A stretch of DNA of 64,000 bases from Candidatus Mycobacterium wuenschmannii (lineage in GTDB: Bacteria; Actinomycetota; Actinomycetes; Mycobacteriales; Mycobacteriaceae). Each line of letters opens with the position of its first letter. Position 1 is the first letter of the stretch. The DNA is taken from positions 1,364,001-1,428,000 of the forward strand of contig NZ_CP126981.1 in NCBI RefSeq assembly GCF_030252325.1, written 5' to 3'. Of the stretch, positions 1-64,000 are shown one piece after another. A program made the translations under genes and the position numbers. The notes under the pieces are model-generated. The model was not told the DNA's origin. It ran no database searches and saw only the letters and a list, made by a program, of their open reading frames with translations.

Positions 1-277
1 CGTACTTGCCGATCCGGCCGGCATGCGCGCGCAGCTCGGCCCCGCGGTCGTTGCCGGGGGGCAGCTCGAGATCGGTTGCAGCATCATCGATGTCGTCGTC
101 CGGCAAGTCGTCGTCCGCGACCGGCGGGATCTCCCCCGTCACCTCGGCGTCGACGGGCGCCGGGATCTCGCCGGTGACGGCCTCGTCGTCCTTGATGGGG
201 TCAGTGATGGGCGGGATGATGTCGGTGTTCTCGGCCGGCCGGATCCGGCGATCGGACCGTCGCAGTCCCCTAGGCAT
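1..277 (-). CDS. N-terminal fragment of an unidentified protein (possibly apolipoprotein N-acyltransferase/Ppm1)
   Basis: The gene runs off the left edge and only about 92 codons are visible. It starts at an ATG that overlaps the last codons of the upstream amidohydrolase by 8 bp, so the two are probably co-translated. The visible part begins with an Arg-rich stretch, followed by a Pro/Asp/Glu-rich, probably disordered region with a near-repeat (VTGEIPAPVD and VTGEIPPVAD). No domain is recognisable in this part. In M. tuberculosis the gene after the Rv2053c-Rv2052c pair is Rv2051c (lnt-ppm1, lipoprotein acylation and polyprenol-phosphate mannose synthesis), so this could be the cytosolic leader of that protein. 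That identity rests on position only. Confidence 0.5.
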   Translation of the reverse strand, partial: MPRGLRRSDRRIRPAENTDIIPPITDPIKDDEAVTGEIPAPVDAEVTGEIPPVADDDLPDDDIDDAATDLELPPGNDRGAELRAHAGRIGKY

Positions 278-1871
278 GGATCACCGCGCCACGGTGCACG
301 GTCTGCCGGCATCGCGGCAGGGAGTCGGTGGCACCCAGTCGCGGCAGCGCGGGCACCCGCGATCGCGGGTCGGTCGACCAGCGGCGGACGGCGTCGCTCG
401 ACGCGCTGTCGTCGAATTCGTCGACATCCCACACCGCGTACGACGCGGGGGCGCCCGGAACCAGGCTGCCCGCCAGCTCGTCGGCGGCGCCGCAGGCACG
501 CCAGCCTCCGCGCGTCGAGGCGGCAAAGGCGGCGCGCGCGGAGATCGAACTGTCCGCCGAATGATGGTGGGTGGCCGCCCGGATCGTCGCCCACGGGTCG
601 AGGCCGGTCACCGGGGCGTCGGATCCGAACGCGAGGGCCACGCCTTGGGATGCTAGCAGCGCAAACGGGTTCATCAGCCCGGCTCGATGGATACCGAGAC
701 GGCGGGCGTACATGCCGTCCGCACCACCCCAGAGCGCGTCGAAGTTGGGCTGCATGCTGGCCAGCACTCCCCACGCGCCGAGCTTGGCCGCCTGCTCGCC
801 GGTGACCATCTCGAGGTGTTCGAGGCGATGGCCGCAGCGGGCGACGGCGGGCACACCGAGATCGTCGACCACCCGCTCGAGGGCGTTGACGACGCTCGCT
901 ACCGCGGCATCGCCGATGACGTGAAAGCCCGCGGTGACGCCGGCTTCGGTGCAGGCCCGCAGGTGTGCGCCGACCGCGTCGTCGTCGAGGTAGCAGGTGC
1001 CGCGGTGTTCGGCGTCGTCGTAGGGGTCGTGCAACCAGGCCGTTCGGGACCCGACCGCGCCGTCGACGAACAGGTCGCCGGCCAACCCGGCGGCGTTGGT
1101 CTCGTCGATCAGCGCGCGGGCGGCGGTGGGACTGGTGACCGCCTCACCCCAGTAGCCGATCACCTCGACGCCGTGCTCGAGTGCGCTTAGTTCCCGCCAG
1201 TCGTCCAGGCCGCCGATCTGTGGGCCGGCGCATTCATGCACGGCGACAACGCCATTCGCGGCGGCGGCATCCAGCGCGGCATGGCGGGCTTCGCGGCGCT
1301 GAGCGTCGGTGAGCAGGTCACGCGCGACGGCGCGGACCCGGTGATGCGCGTCGGCCACGAGCGGCCGCAGCTCGTCGTGGCCGGCCGACGCGGCCAGACC
1401 CTCGACGCGCTGCCGCAGGCCGGTCGATGCCAGCGCCGAGTGCACGTCGATGCGGGCCAGGTAGGCCGGCCGGTCGCCGAGCACCGCGTCGAGGTCGTCG
1501 GTGCTGGGCGCGACGTTCTCCGGCCACGCCGTCTCGTCCCAGCCGTGACCCCAGACCGGCTCGCCGGGGTGGGCGGCGGCATAGTCGGCGATCAGTCGCA
1601 GGCAGTGCGGCAGGGATGTCGAGGCCCGCAGGTCGAGGCCGGTGAGCGTCAGGCCGGTCGCGGTGAGGTGGATGTGGCTGTCGACGAAGGCGGGGGCGAC
1701 GTAACCGCCGGCCAGGTCGACGATGTGCGCGCCCGCGAACTGGTCGCGGCCGACGTCGTCGCTGCCCAGCCACGCCACGGCGCCGCCGCGCACCGCCATG
1801 GCGGTGGCGTCGGGATGGCTGGGACTGTGCACCCTGCCGTTCAGCAGCAGGGTGGTCGGGACGTCCGTCAC
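270..1871 (-). CDS. YtcJ-type metal-dependent amidohydrolase
   Basis: The 533-residue protein resembles the YtcJ/amidohydrolase-3 family of TIM-barrel hydrolases. The N-terminal beta domain leads into the metal motif FVDSHIHL at about residue 60. A later FHVIGDAAV segment and FGSDAPVTGLDPW near the C-terminus supply further metal-binding His and Asp residues. The substrate cannot be read from the sequence; relatives act on C-N bonds of amides or N-formyl compounds. The GTG start at 1871 is chosen because the protein then begins at TDVPTTLLLNGRV, the usual first strand of the family. The reading frame stays open upstream but overlaps fxsA there. It follows fxsA by 11 bp and overlaps the next gene, so it lies in an operon. 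Confidence 0.8.
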   Translation of the reverse strand: MTDVPTTLLLNGRVHSPSHPDATAMAVRGGAVAWLGSDDVGRDQFAGAHIVDLAGGYVAPAFVDSHIHLTATGLTLTGLDLRASTSLPHCLRLIADYAAAHPGEPVWGHGWDETAWPENVAPSTDDLDAVLGDRPAYLARIDVHSALASTGLRQRVEGLAASAGHDELRPLVADAHHRVRAVARDLLTDAQRREARHAALDAAAANGVVAVHECAGPQIGGLDDWRELSALEHGVEVIGYWGEAVTSPTAARALIDETNAAGLAGDLFVDGAVGSRTAWLHDPYDDAEHRGTCYLDDDAVGAHLRACTEAGVTAGFHVIGDAAVASVVNALERVVDDLGVPAVARCGHRLEHLEMVTGEQAAKLGAWGVLASMQPNFDALWGGADGMYARRLGIHRAGLMNPFALLASQGVALAFGSDAPVTGLDPWATIRAATHHHSADSSISARAAFAASTRGGWRACGAADELAGSLVPGAPASYAVWDVDEFDDSASSDAVRRWSTDPRSRVPALPRLGATDSLPRCRQTVHRGAVIHA

Positions 1872-1882
1872 GCCGATAGAAC

Positions 1883-2359
1883 CTAGGCGTTGGGGCGATT
1901 CGGACCGAGCGCGGGTGGATCGACCTCGGTGACGTCGATTACCTCGCCGTCGATGTAATTGGCCCGCGGCGTGCGGGCGTAGGGGGTGCCGCCGACGACG
2001 GTGATCAGCGGAATGCGGCGGCCGAGTCCGCGGACGGCCAGCGCGCTCAGCAGCGGGCGTGCGACGGCGCGGGTCGGGGGCAGCAACAGCAGCAGCCCGG
2101 CGACGCTGGTCAGCAGGCCGGGAGTGACGACGAGCAGGGTGCCCAGCGCGACCGCCATGCTGTCGGCGGCCGGTGCCGGGCCGCCGCCGTTGAACAGCCG
2201 GCTCATCTGCACCCTGAGTTGCGAACCCGCCATCGCCAGGCCGCCGGCGAACGCGGCCAGCAGCAACAGCAGGGTCCAGCCGAGCCCGATCGTCGACGCC
2301 AGCGCCACCACAACGGCGAGCTCGGCGACGACATAGAGCAGAAACAGTCGCGACACCAT
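1883..2359 (-). CDS. fxsA: FxsA family membrane protein
   Basis: This 158-residue protein has the FxsA pattern: two N-terminal hydrophobic helices (residues about 3-45), a short loop with QLRVQMSRLFNGG, a third hydrophobic segment around 70-95, and a hydrophilic tail. E. coli FxsA suppresses phage T7 exclusion when overproduced; its normal role is unknown. The M. tuberculosis counterpart is Rv2053c. It is first in a leftward operon with the amidohydrolase and diverges from the dienelactone hydrolase gene across only 66 bp, so promoters for both must lie in that gap. Confidence 0.85.
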   Translation of the reverse strand: MVSRLFLLYVVAELAVVVALASTIGLGWTLLLLLAAFAGGLAMAGSQLRVQMSRLFNGGGPAPAADSMAVALGTLLVVTPGLLTSVAGLLLLLPPTRAVARPLLSALAVRGLGRRIPLITVVGGTPYARTPRANYIDGEVIDVTEVDPPALGPNRPNA

Positions 2360-2425
2360 GACATGCCAACGACGCAGACCGTCGCGAGAGTTCCGCAGAC
2401 GGCCGTCGGACGGTTAGATGACGTC

Positions 2426-3118
2426 GTGACGACAATCGAGCTCGACACCCCGACCGGACCGATCGATGCGCTGCTCGACATTCCGCCCGGCCAGGGCCCG
2501 TGGCCCGGGGTGGTGATCATCCACGACGCGATCGGCTACGCCGCGGACAAGGAAGAGATCAACCGCCATGTCGCTTCGGCCGGCTACCTCGCGCTGACCC
2601 CGAACCTCTTCTCGCGTGGCGGGTGGGCGCGCTGCGTCACCAAGGTGATGGCGCAGCTGCAAACCAAGAAAGGCCAGGCGCTCGACGACATTCTGGCCGC
2701 CCGCGATCACCTCAAGGCGCTGCCCGACTGCACCGGCAAGGTCGGCATCGCCGGCTTCTGCATGGGCGGCGGGTTCGCACTTGTCATGTCGCCCAAGGGT
2801 TTTGATGCTTCGGCGCCGTTCTACGGCGCGCCGCTCCCCCGTCAGCTCGACGACACCCTAGAGGGGGCCTGCCCGATCGTCGCCAGTTATGGCGCCCGCG
2901 ACCCCATCGGTATCGGCGCGCCCAAGAAGCTGCAGCGGGTGCTCGAGCACAAGGGGATCCCGAACGACGTCAAGGCCTATAAGGCCGGGCACAGCTTCGC
3001 CAACAAGCTGCCGGCTCAGCCGCTCCTGCGCATCACGGGGTTCGGCTACAACGAGGAGGCCACCGAGGACGCCTGGGCGCGGGTGTTCTCGTTCTTCGGC
3101 GAGCACCTACGCGCTTAG
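2426..3118 (+). CDS. Dienelactone hydrolase family protein
   Basis: This 230-residue alpha/beta hydrolase has the dienelactone hydrolase nucleophile motif GFCMGGGFA, with the catalytic Cys near residue 112. The Asp in YGARDPIG and the His in KAGHSFAN complete a Cys-Asp-His triad. The family opens lactone rings or hydrolyses esters; the substrate is not known here. The counterpart is Rv2054. The GTG at 2426 is chosen because the first beta strand (TTIELDTPTG) starts there and the longer open frame overlaps fxsA on the other strand. Its stop overlaps the stop of the convergent next gene by 4 bp. Confidence 0.85.
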   Translation: MTTIELDTPTGPIDALLDIPPGQGPWPGVVIIHDAIGYAADKEEINRHVASAGYLALTPNLFSRGGWARCVTKVMAQLQTKKGQALDDILAARDHLKALPDCTGKVGIAGFCMGGGFALVMSPKGFDASAPFYGAPLPRQLDDTLEGACPIVASYGARDPIGIGAPKKLQRVLEHKGIPNDVKAYKAGHSFANKLPAQPLLRITGFGYNEEATEDAWARVFSFFGEHLRA

Positions 3119-3495
3119 GCGGGGCGCAACTCCAGGCCGACGTTGTTCTTCATGCCGCCGCGCCACTTGCTGAACAGGTTGAAGACCTTGCCGACGATGC
3201 CGTACTCGCGTCCGATCGCGTCGTAGACCAGGCCGGTCTGCGACGCGTCCAGGATGCTCGCGGTCGCCTCGACGGCCTCGCTCTTGGGGTGACCCTGCAT
3301 GTCGCAGATCGCCAGCGTGACCCGCGGGGTGTTGCGAATTCGCTTGACCTTCCACGACTTTGCCTGCGTGATCACCAGCAGCCGGTCGCCCTCGTTGGCC
3401 GCCCAGATCGCGGTCGGCTTGGGCCGGCCGTCCTTGGTGAAAGTGGTCAGCAGGACGTATTGCGCCTTGGCGACGTCGGCGAAGGTCGGAGCCAT
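3115..3495 (-). CDS. PPOX-class F420/FMN-dependent split-barrel protein
   Basis: The 126-residue protein has the split beta-barrel of pyridoxamine-5'-phosphate-oxidase-like proteins. The opening AQYVLLTTFTKDGRPKPTAIW and the central WKVKRIRNTPRVTLAICD are typical of the Rv2061c-like class of putative F420-dependent enzymes. No catalytic residue marks a specific reaction. The ATG start matches the family length. It is convergent with the dienelactone hydrolase gene and ends in a 4-bp overlap with it. Upstream it diverges from the DUF222-HNH gene, and their starts are about 50 bp apart. Confidence 0.8.
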   Translation of the reverse strand: MAPTFADVAKAQYVLLTTFTKDGRPKPTAIWAANEGDRLLVITQAKSWKVKRIRNTPRVTLAICDMQGHPKSEAVEATASILDASQTGLVYDAIGREYGIVGKVFNLFSKWRGGMKNNVGLELRPA

Positions 3496-3517
3496 GACGT
3501 CAGCTTAGAGGCAGATC

Positions 3518-3555
3518 GTGTCGGTCGGCGATGGCATAATCGAATGTATGTTCGA
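3518..3555 (+). promoter_or_regulatory. Putative DNA-damage promoter: PafBC-type motif plus LexA-like box
   Basis: GTGTCGGTC at 3518-3526, 8 bases, then CATAAT at 3535-3540 resembles the mycobacterial RecA-NDp promoter (TTGTCRGTG-N8-TANNNT), which PafBC activates. It has two mismatches in the upstream element and one in the -10. Directly after it, TCGAAT-GTAT-GTTCGA (3540-3555) is one base from the palindromic mycobacterial LexA box TCGAAC-N4-GTTCGA. The box overlaps the ATG at 3548. A transcript starting about 7 bases after the -10 would begin at the ATG, which suggests a leaderless mRNA. Confidence 0.6.
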
Positions 3556-5038
3556 ATCGCTGATGCCGTCGCCCGAATCGGTGGCGAGGATGGACGCGAT
3601 GTACGAGCGAAGGCACCCCACGCCGACGGTGATGTCCACAGCCCTGGTGGACGACCTACGGGCGGCCGGACGCGCGGAGAACATCGCCGCCGGTCGTCGC
3701 TTGGCGGTCGTTGGTGAGCTGGACAAGTTGCGATTGCGCCTGCTAGGTGAGCGGGAGACCTGGTGTACCGACACGCAGGACGGCGTGGCGGCCGAGATTG
3801 CCGCGGCCTTGAACATCAGCCATAGCCTGGCGACCAGCTACCTTTACTACGCCCGCGCAATGCGCTTGCGGTTGCCGCGGGTCGGAGCCCTGCTGCAGGC
3901 CGGTGACCTCGATTACCGCAGCTTTCAAACGATCGTCTATCGCACAGATCTGATCACCGATCCCGATGTGATCGTCGCCGTGGATGCGACGTTGGCCGGC
4001 AAGGCCCAGCACTGGCCCGCGATGACCCGCGGCGCGCTGGGCGCCGCGGTCGATCGCGTCGTGGCCCGTGCCGATCGCGATGCCGTACGCCGGCGGCGCG
4101 AACTCCAGGCTGAGCGCGAGCTGTCGATGGTCGACGACGGACACGGGTTGACGGAAATCTTCGGCAGGCTGCTGACTCCCGATGCGCACGCTCTGGACGC
4201 GCGGCTCGATGCGCTTGCCGGGACGGTGTGTGCCGACGATCCCCGTACTCGCAATCAGCGCCGCGCCGATTCGATGGCCGCGCTGACGAGTGGAGCCGAG
4301 CGGTTGCTATGTCTCTGCGGACGCCCCGACTGTCCGGCGATCGGTGGACCGCTGCCCACGCCCGTCGTCATCCACGTCGTCGCCGACCTGGCGACGGTGG
4401 AGGGTCGCGGCAGTTCGCCGGGATCGATGCTCAACAGCGACTCGCTCATACCGGCCGACCAGATTGCTGAGCTCGCGCGATCGGCGAAGCTTCGTCCGCT
4501 GGTGCATCCGGGCGACGCACCGCCGGAAAAGCGTTACGTCCCGTCCCAGGCGCTGGCCGATTTCGTCCGCTGTCGCGATCTGACGTGCCGCTTCCCGGGC
4601 TGCGACCGGCCCGCGGTCCGGTGCGACGTCGACCATACGGTCGCTCACGCCGACGGCGGGCCGACACACGCGTCCAATCTGAAATGCCTGTGCCGCCTTC
4701 ATCATTTGATCAAGACGTTCTGGGGCTGGTCCGATCGGCAGCTGCCCGACGGCACGGTGGTCTGGACGTCACCGACCCGACACACCTACATGACTGATCC
4801 CGGCAGCGCAATGCTGTTCCCCCAATTCTGTTCTCCCACCGGCATACTCGATGTCGCCGCGAGTAAACCGCGATGCGGCGACCGGGCCGCCATGATGCCG
4901 AAGCGTCGTCGCACTCGCGCCCAGAACCGCGCCCGCTATGTGGCCGACCAGCGTCGACACAACCGACGAGTGCGGCAGGCCCATCGAGCCAACGATCCGC
5001 CCGTAACCGCCAACAACGACGAGCCGCCGCCCTTCTGA
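3548..5038 (+). CDS. DUF222/HNH endonuclease-domain protein (13E12 repeat family)
   Basis: The 496-residue protein has an N-terminal helical DUF222 region. Near the C-terminus is an HNH module with CRFPGCDRP (about 346), DVDHTVAHADGG (about 360) and CLCRLHHLIK (about 380), whose Cys and His residues fit a zinc-stabilised HNH fold. This is the REP13E12 family, repeated in mycobacterial genomes and serving as a prophage integration site in M. tuberculosis. Nuclease activity is inferred from the motif. The ATG at 3548 is preferred over the in-frame GTG at 3518 because the GTG lies inside the predicted promoter. A basic tail (KRRRTRAQNRARY) ends the protein. Its upstream sequence suggests induction by DNA damage. 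Confidence 0.85.
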   Translation: MFESLMPSPESVARMDAMYERRHPTPTVMSTALVDDLRAAGRAENIAAGRRLAVVGELDKLRLRLLGERETWCTDTQDGVAAEIAAALNISHSLATSYLYYARAMRLRLPRVGALLQAGDLDYRSFQTIVYRTDLITDPDVIVAVDATLAGKAQHWPAMTRGALGAAVDRVVARADRDAVRRRRELQAERELSMVDDGHGLTEIFGRLLTPDAHALDARLDALAGTVCADDPRTRNQRRADSMAALTSGAERLLCLCGRPDCPAIGGPLPTPVVIHVVADLATVEGRGSSPGSMLNSDSLIPADQIAELARSAKLRPLVHPGDAPPEKRYVPSQALADFVRCRDLTCRFPGCDRPAVRCDVDHTVAHADGGPTHASNLKCLCRLHHLIKTFWGWSDRQLPDGTVVWTSPTRHTYMTDPGSAMLFPQFCSPTGILDVAASKPRCGDRAAMMPKRRRTRAQNRARYVADQRRHNRRVRQAHRANDPPVTANNDEPPPF

Positions 5039-5041
5039 CTT

Positions 5042-5791
5042 TCAGCGCGGCATTCGGCGCCAGACGAACTGCGGCAGGATCCGCATGACGGCGGCGACCG
5101 GGCCCAAGGCCCACGGGATCCACACTGACCGCCGACCCTTGGCCAGAGCGCGGGCCGTCCGCTCGGCGACCTGCGCGGGGGTGCTGGACAGCGGCGCCGG
5201 CGGCATGCCCTCGGTCATCCGACCGATCACAAATCCGGGCCGTGAGATCAGCAGCTGTACGCCGCTGCCGTGCAGGGCGTCGGCCAGGCCGCTGGCGAAG
5301 CCGTCGAGACCGGCCTTGGCCGAGCCGTAGACGTAGTTGGCGCGGCGCACCCGGTTCCCGGCGATCGACGAGAACACCACGAGTTGCCCACGGCCGGCTT
5401 GGCGCATGGCCAAGGCCAGGTGAGTGAGCAGGCTGACCTGCGCGACGTAGTCGGTGTGAACGACGGCCACGGCATGTGCGGCGTCGCCCTCGGCGCGGGC
5501 TTGGTCGCCGAGGATTCCGAACGCCAGCACCGCGGTGTCGAGTGGACCGTGTTCGGCGGCGACCGACACCAGCAGCGCACCGTGCGAGTCGATGTCGTCG
5601 GCGTCGAACTCGACGCTCGCCACGCGCGCCGCTCCGGCCGCAAGGATCGCAGCGATCTCGTCGTCGAGGCGGTCGGCGTTGCGGGCCGCCAGCACGATCG
5701 AGGCGCCCGGCGCGAGCCGCACCGCGAGTTCCACTCCGATCTCACTGCGGCCGCCGAGAATCAGCACCGTCCGCGCGCCCGTGTCATCCAC
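5042..5791 (-). CDS. Short-chain dehydrogenase/reductase
   Basis: This 249-residue Rossmann protein has the cofactor-binding loop GGRSEIG at about residue 13 and the YVYGSAKAG active-site motif (Tyr-x3-Lys), with the partner Ser in VVFSSIAG. Its style ([10 protein letters not shown]) resembles the DprE2 group of mycobacterial reductases, but the substrate cannot be assigned. The counterpart is Rv2073c. It is divergent from the F420-dependent reductase gene, as in M. tuberculosis (Rv2073c/Rv2074), with 35 bp between the starts. Downstream it is convergent with the HNH gene, 3 bp apart. Confidence 0.82.
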
Positions 5792-5826
5792 GGCTGCGAT
5801 TATGTCCTGCGCTAGCGTGGGCGGTG

Positions 5827-6240
5827 ATGGCGAACTCCACAGCCCGGCTGACCAACGACGCGTTGGCGTTTCTCACCGAACGCCACCTCGCCATGCTGAC
5901 CACGCTGCGGGCCGACAATTCGCCGCACGTGGTCGCGGTCGGCTTCACCTTCGACCCCAAGACGCACATCGCCCGGGTGATCACCACGGGTGGTTCGCAG
6001 AAGGCCGTCAACGCCGATCGTGGCGGGGTCGCGGTGCTCAGCCAGGTCGACGGCGCTCGCTGGCTGTCGCTGGAAGGGCAGGCGAGCGTCAATGGTGACA
6101 TCGACGCCGTCCGCGACGCCGAGCTGCGCTACGCGCAGCGCTACCGCACGCCGCGGGAGAACCCGCGACGGGTGGTCATCGAGGTACACATCGAGCGGGT
6201 GCTGGGATCGTCAGATCTGTTGACCCGCAAGGGCGAATAG
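5827..6240 (+). CDS. F420H2-dependent biliverdin reductase-like protein
   Basis: This 137-residue split-barrel flavin/deazaflavin protein looks nearly collinear with M. tuberculosis Rv2074, which reduces biliverdin to bilirubin using F420H2. Shared stretches include [18 protein letters not shown] and [10 protein letters not shown]. It probably acts as a small cytosolic dimer. The ATG at 5827 gives the family length; a GTG one codon upstream is also possible. It ends 4 bp from the stop of the convergent GNAT gene. Confidence 0.85.
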
Positions 6241-6244
6241 CCGG

Positions 6245-6910
6245 CTAGACGAGGGTTGCCCCGGGCGCGCGGATCACCAGCGGGACCGCCGGGAAGTACG
6301 CCGCCATCTCCGGACGGGACTTGGCCAGCGCGGCGGTGCCATAGCCGCGGTGCCGATAGTCCGGGTGGATCCAGATCCGGACGTGCACCTCGTGCCCGTT
6401 GAGTTCGCCGAACACCATGCCGACCTTGTCGTCGCCGTCGATCGCGACGAACCAGGCTGCCTCTTCGGCATCGAATCGCTCTTGTGCGGAACGGATTTCG
6501 TCGTCGAGCCCACTAGCCGGCCCAGCTGATCCGTCACCGTGAGTGCCGATATCCTCGGTGCGAGCGGCGAAGATGTCGTGGTCGCCCTTGCCGGAAAACG
6601 CACGCAGCGCCAACGTTTCACCGGAACTGGCCGGCCGGTCCTTGAAGGTGAAGCTGAGGATGTTGTCGAGGTCCTCGAGCTCGGCGATGATCTTCTCGCG
6701 CGAGTCCTTGGTCAGCTGGTCGAAAGACATGCCGATCACTGCTTCGGCGCCCAGCCGTGAGGTGTCCAGCAACTCGACGATGCCGTCCACCGCGGACGGC
6801 CGGTCGTCGGCTTCGACGATCAGGTCGAGCACTTCGTGTCGGCGTTCCAGCGCTTTCATCAACGCTTTGGTGATCTCTCGGCGGGCGGCGGCGCGATCGT
6901 GATCGGTCAT
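6245..6910 (-). CDS. GNAT acetyltransferase with an N-terminal gyrase-A-like helical hairpin
   Basis: The protein has 221 residues. Its C-terminal part carries a GNAT acetyl-CoA site (IHPDYRHRGYGTAAL, about residues 181-195) after a strand containing FVAIDGDDKVGMVFGEL. The first 85 residues do not look like GNAT. ALERRHEVLDLI, VDGIVELLD and LTKDSREKIIAELEDLDNIL follow the helices beside the C-gate of DNA gyrase subunit A. Which substrate is acetylated is unknown. The fused region might be a dimerisation or gyrase-mimicking module; this is inference. Its start diverges from nothing close: pepE lies upstream on the same strand with 16 bp between. Confidence 0.72.
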   Translation of the reverse strand: MTDHDRAAARREITKALMKALERRHEVLDLIVEADDRPSAVDGIVELLDTSRLGAEAVIGMSFDQLTKDSREKIIAELEDLDNILSFTFKDRPASSGETLALRAFSGKGDHDIFAARTEDIGTHGDGSAGPASGLDDEIRSAQERFDAEEAAWFVAIDGDDKVGMVFGELNGHEVHVRIWIHPDYRHRGYGTAALAKSRPEMAAYFPAVPLVIRAPGATLV

Positions 6911-6926
6911 CGTCTGAGCCTAATAC

Positions 6927-8048
6927 TTAAATCGCGATCACGATCAGTTCGTGCGGACGGTGATTGACCGACTGCGCACCGTCGTCGCTCACCACCACGA
7001 TGTCTTCGATGCGGGCTCCCCACTGACCCGGGAAGTAGATGCCCGGTTCGACGGAGAACGCCATGCCAGCCCGCAGCGGCAGGTCATTGCCGGCGACGAT
7101 GTAGGGCTCCTCGTGCACCGACAAGCCGATGCCGTGGCCGGTGCGGTGCACGAAGTAGTCGGCGAGCCCGGCTTCGGCCAGCACATCGCGTGCGGCGGCG
7201 TCGATCTGCTCGGCGGTGACGCCGGGCCGGACCGCGTCGACGGCGGCCTGCTGCGCCCGCTGTAGCACCGAATACTGCTGCGCCACTTCAGGACTCGGCT
7301 CGCCGATGCTGTAGGTGCGGGTCGAGTCGGAGTTGTAGCCGGGCGCGTACGGGCCACCGATGTCGACGACGACAATGTCGCCGGCCTCGATCTCGCGGTC
7401 GGAGTATTCGTGGTGCGGGTCGGCGCCGTGCGGCCCGGAGCCGACGATGACGAACGCCGCCGCCGTATGTCCTTCGGCGACAATGGCTTCGGCGATGTCG
7501 GCCGCGACGTCGGCCTCGGTGCGGCCGGGCACCAGGAACTCCGGCACCCGGGCGTGCACCCGGTCGATCGCCGCGCCGGCTTTCCGCAGCGCGTCGATCT
7601 CGGCGGCGTCCTTGACCATCCGCAACTCGCGCAGCACGCCGGTGGCCAGCACCGGCAACGTGCCGAGCACCTCGGCCAGCGGCAGCAGGTGCAGCGCCAG
7701 CATCGAATCGGTGACCGCCGTCGCGGCCGGTGCGCCCACGGCCTCGGCGACCAGCCGGTAGGGGTCCTCGCCGTCGACCCAATCTCGCACCACCACGCCA
7801 AGATCCGCGGCCGCGGACTCTTTCAGCGACGCCAATTCCAGCCGCGGCACGACGATCGTCGGGTCGCCGGTGACCGGCAACACCAGCGCGGTGAGGCGCT
7901 CGAAGGTTTCTGCCCGCGAGCCGATCAAATAGCGCAGGTCGTACCCCGGGGTGATCACCAGGCCGGCCAGGCCCGCCTGCTCGGTCGCGGCGATCGCGGC
8001 AGCCACCCGGCGGCGGTAGACGTCTGCGTCGAAGCGGTCAGAACCCAT
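6927..8048 (-). CDS. pepE: M24 metallopeptidase (Xaa-Pro dipeptidase/aminopeptidase PepE)
   Basis: The 373-residue protein has the creatinase-like N-terminal domain and a pita-bread M24 domain. The five metal ligands are visible: Asp in VVVDIGG, Asp in NSDSTRTY, His in HRTGHGIGLSVHE, Glu in VEPGIYFPG and Glu in ARIEDIVVV. It should remove N-terminal residues next to proline; the counterpart is Rv2089c. The ATG at 8048 has AGGAG six bases upstream. That AGGAG is also one of the two flanking repeats of the IS110 element, so the gene keeps its ribosome-binding site but is cut off from its original promoter. Confidence 0.9.
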   Translation of the reverse strand: MGSDRFDADVYRRRVAAAIAATEQAGLAGLVITPGYDLRYLIGSRAETFERLTALVLPVTGDPTIVVPRLELASLKESAAADLGVVVRDWVDGEDPYRLVAEAVGAPAATAVTDSMLALHLLPLAEVLGTLPVLATGVLRELRMVKDAAEIDALRKAGAAIDRVHARVPEFLVPGRTEADVAADIAEAIVAEGHTAAAFVIVGSGPHGADPHHEYSDREIEAGDIVVVDIGGPYAPGYNSDSTRTYSIGEPSPEVAQQYSVLQRAQQAAVDAVRPGVTAEQIDAAARDVLAEAGLADYFVHRTGHGIGLSVHEEPYIVAGNDLPLRAGMAFSVEPGIYFPGQWGARIEDIVVVSDDGAQSVNHRPHELIVIAI

Positions 8049-8062
8049 GCGTTTCTCCTATG

Positions 8063-9115
8063 TCAAGCCGCTGCCGGTTGGCAGGGCTTAGTTCGGTGTT
8101 GCTGGTCGGTGTGGAGGTGGCTGAAAACGACGCGGGCCAGGCGGCGTTTGAGGCAACGCAGGGCTTCGGAGTTGGAGTCGCCTATAGCAAGGCGGTGTCG
8201 GTAGTAAGTGCGGCCCAAGCCCTCGAGGCGGATCTGAGTGACGGCTATGCGATGCAGGGCGGCGTTGAGTTGCCGGTTGCCCGAACGGGTCATCCGAACC
8301 CGCCCCGCGGTATTGCCCGACCACACCGGAATGGGCGCCACCCCGGAATGGCGGGCGAAGGCGGCCTCACTTTTGAAACGAGTTACCCCGGCTGTTTCAC
8401 CGACCAGCTTGGCCGCGGTCAATTCCCCGCACCCGGGCATCGCCAGCAGCGCAGGCGCAACCGCGCGTACTCGCGAACCGATCCGGTTAGCCAGTGCCTC
8501 GATTGCTTCGGTCAGCCGGGTAATGTCGGCGAGCTCATCGCGGGCCAACTCGGCAACCAGACCGGGCACCGTCACCAACCAAGCGCCCAACAGCACGCGA
8601 TGTTTGGAGCGGTCCAACGAAGCCGGAACCGGGGCACGCTCGGGATCGAGTTCGTGAACCCGCCAGCGCAACCGGTTGATCATCGCAGTCCGTTGTGCCA
8701 CAAGGACTTCCCGGCGATCCACCAACAGCTTCAACTCGCGCGACACCTCATCGTGAGATGCGACAGGTAGGTCGGGTTCGCGAAGAAACGCCCGCGCAAC
8801 CGCCAGCGCATCAATCGGGTCAGACTTACCACGAGTACGCGCTGAGGCCCGGGCTTGAGCCATCAACTTCGGCGGTACCCGCACCACCTGCTGGCCAGCG
8901 GTGAGCAGATCCCGTTCCAACCGCGCCGACAAATGCCGACAATCCTCGATCGCCCACACCACCTTGGTGCCAAAGCGCTCGCGGACCCACATCACTGCCT
9001 CGGCATGACCGGCGGTGACAGCCCTAACAGTCTTCTCGCCAAGCTTGCGCCCCACCTCATCGACGGCGACGAACGTGTGCGTGTGCTTGTGTACGTCGGC
9101 TCCAACAACAACCAT
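8063..9115 (-). CDS. IS110-family DEDD transposase/recombinase
   Basis: This 350-residue protein has the two-part IS110 architecture. An N-terminal RuvC-like DEDD domain shows VVGADVHK, VWAIEDCRHLS and GKSDPIDALAVARA. The C-terminal Tnp_20-type domain has LLAMPGCGELTAAKLVGE and RMTRSGNRQLNAALH, where the Ser in RSGN is the expected nucleophile. IS110 recombinases use a structured bridge RNA to pair target and donor DNA. The ATG at 9115 has GGAGG eight bases upstream; the ATG at 9130 overlaps that Shine-Dalgarno sequence and is less likely. It appears intact and lies antiparallel to the exonuclease gene. Confidence 0.92.
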   Translation of the reverse strand: MVVVGADVHKHTHTFVAVDEVGRKLGEKTVRAVTAGHAEAVMWVRERFGTKVVWAIEDCRHLSARLERDLLTAGQQVVRVPPKLMAQARASARTRGKSDPIDALAVARAFLREPDLPVASHDEVSRELKLLVDRREVLVAQRTAMINRLRWRVHELDPERAPVPASLDRSKHRVLLGAWLVTVPGLVAELARDELADITRLTEAIEALANRIGSRVRAVAPALLAMPGCGELTAAKLVGETAGVTRFKSEAAFARHSGVAPIPVWSGNTAGRVRMTRSGNRQLNAALHRIAVTQIRLEGLGRTYYRHRLAIGDSNSEALRCLKRRLARVVFSHLHTDQQHRTKPCQPAAA

Positions 9116-9130
9116 GGTGATTGCCTCCAT

Positions 9131-9300
9131 TCACTGTGAGGTGACGGTTGGGCCGGTCGGCGGACACATCTCAGTGGGGGCGGTGCCACGCTCCTATCAA
9201 GTCACGCCGGCCGGTCCTTCACACCCGGCGTCGACAAAACGCATGAACGCCAACCCAAAGGCGGCAGGCAGGCTATGAGCCAGACACCGGGTGATCAGGA
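9131..9300 (-). ncRNA. Candidate bridge RNA of the IS110 element
   Basis: This is the non-coding left end upstream of the transposase, read on the minus strand. An 11-bp stem with one G-U pair (9283-9293 with 9222-9232) encloses TGCCGC (9266-9261), equal to the left target flank, and CATGCGTTT (9245-9237), complementary to the right flank AAACGCATG. A second 10-bp stem with one mismatch (9205-9214 with 9153-9162) encloses ATAGGAG (9197-9191), equal to the right element end, and CACCGC (9185-9180), complementary to the left element end. The order LTG-RTG-LDG-RDG is that described for bridge RNAs. RNA ends and promoter are not defined. Confidence 0.7.
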
Positions 9301-9380
9301 TCCAACCACCGCAACCTCCTGCGGCACCTCACCCTGACACTGAGCACCAGGCTAGCGGTGCGACTGGCAGGATGACGGGC

Positions 9381-10331
9381 ATGTCCGCACCGGTGCTGCT
9401 GCTCGACGGTGCCTCCATGTGGTTTCGTTCCTTCTTCGGCGTCCCGTCGTCGATCACCTCCCCCGACGGCAGGCCGGTCAACGCGGTCCGTGGCTTCATC
9501 GACTCCGTCGCCACCGTGATCACCCGGCACCAGCCCGGGCGGTTGGTCGTCTGCCTGGATCTGGACTGGCGCCCGCAGTTCCGGGTCGACGCCATCCCGT
9601 CGTACAAGGCGCACCGGGTGGAAGAGGAAAACCCAAGCGGCCAAACCGATGTCGAGGAAGTGCCCGACGATCTGTCGCCACAGGTCGAGATGATCGCCGA
9701 AATCCTCGACGCGTTCGGCATCTGCACCGGCGGCGCCGAGGGCTTCGAAGCCGACGACGTGATCGGCACGCTGGCCGCCCGGGAGCGAGGCGACCCGGTG
9801 GTGGTCGTCAGCGGCGACCGCGACCTGCTTCAGGTGGTGCGCGACGAACCCGTCGAGATCCGGGTGCTCTATCTGGGCCGCGGGCTGACCAACGCGACGC
9901 TGCTGGGCCCGGTCGAGGTGGCCGAGAAATATGGCGTTCCCGTCGATCGGGCGGGGCCAGCGTACGCCGAACTCGCGTTGCTGCGCGGCGATCCGTCCGA
10001 CGGCCTGCCCGGCGTGCCCGGCGTCGGCGAGAAGACCGCCGCGACGCTGCTGGCGCAGCACGGCTCGCTGGAGGCAATCCTGACGGCCGTCGACGACCCG
10101 AAATCCGCACTGGCCAAGGGCGTTCGGGCCAAGCTGCGAGCGGCCGCCGACTACATCGAGGTGGCCGGGCCGGTGGTCGCGGTGGCCACCGACGCACCGG
10201 TCAGCTTCTCCACGGACAGCGACGCGCTGCCGTTGGTGGCGGCCGATCCGCCGCGGGTTGCCGAGCTTGCGACCCGGCTGGGCGTGGGATCGTCGATCGC
10301 CCGCCTGCAAAAGGCGCTCGACGCGCTCTGA
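9381..10331 (+). CDS. 5'-3' exonuclease/flap nuclease (FEN family)
   Basis: The 316-residue protein is a stand-alone relative of the polymerase I 5' nuclease domain. The acidic metal clusters are visible: [15 protein letters not shown] at the N-terminus, [14 protein letters not shown] followed by [28 protein letters not shown] and [21 protein letters not shown], the last being the helix-hairpin-helix. It should remove flaps or RNA primers during repair or replication; the counterpart is Rv2090. The start could be the ATG at 9381 or 9372; both leave the first strand intact. The IS110 element ends about 60 bp upstream and may affect its promoter. Confidence 0.85.
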
Positions 10332-10332
10332 C

Positions 10333-11136
10333 CTACTTGGGCCGGCCGACCTCGTAGGTGCCCTTGTTGTCCTGGAACGTCACGGTCACCGATCGCTTGG
10401 TGCCGTCGATGCTGACGTCGCAGTCGAAGGTCTGGCCCTTCTTCACGGTCGGGTCCTGGCCGTTGTTGCACTTGACGTCCTTGACGTTCTTCGCGCCGTA
10501 GCCGTTGGTGGCGTCGGTGAGGATCTGCTGCACACCGGCCTCGGCTTTGCCGACGTCGAGCTTGGTGGTCACGAAGAAGCCCGGGGCCCAGAAGCCCAGC
10601 ACCAGAATCACCGCGACGGCAACGGCACCCAGCACACCGGCGACGATGCCGACCGTCTTCTTCGAGCGAGCGGGCCCACCCTGCGGCTGCCCGTAGGGCC
10701 CCGCGTACTGGCCGTACGGGCCGGGCTGCGGGTACTGACCGGGCTGGCCATACTGACCCGTTTGTCCGGAATGTCCCGGCTGACCGGGCTGTCCCGGCTG
10801 ACCGTACTGGCCGGGCTGGCCGTACTGACCCGGCTGCTGCCCGTAGGCCGCGGTCTGGTCCGGGTACTGGCCCTGCTGCGGGTAGCCCTGCTGGTAGGGC
10901 TGCGACGGCGGGTAGTACTGGGAGGGCGGCTGCTGGTACTGCCCGTATTCGGTGGGCGTGTAGGCCGGTGCGTGCCACGTCTGCTGCTCGCCGGTGGCCG
11001 GCCAGTTCTGCTCGCCGCTACCCGGTTGCTGCTGCCACGGTGAGGCCTGCTGGGTGTGGTCCTCGCCGGATTGCTGACCTTCGCCCTGAGTCGGCTGCCA
11101 GCCCTGGGTCGGGTCGGATCCCTGCGGTCCGCTCAT
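10333..11136 (-). CDS. Gln/Pro/Gly/Tyr-rich membrane protein with DUF4333 domain
   Basis: The 267-residue protein has three parts. Residues 1-160 are a disordered region rich in Gln, Pro, Gly and Tyr, with repeats such as GQYGQPG. One transmembrane helix follows (about 168-192, [20 protein letters not shown]). The extracytoplasmic C-terminus is a DUF4333 domain with a probable disulfide between the Cys of VKCNNG and of FDCDVS. The counterpart is Rv2091c; function is unknown. Proline/glutamine-rich cytosolic tails of this type often bind other proteins. It is convergent with the exonuclease gene, 1 bp away, and its start is 68 bp after the helY stop. Confidence 0.82.
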
Positions 11137-11204
11137 CGTGTCTCAGTCCTCCTGATCGCAGTCCTCGCGTCGGTCGCCGTAGGCAACCGTAACCTCGGCT
11201 CAGC

Positions 11205-13958
11205 CTACCCGGCATCAACTGCCACGACGCCGCGCCGAATGGCGTCGATCGCCCGCTTGGCGGCGGCCCGCAGCTCGGGCTGCGGCGCGGCGTTGCGGAC
11301 CTGGTCGAGCAGGTCGAGGACCTGTCGGCACCAGCGGACGAAATCCCCGGGTGACAGCGTCGACCCGGTGCCCTCGTTGTCGGCGGCCGCCAGCGCGGTG
11401 ACCAGGTCGCCGCTGCTGGCCCAGCGGTAGATGGCGGCGACGAAGCCGTCGTCGGGTTCGCGGGTCGGCGTGATGCGGTGGCGGTGCTCGTCGGCACGCA
11501 GCTGCGACGACAGCCGTCGGGTCTGGTTGAGCGCCTGCCGCAGCTTGGGCGTCGGAATCTGCTCGTGGCGCGGCGCGCCGGGCCCGTCTCCGCCGCGCGT
11601 CTCGAAGAGCACCGCCGACAACACCGCGGCGAGTTCGGCGTCCTTGAGCCCGGTCCACGCGTCGGTGCGCAGGCATTCGGCGACCAGCAGGTCGCTCTCG
11701 CTGTAGATGCGGGCCAACAGCCGACCGTCGTCGGTCACCGTGGGCACGCCCGCCTCGAGAGCGATGAAGCCGCGCTCGGTGAGCAGGCCGACGATCCGGT
11801 CGAAGGTCCGGGCCAGCGAATTGGTCGCGGCGGCCACCTTCTTCTCCAGGGCGGCGTTCTCGCGCTCCATCCGTAGGTAGCGCTCGGCGACGCGGACCCG
11901 GGTCTCCCGATCGCCGTCGCGGTGAGCCGGGTGCCGTCGCATCTTCTCGCGCAGCGCGGCCAATTCCGGGTCGGCGTCCCGGCTTTCGGCGTGCTTGCCG
12001 CGGCGGTCGCCTGGTGCGGCGATGCCTGCGGCGGCCGAGCGCAGCGCCGATGCCAGGTCGCGACGAACCCGCGGCTGCCGGTGTTCGATGCGCTTGGGCA
12101 ACGTCATCGACCCGACGGGCGCCGATTCACCGGAATAATCGGCCGAGGAAATCCTTCCGGCCCAACGGTTTTCGGTCAGCACCAGCGGCCGCGGGTCGGA
12201 CTCGTCGCGCGCCGCCTCGAGGACGACGGCCAGGCCGCCGCGTCGACCGTGGGTGATCGTGATGATGTCGCCCTTGCGCAGGGCCGAGAGCGCGTCATTG
12301 GTTGCCTGGCGGCGCTGCAGCCGCGACGCCCGAGCTTGCGCCCGTTCCTGTTGGCTGATCTGCTCACGCAGTCGGGCGTATTCGAGGATCGGCGCATCCT
12401 TGCCGCCCAGTTCGGCGGCGACGTCGTCGAGCATCTGCTGTCCGCGTTCGACGCCGCGGACCAGGCTCACCACCGAGCGGTCGGCCTGGAACTGCGCGAA
12501 GGACTGCTCCAGCAGCGCGTGCGCCTGCTCGGTGCCGACGCGGTTCACCAGGTTGATCGTCATGTTGTAGGACGGCGCGAACGAACTGCGCAGCGGAAAG
12601 GTACGCGTCGACGCCAGGCCCGCGACCTCGGCCGGTTCGGTGGTCTCCTCGCTCGGATGCCACAGCACCACGGCGTGACCCTCGACGTCGATGCCACGGC
12701 GCCCCGCCCGGCCGGTGAGTTGGGTGTATTCGCCGGGCGTCAGCGGCATGTGCTGCTCGCCGTTGTACTTCACCAGCCGCTCCAGGACCACAGTGCGGGC
12801 GGGCATGTTGATACCCAAAGCCAGTGTCTCGGTGGCGAATACGGCCCGGATCAGCCCGGCGGTGAAGAGCTCCTCGACGGTGTGCCGGAACACCGGCAGC
12901 AGGCCGGCATGGTGGGCTGCGATGCCGCGCATCAGCGCCTCACGCCATTCGTAATAGCCGAGCACGTCGAGGTCGGAGTCGTCGAGGTCGCCGCAGCGGT
13001 GCTCGATCACCTCGGCGATCTGCGCGCGCTCCTCCTCGGTGGTGAGCCGCAGCGACGACCGCAGGCATTGCTGCACCGCGGCGTCGCAGCCGACGCGGGA
13101 GAAGATGAACGTGATCGCCGGCAGCAGGCCGTCGGCGTCGAGCATCTTGATCACGTCGGGCCGCGACGGCGGGCGGTAGAAACCGCGGTGATCGGAGCGG
13201 CCCTGGCCTCCCCGCCCGCCGCGGCGTGGGCCACGCCAGTCGGTAAGCCGGTCGGCCTCGCGACGATGGGCGATGTGGCGCAACAGATTTGGATCGACGA
13301 TCGCGTGCCGCCGATCTCCCGGCTCGTGCGCGTCGTAGTCGAAGAGGTCGAACAGTCGCTTGCCGACGAGCATGTGCTGCCACAACGGGACCGGCCGGTG
13401 GTCGTCGACCACCACCGTCGTGTCGCCGCGGACGGTCTGGATCCAGCCACCGAATTCCTCGGCGTTGCTCACCGTCGCCGACAGGCTGACCAGTCGCACG
13501 TCGTCGGGCAGGTGAAGGATGACCTCTTCCCACACCGCGCCCCGCATCCGGTCGGCCAGAAAGTGCACCTCGTCCATCACCACATACGAAAGTCCGCGCA
13601 GTGCAGGCGAATCCGCGTAGAGCATGTTGCGCAGCACCTCGGTGGTCATCACCACCACCGGCGCGTCGGCGTTGACCGACAGGTCGCCGGTGAGCAGGCC
13701 GATCCGCTCCTTGCCGTAGCGGGCAACGAAGTCGTTGTGCTTCTGGTTGCTCAGCGCCTTGATCGGCGTGGTGTAGAAGCACTTACCCCCGGACGCCAAC
13801 GCCAGGTGCACCGCGAACTCGCCGACGATGGTCTTGCCCGCCCCGGTCGGCGCGCACACCAACACCCCATGGCCGCTCTCCAGCGCCGCGCAGGCCCGAC
13901 GCTGGAACGGGTCGAGCGCGAACTCGACTTCGCCTGCAAATGAGGTCAATTCGCTCAT
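11205..13958 (-). CDS. helY: Ski2/Mtr4-like DEVH-box RNA helicase HelY
   Basis: This 917-residue superfamily 2 helicase shows Walker A APTGAGKT (about 36-43), the DEVH box VVMDEVHFLADRMRG, motif III LSATVSN, and motif VI LTGRAGRRGID. The C-terminal half matches the rRNA-processing/DSHCT region of Ski2-like enzymes. It should unwind RNA using ATP; the counterpart is Rv2092c. The ATG at 13958 is chosen because the protein then begins SELTSFAGEVEF like M. tuberculosis HelY, and it lies 7 bp after the tatC stop. An in-frame ATG at 13982 would overlap tatC. It is last in the pafBC-tatAC-helY run. Confidence 0.9.
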   Translation of the reverse strand: MSELTSFAGEVEFALDPFQRRACAALESGHGVLVCAPTGAGKTIVGEFAVHLALASGGKCFYTTPIKALSNQKHNDFVARYGKERIGLLTGDLSVNADAPVVVMTTEVLRNMLYADSPALRGLSYVVMDEVHFLADRMRGAVWEEVILHLPDDVRLVSLSATVSNAEEFGGWIQTVRGDTTVVVDDHRPVPLWQHMLVGKRLFDLFDYDAHEPGDRRHAIVDPNLLRHIAHRREADRLTDWRGPRRGGRGGQGRSDHRGFYRPPSRPDVIKMLDADGLLPAITFIFSRVGCDAAVQQCLRSSLRLTTEEERAQIAEVIEHRCGDLDDSDLDVLGYYEWREALMRGIAAHHAGLLPVFRHTVEELFTAGLIRAVFATETLALGINMPARTVVLERLVKYNGEQHMPLTPGEYTQLTGRAGRRGIDVEGHAVVLWHPSEETTEPAEVAGLASTRTFPLRSSFAPSYNMTINLVNRVGTEQAHALLEQSFAQFQADRSVVSLVRGVERGQQMLDDVAAELGGKDAPILEYARLREQISQQERAQARASRLQRRQATNDALSALRKGDIITITHGRRGGLAVVLEAARDESDPRPLVLTENRWAGRISSADYSGESAPVGSMTLPKRIEHRQPRVRRDLASALRSAAAGIAAPGDRRGKHAESRDADPELAALREKMRRHPAHRDGDRETRVRVAERYLRMERENAALEKKVAAATNSLARTFDRIVGLLTERGFIALEAGVPTVTDDGRLLARIYSESDLLVAECLRTDAWTGLKDAELAAVLSAVLFETRGGDGPGAPRHEQIPTPKLRQALNQTRRLSSQLRADEHRHRITPTREPDDGFVAAIYRWASSGDLVTALAAADNEGTGSTLSPGDFVRWCRQVLDLLDQVRNAAPQPELRAAAKRAIDAIRRGVVAVDAG

Positions 13959-13965
13959 GTCGGCG

Positions 13966-14904
13966 TCAGGTGATGTCGTCATGAGGTCCAATGCTCGACG
14001 GCGCCCCGACCGCCGACGGCGGCTCGATGACCGAGGCTTCGTCGTCGGCCGGGGCTTCAGCGGCGCTGAGCGCTGCACGCCGGGCCTTGCGCTTGTCGTG
14101 CACGCGCGCGATCTGAATGGCCAACTCGAGCAGCAGCGTCAGGGCCAGACCCAGCGCGGTCATCGAGAACGGGTCTGAGCCCGGGGTGAATATCGCCGCG
14201 AACACGAACATCGCGAAGATCAGGCCACGCCGCCACGACTTGAGCCGCTCGTAGGTCAGCACGCCGACGAAGTTGAGCATCACGACCAGCAGCGGGAATT
14301 CGAAACTCACCCCGAACACGAGCAGCAGGTTGATCAGGAAGCCGAAGTAGCGATCACCGGACAGCGCGGTGACCTGCACGTCGCTGCCGACGGTGAGCAA
14401 AAACTGCAGCGCCTTGGCCAGCACCAGGTAGGCCAGCAGAGCGCCGGTGACGAACAACAGCGCCGCGGGCACCACGAACGCCACCGCGAAACGCTTCTCC
14501 TTCTTGTACAGCCCCGGGGTGATGAACGCCCAGAGTTGGTACAGCCACATCGGGCAGGCCATCACCACGCCGGCGGTCAGCGCGACCTTGAGCCGCAGCA
14601 TGAACTGCTCGAACGGCGCGGTCGCCAGTAGCCGGCATTGACCGTTGGCGATGTCGGCGCGCGCGGACGGCGGCAGCGCGCAGTAGGGATGACGCAGCCA
14701 CTCACCCAAACTCTCCAGACCGAACAGCGAGTGCGAATACCAGACAAATCCGACCGCCGTGGTCAGCGCGATGGTGGCCATCGAGACGAGCAGTCGCGTG
14801 CGGAGTTCGGTGAGATGACCGACGAGCGACATGGTCGCGTCGGGGTTGGTACGGCTGCGACGGGAGCGCGGATCTAACCGCCTGAATAAACCGGTGGTGC
14901 GCAC
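13966..14904 (-). CDS. tatC: Twin-arginine translocase subunit TatC
   Basis: The 312-residue protein has six predicted transmembrane helices and the family signatures [15 protein letters not shown] before helix 1, [17 protein letters not shown], and [15 protein letters not shown]. TatC recognises twin-arginine signal peptides and forms the export core with TatA. A 24-residue N-terminal extension and a hydrophilic C-terminal tail of about 50 residues are typical of mycobacteria. The GTG start is 39 bp after the tatA stop. No tatB is present here; it lies elsewhere in mycobacteria. Confidence 0.93.
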
Positions 14905-14943
14905 AGTGAATAGGCGCTCGGGCGCCGAAGCGGCGGGGCCAGG

Positions 14944-15177
14944 CTAGGCCGAGCGACCGTCAGCCGCCGGCGGCTCGACCCGCTCGGAGTGCACCGGCTG
15001 GGCCGGCGCGGCGGACGCCTCGGACTTGTTGTCGCTGTTCAATTCGCGGACCTCGGACTTGAAGATCCGCAGTGATTTGCCGAGTGAGCGTGCGGCGTCG
15101 GGAAGCCTCTTGGCGCCGAACAAAACAATCACCAGGACCGCGATGATAGCCAAGTGACCCGGAGTCAGAGCATTCAC
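14944..15177 (-). CDS. tatA: Twin-arginine translocase subunit TatA
   Basis: This 77-residue protein has one N-terminal transmembrane helix ([19 protein letters not shown]) with the FGAKRLPD hinge, an amphipathic helix ([18 protein letters not shown]) and an acidic/Pro-rich tail, the standard TatA layout. It oligomerises to form the export path for folded proteins. It lies 47 bp after pafC and 39 bp before tatC, so pafB-pafC-tatA-tatC-helY is probably one transcript. The counterpart is Rv2094c. Confidence 0.93.
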
Positions 15178-15224
15178 TTTTGTTTACCTCCAGATGTCTC
15201 CACGATGCTACCGCAGGCCGACGC

Positions 15225-16199
15225 TCATGAGCCGGAGCGCGCCGCGGCCTGGTATGCCTCCACCGCGGCCGCGGCATCCCTGGCCACCCGGGCGGCCAGC
15301 GAGTCGGGCCCGAGCACGCGAACCGACGCCCCCATGCCGAGCACCTGCCGCGCCATCCAGTCTTCGGACGCGTACGTCATCGCTGCCTCGCAGTGGCCGT
15401 CCGGCAGCTCCGCCAGCAGCCGCATCGGGTAGTACTCGAACATCCAGGACGCCGCGGGCGACAGCCGCAGGGTGGCCGACGGCAGCGCGGGATCGGCGTC
15501 GAACAGTGAGGTGTCCGGCGCCGCCGCACGCGCGGGTTCCGGTGGCGCAGAGGGCTCGTCGAGAACCACGGCCTCGACGATGCGGTCGAACCGGAACAGC
15601 CGCACGCCCTCGGCTTCGCGCGACCACGCCTCCAGGTAGCTCTGATCGCCGACCAGCACGATCCGGATGGGGTCGACGATGCGGGTGGACAGCGTGTCGT
15701 GCGAGGCGGCGTAGTAGTCGATGCTCAGCGCCCGGCCGTCGCGGACCGCGGCCCGCACCGCGGATGATGCCGCGCTCTCTACCGGCGCCGGCTCGTCCAC
15801 CGCGGCGACGTCGTTGCCGTGGCCGGCCGCGCCCGCGGCCGCCTCGATCTTGGCAATGGCGCTGCGGGCGGCCTCGGGATCGAGCACGCCGGGGATGTCG
15901 GCGAGCGCACGCAGCGCGACCAGCAGGCTGGTCGCTTCCGGCGAGGTGAGCTGCAGCGGGGTGTCCATACCGGCGGAGAACGTCACCTCGATGGTGTCGC
16001 CGGTGAACTCGAAATCGATCAGGTCGCCCGGGCCATAACCGGGCAGGCCACACAGCCACAGCTGGTCGAGGTCCTCCCCGAGCTGCTTGACCGAAACACC
16101 GAGGTCGGTCGCGGCCTGCGAGCGGGTGACGCGCGGATTGGCCTGGAAGTACGGCACCATGTTCAGCAGCCGGACCAGCCGGGTCGACACGGGTGTCAT
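15225..16199 (-). CDS. pafC: DNA-damage transcriptional activator subunit PafC
   Basis: The 324-residue protein has an N-terminal winged helix-turn-helix (TRLVRLLNMVPYFQANPRVTRSQAATDLGVS), a central WYL domain (DGRALSIDYYAASHDTLSTRIVDPIRI), and a C-terminal WCX region. PafB and PafC form a heterodimer that activates LexA-independent DNA-damage genes by working with RNA polymerase at RecA-NDp promoters. Its ATG overlaps the pafB stop by 4 bp, giving translational coupling. The counterpart is Rv2095c. A candidate target promoter is seen in this window at 3518-3540. Confidence 0.92.
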   Translation of the reverse strand: MTPVSTRLVRLLNMVPYFQANPRVTRSQAATDLGVSVKQLGEDLDQLWLCGLPGYGPGDLIDFEFTGDTIEVTFSAGMDTPLQLTSPEATSLLVALRALADIPGVLDPEAARSAIAKIEAAAGAAGHGNDVAAVDEPAPVESAASSAVRAAVRDGRALSIDYYAASHDTLSTRIVDPIRIVLVGDQSYLEAWSREAEGVRLFRFDRIVEAVVLDEPSAPPEPARAAAPDTSLFDADPALPSATLRLSPAASWMFEYYPMRLLAELPDGHCEAAMTYASEDWMARQVLGMGASVRVLGPDSLAARVARDAAAAVEAYQAAARSGS

Positions 16200-17191
16200 C
16201 GGCGCCGCTCCTCCTCGGTGTGGCCGCGCAACAACGCCAGCACGTCGTCGCGCAGCGATTCGGGTTCGAGGACAACGGCGTCAGCGGCGTACCCCGCGAT
16301 GTCGCGGGTCAGGCGTCCGGTCGAGCCGATATCGAGCTCGATGACATCCCCGCCGCGGCCGTTGACCTGCCGGGACCCCACCGATGTGCCCGCGCGGCGC
16401 AGCGCGGTCGCCCGCCCGTCGGCAACCCAGACCTGGGCCCGCACGCCGGTCGGCGCGTCGCCGACGGCCTTGGCGACGATTTCGCGCAGGTCGACGTCGG
16501 TGGGAGCGTTGACGGCTCCCGGGGGTCCGACCGGCGTCACCTCGGCCCCGATGCGGGACAGCCGGAAGGTGCGCGTGGCGTCGCGGTCGAGGTCGTGCCC
16601 GACGACGTACCACCGACCTTTCTCGGTGATGACGCCCCACGGCTCGAGGTTGCGCACGGTGTAGGGCTCGGTGCGCGACGGCCGGTGCGGGAACTGCACG
16701 GCCTGCCTCGCCGTGCACGCGGCCAGCAGTGCGTTGAGCACCCCCTCGGAGCCGCGCAGCCCGACGCTGCCGGCGGGCGATGCGATCGCGATTGGCGCGT
16801 CCGGATCGACGTCGACGCCGGCGGCCCGCAGCTTCAGCAGCGCGCCCTGGGTGGCGGTGATCAGCTCGGGCGACTCCCACAGCTGGGTGGCGACGGCGAC
16901 CGCAGCGGCCTCGTCGCCGGTCAGCTCGACCGCGGGCAGCGCGTAGGCGTCGCGGTTGATCCGGTAGCCCTCGACCGGGTCGTGGGACGACACCCGGCCG
17001 GTCTCGAGTGGGATGCCGAGATCACGCAGCTCGTTCTTGTCACGCTCGAACATTCGCGAGAAGGCTTCATCGCTGGCGCTGTCCGCATACCCATACACGC
17101 TGGAGCGGATCTTCTCCGCGGTGATGTAGCTGTTGGTGGACAGCAGCGCGATGACCAGATTCATCAACCGCTCGACTTTGGAAACCGCCAC
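16196..17191 (-). CDS. pafB: DNA-damage transcriptional activator subunit PafB
   Basis: The 331-residue partner of PafC has the same plan: N-terminal helix-turn-helix (SKVERLMNLVIALLSTNSYITAEKI), a WYL domain around VRNLEPWGVITEKGRWYVVGHD, and a C-terminal WCX part. The GTG start matches the family N-terminus. In M. tuberculosis pafB follows pafA directly in one operon. Here about 1.1 kb with a WhiB-like gene and a TetR gene lies between them, so pafBC must be expressed from a different promoter, perhaps by read-through from the WhiB-like gene 62 bp upstream. Confidence 0.92.
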   Translation of the reverse strand: MAVSKVERLMNLVIALLSTNSYITAEKIRSSVYGYADSASDEAFSRMFERDKNELRDLGIPLETGRVSSHDPVEGYRINRDAYALPAVELTGDEAAAVAVATQLWESPELITATQGALLKLRAAGVDVDPDAPIAIASPAGSVGLRGSEGVLNALLAACTARQAVQFPHRPSRTEPYTVRNLEPWGVITEKGRWYVVGHDLDRDATRTFRLSRIGAEVTPVGPPGAVNAPTDVDLREIVAKAVGDAPTGVRAQVWVADGRATALRRAGTSVGSRQVNGRGGDVIELDIGSTGRLTRDIAGYAADAVVLEPESLRDDVLALLRGHTEEERRR

Positions 17192-17253
17192 CCGTACGAG
17201 ATTAGGACAAAGGGTTGCGAGGCAACGTCATCGGATCACAGATCGCGTGGCGA

Positions 17254-17538
17254 TCACCCGGACTGAGCCCAGGCCTCCCGCTTGCCGTGCGCGGCCAGCG
17301 AGCGCAATTGCCGCATCGCGAAGGTGCGACCGCGCCCGTACTCCGGAATGTGCACACCGGACCACATGCCCTGCGCTCCGGGCGTGTCCACCGCCTCCTT
17401 GGCACAGCGCCAGCGCCGCGGACATGCGCGGCAGAGCGCCTTCAGCTCGGGGTCGTCTCCCCCGTCAAGCCAGCGGTCCGCGTCGTCGAGGCACGGCGCG
17501 GATGTCAGAGTGCGCGACAAGTCGAGCATCACTGGCAC
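17254..17538 (-). CDS. WhiB-like iron-sulfur transcription regulator
   Basis: The 94-residue protein has the four WhiB cysteines (about 16, 36, 39 and 45) in the C-x19-C-x2-C-x5-C spacing that binds a 4Fe-4S cluster. GMWSGVHIPE stands where the G-[VI]-W-G-G turn is usual, followed by basic GRGR. WhiB proteins bind the sigma-70 domain 4 and tune promoters. The GTG at 17538 is chosen because AAAGG lies eight bases upstream; the longer open frame has no such signal. It diverges from the TetR gene and precedes pafB on the same strand. It does not look like WhiB1-WhiB4 or WhiB7 by motif, so the subclass is open. Confidence 0.78.
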   Translation of the reverse strand: MPVMLDLSRTLTSAPCLDDADRWLDGGDDPELKALCRACPRRWRCAKEAVDTPGAQGMWSGVHIPEYGRGRTFAMRQLRSLAAHGKREAWAQSG

Positions 17539-17587
17539 GAGAAAATCCTTTCCTTCGTGGCGTCCGACGGTATGTGCGTATCGGAAT

Positions 17588-17607
17588 GGCAATACGCCTA
17601 TATTGCC
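17588..17607. promoter_or_regulatory. Candidate TetR operator palindrome
   Basis: GGCAATA-N6-TATTGCC is a perfect 7-bp inverted repeat spanning 20 bp, lying in the 84-bp gap between the divergent WhiB-like and TetR genes. The size and position fit a self-regulating TetR operator that would also control the WhiB-like gene. No experiment or homologous site is known to me. Confidence 0.5.
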
Positions 17608-17622
17608 ACAGGACACTGGTAA

Positions 17623-18306
17623 ATTTCTCTCATCACCGAGACAGCCCCCACGCAGTACTTCACGCCGCGCCCCGCCCGGCCGGCCGAGCCGTCCAGCAAG
17701 GAGCGGCTTCGCGATGCCGCGCTGCGGTGCTTTGCCGAAGCCGGTATCGCCGCCACTTCGCTGCGCGCGGTCGCCGAAGCCGCCGGCACGTCAGTCGGGC
17801 TGGTACAGCACTACTACGGCACGAAGGCCGCACTGGTCGAAGCGGTCGATGACTATGCGGTTCGGGTGATCGGCGACGCCCTGCAGGGGCAGCCGCTTCC
17901 GCTGCCGCCCGAGGATCCACTGCTCGTCATGGGCCGCCGAGTGACGGCGCTCATCGCGGAACAAGACGTCGTCGTCGCCTATATCGGCCGCGCGCTGGTG
18001 GAAGGTGACTCCATCGGTGCCGAGATTTTCGACGGACTCCTGAAAGTGAGTGCGGCTCAGCGCGACCGGCTCGTCGAGCGAGGGCAGGCGAGGCAGGACT
18101 TGGACCCGCTCTGGTCCGCGCTGAATGTATTGCTGCTACGGCTCGGGCCCGTGATTCTGCGTTCGCACATCGAGCGCCATCTACCCGAGAAGTTCAATAC
18201 CGCAGCCGAGCTCACACGCTGGGACGACGCCGTGACGACGCTGATTCGACAGGGTCAGTTCCTGCCTCACATGCACACCGACGCGGGCGAGAAGCAATCC
18301 GACTGA
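17623..18306 (+). CDS. TetR-family transcriptional regulator (start codon uncertain)
   Basis: The frame encodes a TetR N-terminal helix-turn-helix: KERLRDAALRCFAEAGIAATSLRAVAEAAGTSVGLVQHYYGTKAALVEAV. A ligand-binding C-terminal half follows. From the in-frame TAA at 17620 to the GTG at 17866 there is no ATG, GTG or TTG, so a standard start would cut off the DNA-binding domain. A rare start (ATT at 17623 or ATC at 17632) is possible; AGGA lies about 10 bases before 17623. The in-frame ATG at 17572 would work only if the TAA were a recent mutation or a sequencing error. The span given starts just after the TAA. Confidence 0.65.
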   Translation: MSLITETAPTQYFTPRPARPAEPSSKERLRDAALRCFAEAGIAATSLRAVAEAAGTSVGLVQHYYGTKAALVEAVDDYAVRVIGDALQGQPLPLPPEDPLLVMGRRVTALIAEQDVVVAYIGRALVEGDSIGAEIFDGLLKVSAAQRDRLVERGQARQDLDPLWSALNVLLLRLGPVILRSHIERHLPEKFNTAAELTRWDDAVTTLIRQGQFLPHMHTDAGEKQSD

Positions 18307-18315
18307 CCGGCTGGG

Positions 18316-19674
18316 CTACATCGAGGCGATCAGCCGCTTGACCCGCTCGTCGACGGACCGGAACGGGTCCTTGCACAACACCGTGCGCTGAGCCTGGTCG
18401 TTGAGCTTGAGGTGCACCCAGTCGACGGTGAAGTCGCGCCCGGCCGCCTGGGCGGCGCTGATGAACTCACCGCGCAGCCGGGCGCGGGTGGTCTGAGGCG
18501 GCTGGTCGACGGCGGCGTCGATCTCCTCGTCGGTGGTGATGCGCGCCGCCAGGCCCTTGCGCTGCAGCAGGTCGAAGACGCCGCGGCCACGTTTGATGTC
18601 GTGGTAGGCGAGGTCGAGCTGGGCGATTTTCGGGTCGGACAGCTCCATGTCGTAGCGGTCCTGGTAGCGCTGGAACAGCTTGCGCTTGATCACCCAGTCG
18701 ATCTCGGTGTCGACCTTGGCGAAGTCCTGGCTTTCGACGGCGTCGAGCTGGCGGCCCCACAGGTCGACGACCTGCTCGATCTGGGCGTTGGGCTCGCGGG
18801 TCTGCAGGTGTTCGACGGCGCGGGCGTAGTACTCGCGCTGGATGTCCAGCGCGCTGGCCTGACGCCCGCCGGCCAGCCGCACCGGGCGTCGGCCGGTGAC
18901 GTCGTGGCTGACCTCGCGGATTGCCCGGATCGGATTGTCCAGGGAGAAGTCGCGGAAGGCCACGCCGGCCTCGATCATCTCCAGCACCAGCGCCGCGGTG
19001 CCCACCTTGAGCATGGTGGTCGACTCGCACATGTTGGAGTCGCCGACGATCACGTGCAGGCGCCGGTACTTCTCGGCGTCGGCGTGCGGCTCGTCGCGGG
19101 TGTTGATGATCGGTCGGCTGCGGGTGGTGGCGCTCGAGACGCCCTCCCAGATGTGTTCGGCGCGCTGCGACAGGCAGAAGGTGGCGGCCTTCGGCGTCTG
19201 CAGGACCTTGCCGGCGCCGCAGATGAGCTGGCGGGTGACCAGGAACGGCAGCAGCACGTCGGAGATCCGCGAAAACTCGCCGGCCCGCACGATCAGGTAG
19301 TTCTCGTGGCAGCCGTAGGAGTTGCCTGCGGAGTCGGTGTTGTTCTTGAACAGGTAGATGTCCCCGCCGATGCCCTCGTCGGCGAGCCGCTGCTCGGCGT
19401 CGATCAGCAGGTCTTCGAGCACCCGCTCGCCGGCGCGGTCATGGGTGACCAGCTGGATCAGGCTGTCGCATTCGGCGGTGGCGTACTCGGGGTGACTACC
19501 CACGTCGAGGTACAGACGGGCGCCGTTGCGCAGGAAAACGTTGGAGCTGCGGCCCCACGAGACCACCCGGCGGAACAGGTAACGAGCCACTTCGTCGGGC
19601 GAAAGGCGCCGGTGTCCGTGAAAGGTGCAGGTGACACCGAATTCGGTTTCGATGCCCATGATTCGACGCTGCAC
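18316..19674 (-). CDS. pafA: Pup-protein ligase PafA
   Basis: The 452-residue protein has the carboxylate-amine ligase fold that joins the C-terminal glutamate of Pup to lysines of target proteins, using [12 protein letters not shown] near the N-terminus and [15 protein letters not shown] (Asp57 as the expected base) mark the active site, and [20 protein letters not shown] and [23 protein letters not shown] are family signatures. The length equals that of M. tuberculosis PafA (Rv2097c). The downstream TetR gene is convergent, with 9 bp between stops. Confidence 0.96.
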
Positions 19675-19744
19675 AATTCGAGCGTACTTGTTGGAGGCGA
19701 AACTGGTGCGGAGCCCCCGCCGACGGGTCGCCTTGTCCGCGGCT

Positions 19745-20596
19745 TCAGGACTCGGCCGGCTCGGGTGCCTCGCCGAACCGGCTCAGAGCCAGGGCCGCGA
19801 CGACGGCGATCACGAAACCCGCCTCGACCATCCAGCCCAGACCCGGGCGGGTGCGATCGCCCAGCCAGGCCACCCCGACCAGCGCCGGGCCGACGGTCTC
19901 GCCGATCACCATCCCGGCCACCGCGGTCGTCACCGACCCGCGACTCAGCGCCGAGGTGAGGAGCAGGAATCCGGCCGCCCCGCCGGCCACCAGGGCGTAG
20001 ATCGCCGGGTTGGCCCAGAACGAGGCCTCGGTCAGGTCGACCGAATCGATCAGCCGGACCGCGATTTCGTCCACGCCGAAGCCCGCGCCGGCACCGAAGC
20101 CCAGCACCAGCGCGCGGTTGCGGTCACTCAATCGGCCCGCGGCCGCACCGGCGGCGAACACGACGCCGGCGATTGCCAGTAATGCCCAGCCGAGCCCGGC
20201 CGGGCCGTGCCCGGTGCCCTCCGGCCCGGCGGCGATGCCGAGCATCGCCAGGCTTGCGCATACCACCGCCACCGCGGCCCACTCCGTCGACGACAACCGG
20301 GCGGACAGCAGCCAGGCGGCCACGATCGCGGTGACGGCGAGCGACGCGGCGATGGCCGCCGCGACGACGTAGATCGGGACCAGCCGCAGCGCCGCTACCT
20401 GCAGCAGGAAGCCCAGGCCGTCGAGCGCGACGCCGAGCAGATAGCGCCACTGTCGCAGCGCGCGCAGCAGCAGTGCCGCGTCGACTCCGGAATCGCTTGT
20501 GCCAGAGTCGACTTCGCGGGTCGCCGCTGCCTGCAAAACCGTCGCGGTGCCGTAGCAGACCGAGCAGCCGAGCGCGAGCAGCAAGCCGATCAGCAT
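19745..20596 (-). CDS. DMT/EamA-like membrane transporter
   Basis: The 283-residue protein has about nine or ten hydrophobic helices and begins [22 protein letters not shown], the start expected for a drug/metabolite-type permease. A glycine/alanine-rich internal repeat suggests two similar halves. The substrate cannot be assigned. It lies between prcA and pafA on the same strand, 10 bp after prcA, so it probably shares the proteasome transcript, but nothing links its function to pupylation. The ATG at 20596 is used because the longer frame overlaps prcA. Confidence 0.75.
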
Positions 20597-20606
20597 CGGG
20601 CCGCGC

Positions 20607-21365
20607 CTATGACGACGTCTTCTCCGCTGAGTCGTCCGACGACCCAGAGCCGTTCCGTTCGGGCACCAGACGCTCCAGCGCCGCCCCGGTGATGCGACGA
20701 AACGCGCGCCGCGGGCGGTTGGCGTCGAGGATGGCGACCTCGAGATTCGACACCCCCAGCGGCGGCTGGTCGTTGCCGGACCCCTCGGCCCGTCCGACCT
20801 CGAGCGCGTTGACCGCGATGTGCACGGCGTCGGCCAGGTTGGCGTTCTCGGCGTAGGAGTCCTTGAGCGCATTGGTCACCGGCTCGGTCGTACCGCCCAT
20901 CACCACGTAATGCGGCTCGTCGGCGATCGACCCGTCGTAGGTAATCCGGTACAGCTCAGGTGCTTTCGTCTCGCCGTAATGTGCAACCTCGGCGACGCAC
21001 AGCTCGACCTCATATGGCTTGGCCTGCTCGGTGAAGATCGTGCCGAGCGTCTGCGCGTAGACGTTGGCTAGCTGGCGGCCGGTCACGTCGCGGCGGTCGT
21101 AGGCGTAGCCGCGGGTGTCGGCGAATTGGATTCCGCCGCGGCGCAGGTTGTCGAATTCGTTGAACTTGCCGGCTGCTGCGAAGCCGACGCGGTCGTACAG
21201 TTCGCTGATCTTCTGCAGTGAGCGCGAAGGGTTCTCGGCGACGAACAGCACGCCCCCGGAGTAGACCAGCGCGACCACACTACGGCCGCGCGCGATGCCC
21301 TTACGGGCGAGTTCGCTGCGCTCCCGCATCGCCTGTTCGGGCGAGATGAAGTACGGAAAGCTCAT
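20607..21365 (-). CDS. prcA: Proteasome subunit alpha PrcA
   Basis: This 252-residue protein forms the outer rings of the 20S proteasome. [27 protein letters not shown] is the typical gating N-terminus and H0 helix of actinobacterial alpha subunits; the N-terminal octapeptide closes the gate. A Ser/Asp-rich tail is typical. The start overlaps the prcB stop by 4 bp (translational coupling). The counterpart is Rv2109c. Confidence 0.95.
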
Positions 21366-22249
21366 GAGTCAATTCCCGGGTGGTCGGCGGCGTCCGGCCC
21401 GAAAGTGTCGGCGCGGGAGCGTGTTTGGATGACTTCCCGGGCCAGCTCAGCGATCCGCTGTTCGGCGACATTGATGGCGCCGTCGACACCGATCGTGACC
21501 GCGGTCGGGAAGATCCCCCGCACCAGGTCCGGCCCACCGGTGGCCGAGTCGTCGTCGGCCGCATCGTAGAGCGCCTCCACCGCGACGCGCAGCGCCGAAT
21601 CGGCGTCCCGCACTTGCGAATACAGCTTCTTAACCGACGACTTGGCGAACAGCGAACCCGAGCCCACCGACTGGTAGCCCTCCTCTTCGAGGTTCCATCC
21701 GCCGGCCGCGTCGAAGGACACGATGCGGCCCGCCTTCTCCGGTTCGGGGTCGTCGATGTCGAATCCGACCAGCAGTGGCAGCGCCACCAGACCCTGCATC
21801 GCCGCAGCGAGGTTGCCGCGCACCATGATTGCGAGCCGGTTCACCTTACCGGCGAAGGTCAGCGGCACCCCTTCGAGCTTTTCGTAATGCTCGAGTTCGA
21901 CGGCGTAAAGGCGCGCGAATTCGACCGCGATGGCCGCGGTGCCGGCGATCCCGGTCGCGGTGTAATCGTCGGTGATGTACACCTTCTGCACGTCGCGCCC
22001 GGCGATCATGTTGCCTTGTGTCGAGCGCCGGTCACCGGCGAGCAGAACCCCGCCCGGGTATTTCAGCGCGACAATCGTGGTGCCGTGCGGCAGCGCGGAA
22101 CTCGGCGTGACTCCCTCGCCGCCGAAGCTCGCGGGCAACAACTCCGGCGCCTCGCGGCGCAGGTAGTCGGAAAAGGAGGACAGGCCGCCAGAGGCGGATC
22201 CGGGAAGGGCAGAATTTGTGGCCAGGCGATCGCGGTTAGGCCAGGTCAC
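21362..22249 (-). CDS. prcB: Proteasome subunit beta PrcB
   Basis: This 295-residue catalytic subunit is made as a proprotein. [28 protein letters not shown] shows the autocleavage site, making Thr57 the N-terminal nucleophile, with the conserved Asp and Lys of the active site following. It forms the inner rings of the chamber that degrades pupylated proteins. Its start overlaps the pup stop by 4 bp, and prcA follows in the same way, so pup-prcB-prcA is a coupled operon. The counterpart is Rv2110c. Confidence 0.96.
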
Positions 22250-22440
22250 TGTCCGCCCTTTTGGACGTATGCGCGAACGAAGTCTTCGGCGTTCTCTTCC
22301 AGAACATCGTCGATCTCATCCAGCAGGTCGTCGGTCTCTTCGGTCAGCTTTTCGCGACGCTCTTGGCCCGCGGCCGTGCTGCCAGTGAGGTCGTCGTCAT
22401 CGCCGCCACCACCACCGCGCTTGGTCTGCTCCTGGGCCAT
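22246..22440 (-). CDS. pup: Prokaryotic ubiquitin-like protein Pup
   Basis: This 64-residue disordered protein is attached to lysines as a degradation tag. It begins [17 protein letters not shown], has a helix-forming segment that binds Mpa ([19 protein letters not shown]), and ends in GGQ, so Dop must deamidate the C-terminal Gln to Glu before ligation. The ATG at 22440 is chosen because AGGAGG lies five bases upstream; the longer frame starting at 22461 places codons over that signal. The counterpart is Rv2111c. Confidence 0.97.
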
Positions 22441-22543
22441 CGCTGCCTCCTGCATAGTCATCGGACGTGAAACACGTCCGTCGTTTCTCCACCCTACCGG
22501 TCTGTGGGGTTATTGCTCAGGCTCAAAACACAAGTCGGGAGCT

Positions 22544-24052
22544 TTAGGTGGTGAGTTGTTCGACCAGCTCGACGGCGCTGTCCACCGAGTCCAGCAGCGC
22601 CCCGACGTGCGCTTTGCTCCCGCGCAGCGGTTCCAGGGTCGGAATGCGGACCAGTGAATCACCACCGAGATCGAAAATCACGGAGTCCCAACTGGCCGCG
22701 GCAATGTCGGCGCCGAACCGGCGCAGGCACTCCCCGCGGAAATAGGCCCGGGTGTCGGTTGGCGGGTTCTCGACGGCGTCGATCACCTGCTGCTCGGTGA
22801 CAAGACGCTTCATCGAACCCCGCGCCACCAGCCTGTTGTACAGACCCTTGTCCAGCCGGACGTCGGAGTACTGCAGGTCGACCAGGTGCAGTCGCGGTGC
22901 CGACCAGCTCAGGTTCTCCCGGTGCCGGAATCCCTCGAGCAGGCGCAGCTTGGCCGGCCAATCCAGCAGATCGGCGCATTCCATCGGGTCGCGCTCGAGC
23001 AGGTCGAGCACGTGCGCCCAGGTCTCGACGACATCGCTCGCGCGCGGGTCTGGGTCGCGGGCATCGATCAGCTTCGCCACCCGTTCGAGGTAAATCCGTT
23101 GCAGCGCAAGGGCGGTCAGCTCGCGGCCGTCGGCCAGGGCGACGGTGGCGCGCAGCGACGGGTCGCGGCTGACCGCGTGCACGGCGTGCACCGGACGGGC
23201 CAGCGCCAGGTCGCTGAGGTCGATTCCGTGTGCGGGGCCGTCCTCGATCAGATCGAGCGCCAACGCGGTGGTGCCCAGCTTCAGATAGGTCGACGTCTCG
23301 GAGAGGTTCGCGTCGCCGATGATCACGTGCAGCCGGCGGTAACGGTCGGCATCGGCGTGCGGCTCGTCGCGGGTGTTGATGATGCCGCGCTTGAGCGTGG
23401 TCTCCAGGCCGACCTCGACCTCGATGTAGTCGGAGCGCTGCGAGAGCTGGAATCCCGCTTCGTCGCCGGACGGGCCGATGCCGACGCGGCCGGATCCCGT
23501 GACGACCTGGCGGGACACCAGGAACGGCGTCAGCCCGGCGATCACCGCCGAGAACGGCGTCTGGCGACTCATCAGGTAGTTCTCGTGCGACCCGTAGGAG
23601 GCGCCCTTGTTGTCGATGTTGTTCTTGTAGAGCTGCAGCTTGGCTGCGCCCGGGACGCTGGCGACGTGCCGTGCGGCGGCCTCCATCACGCGCTCGCCGG
23701 CCTTGTCCCAGATCACCGCGTCCAGCGGATCGGTGCACTCCGGCGCGGAGTACTCCGGGTGAGCGTGGTCGACATAGAGCCGGGCGCCGTTGGTCAGGAT
23801 CATGTTCGCCGCGCCGACCTCGTCGGCGTCCACCACCGGTGGTGGGCCCGCCGACCGGCTCAGGTCGAAACCGCGGGCATCCCGCAACGGGGATTCCACT
23901 TCGTAGTCCCAGCGAGTGCGCTTGGCGCGCTGGATTCCGGCGGCGGCGGCGTAGGCGAGCACCGCCTGCGTCGAAGTCAGGATCGGGTTGGCGGTCGGGT
24001 CAGACGGCGACGAGATGCCGTATTCGACCTCCGTTCCGATAATTCGTTGCAT
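22544..24052 (-). CDS. dop: Pup deamidase/depupylase Dop
   Basis: This 502-residue paralogue of PafA deamidates the C-terminal Gln of Pup and removes Pup from targets. [15 protein letters not shown] at the start, Asp95 in [14 protein letters not shown], and [13 protein letters not shown] (the Dop-specific loop region) distinguish it from PafA. It lies 103 bp upstream of pup on the same strand, so pup may also have its own promoter in that gap. The counterpart is Rv2112c. Its upstream region carries the 58-bp tandem repeat. Confidence 0.95.
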
Positions 24053-24064
24053 CCCCCGAGCTTA

Positions 24065-24212
24065 GGCGTGACGACGATGCGCCCCGCGCAGCGGGGCGCT
24101 GAGGAGTTACGCAATCCAAAGAGGCGTGACGACGATGCGCCCCGCGCAGCGGGGCGCTGAGGAGTCACGCAATCCAAAGAGGCGTGACGACGATTCGGCC
24201 CACTGCGCGGGG
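24065..24212. repeat. 58-bp tandem repeat with an internal 9-bp hairpin
   Basis: Two copies (24065-24122 and 24123-24180) differ at one base (GAGTTACG versus GAGTCACG); a third, degenerate copy begins at 24181 and loses similarity after about 15 bp. Each full copy contains GCGCCCCGC-GCA-GCGGGGCGC, a perfect 9-bp inverted repeat with a 3-base loop, followed by GAGGAG. It fills the gap between the divergent dop gene and the next gene, so it may act on transcript ends or on promoter spacing. It resembles the size class of MIRU-type mycobacterial repeats, but I cannot match it to a named family. Confidence 0.85.
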
Positions 24213-24225
24213 GCGTGGCCGGTCG

Positions 24226-24915
24226 GTGAACGGAGCGAAGACATCGGCCGACATCCCATTGACGCAGGTGACGGAAGTCATTACCTTCACCCTGGTGTCT
24301 GCCGAACCCATGACGGGCCTGTCCGGTAAGCGCTACGGCGAAGTCCTTCTGGTGACGCCCGGCGAGGCGGGACCACAGGCCGCGGTCTACAGCAGCTTCG
24401 GCCTCAACGACCTGCCAGCCGAACTGTGGTCGGCGCTCGACGCGAAGACCATCGCGACCGAAAACGGCGCTGCCACAGCCCTACTCGACGGCCCGCGATA
24501 CTGGCTGATGAACGAGATCGAGAGGCCCGCTCAGGGCATGAAACTCGTCAAGAACTTCGGCGGCATCGACATGGCCCTGCAGTCCCAAACCCTGCTGCAG
24601 GGGCTGAAGCCGTCGCCGTACACCGCGAATCAGGTTCACCGGCACAGCGTGTCGACGTTCGACACCGGCGAAGAGGTGTACGAATTGCTCGATCCCGCAC
24701 TTCGGCGCTGGGTCATGCAGACCTGGAGCCAGATCGTCGACCCGAAACTGTCGAGGGCGGACCTGCCCCGGCTCGGTGAGCGACTGGACTTGCCCAACGG
24801 CTGGACGTTCCAGCCCCGAACGCTGACGAGCCCGCTGCGGATCGACACGACGACGCACGCCGCGCAGGTCCTGCAGGACGACCTGACCAACAGCTATTCG
24901 CTGCTGGCCGGCTGA
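24226..24915 (+). CDS. Conserved-looking protein of unknown function
   Basis: I do not recognise this protein of about 229 residues. It has no signal peptide or clear membrane segment. Codon use is normal for the window and the frame is free of stops. Features are a charged N-terminus, FGLNDLPAELWSAL, RYWLMNEIERP and DTGEEVYELLDPALRRWVMQTW, with a C-terminal half rich in mixed alpha and beta residues. It is divergent from dop and convergent with mpa (62 bp between stops), so it stands inside the Pup-proteasome region. The start is uncertain: GTG at 24184 (inside the third repeat copy), 24226 or 24268 are possible. Confidence 0.6.
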   Translation: MNGAKTSADIPLTQVTEVITFTLVSAEPMTGLSGKRYGEVLLVTPGEAGPQAAVYSSFGLNDLPAELWSALDAKTIATENGAATALLDGPRYWLMNEIERPAQGMKLVKNFGGIDMALQSQTLLQGLKPSPYTANQVHRHSVSTFDTGEEVYELLDPALRRWVMQTWSQIVDPKLSRADLPRLGERLDLPNGWTFQPRTLTSPLRIDTTTHAAQVLQDDLTNSYSLLAG

Positions 24916-24977
24916 GGCCAACTAATGGCGCCGGCCCGCGGCACCCGGCTTCGCCGCGCTTGCGACCGCCGCTGCCG

Positions 24978-26804
24978 CTAGAGGTACTGGCCGAGGTTGG
25001 ACTCGGTGTCGATCGCCCGCGAGGCGCTCGAACTCTTGCCCGTGACCAGCGTGCGGATGTAGACGATCCGCTCGCCCTTCTTGCCCGAAATCCGCGCCCA
25101 GTCATCAGGGTTGGTGGTGTTGGGCAGGTCCTCGTTCTCGGCGAACTCGTCGACGATCGAGTCGAGCAGGTGCTGAATCCGCAGACCCTTCTGACCGCTC
25201 TCCAGGACCGCCTTGATCGCGTTCTTCTTCGCGCGGTCGACGACGTTCTGGATCATCGCGCCAGAGTTGAAGTCCTTGAAGTACATCACCTCTTTGTCGC
25301 CGTTGGCGTAGGTGACCTCGAGGAACCGGTTGTCATCGATCTCCGCGTACATCCGGTCGACGACCTTCTCGATCATCGCCTTGATGCACAGCGACCGGTC
25401 GCCATTGAATTCCGCCAAATCATCGGCGTTGACCGGCAATTCGTCGGTCAGGTACTTCGAGAAGATGTCCTGCGCGGACTCGGCGTCCGGACGCTCGATC
25501 TTGATCTTGACGTCGAGGCGTCCGGGTCGCAGGATCGCGGGGTCGATCATGTCTTCACGGTTGGAGGCGCCGATGACGATGACGTTCTCCAGACCCTCGA
25601 CACCGTCGATCTCGCTGAGCAACTGCGGGACGACCGTTGTCTCCACGTCGGAGGAAACCCCGGTGCCGCGGGTACGGAAGATCGAGTCCATCTCGTCGAA
25701 GAAGACGATCACCGGCGTGCCCTCGGACGCCTTTTCGCGCGCCCGCTGGAAGATCAGCCGGATGTGCCGCTCGGTCTCACCGACGAACTTGTTGAGTAGT
25801 TCGGGGCCCTTGATGTTGAGGAAGTACGACTTGGCCTCGCGCGCGTCGTCGCCACGAACCTCAGCCATCTTCTTGGCCAGCGAGTTGGCAACGGCCTTGG
25901 CGATCAACGTCTTTCCGCATCCGGGCGGGCCGTAGAGCAGGACACCCTTGGGCGGCCGTAGCGCGTATTCGCGGTAGAGGTCCTTGTGCAGGAACGGCAG
26001 CTCGACGGCGTCGCGGATCTGCTCGATCTGCCGGCTCAGCCCACCGATGTCGTGGTAGGTGACGTCGGGAACCTCTTCCAGGACCAGGTCCTCGACCTCG
26101 GCCTTGGGGATGCGCTCGAAGGCGTAGCCGGCCTTGGTGTCGACCAGCAGCGAGTCGCCGGGCCGCAACCGGCGCGGGCGGGTGTCGTCGTTGAGCGCGT
26201 CGGGGTGGCCCTCCGGCAGATCCTCGGCGACCAACGGCTCGGCCAGCCAGACGATGCGCTCCTCGTCGGCGTGACCGACCACCAGAGCGCGATGGCCGTC
26301 GGCCAGAACCTCGCGCAGACTTGAAATCTCGCCGACGGATTCATACGTGCCGGCCTCGACGACAGTTAAAGCCTCATTGAGGCGAACGGTCTGGCCCTTG
26401 CGCAGGGCACTGACGTCGATGTTGGGCGAGCACGTCAGGCGCATCTTGCGGCCGGAGGTGAACACGTCGATGGTGTCGTCCTCGTGAGTGGACAGCAGCA
26501 CGCCGTACCCGCTGGGCGGCTGCCCGAGCCTGTCGACCTCCTCGCGCAGCGCCAGCAGCTGTTGGCGGGCCTCCTTGAGCGTCTCCATCAGCTTGGAGTT
26601 GCGCGACGCCAGCGAGTCGATGCGTGCCTCTAGCTGGTGAACATCGCGCGGACTGCGTCCGGCGCCATGCGAGCCGGCCGCGTTGTCGAGTTGCTCGCGC
26701 AGAATCGCGGCTTCCCGCCGGAGCTCCTCCAACTCCGCGGCGTCTTCGCCGGAGAGGTCTGGTTCGCGGGAGCTACCGAACGGTTCGCGCTCAAACTCGG
26801 CCAT
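24978..26804 (-). CDS. mpa: Proteasome-associated AAA ATPase Mpa (ARC)
   Basis: The 608-residue hexameric unfoldase binds Pup and threads pupylated proteins into the 20S core. An N-terminal coiled coil (about 20-95, [15 protein letters not shown] and beyond) binds Pup, two OB folds follow, then the AAA domain with Walker A GPPGCGKT and Walker [10 protein letters not shown]. The C-terminus is GQYL, the motif that docks on PrcA. The counterpart is Rv2115c. It is divergent from the MTB12-like gene across 147 bp. Confidence 0.96.
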
Positions 26805-26913
26805 GGTGCGCTCCTTTCCCGCCCACGGGACGGTGGTGCGGTGGATACCTCAACGCTACCGGCGATTTCCGTTTCATGCGGGAACTCGAAATGGGGCACA
26901 CTGGCAACAGCGT

Positions 26914-26919
26914 TAACAT
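26914..26919 (+). promoter_or_regulatory. Possible -10 element for the MTB12-like gene
   Basis: TAACAT fits the mycobacterial TANNNT -10 pattern and lies 32 bp before the GTG start of the secreted protein, in the mpa-divergent gap. GAGAGGA just before the start gives a ribosome-binding site. The assignment is by pattern only. Confidence 0.35.
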
Positions 26920-26951
26920 CTTGTTTAGTCAGCTTTACCGAGAGGACCCTA

Positions 26952-27458
26952 GTGACCGTGAAAACCCTAGCCACAGGCATGGCGGCATTCGCCGCTATCG
27001 GTGCGGCCGCCGCGGGTGTGACCTGTATTGCATCGGTTACCGCTGTGTCGCCGGGCGTTCAGCCCGTCGTCTTCGGCGCGCCACTGCCGTTGGACCCTGT
27101 TCAAGCCGCAATGGACGTTCCCACCGTCGACCAGCTGACGACCGTGCTGAACACGCTCCAGGACCCGAGCCTGTCGTTCGCGCAGAAGGGCAATCTCGTC
27201 GAAGGCGGCATTCCGGTGCCGATCGGCATCGCCGACCACGAATTGAAGAAAGCGGCCGACAAGGGCAGCCTGCCGCTGACGTTCAACATCACCAACATCG
27301 CGCCGGCCGGGCCCGGCGCCGCGACGGCCACCCTCACGGCTTCGGGCCCGCACCTGACGCCCACCCCGGAATACCTCCGGTTCGTCAACCAGGGCGGCTG
27401 GAAGCTCTCGCACGACTCGGCGAACACGCTGATCGCGGCTGTGCGTTCGAAGCACTGA
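26952..27458 (+). CDS. Secreted MTB12/CFP-2-like low-molecular-weight antigen
   Basis: The 168-residue protein has a Sec signal peptide (VKTLATGMAAFAAIGAAAAGVTCIAS) and a mature part very like M. tuberculosis MTB12: QPVVFGAPLPLDP, KGNLVEGGI, IADHELKKAADKG, LPLTFNITNI and RFVNQGGWKLS. MTB12 is an abundant secreted T-cell antigen of unknown biochemical role with a small alpha/beta fold. The GTG at 26952 is supported by GAGAGGA about six bases upstream. It is followed after 10 bp by a lipoprotein that appears to be a distant paralogue. Confidence 0.85.
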   Translation: MTVKTLATGMAAFAAIGAAAAGVTCIASVTAVSPGVQPVVFGAPLPLDPVQAAMDVPTVDQLTTVLNTLQDPSLSFAQKGNLVEGGIPVPIGIADHELKKAADKGSLPLTFNITNIAPAGPGAATATLTASGPHLTPTPEYLRFVNQGGWKLSHDSANTLIAAVRSKH

Positions 27459-27468
27459 CGGCCGCTGG

Positions 27469-28008
27469 ATGCCCCGACGCCTCACCGCAGCCCTGAGCAC
27501 CGCCGCAATTGCGGCGGTGCTCGGTCTTCCGGGGTGCTCGAACGACGAGGACGAGGCGACACCGCAGACCGCGACGCCGTCGGCTACCGCGTCGCCGACC
27601 GAGGCGGCGGCCGCGCCGGTCGCTCCCCTGCCGGCTCCCGAGGCGCTGGCCGGCGTGTTGGGCCGGTTGGGCGACGCCGCCGTCCCCGGCGCGCAGAAGC
27701 TCAACCTGGTCGAGGGCGCCACACCTGAAAGTGCCGGAGTCTTCGACCAATTCGCCGGCGCGTTGAACAACGGCGGCTTCACTCCGTTGAAAGTCGACGT
27801 GCGCGACATCAGGTGGTCCGACCGCGATCCGGCCGACGTGGTGGCCAACGTCGACATCACCTCGACCAACGCGCACGGTCCGCATTTCGGCTTTCCGATG
27901 GAATTCAAGCCCTACCAAGGCGGTTGGCAGCTCTCGGCGCGGACCGCCGATGTGCTGCTGGCGTTCCGGACCGACACCGCCGAGCCGCCGACGACACCGG
28001 GACGCTGA
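27469..28008 (+). CDS. lppK: Lipoprotein LppK
   Basis: The 179-residue lipoprotein has a signal peptide ending in the lipobox LPGC (Cys at about residue 23), then a Thr/Pro/Ala-rich linker. Its folded domain (KLNLVEGATPES, FTPLKVDVRDI, PYQGGWQLSARTADVLLAF) aligns by eye with the MTB12-like protein just upstream. The counterpart is Rv2116. It should be anchored on the outer face of the membrane. The ATG follows the upstream stop by 10 bp, so the pair is co-transcribed. Confidence 0.85.
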   Translation: MPRRLTAALSTAAIAAVLGLPGCSNDEDEATPQTATPSATASPTEAAAAPVAPLPAPEALAGVLGRLGDAAVPGAQKLNLVEGATPESAGVFDQFAGALNNGGFTPLKVDVRDIRWSDRDPADVVANVDITSTNAHGPHFGFPMEFKPYQGGWQLSARTADVLLAFRTDTAEPPTTPGR

Positions 28009-28014
28009 CCTGGC

Positions 28015-29157
<1,143 letters not shown>

Positions 29158-29226
29158 CTAGCCTGCCAGCAGACGCGCCGCCCGAGGTGCGCGGGGTTGT
29201 CCGACCTGGCTTCTAGGCTGCGGGAC

Positions 29227-30111
29227 ATGAACGACGAAGCGGAACAGCGTGCCAGGCGCAGGCCTGCCCTGTCTCCGTCGCGGGCGGCCGACTTCAAGCA
29301 GTGCCCGCTGCTCTACCGGTTCCGGGCGATCGATCGGCTCCCCGAACCGTCGTCGACGGCCCAGGTGCGCGGTTCGGTCGTGCACGCCGCGCTCGAGCAG
29401 CTCTACGGTTTACCCGCCGAGCAGCGCGGCCCGCAGACCGTCGACGCGCTGGTCGGACCGGCGTGGGAGCAGGTGCTCTCGGCCGAACCGGCGCTCGCCG
29501 AGCAGCTGGACACCGAACAGCAGACCCACCTGCTCGACGAGGCGCGCAAACTGCTGTCCGGTTACTACAGCCTGGAAGACCCGACCCGATTCGACCCGCA
29601 GAGCTGCGAGCAGCGCATCGAGGTCGAGCTGGCCGACGGCACCCTGCTGCGCGGGATCATCGACCGCATCGACGTCGCGCCCACCGGCGAGCTGCGAGTA
29701 GTCGACTACAAGACCGGCAAAGCGCCGCCGGCGGCGCGTGCGCTCGCCGAGTTCAAAGCGATGTTCCAGATGAAGTTCTATGCGGTCGCGCTGCTGCGCT
29801 CGCGTGGGGTGCTGCCGACCCGGTTGCGGCTGATCTATCTGTCTGACGGGCAGCTGCTGGACTACTCCCCCGACGAAGACGAGCTGCTGCGTTTTGAGAA
29901 GACGCTGATGGCGATCTGGAATGCGATCCAATCCGCTGGCGCCACAGGCGATTTCCGGCCCAGGCCATCGCGGCTCTGCGACTGGTGCGCACACCACTCG
30001 CATTGCCCCGCCTTCGGTGGCACGCCGCCGCCCTACCCGGGTTGGCCGCAGGTTCCCGACGAGGGCAACGCCGACACCGTCCTGCAGCACGGAGCCGAGC
30101 CGGCCGCCTAG
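29227..30111 (+). CDS. RecB-family PD-(D/E)XK exonuclease
   Basis: The 294-residue single-domain nuclease has the RecB/Cas4-like core: SPSRAADFKQCPLLYRF at the start, RGSVVHAALEQLY, LRGIIDRID with the Asp, and VVDYKTGK (Glu/Asp-x-Lys). One N-terminal Cys (FKQCP) and three C-terminal Cys (LCDWCAHHSHC) form the expected 4Fe-4S cluster. It probably acts on DNA ends in repair; no helicase partner is adjacent. The counterpart is Rv2119. It is convergent with the flavoprotein gene, 4 bp apart. Confidence 0.9.
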   Translation: MNDEAEQRARRRPALSPSRAADFKQCPLLYRFRAIDRLPEPSSTAQVRGSVVHAALEQLYGLPAEQRGPQTVDALVGPAWEQVLSAEPALAEQLDTEQQTHLLDEARKLLSGYYSLEDPTRFDPQSCEQRIEVELADGTLLRGIIDRIDVAPTGELRVVDYKTGKAPPAARALAEFKAMFQMKFYAVALLRSRGVLPTRLRLIYLSDGQLLDYSPDEDELLRFEKTLMAIWNAIQSAGATGDFRPRPSRLCDWCAHHSHCPAFGGTPPPYPGWPQVPDEGNADTVLQHGAEPAA

Positions 30112-30115
30112 GCGA

Positions 30116-31486
30116 CTAGTCCAGCGGAGACATGTCCTGCAGCATGGTGGGGATCAGCTCGCTGACGGTCGGGTGGATGTGCATCGTGCGGGCCAGAGTC
30201 GTGTACGGCGCCTTGGCCGACATCGTGTCGAGAATGCCGTGGATTGCCTCGTCCCCGCCGACACCGAGAATGGCCGCCCCGAGTATCTGCTTGGTCTCGG
30301 CGTCGACCACGACCTTCATAAAGCCTTGCGTCTCACCCTTTTCGACCGCTCGGCCGACGCGGGTCATCGGCCGCTCGCCGACCAGCGCGGGTCGGCCGGA
30401 CTTGCGAACCTGCTCGACGGTCAGGCCCACGCGACCAAGCGGCGGGTCGATGTAAAGGGCGTAGGCGGTGACGCGATCGCTCACGCGCCGCGGGTCGTCA
30501 TCGAGCAGATTGGCGGCGACGATCTCGAAGTCGTTGTAGGAAGTGTGGGTGAACGCACCCTTGCCGTTGCAGTCCCCCATCGCCCAGATGTGGTCGACGC
30601 TGGTGCGCAGTTGGTCGTCGACGACGATGTAACCACGGTCGTCGATCTCCACCCCGGCCCGGTCGAGTTCGAGGTCGTCGGTGTTGGGGCGGCGCCCCAC
30701 CGCGAGTAGCAGGTGGCTGCCGGCGATCGGTTCGGCACCGGACCGCGGGGTCAGCTCGAAGCCATTGGTGCGCTTGGCAACCCGAATGTCGTCGGCACCG
30801 GTGATGATGTCGATGCCCTCGTTCTCCAGGATCGAACGGATGGCGTCGGAGACGTCGTGGTCTTCGCGGGATGCGAGCCGATCGCCCCGTTCGACCACGG
30901 TCACCCGCGCGCCGAAGCGGCAATACATCTGCGCGAACTCGAGCGCGATGTAGCTACCGCCGACGACGACGAGATGCTCTGGCACCGTGTCGAGTTCGAG
31001 GATCGACACGTTGGTGAGGTACTCGATGTCGGCGAGGCCGGGAATGTCGGGCACCACCGCGCGGCCGCCGAGGTTGAGGAAGATGCGGTCGGCCTGAAGT
31101 GTGTCGTCACCGATCCGCAACGTGTGCGGATCGGTGAACCGCGCGTGACCGCGAAAGACGGTGCAGCCGTCCATGTCATCCAGCCAGCCCTCGACCCCCT
31201 GACGGTCGTCGAGCACGATGCCGTCCTTGCGCGCCTTGACTTTTGACATGTCGATGCTGACCGGTCCGGTGCTGACGCCGAAGTCGGCACCGCGGCGGGC
31301 CAGGTGTGCGGCGTAGGCGCTGGCAACCAACGTCTTGGTCGGGATGCAGCCGTTGTTGACGCACGTGCCGCCGAAGAGTTTGCGCTCCACCATCGCAACC
31401 GTCTGACCGGCGGCCGTCAACCGTCCCGCCAGCGGGGGCCCGGCTTGGCCGGCGCCCACGATGATCGCGTCGAAACGTGTTGTCAC
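30116..31486 (-). CDS. FAD-dependent pyridine nucleotide-disulfide oxidoreductase (MerA-like)
   Basis: The 456-residue flavoprotein has the N-terminal FAD site IIVGAGQAGPPLAGRL, the redox disulfide GGTCVNNGCIPTKT, the NAD(P)H site VVVGGSYIALEFA, the second FAD site IWAMGDCNG and the C-terminal HPTVSELIPT with the catalytic His and Glu. This is the class I disulfide reductase layout. It lacks the heavy-metal domain of MerA and the extra C-terminal Cys pair, so a mercuric reductase role is not shown. The substrate is unknown. Its start overlaps the stop of the upstream DUF4126 gene by 4 bp. Confidence 0.85.
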   Translation of the reverse strand: MTTRFDAIIVGAGQAGPPLAGRLTAAGQTVAMVERKLFGGTCVNNGCIPTKTLVASAYAAHLARRGADFGVSTGPVSIDMSKVKARKDGIVLDDRQGVEGWLDDMDGCTVFRGHARFTDPHTLRIGDDTLQADRIFLNLGGRAVVPDIPGLADIEYLTNVSILELDTVPEHLVVVGGSYIALEFAQMYCRFGARVTVVERGDRLASREDHDVSDAIRSILENEGIDIITGADDIRVAKRTNGFELTPRSGAEPIAGSHLLLAVGRRPNTDDLELDRAGVEIDDRGYIVVDDQLRTSVDHIWAMGDCNGKGAFTHTSYNDFEIVAANLLDDDPRRVSDRVTAYALYIDPPLGRVGLTVEQVRKSGRPALVGERPMTRVGRAVEKGETQGFMKVVVDAETKQILGAAILGVGGDEAIHGILDTMSAKAPYTTLARTMHIHPTVSELIPTMLQDMSPLD

Positions 31487-31971
31487 AGAGCGGCGGTGAC
31501 GGCAGCCAGTGCAAACCCGCCGCCGACCGCGATCACGTCTTCGACGAGCGCAACCGGCAGGTCGCGGCCGAGCTTGGCGGAGAACGTGGCGCGGCCCTGG
31601 TAGCCGGCCATGGTGCCGAGCACGGCGCCGACCACGCCCGCGCCCAACGCGCTCCAGGTGACGCCCCAGACCGTGCCGATCACGGCGCCGGCAAAGCCAC
31701 CGGAGAGAATGCGCCCGATGAACGCCGGCGGGGAGGTTCGCGCCAGCGTCTTGGGCTGCTTGTCTAGGAACAGCTCGCCGAGCGCCAGCACGCTGAAAAC
31801 GATGGCGGTGATCAGGTTGCCCACCCAGGATGCCCAGGTGCCATTGAGGTTGATCCAGTGCAACACTGCGGCCCAGGCGACGACGGCCGGGGCGGTGAAT
31901 GTCCGCAAACCGGCGATCGCGCCGATTCCGAGAGCGACAAGCAGAACGTAGAAGTGCGTCATGTGCGACAT
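31483..31971 (-). CDS. DUF4126 membrane protein
   Basis: The 162-residue protein has four or five hydrophobic helices (starting FYVLLVALGIGAIAGLRTFTAPAVVAWAA) and Gly-rich turns such as LSGGFAGAVIGTVWG, matching the DUF4126 family (counterpart Rv2120c). Function is unknown. The start may be the first ATG at 31971 or the one at 31962. It is coupled to the flavoprotein gene by a 4-bp overlap, which suggests a shared redox or membrane role. Confidence 0.75.
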   Translation of the reverse strand: MSHMTHFYVLLVALGIGAIAGLRTFTAPAVVAWAAVLHWINLNGTWASWVGNLITAIVFSVLALGELFLDKQPKTLARTSPPAFIGRILSGGFAGAVIGTVWGVTWSALGAGVVGAVLGTMAGYQGRATFSAKLGRDLPVALVEDVIAVGGGFALAAVTAAL

Positions 31972-32056
31972 TGCTACCCCTCCTCAGGGTTCGGCAAACA
32001 ACCGCGGCGTCAGCCGGACGCTAACACAGCGCGGCCCGATGAGGGAGACATGCCAA

Positions 32057-32938
32057 TCAGAAGCGGAAGAACCGGACGCTGGATGCCAGAATCGCTTTCG
32101 CCCCGATGGCCGCCAACTGGTCCATGAGCGCGTTGACGCCGCGACGTGGGACCAAGGCGCGGATCGCCACCCAATCCGGATCGGCCAGCGGCGAGATGGT
32201 CGGCGATTCCAGTCCGGGCGTGATCGCGGTCGCCTGGTCGAGAACCGCACGCGGACAGTCGTAATCCAGCATCAGGTACTGCTGGCCGAACACCACGCCC
32301 TGCACACGCGCCACCAGTTGATCGCGTGCTGCGACATCGGGCCGTTCGGCGGCGTGTGCGTCCGTTTGTTCGATGAGCACTGCCTCTGAATCGCACAGGG
32401 TGTCGCCGAAGGCCGCGAGGTTGTGCAGGTTCAACGTGCGGCCGGATCCGACGACGTCGGCGATCGCGTCGGCAACGCCGAGCTGAATCGAGATCTCCAC
32501 AGCGCCGTCGAGACGGATCACCCGTGCGTCAATCCCTCTGGCCCTCAAGTCTTCTCGCACGATGTTCGGATACGCCGTGGCGATACGCTTGCCGGCCAGG
32601 TCCTCGACGGTCCAGTCGCGCCCCCGGGGCGCGGCGTAACGAAAGGAGGACGCACCGAAGCCGAGCGCCAGCCGTTCGTGCACCGGGGCACGGGACTCGA
32701 GGGCCAAATCCCTTCCGGTGATACCGAAGTCGAGTTCGCCGGAACCGACGTAGATCGCGATGTCCTTGGGGCGCAGGAAGAAGAATTCGACGTGGTTGTG
32801 CGGGTCGATGACGGTCAGGTCTTTGGGGTCGGTGCGACGCCGGTAGCCGGCCTCGGACAGGATTTCGACGGCCGTTTCGCTGAGCGCCCCCTTGTTGGGA
32901 ACGGCCACCCGCAGGTTGGTGGACCCGTGCGCCGTCAT
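32057..32938 (-). CDS. hisG: ATP phosphoribosyltransferase HisG
   Basis: The 293-residue enzyme catalyses the first step of histidine synthesis, joining ATP and [24 protein letters not shown] starts the long-form HisG domain, [12 protein letters not shown] and [23 protein letters not shown] form the PRPP and ATP sites, and the last 80 residues form the ACT-like domain for histidine feedback. The start overlaps the hisE stop by 1 base in an ATGA arrangement (32936-32940). The counterpart is Rv2121c. Confidence 0.95.
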
Positions 32939-33219
32939 CAGAGTTTCCGGTAGACGTCGTCGAGGGTGAGCCCACGGGCGATCATCAGCACCTGAGCCCA
33001 ATACAGCAATTGGCTGATCTCTTCGGCTAGCGCCTCGTCAGACTCGTGCTCGGCGGCCAGCCACACTTCGCCGGCCTCTTCGAGGATCTTCTTGCCCAGC
33101 GTGTGCACGCCGCTGTCCAGCGCGGCGACCGTGCCGCTGCCGGCCGGGCGGGTGCGGGCGCGTTCGCCGAGTTCGGCAAACAAATCCTCGAAGGTCTTCA
33201 CGGCCAGCGATTCTGTCAT
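32938..33219 (-). CDS. hisE: Phosphoribosyl-ATP pyrophosphatase HisE
   Basis: The 93-residue all-alpha MazG-fold enzyme carries out the second histidine step, removing pyrophosphate from phosphoribosyl-[34 protein letters not shown] shows the Glu/Asp metal-binding helices. It is coupled to hisG downstream, giving two consecutive steps in one transcript. The counterpart is Rv2122c. Confidence 0.94.
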
Positions 33220-33246
33220 GCGTAGCTGCGCAAAGTCACGGCGGTT

Positions 33247-34722
33247 TCAGGTGGTACCGACCTGAGCCACCTCATCGGGCATGTCCTCCAACGACACCCC
33301 GTTGGTCTCGCGCACCCAGCGCCACACGAAAACCAGCGACAGCACGGCACACAACGCATAGCAGCCGTAGGCGACCGGAAGCACATGCCGTAGCGCTGGA
33401 AACGACACCGCGATGATCCAGTTGGCCATCCACTGGACACCGGAGGCCAGGCCGAGCGCGGCCGACCGGATCCGGTTGGGGAACATCTCGCCCAGCAGCA
33501 CCCACAGCGCCGGCCCCCAGGACACCGCGAACGCGACCACGAACAGATCGGCGGCCACCAGTGCGACGATCCCGGACGGACCGTCGAGTTGCGGCTCGCC
33601 GTTGCGGACCGACGCGCCCGCGAACACGACCGTCATGGTGATCAGCATCAGCGACATGCCCGCCGAACCCGACAGCAGCAGGGGCCTGCGGCCCAACCGG
33701 TCGATCAAAGCGATCGCCACCAATGTGATCAGCACGTTGACACCGGTGGTCACCAAGCCGATCGTGAACGATGACTCCTCACCGAATCCGACCGTCTCCC
33801 AGAGCATGTCGGAGTAGTTGAAGATGACGTTGATGCCGACGAACTGCTGGAAGACCGCCAAGCCCAAGCCGACCCAGACGATGCCGTACAGCCCACCCGT
33901 CGGCTTGCGCAGATCGCGCCACGACTGCTTCGTCTCCTCCTCGAGACTGTCGGCGATGCGGGCGATGGTGTGCCGAGCGTCGGCCTTACTGAGCAGCATC
34001 GAGAGCACTCGGTCGGCCTGCGAAATACGCTGTCGCGCAACCAGATAACGCGGCGACTCGGGGATGGCGAACAGCAGCGCGAAGTAGAGCAGCGCGAGCA
34101 GTAACTCGCTGAAAAAGGTCCAGCGCCAGGCCGCCAGGCCCAACCAGAGCGACCCGGTCGCCCCGCCCGCCAGGTGGAACGGGACCCAGGTCCAGGCCAG
34201 CGCCCCAAATAGCCCGCACACGATGGCGAGCTGCTGCAGCGACCCGAGCCGACCGCGGAAGCGCGGCGGCGAGACCTCGGCGATGTACGCCGGCGCGGCC
34301 ACCGAGGAGAAGCCGATGCCGATGCCACCGATGAGGTGGAAGACGATGAACGTCCAGATATCGGCCGCCAGGCCGGCGCCGAGTCCGCACACGAAAAACG
34401 AAGCGGCCGACAGCTTCATCATCGACAGCCGGCCGATCCGATCGCCGATCCGGCCCGCCCACACCGCTCCGATCGCCGCGCCGAGAACACCCGACGCCGT
34501 CGCGAAACCCAGCAGACCGTTGCCGATGTGGAACGTCGCCTGCAGCGCCTTCACCGCGCGGTTGGTCGTCGAGATGTCGAAGCCGAACAGGAACCCGCCG
34601 ATCGCGGCCACCGACACGAACCGCACCGCGGAACGAAAAGCGGCGCGCGCGGCGCGCGGGTCGTCGGGCAGGTCTTCGTGCGGCGCCGGCTGCGGCTGGC
34701 CGCCGGGATCGTCAGCAACCAA
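33247..34722 (-). CDS. MFS sugar porter family transporter
   Basis: This 491-residue permease has 12 predicted helices and the sugar-porter signatures: FGFDISTTNRA in helix 1, GRIGDRIGR between helices 2 and 3, PESPRYL after helix 6, FQQFVGINVIFNYSD in helix 7, RLGRRPLLL, and WGPALWVLLGEMFPNRIRSAALG. It probably imports a sugar or polyol with protons; the substrate cannot be read. It lies 8 bp after metH and 27 bp before hisE, but the functions do not obviously connect. In M. tuberculosis no such transporter stands at this site as far as I recall. Confidence 0.85.
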   Translation of the reverse strand: MVADDPGGQPQPAPHEDLPDDPRAARAAFRSAVRFVSVAAIGGFLFGFDISTTNRAVKALQATFHIGNGLLGFATASGVLGAAIGAVWAGRIGDRIGRLSMMKLSAASFFVCGLGAGLAADIWTFIVFHLIGGIGIGFSSVAAPAYIAEVSPPRFRGRLGSLQQLAIVCGLFGALAWTWVPFHLAGGATGSLWLGLAAWRWTFFSELLLALLYFALLFAIPESPRYLVARQRISQADRVLSMLLSKADARHTIARIADSLEEETKQSWRDLRKPTGGLYGIVWVGLGLAVFQQFVGINVIFNYSDMLWETVGFGEESSFTIGLVTTGVNVLITLVAIALIDRLGRRPLLLSGSAGMSLMLITMTVVFAGASVRNGEPQLDGPSGIVALVAADLFVVAFAVSWGPALWVLLGEMFPNRIRSAALGLASGVQWMANWIIAVSFPALRHVLPVAYGCYALCAVLSLVFVWRWVRETNGVSLEDMPDEVAQVGTT

Positions 34723-34730
34723 CGCCGGCC

Positions 34731-38465
<3,735 letters not shown>

Positions 38466-38509
38466 GCGCGTTCCTTCCATTACGGAAGGCGTCCTTGACT
38501 CTGCCGAGC

Positions 38510-38545
38510 GTGGCGGCCTCCGGCGGTCACCCGGAGCCGTTGCAA
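38510..38545 (-). promoter_or_regulatory. Hairpin in the metH leader
   Basis: On the minus strand, GGCTCCGG-GTGACCG-CCGGAGGCC forms a stem of about eight pairs with one bulge, roughly 50 bp before the metH start. It could be part of a 5' regulatory RNA. The B12-riboswitch consensus box was not found and the element does not fit a SAM-IV riboswitch by eye. Confidence 0.25.
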
Positions 38546-38612
38546 CGCCTCTCGACCAGAAAAGTCTACGTCCTCGTTTGACGTCTGGACGCCCAGCTCA
38601 CGCCATGTCGTA

Positions 38613-38627
38613 GTTAACAACGTTAAC
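38613..38627. repeat. GTTAAC palindrome pair in the metH/PAC2 gap
   Basis: GTTAAC-AAC-GTTAAC places two self-palindromic hexamers 3 bp apart in the 293-bp gap between the divergent metH and PAC2 genes. Such AT-rich spots in a GC-rich genome often mark promoters or binding sites, but no regulator is identified. Confidence 0.3.
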
Positions 38628-38746
38628 GAGACTGCCGCCGAACGTATTTCGTCTCGCGGCCGACATTCGGCGCATTCCTCGAGACAAGCATAGCTCGGCT
38701 ATGCAAATTCGCCGCCGCACTGTCAGCCACGGCCTTGATCACGCCG

Positions 38747-38752
38747 TACCCT
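38747..38752 (+). promoter_or_regulatory. -10 element for a leaderless PAC2 mRNA
   Basis: TACCCT fits TANNNT and is followed by six bases and then the GTG start codon at 38759. That spacing would place the transcription start at the start codon, as in many leaderless mycobacterial mRNAs. No Shine-Dalgarno sequence precedes the GTG, which agrees. Confidence 0.5.
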
Positions 38753-38758
38753 ATTTGC

Positions 38759-39637
38759 GTGACCTCGTCGGACGTCAGCACCTCGTTCCCCGAATTGCAC
38801 AACACGATCGTCGTGGCTGCGTTCGAGGGTTGGAACGACGCCGGCGACGCGGCCAGCGACGCACTCGAGCACCTGGACGCCATCTGGGAGGCCGATCCGA
38901 TCGTCGAGATCGACGACGAGGCGTACTACGACTACCAGGTCAACCGCCCGGTGATCCGCCAGGTGGACGGCGTCACGCGGGAATTGGTGTGGCCGTCGAT
39001 GCGGATCTCGCACTGCCGACCGCTGGGCGCCGACCGCGACATCGTGTTGATGCACGGGGTCGAGCCGAACATGCGGTGGCGCACCTTCTGCGCCGAACTG
39101 CTGGCCGTCGCCGACAAGCTGAACGTCGACACCGTGGTGATCCTGGGCGCGCTGCTGGCCGACACCCCGCACACCCGCCCGGTGCCGGTGTCCGGCGCGG
39201 CCTACTCCCCCGAGTCGGCGCACCGGTTCGGCCTGCAGGAAACCCGCTACGAGGGGCCGACCGGCATCGCCGGGGTGTTCCAGGATGCCTGCGTCATGGC
39301 CGGGATTCCCGCCGTCACGTTCTGGGCGGCGGTGCCGCACTACGTCTCTCAGCCGCCCAACCCGAAGGCGACCGTTGCGCTGTTGCGCCGCGTCGAGGAA
39401 GTACTCGACATCGAGGTGCCGTTGGCCGACCTGCCCGCGCAGGCCGAGGAATGGGAGCAGGCGGTCACCGAGATGACTACCGACGACGACGAGATTGCCG
39501 AGTACGTGCAGTCTTTGGAGCAGCGCGGCGACGCCGAGGTCGACATGACCGAGGCGCTGGGCAAGATCGACGGCGACGCGCTGGCCGCCGAGTTCGAGCG
39601 CTACCTGCGCCGCCGCCGGCCCGGTTTCGGACGCTAG
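38759..39637 (+). CDS. PAC2-family protein
   Basis: The 292-residue protein matches the PAC2 (proteasome-assembly-chaperone-like) family of actinobacteria; M. tuberculosis Rv2125 has the same length. Family signatures are VVAAFEGWNDAGDAASDALEHL at the start, VILGALLADTPHTRPVP and YEGPTGIAGVFQD. A proteasome role has not been shown in bacteria as far as I know. The GTG start is supported by the leaderless promoter pattern. Its end overlaps the next gene, on the other strand, by 4 bp. Confidence 0.85.
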   Translation: MTSSDVSTSFPELHNTIVVAAFEGWNDAGDAASDALEHLDAIWEADPIVEIDDEAYYDYQVNRPVIRQVDGVTRELVWPSMRISHCRPLGADRDIVLMHGVEPNMRWRTFCAELLAVADKLNVDTVVILGALLADTPHTRPVPVSGAAYSPESAHRFGLQETRYEGPTGIAGVFQDACVMAGIPAVTFWAAVPHYVSQPPNPKATVALLRRVEEVLDIEVPLADLPAQAEEWEQAVTEMTTDDDEIAEYVQSLEQRGDAEVDMTEALGKIDGDALAAEFERYLRRRRPGFGR

Positions 39638-40035
39638 CCGCCGTCCGCGGCCACCCCTGCGTTGTCCCGCAGCAGCGCGAAACGATCGTGGTTGCTCACT
39701 TTGCGCTGGATCGCGCGCAGCAGCGGCATCGCCTTCTCGTCGTAGATGTTGCTCGCGAAATCCAGCCCGGCACCCAACAGCTCACTTCCCCAACAGATCT
39801 CGGTGAGTAACAGTGCGCGGGCCCAGTCCAGTTCGGACAGGCGACGCTTGTCCTCGATGGTCTCCATCAGCCGACTGGTGAGGGCACGGAATTCGTCGGT
39901 GGTCGACAGGCCCAGTAGCGGCAGCAGCAGCGGCCAACTCCGCTTCGCGGCGCCGAAGTACTCGTTGAGGCCGTGCATCAACAACAGGCGCTCGTCGTCG
40001 GTGAGATCGATCGCGACCAGTTCGGGGGCGCTCAT
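39634..40035 (-). CDS. Conserved hypothetical protein
   Basis: The 133-residue protein is mostly helical and acidic/leucine-rich (LTDDERLLLMHGLNEYFG, WARALLLTEICWGSELLG). I do not recognise a named domain. No signal peptide or membrane helix is seen. The ATG at 40035 is chosen over a TTG at 40044. It is 30 bp downstream of a dehydrogenase gene on the same strand and convergent with the PAC2 gene. Confidence 0.65.
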   Translation of the reverse strand: MSAPELVAIDLTDDERLLLMHGLNEYFGAAKRSWPLLLPLLGLSTTDEFRALTSRLMETIEDKRRLSELDWARALLLTEICWGSELLGAGLDFASNIYDEKAMPLLRAIQRKVSNHDRFALLRDNAGVAADGG

Positions 40036-40065
40036 GGGACTCAAGATTAGTCGGGCGGGCGGGAC

Positions 40066-40944
40066 CTACGCCTTGTCGAACTTCGCGTTGAAGGAACTCG
40101 TCGAGCGGCCGAGCGCGGCCACTTCGGCATCCATCCGGGGCAGCAGCTCCTTGGCGGTCTTGGACACCGCGTTCTCGCCGATCGCAGTCGACAGCACCGG
40201 CTTGAGCCAGCGGAAGAAGCCCACCCAACCCGGGCAGTAGACCCGCTTCTTGCGCTGCTCGATGCCCTTGACGAACGCGTTGGCACAGTCGTCGACCGAG
40301 GTCGTCTTGTTCAGCGGCCACGGCAGCTTGGACAGCAGCTCGGTGAACGACGGCAGGTCGGCCTTGCTGTCGCGGACCAGTGCCGTGTCGATCCAGGACA
40401 TGTGCGCCGAGCCGACGGTGACGCCGTGGCCGACGGCCTCCAGGCGCAGCGCGTTGGCCAGGTGCTCGACGCCGGCCTTGGAGGCGTCGTAGGGGCTCAT
40501 CCCGGGAGCGGCGGCGAAGGCGGCCAACGAGGAGACGATCAGCACGTAGCCCTTGGTCCCGATCACCGAGGGCAGGGTGGCGCGCACGGTGTTGAAGACG
40601 CCCACCAGGTTGACGTCGATCACCCGCTGGAATGCCTTGGGATCGACCTGCAGCACCGATCCGTAGCTGGCGATGCCGGCGTTGGCCAGCACGACGTCGA
40701 TGCCGCCGAACGTGTTGACGGCACTCTCGGCGGCGGTCTGCATGGCGGCCAGGTCGCACACGTCGGCAACGACCGTCAGCACTCGCTCGCTGCCCAGTTC
40801 GGCGGTGATCGTCGCAAGCGCATCGGGATCCAGGTCGGTCAGAACCAGCTTGGCGCCCTTGGCGTGTAGGCGACGGGCCACCTCGGCCCCGATGCCGTGG
40901 CCGCCGCCGGTGATGAATACGACTTGCGAGTTAACTGACGTCAT
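40066..40944 (-). CDS. Short-chain dehydrogenase/reductase
   Basis: The 292-residue NAD(P)-dependent enzyme has the classic SDR motifs GGGHGIG (about 13-19), the NAG motif LANAGIAS, and the active site with Ser in IVSSLAAFAA and YDASKAG. The C-terminal 60 residues contain the GWVGFFRWLKP stretch common to membrane-associated mycobacterial SDRs of the Rv2129c type. The substrate is unknown, probably a lipid or steroid-like compound. It lies 16 bp after the mshC stop. Confidence 0.87.
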   Translation of the reverse strand: MTSVNSQVVFITGGGHGIGAEVARRLHAKGAKLVLTDLDPDALATITAELGSERVLTVVADVCDLAAMQTAAESAVNTFGGIDVVLANAGIASYGSVLQVDPKAFQRVIDVNLVGVFNTVRATLPSVIGTKGYVLIVSSLAAFAAAPGMSPYDASKAGVEHLANALRLEAVGHGVTVGSAHMSWIDTALVRDSKADLPSFTELLSKLPWPLNKTTSVDDCANAFVKGIEQRKKRVYCPGWVGFFRWLKPVLSTAIGENAVSKTAKELLPRMDAEVAALGRSTSSFNAKFDKA

Positions 40945-40960
40945 GGCGGCAACCTACCCG

Positions 40961-42214
40961 CTAGCGCGGCGCCGGGGACAATTCCACCCCGAGTAACGCA
41001 TCCGTCAGCGCGGCCACCGCGCGCGGCGCGTCGGCGTCGTGGCCGCCGTACTCCAACGCGTCGGTGCTCCAACCATCCAGTGCGGCAAGCGCTTTGGGCG
41101 AGTCGAGATCGTCGGCGAGATACTGGCGAACCCTGGCGAGGACATCGGTGGCGTCCGGGCCGGCGGGCAGCGCAACCGCGGACCGCCAGCGCTGCAGCCG
41201 GGCGTGGGCGTCGTCAAGCACCTGCGGCGTCCACTCGCGATCGGCGCGGTAGTGCCCGGCCAGTAGCCCCAGCCGGATGGCGGCCGGATCGACACCCTCG
41301 GCACGCAGGCCGGACACCAGCACCAGGTTGCCGCGGCTCTTGGACATCTTGTGGCCGTCCCAGCCGATCATCCCGGCGTGCACGTAATGGCCGGCGAATC
41401 GCCTTTCGCCGGTGACGGATTCGGCGTGCGCCGCGGTGAATTCGTGGTGCGGGAAGATCAGGTCGCTGCCGCCGCCCTGGATGTCGAGGCCGCTGCCGAT
41501 GCGGCTGAGCGCAATCGCCGCGCACTCGACGTGCCAGCCCGGCCGGCCGCGGCCGAAGGGCGAGGGCCAGCTCGGCTCGCCGGGCCGCTCGGCTCGCCAC
41601 AGCAGCGCGTCGAGTTTGTCGCTCTTGCCTGCGCGGTCCGGGTCGCCGCCGCGCTCGGCGAACAGGGCGAGCATGGTGTCACGGTCGTAGCCGGACTCGT
41701 AGCCGAACTGCGCGGTGGCGTCGGCGCGGAAGTACACGTCGGGATACTCGGCGTCCTCGACGACGTAGGCGGCGCCGGACGCCAGCATCTTCTCGACGAG
41801 TTCGACGACCTCGGCCACCGCGCCGGTGGCCGCGACGTACTCGCGGGGCGGCAGCACCCGCAGCGCGGTCATGTCGTCGCGGTACAGCTGAGTTTCGCGG
41901 GCGGCCAGATCGCGCCAGTCGATGCCGTCGCGGTCGGCGCGCTCGAACAGCGGGTCGTCGACGTCGGTGACGTTCTGCACGTAGTGCACGTCGTGGCCGA
42001 GGTCGAGCCAGATCCGGTGGATCAGGTCGAAGGTCAGGTAAGTCGCGGCGTGGCCGAGATGGGTGGCGTCGTAGGGCGTGATGCCGCAGACGTACATCGT
42101 GGCGGTCGATCCCGCCGACACCGGCGTCACCTGACGGTCGGAGGTGTCGTAGAGCCGCAACTCCGGGCCGCGTCCCGGCAGCACTGGTACGGGTGCGGCC
42201 GGCCAGGATTGCAT
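40961..42214 (-). CDS. mshC: Cysteine--1-D-myo-inosityl 2-amino-2-deoxy-alpha-D-glucopyranoside ligase MshC
   Basis: The 417-residue enzyme makes the amide bond in mycothiol synthesis, activating Cys as an adenylate. It is a CysRS relative: [19 protein letters not shown] contains the zinc Cys and the HIGH-like motif, [10 protein letters not shown] carries another zinc ligand, and HKMSKSRGN is the KMSKS loop. The ATG at 42214 gives the [16 protein letters not shown] start seen in M. tuberculosis MshC (Rv2130c); the longer frame adds 30 unrelated residues. Confidence 0.95.
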
Positions 42215-42335
42215 GCCGACGACTTTAGGCGCGCCGCCAATGCCCGCCGTACGACGGTCCGTGAAAATCCCAGGCTGCGCGAGAGTCGCCATGTCCACCG
42301 GCAACGGCTGACCGCCGAATGGAATTCCGCAGTCG

Positions 42336-43106
42336 CTAGCTCGCGACCCGGATCGCGCCCAGCAACAGGTCGGCCAGCTCCGCGCGACACATCAAGAAGT
42401 CGGGCAGATATGGGTCGGGCCGGTTGTAGATCATCTCCGAGCCGTCGAGGCGCGACGCGTGCATGCCGGCCGCCAGGATGACGCCCGCGGGCGCGGCCGA
42501 GTCCCATTCCCACTGCCCGCCGGCATGGATGTAGGCGTCGGCGTCGCCGCGGATCACCGACATCGCCTTGGCGCCGGCCGAGCCGATCCGGACGAATTCG
42601 ACGTCGAGCTGGCGGGCCAGGTAGTACAGCACAGCGGGAGGCCGATTGGAGCTGGCGGTGATCCTGATCGGTCCCGAAAGCTCTGTGGTGGGCGCGATTA
42701 CGGTGTCGCTGCGATGCACCTCCCCCATCGCGGGCAGTGCGACGGCGGCGTCGGTGATCGCGCCGTTGGGGCCGCCGTGGCGTTGCCAGAGCGCGACGTG
42801 CACGGCCCAGTCGTCGCGGCCCTCCCAGGAGAATTCGCGGGTGCCGTCCAGCGGGTCGACGATCCAGACCCGGTCGGACTGCAGCCGGTTCAGGTCGTCG
42901 TAGGCCTCTTCGCTGAGCACCGCGTCGCCCGGGCGCTCGGCGCGCAGTCGCTTGAGCAGCAACGCGTTGGCCTGGCTGTCGCCCTCGTCGCCGAGCAGCC
43001 ACGGGTGGTCGAAGCCGACCCGATCGCGCACCTTGAGCAGCAGCTTGCCCGCCTCTTCGGCGAGGTCGGCGGCCAGCGCGGCGTCGCTGAGGGGCTCGGG
43101 TGTCAC
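42336..43106 (-). CDS. cysQ: 3'-phosphoadenosine 5'-phosphate (PAP)/inositol phosphatase CysQ
   Basis: The 256-residue protein belongs to the lithium-sensitive inositol-phosphatase superfamily. [14 protein letters not shown] supplies the metal site, the EE of VLSEEAYDD a further ligand, and [16 protein letters not shown] the second signature. CysQ clears PAP produced in sulfate assimilation and also acts on fructose-1,6-bisphosphate and inositol phosphates in vitro. The GTG start keeps the first helix. The counterpart is Rv2131c; mshC follows 121 bp downstream. Confidence 0.92.
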
Positions 43107-43128
43107 CGCTCCAGTATCACCGACGGCG

Positions 43129-43635
43129 TCAGCGGTTCGTGACGATCCAGGCGTTGGTGAAGCGCTGCACGGCGCCGATCTCGTCGCCCAGCCGACTCAC
43201 GATGAAGCTCTCCACCTGCCCGCCGACCAGCGGAATGTTCACCCGAACGGTGGTGCTGAAGTCCAGCCGCGAGCCGCTGTCCACTGGGACCAACGACACC
43301 TTTCCGACCGCGGAGACCGGCGCGCCGGGAACCGTGACGTCGATCGTCGCGCGCGCCGTACCGTCGCCGACCGGACGCCAGGTCTCGGTGCGGGCCATCG
43401 TGAATTCGCCCGGCACCAGGGCGGTGACGACCTTCGGCAGCCGGTTGGCGAACAGGCTCACGGTCAGTGCCGCCGTCACGCCGCCGTCGGTATCGGTGCG
43501 CAGCGAGTCCAGCGTCGCGGTGCCGCTGTCGAACGCGGCCAGCCGCGCCTGCCAGTAGTCCGCGTCGGCGAACGCGGCAAGGATCTCGTCGACGCGGACG
43601 GGGGCGTCGAGCGACAGCGTCAGAGAGCGGGACAT
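43129..43635 (-). CDS. DUF2505 protein
   Basis: The 168-residue protein has the START/polyketide-cyclase-like pattern of DUF2505: [33 protein letters not shown], a beta-rich middle, and a C-terminal helix ([27 protein letters not shown]). It may bind a hydrophobic ligand; function is unknown. It lies 3 bp after the SCO1664-like gene. Confidence 0.82.
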
Positions 43636-43638
43636 CGG

Positions 43639-44454
43639 CTAGAACGCGGGCCAGGGAATCGGGCGGTGCCGGTCCGGGCCGGGCATCACCGGGTGGGCGA
43701 GCAGCACCTGCGCACGCATCCGCAGCGCGGCGACTTCCGCGCTGGTGATGTGCTCGGACAGCGCCTCGCCGAGCGCCTCACCCAGGCCGTCCACCAGACA
43801 CGACACCGTCTCCAGGGTCTTGGCGTCGATCTTCTTGCCGGCCCACCCCCACAAGACCGTGCGCAGTTTGTCCTCGACGTGCAGGCTCACCCCGTGGTCG
43901 ACGCCGTAGACGTCGCCGTTGAGCCCGCGCAGTACGTGACCGCCTTTGCGGTCGGCGTTGTTGACCAGTACGTCGAACACCGCCATTCGCCACAACCGGA
44001 CATCGTCGGCGTGCACCAGCTCGACCGGGTCGCCGGCGTAGTCGTAGGCGCGCAGCACCGGCAGGTAGCCGCGCGGGCACTGGTCGGCGGGCACCAGGTC
44101 GACGAGGTCGAGCTCGGGTCCGGGTTCGGACTCCGCGGTGTCGCCGGGCTGGTCGACCCAGAGTTGAAGCATGCCGGGGCCCGCGGGGCCGTGCCGAATG
44201 ATGGTGTAGGGCACGATGTTCCAGCCCAGATGCGCCGACACCAGATAGGCGCCGAGTTCGCGGCCGGCCAGCGTGCCGTCGGGGAAGTCCCACAGCGGCT
44301 GTTCGCCGGAGATCGGCTTGTACACGCAGTGCACGGTGCGCCCGTCCAGGGTCGCTTCGCACAAGAAGGTGGCGTTGCTCGCGGAGCGAATCCGTCCCAG
44401 GACCGTCAGTTCGCCGGTGCGCAGGACCTCGCGATCGTCAGGCCTCGGCGTCAT
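43639..44454 (-). CDS. SCO1664-family protein with a PI3/4-kinase-like fold
   Basis: This 271-residue protein is the conserved actinobacterial SCO1664 family (counterpart Rv2133c). ATFLCEATLDGRTVHCVYKPISGEQPLWDFPDG resembles an ATP-binding Lys region; LVNNADRKGGHVLRG and VYGVDHGVSLHVEDKLRTVLWGW resemble the catalytic and metal loops of phosphatidylinositol kinases. Kinase activity is inferred. The ATG at 44454 overlaps the upstream DUF3090 gene by 17 bp. Confidence 0.8.
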   Translation of the reverse strand: MTPRPDDREVLRTGELTVLGRIRSASNATFLCEATLDGRTVHCVYKPISGEQPLWDFPDGTLAGRELGAYLVSAHLGWNIVPYTIIRHGPAGPGMLQLWVDQPGDTAESEPGPELDLVDLVPADQCPRGYLPVLRAYDYAGDPVELVHADDVRLWRMAVFDVLVNNADRKGGHVLRGLNGDVYGVDHGVSLHVEDKLRTVLWGWAGKKIDAKTLETVSCLVDGLGEALGEALSEHITSAEVAALRMRAQVLLAHPVMPGPDRHRPIPWPAF

Positions 44455-45025
44455 CGTCCGGACCGAGCATCGCGCTGCGCCGGTAGCCATTGGTCCGGGC
44501 GCAGATGTGCCCGTCCGAGTCCAATGGTTCCTCGCAGAGCGGGCAGGGCGGGCGGCCGGCGGAGATCACGGCATTCGATCGGGTGGCGAACTCGCGGGCC
44601 GACTGCGGCGAGAGGAAGACCCGCACCGCGTCGGGACCCTCGTCGGTGTCGTCCAGCACGACGGAGGCGTCGAACTCGGTGTCGCTGACGGCAAGCAGCT
44701 CCACCACCACCGTCTGCGCCTCGGAGTCCCAGCCCAAACCCATGGTGCCGACCCGGAATTCGGCGTCGACGGGTGTGACGAGTGGGCTCAGGTCCTCGAC
44801 CTTGTCGGTCTCGGGCGGCACGGGTGTGCCGAACCGGCGGTTGACTTCGACCAGCAGCGCGTCGATCCGCTCGGCGAGCACCGCCACTTGCTGCTTCTCC
44901 AGGATCACCGACACCACCCGGGCGTCGTGCACGGCCTGCAGGTAGAACGTGCGGTTTCCGGGCTGCCCAACGGTCCCGGCGACGAATCGGTCGGGTGAGC
45001 GGAAGACGTGGATCGCACGAGACAT
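44438..45025 (-). CDS. DUF3090 protein with a C-terminal Cys/His zinc site
   Basis: The 195-residue protein is the DUF3090/YjbQ-neighbour family (counterpart Rv2134c). It begins SRAIHVFRSPDRFVAGTVGQPGNRTFYLQA and ends in CPLCEEPLDSDGHICARTNGYRR, a probable zinc ribbon. The ATG at 45025 is preferred to the longer frame because the conserved domain starts there. It forms a conserved set with the histidine phosphatase and the SCO1664-family gene. Confidence 0.83.
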   Translation of the reverse strand: MSRAIHVFRSPDRFVAGTVGQPGNRTFYLQAVHDARVVSVILEKQQVAVLAERIDALLVEVNRRFGTPVPPETDKVEDLSPLVTPVDAEFRVGTMGLGWDSEAQTVVVELLAVSDTEFDASVVLDDTDEGPDAVRVFLSPQSAREFATRSNAVISAGRPPCPLCEEPLDSDGHICARTNGYRRSAMLGPDDDAEA

Positions 45026-45086
45026 GGCACTTTCCAAAATACCGGCTGTTGCAGCGGCGTAGTAATCCCAGGCCGTGGTCGACGGC

Positions 45087-45779
45087 TCAGTCGGTCGAGC
45101 CACCGACGACCGCGTCATCGGCTGAAGCGTCGCCCTCCGGGGCCGGTGGCGGGGTCAACGCGGACGTCAGGCGGGCGCCGGTGTGGTTGGAGTGCAGCAC
45201 GAACGGGCGCAGTCGCGTGTAACGGATCACACTCACCGACGCCGGGTCGGCGGAAACCCGCTGGAATCCATCCAGGTGCAGGCCCAGCGCGTCGGCGACC
45301 ACGGCTTTGATGACATCGCCGTGCGTGCAAGCCAGCCACAGCACGTCGGCCTTGTGCTCCTCGGCCAGACGCGCGTCGTGGTCGCGGATGGCCGCGACGG
45401 CCCGGGTCTGGACGTCGGCCAGGCCCTCACCGCCCGGGAACACCGCGGCGCTGGGGTGCGCCTGCACCACGGCCCAGAGCGGCTCTTTCATCAGCTCGCC
45501 GAGCTTGCGGCCGGTCCATTCGCCGTAGTCCACCTCGGCCAGCCGGTCATCGACCGTAACTTCGAGGCCGAGTGCGGTCACGAGAGGCTCGACGGTCTGA
45601 CGGCAACGCAGCAACGGCGAGCTGACCACCGCACGGATCGGCAGCTCGCCGATCCGGTCGACGAGCTCGGCGGCCTGCTGTTGGCCCTTGTCGTCGAGCT
45701 CGACGCCTTCGGAGCGGCCCGCGAGCGTGTGGGCGGTGTTGGAGGTCGAGCGGCCGTGCCGCAGCAGAATGACGGTCAT
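45087..45779 (-). CDS. Histidine-phosphatase/phosphoglycerate-mutase-like protein
   Basis: The 230-residue protein has the RHG motif LLRHGRSTSN at the N-terminus, Arg in SSPLLRCRQT, Glu in AEVDYGEWTG and the second His in LACTHGDVIK, the catalytic set of the histidine phosphatase superfamily. The counterpart is Rv2135c. The physiological substrate is unclear. The ATG at 45779 has GAGGAG eight bases upstream; a GTG at 45788 overlaps that sequence. Confidence 0.87.
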   Translation of the reverse strand: MTVILLRHGRSTSNTAHTLAGRSEGVELDDKGQQQAAELVDRIGELPIRAVVSSPLLRCRQTVEPLVTALGLEVTVDDRLAEVDYGEWTGRKLGELMKEPLWAVVQAHPSAAVFPGGEGLADVQTRAVAAIRDHDARLAEEHKADVLWLACTHGDVIKAVVADALGLHLDGFQRVSADPASVSVIRYTRLRPFVLHSNHTGARLTSALTPPPAPEGDASADDAVVGGSTD

Positions 45780-45822
45780 ATGCGCCACTCCTCAGCGGGA
45801 CCGCCCGCATCGTCGTCGGCGG

Positions 45823-46653
45823 TCATATGGCGCTCACCGCTCCCGTCGCCAGCAAGACCAGCACGACTACGCCGGCCAGCACGCGGTAGCCGACGAACCA
45901 ATACATGCTGTGCCGCACCAGGAATCGCAGGAACCACGCCACCGCGGCCAACCCGACGACGAACGCGATCGCCGTCGCCACCAGCAACTGCGGGCCGGTC
46001 GCACTCATGCCCTCGAGCACCGGATGAAACGCGTCGGGCAGCGAGAACAAGCCGGAAGCGAACACCGCCGGGATCGCCAGCAGGAAGCCGAAACGCGCGG
46101 ACAACTCGCGCTGCTGGCCAAGGAACAATCCGGCGCTGATCGTCGAACCCGACCGGGAGACGCCGGGGATCAGCGCCAGCGTCTGCGCGACGCCGACGGT
46201 GACGGCGTCACGCCAGGTCAACTGCTCGACGTCGCGGTTCTGCTTGCCGATCCGCTCGGCCAGCGCGATCACCGCCGAGAACACCACCAGGGCCGTCGCG
46301 ATCACCCACAGATTGCGCACGCCCGAGCGAATCTGGTCCTTGAACAGCAGGCCCAGCACGCAGATCGGGATCGTGCCGATGATGACGTACCAGCCCAGCC
46401 GGTAGTCGGCGGTGCGACGCTCCGCGTTGCCCAGTCCAGCGAACCAGGCCACCAGGATCCGGCCGATGTCGCGGGCGAAGTACACCAAAACCGCTGCCTC
46501 AGTGCCTAGTTGGGTGACGGCGGTGAAGGACGCGCCCGCATCGTCGGCGAAAAACACCCGCGACACGATCGCCAGGTGGCCCGAGGACGACACCGGCAGG
46601 AACTCGGTGAGGCCCTGCACGACGGACAACACCACCACCTGCAACCACGACAT
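45823..46653 (-). CDS. uppP: Undecaprenyl-diphosphatase UppP
   Basis: The 276-residue membrane enzyme recycles the lipid carrier of peptidoglycan synthesis by hydrolysing the diphosphate. Eight hydrophobic helices flank the motifs [16 protein letters not shown] and [19 protein letters not shown], the BacA/UppP active-site signatures. The ATG at 46653 gives the exact family start; the upstream codons are unlike it. The counterpart is Rv2136c, which has the same length. Loss of it lowers acid resistance in M. tuberculosis, recalled from the literature. Confidence 0.93.
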
Positions 46654-46726
46654 CGCTTGGACCGCATGCACGACGACGACCGTACCGGGTGGCCGCGGGC
46701 GCCCGGGACAGCCCTGTGGCCAGGGA

Positions 46727-47041
46727 TTATCGCAATGCCTCGGCCACGGCAACGGCGTCACGCACGGCGGCGCCCAGGCTGCGCTCGTCGGCGATGTCGA
46801 CGTCGACCACATTTCGTTGCGCAGTGGCGACGATGTCCTCGGGTTGCGGTACCGGGCCTTTCAGGCGCGGGCGGTAGACCTCGACCAGCAACTTCTGACC
46901 TTCGATGCTGAATGCGAAAGTGCGGCCGTCGCCAACCTGCCCGAAGCCGCTGGCCAGGATCTTGGTGGAGAAGACCCCGAGCCACATGTCCTCGATAGCA
47001 AACTCTCCGTCTGAGAATTGGCCATGTTCGGCAACGCTCAT
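46727..47041 (-). CDS. Conserved hypothetical protein (Rv2137c-like)
   Basis: The 104-residue protein ([25 protein letters not shown], then [17 protein letters not shown]) has a mixed alpha/beta pattern without a named domain I recognise. It is one gene upstream of uppP on the same strand, 73 bp away. The ATG at 47041 is chosen from the conserved start MSVAEHGQF. It diverges from lppL. Confidence 0.7.
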
Positions 47042-47179
47042 AGGCCGACCATACCCCGCCGTCCGGCGCGGGCAACCCGGGCGGACCCGCGCCGTGTCGG
47101 ACAATTTTCCCTAGGATCGAACTCCGATCGGACCATCCCCGTCACCCCGGCGAGTCCCTTGAGTAGCGGAGAATCACCC

Positions 47180-48226
47180 GTGCCAGCAAACAGCACACAC
47201 GACGCGCGGCGCCGCCGTATTACCGTTGTCGGCCTGCTGATTTCGCTACTGCTTGCGACCGGTTGCTCGAAGAAGGCCCTCGACGACCTGCCGGCCGGCT
47301 TTCCACCGGCGCAGGCGGCGCCATCTCCCCCGGTAACGCGGGCCGCCGCCGGGATGGTCCACCCGCTGGACCGGCGGGCCACGGCGGCGGTGTTCGACGG
47401 ACGCACCGGGCAGCTCGCGCTGCTGTCACCGGGGGTCGATCCGACCGCCCCGGCAAGCCTCATCACCATTGCCGGTCAGCAAACGTCGCCGCGGACGATC
47501 CCGCTACCCGGGCCGGCGACCGGACTGGTGGGCGACAACGCCGGAACCGCCCTGTTGTCTACCCGCGGTGGATATCTCGAGGTCGATCTGTCGGCCGGGC
47601 ATGTCACCCGGGTAGGTGTTCACGGCGCCGAGCACGTGGACTTCAGCGCGATCACCCGCCGCCCCGACGGCACGGTGGTGCTCGGCACCGAGGACGGGAT
47701 GCTGTACTCCCTCAAGCCCGCGGTACCGGGCGCAAGCCTGACGCCGGTGCATGTTCACGTCGATTCGCTTGTCGCGCAGGGAAATACCGTCGCGGTGTTG
47801 GATCGGGCACTGACGTCGGTCACCACGGTGGACGCCGACGGCCGGGTCGGTCAGTCGTTGCGCGCGGGTCAGGGGGCGACCACCATGGTGGCCGATCCGG
47901 CGGGCCGACTGCTGGTCAGCGACACCCGTGGTGGCCAGCTGCTGGTCTTCGGGGTCGACCCGTTGATCCTGCGCCAGGCCTATCCGGTTGCGGACTCGCC
48001 GTACGGCGTCACCGGTTCGCGCGGGTGGGCATGGGTGTCGCAGACCGCGACGAATACTGTCGTTGGTTACGATCTGTCAACCGGAATACCACTGGAAAAG
48101 GTACGGTACCCATCCGTGCGGCAACCCAACGCGCTGGCCTACGACGATGCCGCGGGCACGTTGTACGTGATCTCGGGCGCCGGCGAGGGCGTCCAGGTCA
48201 TCGAGCACGCTGCGGGTCCGCGTTGA
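47180..48226 (+). CDS. lppL: Lipoprotein LppL with a beta-propeller domain
   Basis: The 348-residue lipoprotein has an Arg-rich start, a hydrophobic segment and lipobox LLLATGC (Cys about 30). The rest repeats blades of about 45 residues (DGRTGQLALLSPGVDP, DGTVVLGTEDGMLYSL, DPAGRLLVSDTRGGQLLVF, DDAAGTLYVISGAGEGVQV), as in YVTN/NHL propellers. The counterpart is Rv2138. It is probably a scaffold on the outer membrane face. GTG at 47180 has GGAG eight bases upstream. Its stop lies at the start of the next coding region. Confidence 0.83.
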   Translation: MPANSTHDARRRRITVVGLLISLLLATGCSKKALDDLPAGFPPAQAAPSPPVTRAAAGMVHPLDRRATAAVFDGRTGQLALLSPGVDPTAPASLITIAGQQTSPRTIPLPGPATGLVGDNAGTALLSTRGGYLEVDLSAGHVTRVGVHGAEHVDFSAITRRPDGTVVLGTEDGMLYSLKPAVPGASLTPVHVHVDSLVAQGNTVAVLDRALTSVTTVDADGRVGQSLRAGQGATTMVADPAGRLLVSDTRGGQLLVFGVDPLILRQAYPVADSPYGVTGSRGWAWVSQTATNTVVGYDLSTGIPLEKVRYPSVRQPNALAYDDAAGTLYVISGAGEGVQVIEHAAGPR

Positions 48227-48246
48227 CGGCGGCGCGGCGCGGCAGG

Positions 48247-48489
48247 ATGCCGGTGGGGTGGGAAGCCGAACTCTCGGACGAATATGAGTGGGCGCCTTTG
48301 CGTTTGCCGCCCGAGGTCACCCGGATCAGCGCGTCTACCCGACTGTCCATCGAAGCGGAGTACCGCGGCTGGGAACTCACCCGGGTAAGGCTTTACACCG
48401 ACGGCAGCAGGCGGGTGTTGTTGCGCCGCAAGAAAATCCGAGCCGAAAATGCCGCCGCGAGCGTCCGGCCCGACCAGCCGGACCTGTGA
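48247..48489 (+). CDS. DUF5703 small protein
   Basis: This protein of about 80 residues ([59 protein letters not shown], described here only by key stretches) has the DUF5703 pattern with YEWAPLRLP and [12 protein letters not shown]. Function is unknown. The start could be the TTG at 48223 overlapping the lppL stop or the ATG at 48247. Its stop overlaps the pyrD GTG (GTGA), so lppL-DUF5703-pyrD is a tight operon. Confidence 0.75.
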
Positions 48490-49553
48490 CGGCCTACGCG
48501 GCGCTGCGCCGCCTGCTGTTCCTGGTTCCCGCCGAGCGCATCCACCACATCGTCTTCACCGGGCTGCGCGGTGTCACTGCGGCCGCACCCGTCCGGCGAC
48601 AATTGAGCCGCCGGCTGGCGCCGCTCGACCCGGTACTGGCGAGCACGGTGTTCGGCGTGCACTTCCCCGGCCCGCTGGGCCTGGCCGCTGGTTTCGACAA
48701 GGACGGCCTCGGGCTCAAAGCATGGGGCGCACTGGGTTTCGGCTACGCAGAGGTCGGTACCGTCACCGCGCAGGCGCAGCCCGGCAATCCGACGCCACGC
48801 CTGTTCCGGCTCCCCGACGACCGTGCGCTGCTCAACCGCATGGGCTTCAACAACCGCGGTGCCGCGGCGCTCGCGTCCCGGTTGGCCGAGCATCGGGCCG
48901 ACGTGCCGATCGGCGTGAACATCGGCAAGACCAAGATCACGGCCGCCGAAAATGCCGCCGAGGACTACCGGGCCAGCGCCCGCCTGGTCGGTCCGCGCGC
49001 CGCGTATCTAGTGGTCAATGTGAGCTCGCCGAACACCCCCGGGCTACGTGACTTGCAGACCGTCCAGTCGCTGCGCGGCATCCTGACTGCGGTGTTGTCC
49101 GTGGCGTCGGCACCGGTGCTGGTGAAGATCGCTCCGGATCTCGCCGACCCCGACATCGACGAGATCGCCGACCTGGCAGTCGAACTCGGCCTGGCCGGCA
49201 TCGTCGCCACCAACACCACCATTTCCCGCGACGGCCTTCGCACGCCCGGTGTCGAGCATCTCGGCAGCGGCGGCATCTCCGGTCCGCCGGTACGCGCCCG
49301 CGCCGGCGAGGTTCTGCGCCGGCTGTACGTCCGTGTCGGCGACCGGCTGACGATTGTCAGTGTCGGCGGCATTGAGACCGTCGACGACGCCTGGGACCGC
49401 ATCACCTCAGGCGCGTCGTTGCTGCAGGGATACACCGGTTTCATCTACGGCGGTGGTCTGTGGGCCAAGCACATTCACGACGGCCTGGCCGCTCGGCTGC
49501 ACGACGGCGGGTTCGCGTCGCTGAGCGACGCCGTCGGGTCGGCGAACCGGTAG
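48486..49553 (+). CDS. pyrD: Dihydroorotate dehydrogenase (quinone, class 2) PyrD
   Basis: The 355-residue FMN enzyme oxidises dihydroorotate in pyrimidine synthesis and passes electrons to the quinone pool. The N-terminal helical tunnel ([21 protein letters not shown]) marks the membrane-bound class 2. FMN and substrate sites are [30 protein letters not shown] with the catalytic Ser, and [12 protein letters not shown]. The GTG start overlaps the upstream stop. The counterpart is Rv2139. Confidence 0.95.
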
Positions 49554-50147
49554 TCACCGGCGCGACAACTGATCGGCAACGAAATCCGTTGTCAAGCGGT
49601 GCCATTCATTCCAGTGCCGCACCATGTGATGACCGACCCCCTCGATACCCACCCACCGGGCATCGAGTCCGCGGGCCCGCGCCCGTTCGGTCTGAGCACG
49701 CGACTGGGCGGGGTCGGTGATGGTGTCCGCGGTGCCGTGGACGGCCAGCAATCGGGTGGCATCCGGGATCAGGTCGCCGTCGTCGTGCTCCCACCACGGC
49801 GCCAGCGCCACCACCGCGCCCAAGCCACCACCGGCGGCCAGGTGCGCGGCGACCCGGCCACCCATCGAATGGCCCACAGCCACAACGCGGCCCGGCTCCC
49901 AGCGGCGCGCAACCTCCTCGAGGACGCGCTCGGTGTCGACCACTGGGTCGCGACGCGGCCCGTTCCAGCCACGAAGCCGATACCGCACCTGCCGGACGTC
50001 CACCCCGGGGCCCAGACGGCGCCGCAGCGCGCTCGCGAGGAACTCCATCCGGACATTGGCCAACTGTCGCCGCCGGGAAGCCTCGTCGCTGCGCACCCTG
50101 CCGCCCGGCAGCACCAGCACACACCCGCGCGGTACGTCCTCAGCCAC
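49554..50147 (-). CDS. Alpha/beta hydrolase
   Basis: The 197-residue protein has the nucleophile elbow VAVGHSMGGRVAAHLA (Ser), an Asp in HGTADTITDPAQ and His in GVGHHMVRHW, a full catalytic triad of a short alpha/beta hydrolase of the dienelactone-hydrolase-like group. The substrate is unknown. It directly abuts the pyrD stop, convergent, and lies 14 bp from the PEBP gene on the same strand. Confidence 0.78.
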   Translation of the reverse strand: MAEDVPRGCVLVLPGGRVRSDEASRRRQLANVRMEFLASALRRRLGPGVDVRQVRYRLRGWNGPRRDPVVDTERVLEEVARRWEPGRVVAVGHSMGGRVAAHLAAGGGLGAVVALAPWWEHDDGDLIPDATRLLAVHGTADTITDPAQSRAQTERARARGLDARWVGIEGVGHHMVRHWNEWHRLTTDFVADQLSRR

Positions 50148-50161
50148 TGGAGTCGGTCGAT

Positions 50162-50692
50162 CTACTTCTGTTCGTAGGTTGCGTGAATGACGGCGCGCGC
50201 AATCGCATGCTGAAAGAGGTTGAAGCCCAGGAAGGCTGGGCTGGCATCCTCCGGCAGGTCCAGCTTGTCCACGCCGACCGCGTGCACGGCGACGTAGTAG
50301 CGGTGCGGCCCGTGTCCGGCGGGCGGGGCCGCACCGATGTAGCGCCGCTGGCCGGCGTCGTTGACCAGGGTCAGCGCGTCACCGGGCAGGTTGCTGCCGT
50401 CGCCGGCCCCGGCGGCCAACTCGGTGACCGAGGCGGGCAGGTCGGCCACCGCCCAGTGCCAGAACCCGGAAGCCGTCGGGGCATCGGGGTCGTAAACCGT
50501 CACCGCGAAACTCTTTGTGCCGTCCGGGAATCCGGACCAGGACAGCTGCGGGCTGACGTCCTCACCGCCGGCCCCCATGATTCCGCTGACTTGGGCGTTG
50601 GTCAGCGCGGCACCGTCGGCGAACGACGACGACTCCAGCTGAAACGAGGGCAGTTGCGGCAGTGCGGCGTACGGGTCGGGCGTGGTGGTCAT
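50162..50692 (-). CDS. YbhB/YbcL-type phosphatidylethanolamine-binding protein
   Basis: The 176-residue protein has the PEBP/Raf-kinase-inhibitor-like motifs [21 protein letters not shown] (ligand-site Asp, Pro and His) and [18 protein letters not shown]. The counterpart is Rv2140c (TB18.6), which has a known structure. A role in lipid binding or signalling is suggested by family only. It lies 25 bp after the M20 peptidase gene. Confidence 0.9.
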
Positions 50693-50717
50693 GGTCGATC
50701 CCCTCTCGTGTTGTCGG

Positions 50718-52055
50718 CTAGCAATGCGTCAGAAAGTGTGCGAGCACCTCGGTGCCGAACCTCAATGCGTCGACGGGTACCCGTTCGTCGATGCCGTGGA
50801 ACAACGCCGCGAAGTCGAGTTCCGGCGGCAGCCGCAGCGGCGCGAAGCCGAAGCAGCGAATACCCAAGCGCTCGAATGCTTTTGCGTCCGTTCCGCCGGA
50901 CAGCATGTACGGCACGGTGCGAGCGTCCGGGTCGACGGCGAGCAGCGCGGCGTTCATCGCGTCGACCAACTCGCCGTCGAACGTCGTCTCGTACGACGGC
51001 AGCGTGGTGATCCACTCGCGCGTCACGTCGGGCCCGATCAGCTCGTCGACCTCGGCCTCGAAAGCCGCCAACCGCCCGGGCAGCACCCGGCAGTCGACAA
51101 TGGCCTCCGCCGTGGCCGGCACGACGTTGGTTTTGTAGCCGGCCTTGAGCATCGTGGGATTGGCGGTATCGCGCAACGTGGCCTTCAGAATGCGGGCCAT
51201 CGGGCCGAGTTTTTCGACAACGCCGTCCAGGTCGGGTGAATCGGTGTCGAACGTGAATCCGGTCTCTTCGCCGACGGCGGTCAGGAATTGCACGACGCTG
51301 TCGGTCGGCACGACGGGAAAGCGATGCCGCCCCAGCCGCGCGACCGCCTCGGCCAACGTGGTGACCGCGTTGTGGTCGTGGACCATCGACCCGTGGCCCG
51401 GCCGGCCGTGCGCGGTCAGCCGCATCCAGTGCATGCTCTTCTCGGCCGTCTCGATCAGATAGAGCCGCCGCTCGCCGCCGCCGCGTCGCGGCACGGTCAG
51501 CGAGAACCCGCCGACCTCCCCGACCGCCTCGGTGATGCCCTCGAACAGGTCGGGCCGGTTGTCCACCAGCCACTGCGACCCCCATTTGCCGCCGTTCTCT
51601 TCGTCGGCAACGAACGCGAACACCAGGTCGCGGGGCGGGACGATGCCGGCACGCCGGAAGTGGCGGGCCAGCACGATCATCATGCCGACCATGTCCTTCA
51701 TGTCGACCGCGCCGCGGCCCCAGACGTAGCCGTCCTCGATCGCGCCGGAGAACGGGTGCACGCTCCACTCGGCCGGCTCGGCGGGCACGACGTCGAGATG
51801 TCCGTGGATCAGCAGCGCGCCGCGTGAGTTGTCCGCGCCCGTCAGGCGGGCGAACACGTTGCCGCGGCCGGGGGCGCCGGATTCGAGGTACTCGACCTCG
51901 TAGCCGACTTCCTCGAGTTGCGCGGCCACCCAGCGCGCGCATTCGGCCTCGCCCCTGGTGGTTTCAAGATCGCCGGTGTTGGTGGTGTCGAACTGGATGA
52001 GCCTGCTGACCACGTCGACGACGTCGTCGGTGGGACTCTCCGCGGGCACCGTCAC
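50718..52055 (-). CDS. M20-family peptidase/deacylase (DapE2-like)
   Basis: The protein of about 445 residues has the M20 dinuclear zinc set: His in [12 protein letters not shown], the bridging Asp in [10 protein letters not shown], Glu-Glu in [11 protein letters not shown], Asp in VDCRVLP region and His in FHGIDERVP. The counterpart is Rv2141c, annotated as DapE2, but the family also hydrolyses dipeptides and acyl-amino acids, so the substrate is open. The GTG at 52055 has AAAGG five bases upstream; ATG 52073 and GTG 52061 are possible. It is 112 bp from the tRNA-Leu gene, divergent. Confidence 0.85.
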
Positions 52056-52167
52056 AGTCACCTTTCCTACCATTGCCACCGAACTTGCCGCGCGGCGCGC
52101 TGTCGCCGGGCTGGTTTGGGCGCGGGCTGCCGATCCGATAGCCTTAGCTGCCAATTCATTGGCATCG

Positions 52168-52253
52168 GTCCGAGTGGCGGAATGGCAGACGCGCTAGCTT
52201 GAGGTGCTAGTGCCCTACTAATGGGCGTGGGGGTTCAAGTCCCCCCTCGGACA
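52168..52253 (+). tRNA. leuT: tRNA-Leu (anticodon GAG)
   Basis: A complete class II tRNA of 86 nt. The acceptor stem GTCCGAG pairs with CTCGGAC, followed by discriminator A. The anticodon arm is CTAGC-TTGAGGT-GCTAG with anticodon GAG. The long variable arm contains TGCCC-TACTAAT-GGGCG, and the T arm is GGGGG-TTCAAGT-CCCCC. CCA is not encoded. It should read CUC and CUU. No duplicated 3' end was seen nearby that would mark an integrated element. Confidence 0.95.
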
Positions 52254-52610
52254 CCCAATTGAGCAGACGAAATCTGTTCTCCCTATCCCTTTACGCATCG
52301 GTGCGGTGGTGGTCAATCGTGGCCGGGCCGCAGCGCCCGGCCAGTACGGGCCCCGTGGCCACGACCGTCGCCAGCTCCGCGGCCCGGATGGTAAAGGAAT
52401 CCGCCGCCGTACACCGCGAAGTACGACAGGCTCAGCGCGGCGAACATCACGAGAAACGGGGCAAAGGCGGGGCGATGCGGGAACAGTCGCAGAAGTGGCC
52501 GGCGAAGATCGATCCGAACGCCGGCACCTGCGAGTAGGCGTAGACCGAGCGGCCGCGCACTGTCGGCGTGGGTTCCGCCGCGCTGGCCGCTGTGCCGTCA
52601 TGCTTGTTCG
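52254..52610. other. Gap after tRNA-Leu with no gene that I can support
   Basis: This 357-bp stretch has open frames on both strands, but none shows a start signal or a recognisable protein. On the minus strand two pieces in different frames (SVYAYSQVPAFGSIFAGHF and MFAALSLSYFAVYGGGFLY) read like parts of a small membrane protein separated by a stop, so a decayed gene is possible. Confidence 0.4.
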
Positions 52611-52835
52611 ATGACGAAGCGCGCGGAATACACCTACGCGTTGTACGCGGGTTCTGTCGCCGATCCCGGCGACAGCAACCCGTACGCCGGCCAGTCGCTG
52701 GTCCTCGCGAAGCTCTGGATGCGCGGCTACATGCGGATGCTGCGTGTCCGGCGCGAGACGGGGCCGGCGATGCAGAGATTCCGGCGGGCGCGCGCCGCCG
52801 AAGAACTGCGAAGGCGAAAGCCCGACACGAACTGA
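52611..52835 (+). CDS. Small basic protein, ribosome-modulation-factor-like
   Basis: This 74-residue basic protein has the pattern DPGDSNPYAGQSLVLAKLWMRGYMRML, which is like the NPY...LA..W..GY signature of ribosome modulation factor (RMF), a hibernation factor that dimerises ribosomes in stationary phase. The N-terminal MTKRAEYTYALYAG and the Arg-rich tail fit an RNA-binding protein. The match is by eye and short. The ATG at 52611 has no strong Shine-Dalgarno sequence. It is 68 bp upstream of the phosphoribosyltransferase gene. Confidence 0.6.
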   Translation: MTKRAEYTYALYAGSVADPGDSNPYAGQSLVLAKLWMRGYMRMLRVRRETGPAMQRFRRARAAEELRRRKPDTN

Positions 52836-52903
52836 ACCGTCGAAGACCGGTGACGAGGCGCCGAACGGCGACGGCGCGAGCTACGTGGGTTCAGACTCGA
52901 AGC

Positions 52904-53560
52904 ATGGACCGTCCCCCTCCGCGCGCATACCGCGACCGCAAGGAAGCCGGGCGCGCGCTCGCCGCGAAACTCGACGCCTACCGCGGCACGCCCGGATTGT
53001 TGGTGCTGGGTTTGGCCCGCGGCGGGGTGCCGGTCGGCTGGGAGATCGCCGCCGCGCTCGGGGCGGAACTGGACGTGTTCCTGGTGCGCAAGCTCGGTGT
53101 GCCGCGATGGCCGGAGTTGGCGATGGGGGCACTGGCCAGCGGCGGCGGTGTCGTGATGAATCACCGGGTGGTGTCGAGTCTGCAGATCGACGACGAGCAA
53201 GTGCGCGGCGTTGTCGAACGCGAGACCGCTGAGCTGCGCCGCCGCGAACATCTCTACCGCGGTGACCGCCCGCCGGCTGATCCCCGGGGTCGGATCGTCA
53301 TCGTCGTCGACGATGGGATCGCCACCGGCGCAAGCATTCTGGTGGCGGTTCGCGCTCTGCGGGCCGGCGGACCCACGGCAGTCGTCGTCGCCGTGCCGGT
53401 GGGTCCGAAGTCGGTCTGCCAACAAGTGGCCGACGAGGCTGACGCCGTGGTGTGCGCCATGATGCCCGACGATTTCGAGGCCGTCGGCCAGGTGTTCGTC
53501 GACTTCCATCAGGTCAGCGATGACGAGGTGCGAGAACTGCTCGTTTCGCCGACCGTCTGA
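52904..53560 (+). CDS. Phosphoribosyltransferase-domain protein
   Basis: The 218-residue protein has the type I PRTase PRPP loop IVVDDGIATGASILVAVRAL and the N-terminal LGLARGGVPVGWEIAAALGAELDVFLVRKLGVP found in DosR-regulon PRTase proteins such as Rv0571c and in Rv2143. The base or substrate it uses is unknown. The longer frame upstream overlaps the RMF-like gene, so the ATG at 52904 is used. Its last 52 bp overlap the end of the large P-type ATPase gene on the opposite strand. Confidence 0.85.
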   Translation: MDRPPPRAYRDRKEAGRALAAKLDAYRGTPGLLVLGLARGGVPVGWEIAAALGAELDVFLVRKLGVPRWPELAMGALASGGGVVMNHRVVSSLQIDDEQVRGVVERETAELRRREHLYRGDRPPADPRGRIVIVVDDGIATGASILVAVRALRAGGPTAVVVAVPVGPKSVCQQVADEADAVVCAMMPDDFEAVGQVFVDFHQVSDDEVRELLVSPTV

Positions 53561-56500
53561 CGCCCCACCAACGCTGCTGCGGTGATCGCGGCACCGGCCG
53601 GTCCGAGCGCCTGCGCCCAGCCGACGGGACCCAACGGGGTGCACCCGAACAGCTGACTAATCCCCGGGGTGCTGATCAACGCTGCCAGCACCGCCAGCGA
53701 GCCACCCGCGGTGAGCACCACCATGGGGGCGCGTGACTCCAGGAGCGTCTGACCGAGTTGGGTCGTGACCAACGCGACGAGGGCGACGGTGGATGCCCGC
53801 CGCGGAAGCCCGGTGGCCCTGGCCAGCAGCCAGGCCGCCGTCGTCGCGCTGGCCGTCACGGTTCCTCGGACCGCCACGGCGCGCATCAGCGCACGCTCGT
53901 CGGGTCCGTGGCCCCGGAACGGCATCGCATGACTGGGTCGGCTGATCGCCAGCGCGGTCGCGGGTAGCGCATCGGTGACGATGTTGACCAGCAAAAGCTG
54001 GCGGGTGTTCAGCGGAGCCTGACCTGTCAGTGCGCTGCCGATGATGGCGAAGACCGCCCCACTGGCGTTGCCACCCAGCAGCACCGCCACCGCCGATTGC
54101 ACCCGCTGCCACAACTCGTTGCCTTCGTCGAGCGCGTCCAGAAGAGACTCGATTCGACCGTCGAGCAGTACGACGTCCGCGGCGGTGTGCGCGGCGTCGC
54201 TGCCGTGCGCCACGACACCGATACCGACGGTGGCGGCCCGGATCGCGGCTGCGTCGTTGGCGCCGTCGCCGACCATGGCGCACACCCTCCCGGTGCGCTC
54301 GAGCATCTGGACGACCTGCACCTTGTTCGCCGGCGACATCCGGGCGAACACGACGCGCTCGGCGACGGCGGTTTCCTGTTCGGCGCGGGACAGCATCGCC
54401 CACTGCGCGCCGGTGATGACCTGGTTCGCGGTGACCGGTACACCCATCTTGCCGGCGATCGCGGCGGCGGTCACCGGGTGGTCACCGGTGATCAGCCGCA
54501 TCGGGATGGCGCGCCGCTGCAATTCGGCCAGCAGGTCCGCTGCTCCGGCGCGCGGTGTGTCGGACAGGCCGAGCAGGCCGACCAGGGTGAGGCCGCTGGT
54601 GCACAGATCCGCGATTGCTTCACCGCGGTCACCGTCCGCGGAGAGCGCGTGCAACTGATGCGGGTCGAGTCGGCGGCGGGCCACCGCCAGCACCCGCAAA
54701 CCGTCCTCGGCCAGCTGTTCGACCAATCGGTGGACGCCGTCCGGGACGTCGTCGCACGCGGCCATGACGACCTCCGGAGCGCCCTTGAGGCTCAGCTCGG
54801 TACCGGTGAGCGACGCGGCGAACGGTCGCCCGGAGCGGAACGGCAGGTGGATGTCGGCCTGACTTCGCGAGCCGACGACGTCAAGGGCCGCTTGGGCGAC
54901 GGCGGCGTCGGTGGCGTGGGCGTGGCCCTGGCCCTTCGGCGCAGGCGTGGCGTTGCCGGCGCAGCGCAGCACCTCGTCGCGTGACCCCCCGGGCACCGGT
55001 TCAATCTGCGTCACCTGCAACCGGTTTTCGCTCAGCGTCCCGGTCTTGTCGAAACACACCACGTCGACCCGGCCCAGAGCCTCGACCGAACGCGGAACCC
55101 TGACCAGCACACCGGTTTTGGTCAACCGCTGCGCTGACGCGTGCTGCGCCAGGGTCGCGACCACCGGCATGCCCTCGGGGATCGCCGCGACGGCGACCGA
55201 CACCGCATTGCCGACAGCTCGTTGCAGCGGAGTCCCGCGCAGCACGCCGAACGCGGCGACCACGGCACCGGCGGCCATGCTCAGCGGCCAAGCGCGATTG
55301 GTGATCTGGGCGAGTTGGTGACCCAGCCCGATGTCCTCGTGCCCGCTGGTGACCAGGTCGGCGGCGCGGCGCACCTCGGTGTCCGGCCCGACCGCGGTCA
55401 CCAGCGCGGAGGCGATGCCGGTCACCACGGTCGTCCCGGCGAAGACCATGCAGCGACGTTCGGCGATGTCGGCGAACGGAGTGGCGGCCGTCTGCTTGGC
55501 CACCGGCAGCGACTCACCGGTCAGCGAGGCCTCGTCGATTTCCAGCTCCGTCTGCTCGACAAGGCGGGCGTCGGCCGGCACCACGTCGTTGGGTCCGATG
55601 TCGATCACATCGCCGGGCCGCAAGTCTTCGGCCCGCACCTTGGCGCGTTCCCGCGTCCCGTCGGCGCGCACCGTCACCCGCCAGGCGGGCGGATTCTGTT
55701 CGGCGAGAAGCGAATTGAGCCTTCGCTCGGCTTGTAGCCGCTGCCCGGCGGCGAGCATCGCGTTCGCGGTCAGCACCGTACCGAAGAGCAGCGCATCCAC
55801 CGGCGAGCCCAGTATCGCGCTGGCCGCAGCACCCAGCCCCATCAACGGCGTGAGCGGGTCGGACAACTCCTCGCGCACGGCGCCGACGAACTGCGAGATT
55901 ACGTGCGGCTCTTCGCTGTTCGCACCACCCGTTTCCGTGTCGACCTCGTGGGACGCCAGGGTCGCGCGGACCTGGTCGACCGACATCGCGTGCCATTCGT
56001 CGACCGGGGCCGGTCGCGGCACCGCGGCGTTGATCACGTTTCGGGCCGACCGGAATCCCAGCAGGACGCCCAGCGCGGCACCGGCGGTGACCGGCTCGGG
56101 GCCTTGACCGCGGACGGTGGGAATGAGCAGCAACGCACCCAGGGCCGACGCGCCGACCGAAATCGCGACGCCCTGGCGGCTGACGGCTTTGGCGGCCGAG
56201 AGCGCGTGCAGTATCCGCCACGCCCCGGCCAGATCCTCCACCACAAGATCCGCCCACCTCGTCAGCGCGGCACCGGCTTCACTGTCACCGCGGGGCCACA
56301 CGCCCAGCGTGACATCGGCTGACGCGAGCGCCTGCGCCCCGGACGCGGACACCACCGCCACGGCGCGGCCGTCACCCTGATGGGACTTCAGCGCGTCGGC
56401 CAGCGCGTCATCGATAGAATCGGTTGAAAGCGGCGCGATCTCGTCGAACGCCGGACGCAGCGCACCCAGACTGACCGGGTCGTCGACGGTCACCACCTGC

Positions 56501-57585
56501 ACGTCGGCCCGCTGCGGTTCGGCCACCAGAGCGACCGCCAGCGGATGCGGGGCCGGCTCGAACAATGCCTCCGTGCCGCCGGCGCGACGGCCGCGCTGAC
56601 CGGGAACCGGATGCCAGCCGGGCTTGAGGCCGCCGTCGGACAACATGGCCTGGGCGCGGTTCCAGGTCTCCAGGTCGCTCTCGCCGGTGCCGCGCACACC
56701 CGCGAGGCGTAACCGGTCGCCGCGCAGCACCCGCGGATCGACGATCACGACGTCGACGGCCTCCAGTCGGCGCAGGCTGTCGGGCTGCAGCGGCAAGACC
56801 GCGTGGCGGCGGGCCAACCCGCGGCCAAGCGTCGCTGAGAATGCCTCGCGCGCGGTTCGGGACGGCTTGGGCGCCGCGACGAGAGCTGCGTTGCCGGCCA
56901 GGTTGAGATCGCGGCCGAGCGCTGCAATCACCGCGGCACCGATTCCCTGTATCCAGGCGCTGCGCCGGGCGTGGCGTCCTGCCTCCGAGGACGATCGCAG
57001 GTCCCGACGCGCCGCCCCGATCGTGTCGTCGTGGCCGGCCGTGACGCCGATGAGCTGGTCCAGTTCGGGTTCGCGCCGATACCACGCGCCCGCTCCGGCC
57101 CGGGCTTCGCCGAGTCTAAAGACTCCTAACGCGAGATCGACCGCCAGGGATGCCGGCGCCATCGCGATCGTGTGGGCGGTGGCGTTGGCGAGCCCCAACA
57201 CGGTCTCCGCCCCGGCGATGCCGATGCGGTCCGCCAGGACGCGACGCAACCTTGGTTGGTAGTCGACGATCGCAACGGCGGCCTCCACGCTGCTGGGCAG
57301 GCTCGGCAGCCGGAGCGTGCGGCCGGCCAAGGCCAGCCCGAATCCGGCCGCGTTCGCGGCCACGACCACCGCCGTACCGGCGAACAACAACCCGTCACCG
57401 GGTCGGCCGGGCGAGCGCACCGGTCGGTCGGAAGCATCGGCTCCCGCTCGGTTGTCCCCACCGGTGCGGCCGCCACCGCTCAATGTTGACGCTGCCGACC
57501 CCACAAGCCGCGCCGATTCCTCGGCCAGCGCCGTCGTAGTGCCTACGCACATAGCCGCAAAGCGCAGCGGCTGAGTAGCTTTCAC
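53509..57585 (-). CDS. Large cation-transporting P-type ATPase (CtpI/CtpH type)
   Basis: This 1358-residue ATPase has the actuator motif LTGESLPVAKQT, PEGMPVV in transmembrane helix 4, phosphorylation site CFDKTGTLSENRL (Asp near 846), nucleotide motif SLKGAPEVV, and hinge MVGDGANDAAAI. A first half of about 600 residues with its own hydrophobic helices and a degenerate ATPase-like region is the mark of the mycobacterial CtpI/CtpH group. The transported ion is unknown; no heavy-metal CPC motif is present. GTG at 57585 has AGGAG seven bases upstream. It is shorter than M. tuberculosis CtpI. Confidence 0.85.
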   Translation of the reverse strand: MKATQPLRFAAMCVGTTTALAEESARLVGSAASTLSGGGRTGGDNRAGADASDRPVRSPGRPGDGLLFAGTAVVVAANAAGFGLALAGRTLRLPSLPSSVEAAVAIVDYQPRLRRVLADRIGIAGAETVLGLANATAHTIAMAPASLAVDLALGVFRLGEARAGAGAWYRREPELDQLIGVTAGHDDTIGAARRDLRSSSEAGRHARRSAWIQGIGAAVIAALGRDLNLAGNAALVAAPKPSRTAREAFSATLGRGLARRHAVLPLQPDSLRRLEAVDVVIVDPRVLRGDRLRLAGVRGTGESDLETWNRAQAMLSDGGLKPGWHPVPGQRGRRAGGTEALFEPAPHPLAVALVAEPQRADVQVVTVDDPVSLGALRPAFDEIAPLSTDSIDDALADALKSHQGDGRAVAVVSASGAQALASADVTLGVWPRGDSEAGAALTRWADLVVEDLAGAWRILHALSAAKAVSRQGVAISVGASALGALLLIPTVRGQGPEPVTAGAALGVLLGFRSARNVINAAVPRPAPVDEWHAMSVDQVRATLASHEVDTETGGANSEEPHVISQFVGAVREELSDPLTPLMGLGAAASAILGSPVDALLFGTVLTANAMLAAGQRLQAERRLNSLLAEQNPPAWRVTVRADGTRERAKVRAEDLRPGDVIDIGPNDVVPADARLVEQTELEIDEASLTGESLPVAKQTAATPFADIAERRCMVFAGTTVVTGIASALVTAVGPDTEVRRAADLVTSGHEDIGLGHQLAQITNRAWPLSMAAGAVVAAFGVLRGTPLQRAVGNAVSVAVAAIPEGMPVVATLAQHASAQRLTKTGVLVRVPRSVEALGRVDVVCFDKTGTLSENRLQVTQIEPVPGGSRDEVLRCAGNATPAPKGQGHAHATDAAVAQAALDVVGSRSQADIHLPFRSGRPFAASLTGTELSLKGAPEVVMAACDDVPDGVHRLVEQLAEDGLRVLAVARRRLDPHQLHALSADGDRGEAIADLCTSGLTLVGLLGLSDTPRAGAADLLAELQRRAIPMRLITGDHPVTAAAIAGKMGVPVTANQVITGAQWAMLSRAEQETAVAERVVFARMSPANKVQVVQMLERTGRVCAMVGDGANDAAAIRAATVGIGVVAHGSDAAHTAADVVLLDGRIESLLDALDEGNELWQRVQSAVAVLLGGNASGAVFAIIGSALTGQAPLNTRQLLLVNIVTDALPATALAISRPSHAMPFRGHGPDERALMRAVAVRGTVTASATTAAWLLARATGLPRRASTVALVALVTTQLGQTLLESRAPMVVLTAGGSLAVLAALISTPGISQLFGCTPLGPVGWAQALGPAGAAITAAALVGRQTVGETSSSRTSSSLT

Positions 57586-57614
57586 GGTCGGTCTCCTGTC
57601 ACCCCGGTGGGTGC

Positions 57615-57645
57615 CGACCGAATGGGACGCGGGGGCATTCGGTCG
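57615..57645. promoter_or_regulatory. 10-bp inverted repeat upstream of the P-type ATPase
   Basis: CGACCGAATG and CATTCGGTCG form a perfect 10-bp inverted repeat separated by 11 bases, ending about 30 bp before the GTG start. It may be an operator for a metal-responsive repressor, or an RNA hairpin in the leader. A second, shorter inverted repeat, GGTGGG-ATCAA-CCCACC, lies at 57703-57719. The rest of the 302-bp gap shows nothing I can assign. Confidence 0.5.
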
Positions 57646-57887
57646 ACACGATGTCTTCCGAAGGTCTCGCTCGCCGGATGCCGAGGCTCCGGTGGATGAC
57701 CGGGTGGGATCAACCCACCGCGTATGACGACCATCCGCATGCACCACGTCTCCGTGGCTACATGGAACTACTCCCCTTCGCGCGACCGACAATAGCGACC
57801 GTTGCCGACTGCCAGCAACCCGTCAGGAACGCACCCGCATCCGTGGTCTTTGCCGGCGTCGCAGCCAGCCGATAGGGGGTTACCGCT

Positions 57888-58199
57888 CTAGCGTGTGTTG
57901 TGGTCGTCGCTGACGCTGCCTTCTGAATCAGACTGAGCGCCAACGTCTTCGGAGTCTTCGATGCTGTCCGCCGGGTAGTCGGCGACGTCGCCGTCGTGGG
58001 CGCCGGCCGCCGGATCGGCGTCCTGACGCGCCGGACCGCCGCGGCGTTGCCGTTCCTGCAGCGCGTCGACGATCAGCAGCACCACGCCGAGGACGCTGGC
58101 CCCGATGCAGACCCAGGCGACCAACTCATTGCTGGTAATGACCGCGAAGACGAGCGCGGCAAGACCGATCACCGCTAGTACCAGCGAGACAATCAGCAC
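57888..58199 (-). CDS. Small membrane protein (Rv2144c-like)
   Basis: This 103-residue protein has two transmembrane helices (LIVSLVLAVIGLAALVFAVITSNELVAWVCIGASVLGVVLLIVDAL, described by its span of about residues 2-47) and an acidic, disordered tail (about 50-103). It is a conserved mycobacterial protein next to wag31; function is unknown. The start lies 78 bp after the wag31 stop on the same strand, so it may be co-transcribed. Confidence 0.8.
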   Translation of the reverse strand: MLIVSLVLAVIGLAALVFAVITSNELVAWVCIGASVLGVVLLIVDALQERQRRGGPARQDADPAAGAHDGDVADYPADSIEDSEDVGAQSDSEGSVSDDHNTR

Positions 58200-58277
58200 C
58201 GGTTAACCTCCAGCCGACGGGGCGACACTGCCAACTGTGCAGGATAGCGACAGTTGGCGCCAGTGTCGCCGACCGAC

Positions 58278-59096
58278 CTAGTTGTTACCGCGATTGAACT
58301 GGTTGAATCCCGCCGAGTCGTTGGTCGCGCTGGAATCCACCGGCGCCGCCGAACCGCGCTGGCCCAGCTCCTCGAGCTGCGATTCCAGGTAGGTCTTGAG
58401 CCGGGTGCGGTATTCGCGCTCAAAGGTGCGCAGTTGCTCGAGGCGGCCTTCCAGCACAGTCCGCTGCTGGTTGATCGTGCCCATGATCTCGGAGTGCTTG
58501 CGCTCGGCATCGGCCTGCAGTGCGTCGGCCTTCTCCTGCGCCTGACGCAGTTGGGTCTCGGACCGGGTCTGCGCGTCCGACAGCAGGGAGTCGGCACGCT
58601 GGCGCGCCTCGGAAACCGTGGTCTCGGCCTCGCGGCGAGCGTCGCCGACGATCTGGTCGGCGTTCGCCCGGGCGTCGGAGAGCAACTTGTCCGACTCGGA
58701 CTGCGCCTGGCTGGTCAAGCGGTCCGCGGTGTCCTGCGCCAGGCTGAGCACACGGGCGGCCTTGATGGCGGCCTCTTCGCCCAGGGGCTGAGAGGCGACC
58801 GGGGCCGCGACGGGCGCGGGCTGCGGCGTCGGCTTGACCGGCTCGGGCTCGGGCTCGTACACCGGAATCGTTTGCGTGGCTTGCACACTGGCTCCCCCGC
58901 CAGCCCGTGCTCCGGCCAATTCCTGGTCCAATTCGGACACCCGCTGACGCAGGTCCGAGTTCTCCTCGATGAGGCGGGTCAGCTCGTTCTCGACCAGATC
59001 GAGGAAGGCATCGACCTCGTCCTCGTTGTAACCACGCTTGCCGATCGGCGGCTTGCTGAACGCCACATTGTGGACGTCTGCGGGTGTCAGCGGCAT
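58278..59096 (-). CDS. wag31: Polar growth protein Wag31 (DivIVA)
   Basis: The 272-residue coiled-coil protein gathers at cell poles and directs peptidoglycan insertion. [37 protein letters not shown] is the DivIVA membrane-curvature domain; a Pro/Val/Ala linker (about 85-115) separates it from a long C-terminal coiled coil rich in Ala, Glu and Arg, ending at FNQFNRGNN. The PknA phospho-Thr site region ([17 protein letters not shown]) is visible. It is slightly longer than M. tuberculosis Wag31 (Rv2145c). Confidence 0.95.
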
Positions 59097-59136
59097 TCTT
59101 AGCCCCCTTGAGTGTGGACGGTTAACCGACCAGGAA

Positions 59137-59142
59137 AGTGTA
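59137..59142 (-). promoter_or_regulatory. Possible wag31 -10 element
   Basis: TACACT on the minus strand fits TANNNT and lies about 40 bp before the wag31 start in a 250-bp gap free of genes. The same gap holds an AT-rich patch with TCGGTC-N9-GACCGA (about 59218-59238). The assignment is by pattern only. Confidence 0.35.
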
Positions 59143-59323
59143 GTTCGGGATCAACGCTGTCGTAGCCATGGTGCAACTGCCGCCCATCCTGTCACACCAG
59201 ACCCGCCGGTTGCCGAATCGGTCAATAAATAAGACCGAATTTCAAAGATTAAGAGGTAACAAAACGGCCCGGTACGTGACCTTTATCGGTGAGCCAGCAA
59301 ACTCCCGCGGGCGGTAATTCGCG

Positions 59324-59336
59324 CGGCCGAAGGCCG
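59324..59336 (-). terminator. Possible terminator after yggT
   Basis: CGGCC-TTC-GGCCG on the minus strand is a 5-bp GC-rich hairpin beginning 10 bp past the yggT stop, without a T run. It could end the ftsZ-yggS-sepF-yggT transcript. Confidence 0.3.
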
Positions 59337-59346
59337 GTGGTTGGCG

Positions 59347-59640
59347 TTAGGGACCCGCGTGGTCGAACGCCATGGTCATGCCGATGAACGCGACCAGCAG
59401 CAGCACCATGATCGAAAGGTCGAACCGCACGGCACCAACGGTGAGCTGCGGTATCAGCCGTCGCAGCAGGTTCACCGGCGGATCGGTGATCGAGAGGATG
59501 ACCTCCAGGATCACCACGGTCACGCCTTTGGGGTGCCAGTCCCGGCTGAAGGAACGGACGAACTCGATCACCACGCGCGCGATCAGCAGGAGCCAGAAAA
59601 CGAACAGCGCAATCCCGATGAGGTAGATGAACAGCTTCAA
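59347..59640 (-). CDS. YggT-family membrane protein
   Basis: The 97-residue protein has two membrane helices (FIYLIGIALFVFWLLLIARVVIEF and LSIMVLLLVAFIGMTMAF) and the YggT motif ITDPPVNLLRRLIPQL between them. YggT proteins lie between sepF and divIVA in many actinobacteria and cyanobacteria and are linked to division or envelope function. The counterpart is Rv2146c. It is 106 bp after sepF. Confidence 0.9.
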   Translation of the reverse strand: MKLFIYLIGIALFVFWLLLIARVVIEFVRSFSRDWHPKGVTVVILEVILSITDPPVNLLRRLIPQLTVGAVRFDLSIMVLLLVAFIGMTMAFDHAGP

Positions 59641-59746
59641 CGAGCGCCCGACCTTAGTAATGAAGATGTGACCATGCCAACTGCCCAGGCTGCATTCCAG
59701 CAGGGCAAAGTCAGCCTACCGGCTCGCCTCTGGATGCGCCTTACGG

Positions 59747-60388
59747 CTACTGGTAGGCGTAAAAGCCGGTCTCGGCGATGCGTCGGCGCTCTTCAGGAGA
59801 GACGTCGACGTCAGCGGGTGAGAGTAAGAACACCTTGGTGGCTACTTTGTCGAATGAGCCACGTAGCGCGAATGCCAGGCCGGCGGCGAAGTCGACCAGG
59901 CGCTTGGCATCTGCGTTGTCCATCGACACCAGGTCCATGATCACCGGGGTGCCGTCGCGAAAACGCTCTCCGATGGTGCGGGCCTCGCTGTAATCCTTGG
60001 GACGCAACGTGGTGATCTTCGACAGCGGGCTGCTCTCGTCGAACAGCATCGCCATCCGGCGCGGGTCCATCGCCAGCGCGCCGCGGGTGGAGCCGCGCAG
60101 CGATCCGAAGCGCGGCCGACCCAGATCGCCGCCGCGGTCGTAGTCGGGTCCGCGGAATCGCGGCTCGTCGGCGTAGCCACCCCGGTAGCCGGGGGCGTAA
60201 TCGCCTGCGTCGCTACGCGGGTCGTCGTAGTCGCGACCCTCGTAGCGGCTGCCGTACCCGTCGTCGGCGAACCGCTGCCGCGGGTAGCCGCCGGTCCGGG
60301 CAGGCGCCTGGTCGTCGTAGTACTCGTCGTCGTAGTCCTCCATCGGGGCCATGCCGAAGTAAGCCTTGACCTTGTGAAGTGTGCTCAT
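59747..60388 (-). CDS. sepF: Cell-division protein SepF
   Basis: The 213-residue protein anchors FtsZ to the membrane. [24 protein letters not shown] is the amphipathic membrane-binding helix and acidic start, followed by a disordered Gly/Tyr/Arg/Asp linker (about 30-105), then the SepF dimer domain ([46 protein letters not shown]). The counterpart is Rv2147c. It lies 12 bp after yggS. Confidence 0.94.
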
Positions 60389-60400
60389 CGCTTGACCCTT

Positions 60401-61243
60401 CTACAGCTCTCGAGATTTCGGTGTCTGTGATGAAGATGTGACTGGAGTGACTATTGACGGTGACGGTAGCGGGCGCGGGCCCAACAGTGCGGTACCGACA
60501 CGCACACACGTCGAACCATGTTTGACCGCGGTTTCAAGGTCGTTCGACATCCCGGCCGACAATCCCGCCGCGGCCGGGTGGGCCCGGCGTACCCGCTGGT
60601 GCTCGGACTGCAGCCGCGCGAAGGCCCGGTCGGGCTCCCAGTCGAGCGGCGGAATGCCCATCAGACCAACCAGTTCCAGGGATTGCGACGCAGCTACCTG
60701 CGCACAGATCTCGTCGACCGCCCCGGCGTCGGACACGTCGACCCCACCCCGGGAGACGTCGCCGTCGAGGCTGATCTGCACGTAGACCCGGAGCGGATCG
60801 GTGCGGTGACCGTCGCCGAGCGCGCCGTCGACGGCCCGGTCGAGCGCGGTCACAACGCGGGCGCTGCTGACCGAATGCGCGGTGTGCGCCCAGTGCGCCA
60901 GCGAGCGGGCCTTATTGCGTTGGATCTTGCCGACCATGTGCCAGCGGCGTCGGCCGGCGCCGGGATCGCCGTCGGCCGAGGCGTCCAGCAACCGATCGAC
61001 GTCGCCGACCTTTGCGGCCGCTTCCTGGTCGCGGGATTCACCGAAGGCGGTGCATCCCAATCGCGACAAAATCGCCACATCGGTTGCCGGAAAGAATTTG
61101 GTAATAGGCAGGAGTTGAATGTCGTCGAGTTTGCGGCCGGCCGCTTCGGCGGCCGCGGCAAGCCGGGAACGTAACGCCGCCAAAGAATCGGCCAATTCCA
61201 TTCCCCGCTCGGGTTGGGGTGAAGCGTTTAGCGCCACACTCAT
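60401..61243 (-). CDS. PLP homeostasis protein YggS/YlmE
   Basis: The 280-residue protein is the single-domain PLP-barrel family that keeps pyridoxal phosphate and amino-acid balance. PITKFFPATDVAIL carries the PLP Lys, HMVGKIQRNKA and GLSAGMSNDLETAVKHGSTCVRVGTALLG are family signatures. The start overlaps the yfiH stop by 4 bp (ATGA at 61240-61243). It is in the yfiH-yggS-sepF run. The counterpart is Rv2148c. Confidence 0.92.
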   Translation of the reverse strand: MSVALNASPQPERGMELADSLAALRSRLAAAAEAAGRKLDDIQLLPITKFFPATDVAILSRLGCTAFGESRDQEAAAKVGDVDRLLDASADGDPGAGRRRWHMVGKIQRNKARSLAHWAHTAHSVSSARVVTALDRAVDGALGDGHRTDPLRVYVQISLDGDVSRGGVDVSDAGAVDEICAQVAASQSLELVGLMGIPPLDWEPDRAFARLQSEHQRVRRAHPAAAGLSAGMSNDLETAVKHGSTCVRVGTALLGPRPLPSPSIVTPVTSSSQTPKSREL

Positions 61244-61980
61244 TCCATCCACACCACCGATGCCAGCCGACCGGTCGGCGCTCCGCGGCGATGGCTGAAC
61301 AAGTCGGTGTCGTCGACCGTGCAGCGCGGGTCGATATCGATGGCGTCGATCCCCAAAGCCTTGAGCTGGCAGGCGATTCCGGCCCGCAGGTCGAGTCCCG
61401 GGGTACCTGCCGACGTGGTGGTGCGACTGCCCGGCAGCGCCGCCTCGACCTCGTCGGCCATCGCGGCGGGCACCTCGTAATTGCGGCCGCTGACCGCCGG
61501 GCCCAGCAGCACCGAGATGTCCGACTCGTGGGCGCCCAAACCCACCATTACCTCGACCGCGCGGGCCACCACGCCGTCGCGCGCTCCGACCCGACCCGCG
61601 TGCACGGCGCCGACCACACCCGCCCGGGCATCGGCCAGTAGTACCGGCACGCAGTCGGCGGTCACCACCGCAAGCGCCAATCGCGTTGTGCGCGTGACTA
61701 ATCCGTCGGTCTTGGCGAACGGGCTGCGGCGCGGGCCGTCGACCACCTCGACGCGGTCACCGTGCACCTGGTTCATCCACACCACCCGATCGGCACCCAG
61801 CCCGATGGCCTTGCCCAACCGCTTTCGGTTGGCCGCCACCGCGACTGGATCGTCGCCGACATGGTCGCCGAGGTTGAAGCTGTCGAAGGGCGGTATCGAG
61901 ACACCGCCAGCCCGGGTCGTGCTGACCCGCCGGATGCGAACGCTCACCCGTCCAGTATCCGGCGGGAGCAAGGCCGCCAT
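61240..61980 (-). CDS. YfiH/laccase-domain purine nucleoside phosphorylase-like protein
   Basis: The 246-residue protein has the zinc site of the YfiH/YlmD/FAMIN family: His in NQVHGDRV, Cys in VTADCVPVLLAD and His in GAVHAGRVGA. Family members cleave or phosphorolyse adenosine and inosine. The ATG at 61980 is used because the M. tuberculosis protein (Rv2149c) also has residues before SVRIRRV; the GTG at 61947 is an alternative. It begins 12 bp after the ftsZ stop and is coupled to yggS. Confidence 0.88.
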   Translation of the reverse strand: MAALLPPDTGRVSVRIRRVSTTRAGGVSIPPFDSFNLGDHVGDDPVAVAANRKRLGKAIGLGADRVVWMNQVHGDRVEVVDGPRRSPFAKTDGLVTRTTRLALAVVTADCVPVLLADARAGVVGAVHAGRVGARDGVVARAVEVMVGLGAHESDISVLLGPAVSGRNYEVPAAMADEVEAALPGSRTTTSAGTPGLDLRAGIACQLKALGIDAIDIDPRCTVDDTDLFSHRRGAPTGRLASVVWME

Positions 61981-61992
61981 GGCGCCGTCGGG

Positions 61993-63141
61993 CTAGCGCC
62001 GCATGAACGGCGGCACGTCGACGTCGTCGTCCTCGCCGCCGATGTCGAAGGTCGCGCCGTTGGTCGGCACCGACACGCTCACCGCGTCGGCCGGTTCGAA
62101 CAGGCTGGAGCTCACCTTGCCGTGCTTGCCGGATGCCACCGTCGTCGGCGCCGCGGCCGCGGTGGCGTTGCTGACGACCGGCTTGCGGCCGGGGCCCGCG
62201 GCGTCGAAGCCCGCCGCGATCACCGTCACGCGCACCTCGTCGCCGAGCGAGTCGTCGATCACCGTTCCGAAGATGATGTTGGCGTCCTGGTGGGCGGCGT
62301 CCTGCACCAGCGAGGCCGCCTCGTTGATCTCGAACAACCCCAGATCGCTACCCCCGGCCACCGACAACAGCACGCCCTGGGCACCCTCCATCGACGCCTC
62401 GAGCAGCGGCGAGTTGATCGCGATCTCGGCCGCCTTCAGCGCGCGACCGTCGCCGCGGGCCGAGCCGATGCCCATCAGCGCCGTGCCCGCCCCGCTCATG
62501 ACGCCCTTGACGTCGGCGAAGTCGACGTTGATCAGGCCCGGGGTGGTGATCAGGTCGGTGATCCCCTGCACGCCGTTCAGCAGCACCTCGTCGGCGCTGC
62601 GGAACGCGTCCATCAGCGACACCGCGGCGTCGCCCATCTGCAGCAGGCGGTCGTTGGGGATGACGATCAGGGTGTCGCAGCTCTCCCGCAGCGCCGCGAT
62701 GCCGTTCTCGGCCTGGTTGCTGCGGCGCTTGCCCTCGAAGGAGAACGGCCGGGTCACCACGCCGACGGTCAGGGCACCCAGCTTGCGGGCGATGCTGGCG
62801 ACGACGGGCGCGCCACCGGTGCCGGTGCCACCGCCCTCACCTGCGGTGACGAACACCATGTCGGCCCCGCGCAGCAGTTCTTCGATCTCGTCCTTGGCGT
62901 CCTCGGCGGCCTTGCGGCCGACCTCGGGGTCGGCGCCGGCACCCAGTCCACGGGTGGAGTCGCGACCGACGTCGAGCTTGACGTCGGCATCGCTCATCAA
63001 CAACGCCTGAGCGTCGGTGTTGATGGCGATGAACTCCACGCCCTTGAGCCCTTGCTCGATCATGCGGTTGACGGCGTTCACACCGCCGCCGCCTATCCCG
63101 ACGACTTTGATGACGGCCAAGTAGTTGTGCGGCGGGGTCAT
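61993..63141 (-). CDS. ftsZ: Cell-division GTPase FtsZ
   Basis: The 382-residue tubulin homologue builds the Z ring. The nucleotide T loops are visible: [12 protein letters not shown], the tubulin signature [15 protein letters not shown] (about 100-115), [14 protein letters not shown], and the T7 loop [13 protein letters not shown]. The tail ends [12 protein letters not shown], the conserved C-terminal peptide that binds SepF and FtsW. GGAGGA lies seven bases before an ATG at 63144 and ten before the ATG at 63141; either could be used, differing by one Met. Confidence 0.96.
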
Positions 63142-63224
63142 CATGCTGTCTTCCTCCCTGGTGGGACTGCTCGATAGCGGATCGCCCTCGGCAAACCTAA
63201 ACCTCAAGTAAAGAGTTAGAGTTA

Positions 63225-63230
63225 TGTCAA
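63225..63230 (-). promoter_or_regulatory. Possible -35 element of an ftsZ promoter
   Basis: TTGACA on the minus strand matches the sigma-70-type -35 hexamer and lies in an AT-rich patch (TAACTCTAACTC follows) about 85 bp before ftsZ. The matching -10 is unclear: TAGGTT is 25 bp away, which is too far. M. tuberculosis ftsZ is known to have several promoters in this gap. Confidence 0.3.
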
Positions 63231-63344
63231 GTTGATTCGCGCAAACAGAACGGTATGGCCGTCGCGTATCTGATCGATGCAGGCGCGCCGACGCGCGGCG
63301 GGCGAATTTCGGCGAATTTCCGCGACGGCGTGTGTTGCGCTCGG

Positions 63345-63372
63345 CCGAGTGTGCGGCCAGCCGCACACTCGG
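63345..63372 (-). terminator. 12-bp perfect hairpin between ftsZ and the MmpS-like gene
   Basis: CCGAGTGTGCGG and CCGCACACTCGG form a perfect 12-bp inverted repeat with a 4-base loop, 36 bp beyond the stop of the MmpS-like gene on its strand. There is no T run, as is common for mycobacterial terminators. It would separate the ftsQ-side transcript from ftsZ, which then needs its own promoter. Confidence 0.55.
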
Positions 63373-63407
63373 TGAAGCGGTCGTTGTCCGGCCGTGGGCC
63401 CGCCCTG

Positions 63408-63758
63408 CTAGCCGTAGTAGGCGAAGCTGCAGGTGGGTCGCGGCTCCGTCTTGAAGGACAGCAGCTTGCCGTCCATCGTGATCGTGCACGTGAGGGCCGT
63501 GTCGCCGGCGTCGGCGGTGACCGAGGAGGAAATTTCGTTGTAGACCGGGTAGTCCTTCTCCCACGGCAGCGTGACGCCGGTTTCGGTCTGTTCCGGCGCG
63601 CCGTTGATCTGGTAGCGCAGCGTCACCGGGCCGGCTCCGCCGATCACCTGGATCTTCGCGGTACCGATCTGCGGACCGGAATCGGCGTGCGCCGCCGGCA
63701 TCAGAGCGGTGGTGGCGGCGAGGCTGAGCGCGGCGGCGACCGCCGGGACGTTTTTCAC
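63408..63758 (-). CDS. Secreted MmpS-like small protein
   Basis: The 116-residue protein has a Sec signal peptide ([22 protein letters not shown], cleavage about residue 25) and a beta-rich mature part: [28 protein letters not shown], then [13 protein letters not shown] and TCSFAYYG with a probable disulfide. The YQINGKP-like strand and LPW motif recall the soluble domain of MmpS proteins, which partner MmpL transporters. No mmpL gene is adjacent. The GTG start fits the signal peptide. It sits between ftsZ and ftsQ, an insertion relative to M. tuberculosis. Confidence 0.72.
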
Positions 63759-63799
63759 CTCTTGAACTTAAAGCGTTGCGGAGCGCCCTCCACACGGAA

Positions 63800-64000
63800 T
63801 TATCTGATCGTCGGCAGGTCCGGACTGGAGACGTCATAGGTGCGCCCCGGACGGGTCAGCAGGGCCGCCAACTTCTGCGCCTTCTCCTCGGTGCGCTCGT
63901 TGGTCCCCCAGATCACCGTGCGCCCGTCGGCCAAGGTCAGCGTGATCGACGCGACCGAGGGGGCCGCGATGCGGCTGACCTGGGCCACCACCTCGGGCCG
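63800..64000 (-). CDS. ftsQ: C-terminal fragment of cell-division protein FtsQ
   Basis: The last 66 codons are visible before the right edge. [28 protein letters not shown] and [27 protein letters not shown] match the beta domain and tail of FtsQ, which links FtsB/FtsL to the divisome in the periplasm. The identity is supported by its position upstream of ftsZ. The counterpart is Rv2151c. Confidence 0.85.

Follow-up and report, generated by a model that had tools for sequence, protein, structure and literature searches.

A predicted bridge RNA for insertion of a mycobacterial IS110 element between −10 box and start codon of apparently leaderless promoters

The position of an insertion sequence can give clues to how its site was chosen. 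In the window analysed here, a stretch of 64,000 nucleotides from Candidatus Mycobacterium wuenschmannii (NZ_CP126981.1, positions 1,364,001 to 1,428,000), an IS110 element lies directly in front of a host gene and separates its start codon from its promoter. This downstream gene encodes an M24 peptidase (Pfam Peptidase_M24; 6927..8048) and was called pepE in an earlier note on this DNA. All features described below lie on the minus strand, and coordinates are those of the window. What brought the element to exactly this point? The earlier note had proposed that a bridge RNA encoded in the non-coding end of the element holds the answer. Our analysis leads to a related conclusion in which we have high confidence, namely that the left end of this IS110-group element encodes a bridge RNA, predicted to guide insertion between −10 box and start codon of what look like leaderless promoters.

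Recombinase and boundaries of the element

The element carries a gene for a recombinase of 350 amino acids (8063..9115), which Pfam and NCBIfam assign as DEDD_Tnp_IS110 plus Transposase_20. The N-terminal DEDD RuvC-like domain (PF01548) scored 89.1 bits and the C-terminal Transposase_20 domain (PF02371) 77.2 bits, and the match to NCBIfam model NF033542 reached 195.1 bits (cut-off 140). Among proteins of solved structure (PDB), the only sequence matches were to ISCro4 (9t56, E 1.8e-11) and IS621 (8wt6, E 2.1e-11), so that the recombinase appears to be a distant relative of both. For ISCro4, the likeness is known here from the recombinase sequence alone.

A genome-wide comparison detected three copies of the element in the 5.10 Mb genome, and these are identical between the anchors. 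In element orientation the copies share TCAGTGTCAGGGTGAGG... at the left and ...TTGACATAGGAGAAACGCATG at the right, beyond which they diverge. Together with the empty sites described below, this places the whole element at 8051..9343 (1293 bp), from TCAGTG at the left to AAAC at the right. The left boundary of the earlier note was therefore about 20 bp too far in: since the copies share sequence out to 9343, the TGCCGC at 9326-9321 that it had regarded as the left target flank is part of the element. The left non-coding end (9116..9343; 228 bp), which encodes the predicted bridge RNA and has a conserved fold with compensatory changes, is longer than the right one (12 bp), as in the IS110 group and not as in IS1111. 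All three copies lie between TAGCCT N4-5 and GCATG. The earlier note had stated that copies of the same element with unrelated flanks would speak against its reading; the other two copies are found in different surroundings and at the same TAGCCT...GCATG type of site.

The crossover point was fixed with the help of two sister insertions for which empty sites are known. One of them (L038) lies in M. interjectum; its flanks, once joined, read TTAGGCTGCAG^CCGTGACG and are found uninterrupted in the orthologous stretch of an 89% relative (L155; 19/19 bases), while a 95% relative (L154) differs at 2 of the 19 bases. As the joined flanks equal the empty site of L155, nothing was duplicated or lost on insertion. 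The second insertion (L118) agrees with its empty site (L163) except for one base adjoining the junction. No usable empty site was obtained for the insertion L130/L059, for which 7 of 31 genomes matched, including the query genome, the other six with stretches of 23-50 bases. At our own pepE site, rejoining the flanks gives the N7 spacing of the relatives.

Two related copies depart from this organisation. The right end of L040 reads AGGAGAATCTCAATG in place of AGGAGAAACNNRTG, unlike its sisters, and has perhaps been rearranged or is followed by a further insertion. L182 (G097:C23:227250-228180) consists of 205 bases from the start of the element next to 240 bases from its end, with most of the recombinase gene missing, which makes it a possible non-autonomous derivative.

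Fold and guides of the predicted bridge RNA

An alignment of 29 left ends gave a consensus fold with a 5' hairpin, a target-loop helix with an inner stem, and a donor-loop helix. The 5' hairpin (TGCCGC / GCGGTGG; helix 1, 9306..9326; 95.9% of cells paired) contains the supposed left flank of the earlier note. In the target-binding-loop helix (helix 4), the 5' arm at 9283..9293 pairs with the 3' arm at 9222..9232 (97.0% of cells paired; both-sided changes in 7/14 pairs), and the loop holds an inner stem-loop (helix 5, TGCCGCC ... GGTTGGCG, 9248..9266; 96.0%). The donor-binding-loop helix (helix 6) has its 5' arm at 9201..9217 and its 3' arm at 9151..9165 (98.0%; 5/12 pairs). Both stems of the earlier note (9283-9293/9222-9232 and 9205-9214/9153-9162) are thus present in the sequence and conserved throughout the alignment. 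The check for covariation that it had asked for was also positive: over the whole structure, 19 of 57 pairs displayed both-sided changes, compared to 4.8 ± 1.6 in shuffles and 2-9 in slid controls, although the structure was derived from the alignment on which it was tested and is therefore favoured over slid versions in such counts. As a single sequence the left end folds with modest stability (z −2.16; 8 of 200 shuffles as good). An Rfam scan of 7900-9500 returned two hits only, both far under the gathering score and to unrelated families. One related left end (L058:1368-1499) lacks the whole target-binding loop while the donor loop and a full-length recombinase match are kept; such a copy, apparently deleted in nature, would be expected to recognise no target.

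If the RNA guides insertion, guide and flank should change together between copies. Related copies were drawn from 78 loci of named genomes, from a survey of 148 same-genus genomes, of which 60 gave a match (often a short one), and from the genome's own copies. Of 88 full-length entries, some of which are one copy fetched twice, 62 were parsed, and collapsing the duplicates left 54 sites. The 26 dropped entries comprise 20 in which the left end was not found and 6 without the guide motif; 15 of these 26 are at ≤64% amino acid identity. A fixed rule took from each entry the decamer that follows a GGCTC-like motif, the segment that precedes TGYC, and the flank on either side, using regular expressions (for the held-out set described below as well) with an allowed offset of 0-4. 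The 40 sites in which a TANNNT guide is combined with an AAAC right end are called class 1.

In this element the left target guide (LTG) is ATAGCCTGCC (9267..9276), of which TAGCCT corresponds to a host −10 box; read in RNA direction (9276-9267), it matches the TAGCCT that adjoins all three copies. The TGCCGC at 9266-9261, to which the earlier note had given this role, forms one side of the loop's inner stem in the consensus fold, and the guide is the variable decamer just 5' of it. Over the 54 sites, with 36 guides, the decamer matched its own left flank at 8.14 of 10 positions, whereas shuffled pairings gave 5.10 ± 0.20 and none of 20,000 was as high. Poor fits were seen for L121 (4/10), L053 and L057 (5/10), and L097 and L051 (6/10). 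A held-out set of 28 sites (20 guides) scored 7.55, again far above the shuffled 5.16 ± 0.24 (0/20,000). These sites came from 93 scanned loci, most others having no parsable left end or repeating a known site; the set shares some genomes and guides with the first, and its score includes at least one false left end (4/10, in the second row for L082) as well as three rows from M. lepraemurium in which the guide has 9 bases. The co-variation of guide and flank, proposed as a check in the earlier note, is thus confirmed in both sets. It lends strong support to a bridge RNA as the explanation for this locus, and such an RNA accounts for the position exactly before pepE.

Some of the related copies show further variation in guide and site. 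In five M. lepraemurium copies (L110-L114) the match extends over just 768 bases, a right-end motif was not found and the guide is altered to ATGGGGTGG; the same TTAGGGTTGGG precedes four of the five. Eight others (L072, L074, L077, L134-L137 and L141) end in AGGAGCAA or AGGAGCTA and occupy quite different sites, for example TTTGTGTC^TTGCTCGC, mostly contiguous with the guide; an exact pattern for sites of this type was absent from 60 genomes. L097 and L078, with different guides and in different species, lie at the apparent start of the same gene (GTGCTGCTCTCCGATCG), either as parallel insertions or as one old insertion that has since diverged.

The right target guide (RTG; 9237..9245) consists of CATGC (9245-9241) followed by GTTT (9240-9237), the complement of the right end AAAC. 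As the earlier note had observed, CATGCGTTT at 9245-9237 is the exact complement of AAACGCATG at 8054-8046. Its opinion that a nine-base match is improbable by chance was borne out by a frequency of exact hits of 0.00065 in the mononucleotide-shuffled left end. Place and complement were therefore correctly named, but only a part of AAACGCATG, GCATG (8050-8046), is true target, since with AAAC (8054-8051) the element itself ends. Between copies, the right guide segment co-varied with the right junction, complementing it at 7.82 of 9 positions (shuffled 5.47 ± 0.23; 0/20,000; 33 guides). Within class 1, the five right-target bases agreed with the RTG at 4.22 of 5 positions against 3.63 when shuffled (1/20,000).

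The other four bases of the segment often change together with the right end of the element, as in ATTC with GAAT (L102), CTA with TAG (L074, L077, L135, L137 and L141) and CAA with TTG (L090). For all guides the four right-end bases fitted the RNA at 3.58 of 4 positions (shuffled 2.94; 0/20,000), and for the copies outside class 1 alone at 2.92 (2.07; 12/20,000); within class 1 these bases hardly vary. Misfits are L134 and L136, which have an AAAC-type RNA segment and right ends CTAT and CAAT, and L072 (2/4). In the IS621 structures of PMC11208158, the RTG is still paired to target bases 10-14 after top-strand exchange and also binds the two bases of the donor core, while a handshake guide pairs with two further donor bases. 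The nine-base segment described here would fit this post-exchange layout, with 5 target, 2 core and 2 handshake positions.

For the donor loop, the putative left donor guide (LDG) ATAGGAG at 9191..9197 is, as the earlier note had found, equal to the right end of the element (8061-8055). Both read ATAGAAG in L104, L107 and L195, a joint change that possibly represents one event, and misfits occur in L077 (two bases) and L050 (one base). A pattern search for donor-loop variants gave matches in 7 of 121 genomes, one of which (L195) has the variant. As right donor guide (RDG) the earlier note had named CACCGC, complementary to 9307-9312. With the true left end being TCAGTG (9343-9338), the matching donor-loop segment is CACTGA (9176-9171, that is, 9171..9176); because neither ACTGA nor TCAGTG varies among the 29 aligned left ends, this tentative assignment draws on complementarity and position.

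The right end (8055..8066) combines a −35-like TTGACA (8066-8061) with the donor site TAGGAG (8060-8055), which includes a Shine-Dalgarno-like AGGAG. After insertion this AGGAG is six bases upstream of the host start codon. With one variant allowed, the right-end motif located the right end in 53 of the 54 parsed sites. When the excised circle was modelled for class 1, the hexamer 17 nt after TTGACA was CAGGGT in 35 of 40 sites, an arrangement that resembles the promoter reported in PMC11208160 to re-form in IS621 circles.

The target and alternative explanations for it

The left target (9344..9354) comprises the host −10 box TAGCCT (9354-9349) and five further bases, and the right target GCATG (8046..8050) ends in the pepE start codon. 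This combination is general in class 1. The last 14 bases before the element contain TANNNT in 39 of 40 sites, compared to 9 of 879 upstream control windows (1%), and a start codon is found two bases past the element in all 40 (30 ATG, 10 GTG). The downstream frames have at least 100 codons or are open to the locus end in 32 of 40 cases and are shorter than 100 codons in the other 8, while of 484 nearby out-of-frame starts used as control 33% have at least 100 codons. Upstream of pepE itself, the pattern TANNNT N7 RTG (here with R for A or G) is present in 21 of 23 same-genus relatives tested (background 2.2%). In M. tuberculosis, according to PMC3898074, 73% of primary start sites have a TANNNT centred 7-12 bp upstream, and leaderless genes make up 22-26%, depending on the set. 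Since −10 box and start codon recur in 39/40 and 40/40 sites, the guides fit those of leaderless promoters; this is the sequence type of the target, and its use as a leaderless promoter here is what we infer.

The pattern TAGCCTN{4,5}GCATG occurs intact at two sites in the 5.1 Mb genome (G000:C1:4161332-4161346 and 4250172-4250186), and read backwards at three. With the three insertions, 3 of 5 such sites are therefore occupied, and the two intact ones are predicted to be targets that the element has not yet taken.

The two halves of the target are not rigidly spaced. In class 1, 4 or 5 bases separate the −10 box from the crossover at 36 of 39 sites and 3 or 6 at the rest, and the LTG-matched stretch ends 0-3 bases from the crossover, one and the same guide being found with offsets 1, 2 and 3. 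Among the ten elements whose right end is CAA, CTA or CTTC, nine show offset 0 and one (L090) offset 1. We searched for a core dinucleotide common to target and donor and found none in the class-1 copies, in which no fixed base is shared by the two junctions; the 2-base candidates AC, CT, CA and TC were each rejected as they are not shared by both sides. For this reason only the crossover point is reported. Given the variable gap, the varying offsets and the lack of a shared core, the two half-sites seem to be read separately in class 1.

Could such sites arise without guidance by an RNA? One possibility is selection after insertion: as the element brings its own AGGAG, a gene hit between promoter and start codon would still be translated, and insertions of this kind would survive. 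The presence of AGGAG six bases ahead of the start codon in the 40 class-1 sites fits this idea, which nevertheless leaves unexplained both the base-by-base match of guide and flank and the occupation of three of the five exact sites in the genome. Moreover, elements that do not lie at start codons keep AGGAG as well, and there the donor guide would explain it. The same observation weakened the supply of a ribosome-binding site as the reason for AGGAG, and translation was therefore probably not its first purpose. We consider post-insertion selection improbable as the explanation of the sites, while it may add to the site bias. It is less probable still that the protein, not an RNA, recognises promoters, and that guide-like stretches resemble flanks because both are TANNNT. 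The nearly universal −10 box and start codon in class 1 would agree with such a preference, but even within class 1 the three variable bases of TANNNT agree with the guide, at 2.74 of 3 positions against 1.38 when shuffled (0/20,000). In addition, elements with other guides occupy quite different, non-TANNNT sites that match those guides, such as L072 AGACCCGCAC and L135 CCTTTGTGTC (10/10) or L079 (9/10), and the held-out sites agree. Finally, the original assignment of the earlier note (LTG TGCCGC, RDG CACCGC, left boundary near 9320) has hardly any probability left, for its quoted matches are present letter for letter, yet the extent of the shared sequence and the empty sites contradict its boundary, its LTG is a stem arm and CACCGC does not match the true end.

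A proposed mechanism and its relation to known systems

Guidance by a bridge RNA thus remains the preferred explanation, and we propose the following course of events. The predicted RNA, once produced, would form two loops, one for the target and one for the donor. With the target loop it would recognise TAGCCT on the left, the −10 box of a leaderless promoter of the host, through the LTG ATAGCCTGCC, and GCATG on the right, with the host start codon at its end, through CATGC of the RTG. With the donor loop it would recognise the ends of the excised circle, ATAGGAG at the right through its own ATAGGAG and TCAGTG at the left through CACTGA. Directed by these pairings, the recombinase would join circle and target, leaving the element between promoter and start codon, in the orientation of the gene and without duplication. 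The GTTT of the RNA has no fit to the empty target and is complementary to the incoming right end AAAC, with which it may pair in a handshake step. After insertion, the distance from the −10 box to the third base of the element (TCA) equals the former distance from the −10 box to the start codon, and the host promoter could therefore start the bridge RNA there. That promoter would then transcribe the element, and the AGGAG of the element would serve the downstream gene.

The likeness to IS621 covers the recombinase family, the presence of the RNA in a long left end, the order LTG-RTG-LDG-RDG and the strand senses of the guides, as given in PMC11208160, and a register that fits RTG, core and handshake guide as given in PMC11208158. 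In contrast to IS621, which in these texts has one contiguous target around a CT core, the element described here has half-sites with a variable gap and no shared core, and what it targets is the −10 box of a promoter together with a start codon. IS900, an IS110-family element of M. avium subsp. paratuberculosis, is likewise mycobacterial and, according to PMC8141618, makes no target duplication. The same paper gives the motif CATGNNNNNNTCTCCTT for IS900 insertions and cites a paper with the title 'IS900 targets translation initiation signals'. On the other strand, we read this motif as a Shine-Dalgarno-like AAGGAGA followed by N6 and CATG, which would correspond to leadered starts. By this reading of the motif, IS900 would differ from the present element, with leadered starts there and a −10 box plus start codon here. 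A literature search of open-licence papers (titles and beginnings of abstracts) revealed none on IS110 elements or a bridge RNA aimed at leaderless promoters, which is no proof of absence. Bridge RNAs as such were already known; what appears to be new is the kind of target, namely leaderless genes, addressed through their −10 box and start codon.

A more far-reaching idea, which we put forward tentatively and regard as somewhat more likely to fail than to hold, is that in an actinobacterial IS110 clade the bridge RNA has turned into a promoter finder. Its short guides for the −10 hexamer and the start codon, with a slack of 0-3 bases, would place recombinase and RNA under a host promoter, while the displaced gene would be given AGGAG and escape silencing. 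If this is true, one RNA recognises a functional class of sites, the leaderless promoters, and the element joins a transcription unit while the gene stays unsilenced.

For a mycobacterial IS110 element, these findings offer a sequence-level reason for a position exactly before start codons, in that the guide encodes a promoter box and a start codon, and they make target sites predictable from the element's own sequence. They also suggest that a bridge RNA is able to use two separated half-sites with variable spacing and without a shared core, which bears on how recombinases of this family choose their sites. Lastly, they raise the testable idea that a mobile element may reside inside a promoter without silencing the gene.
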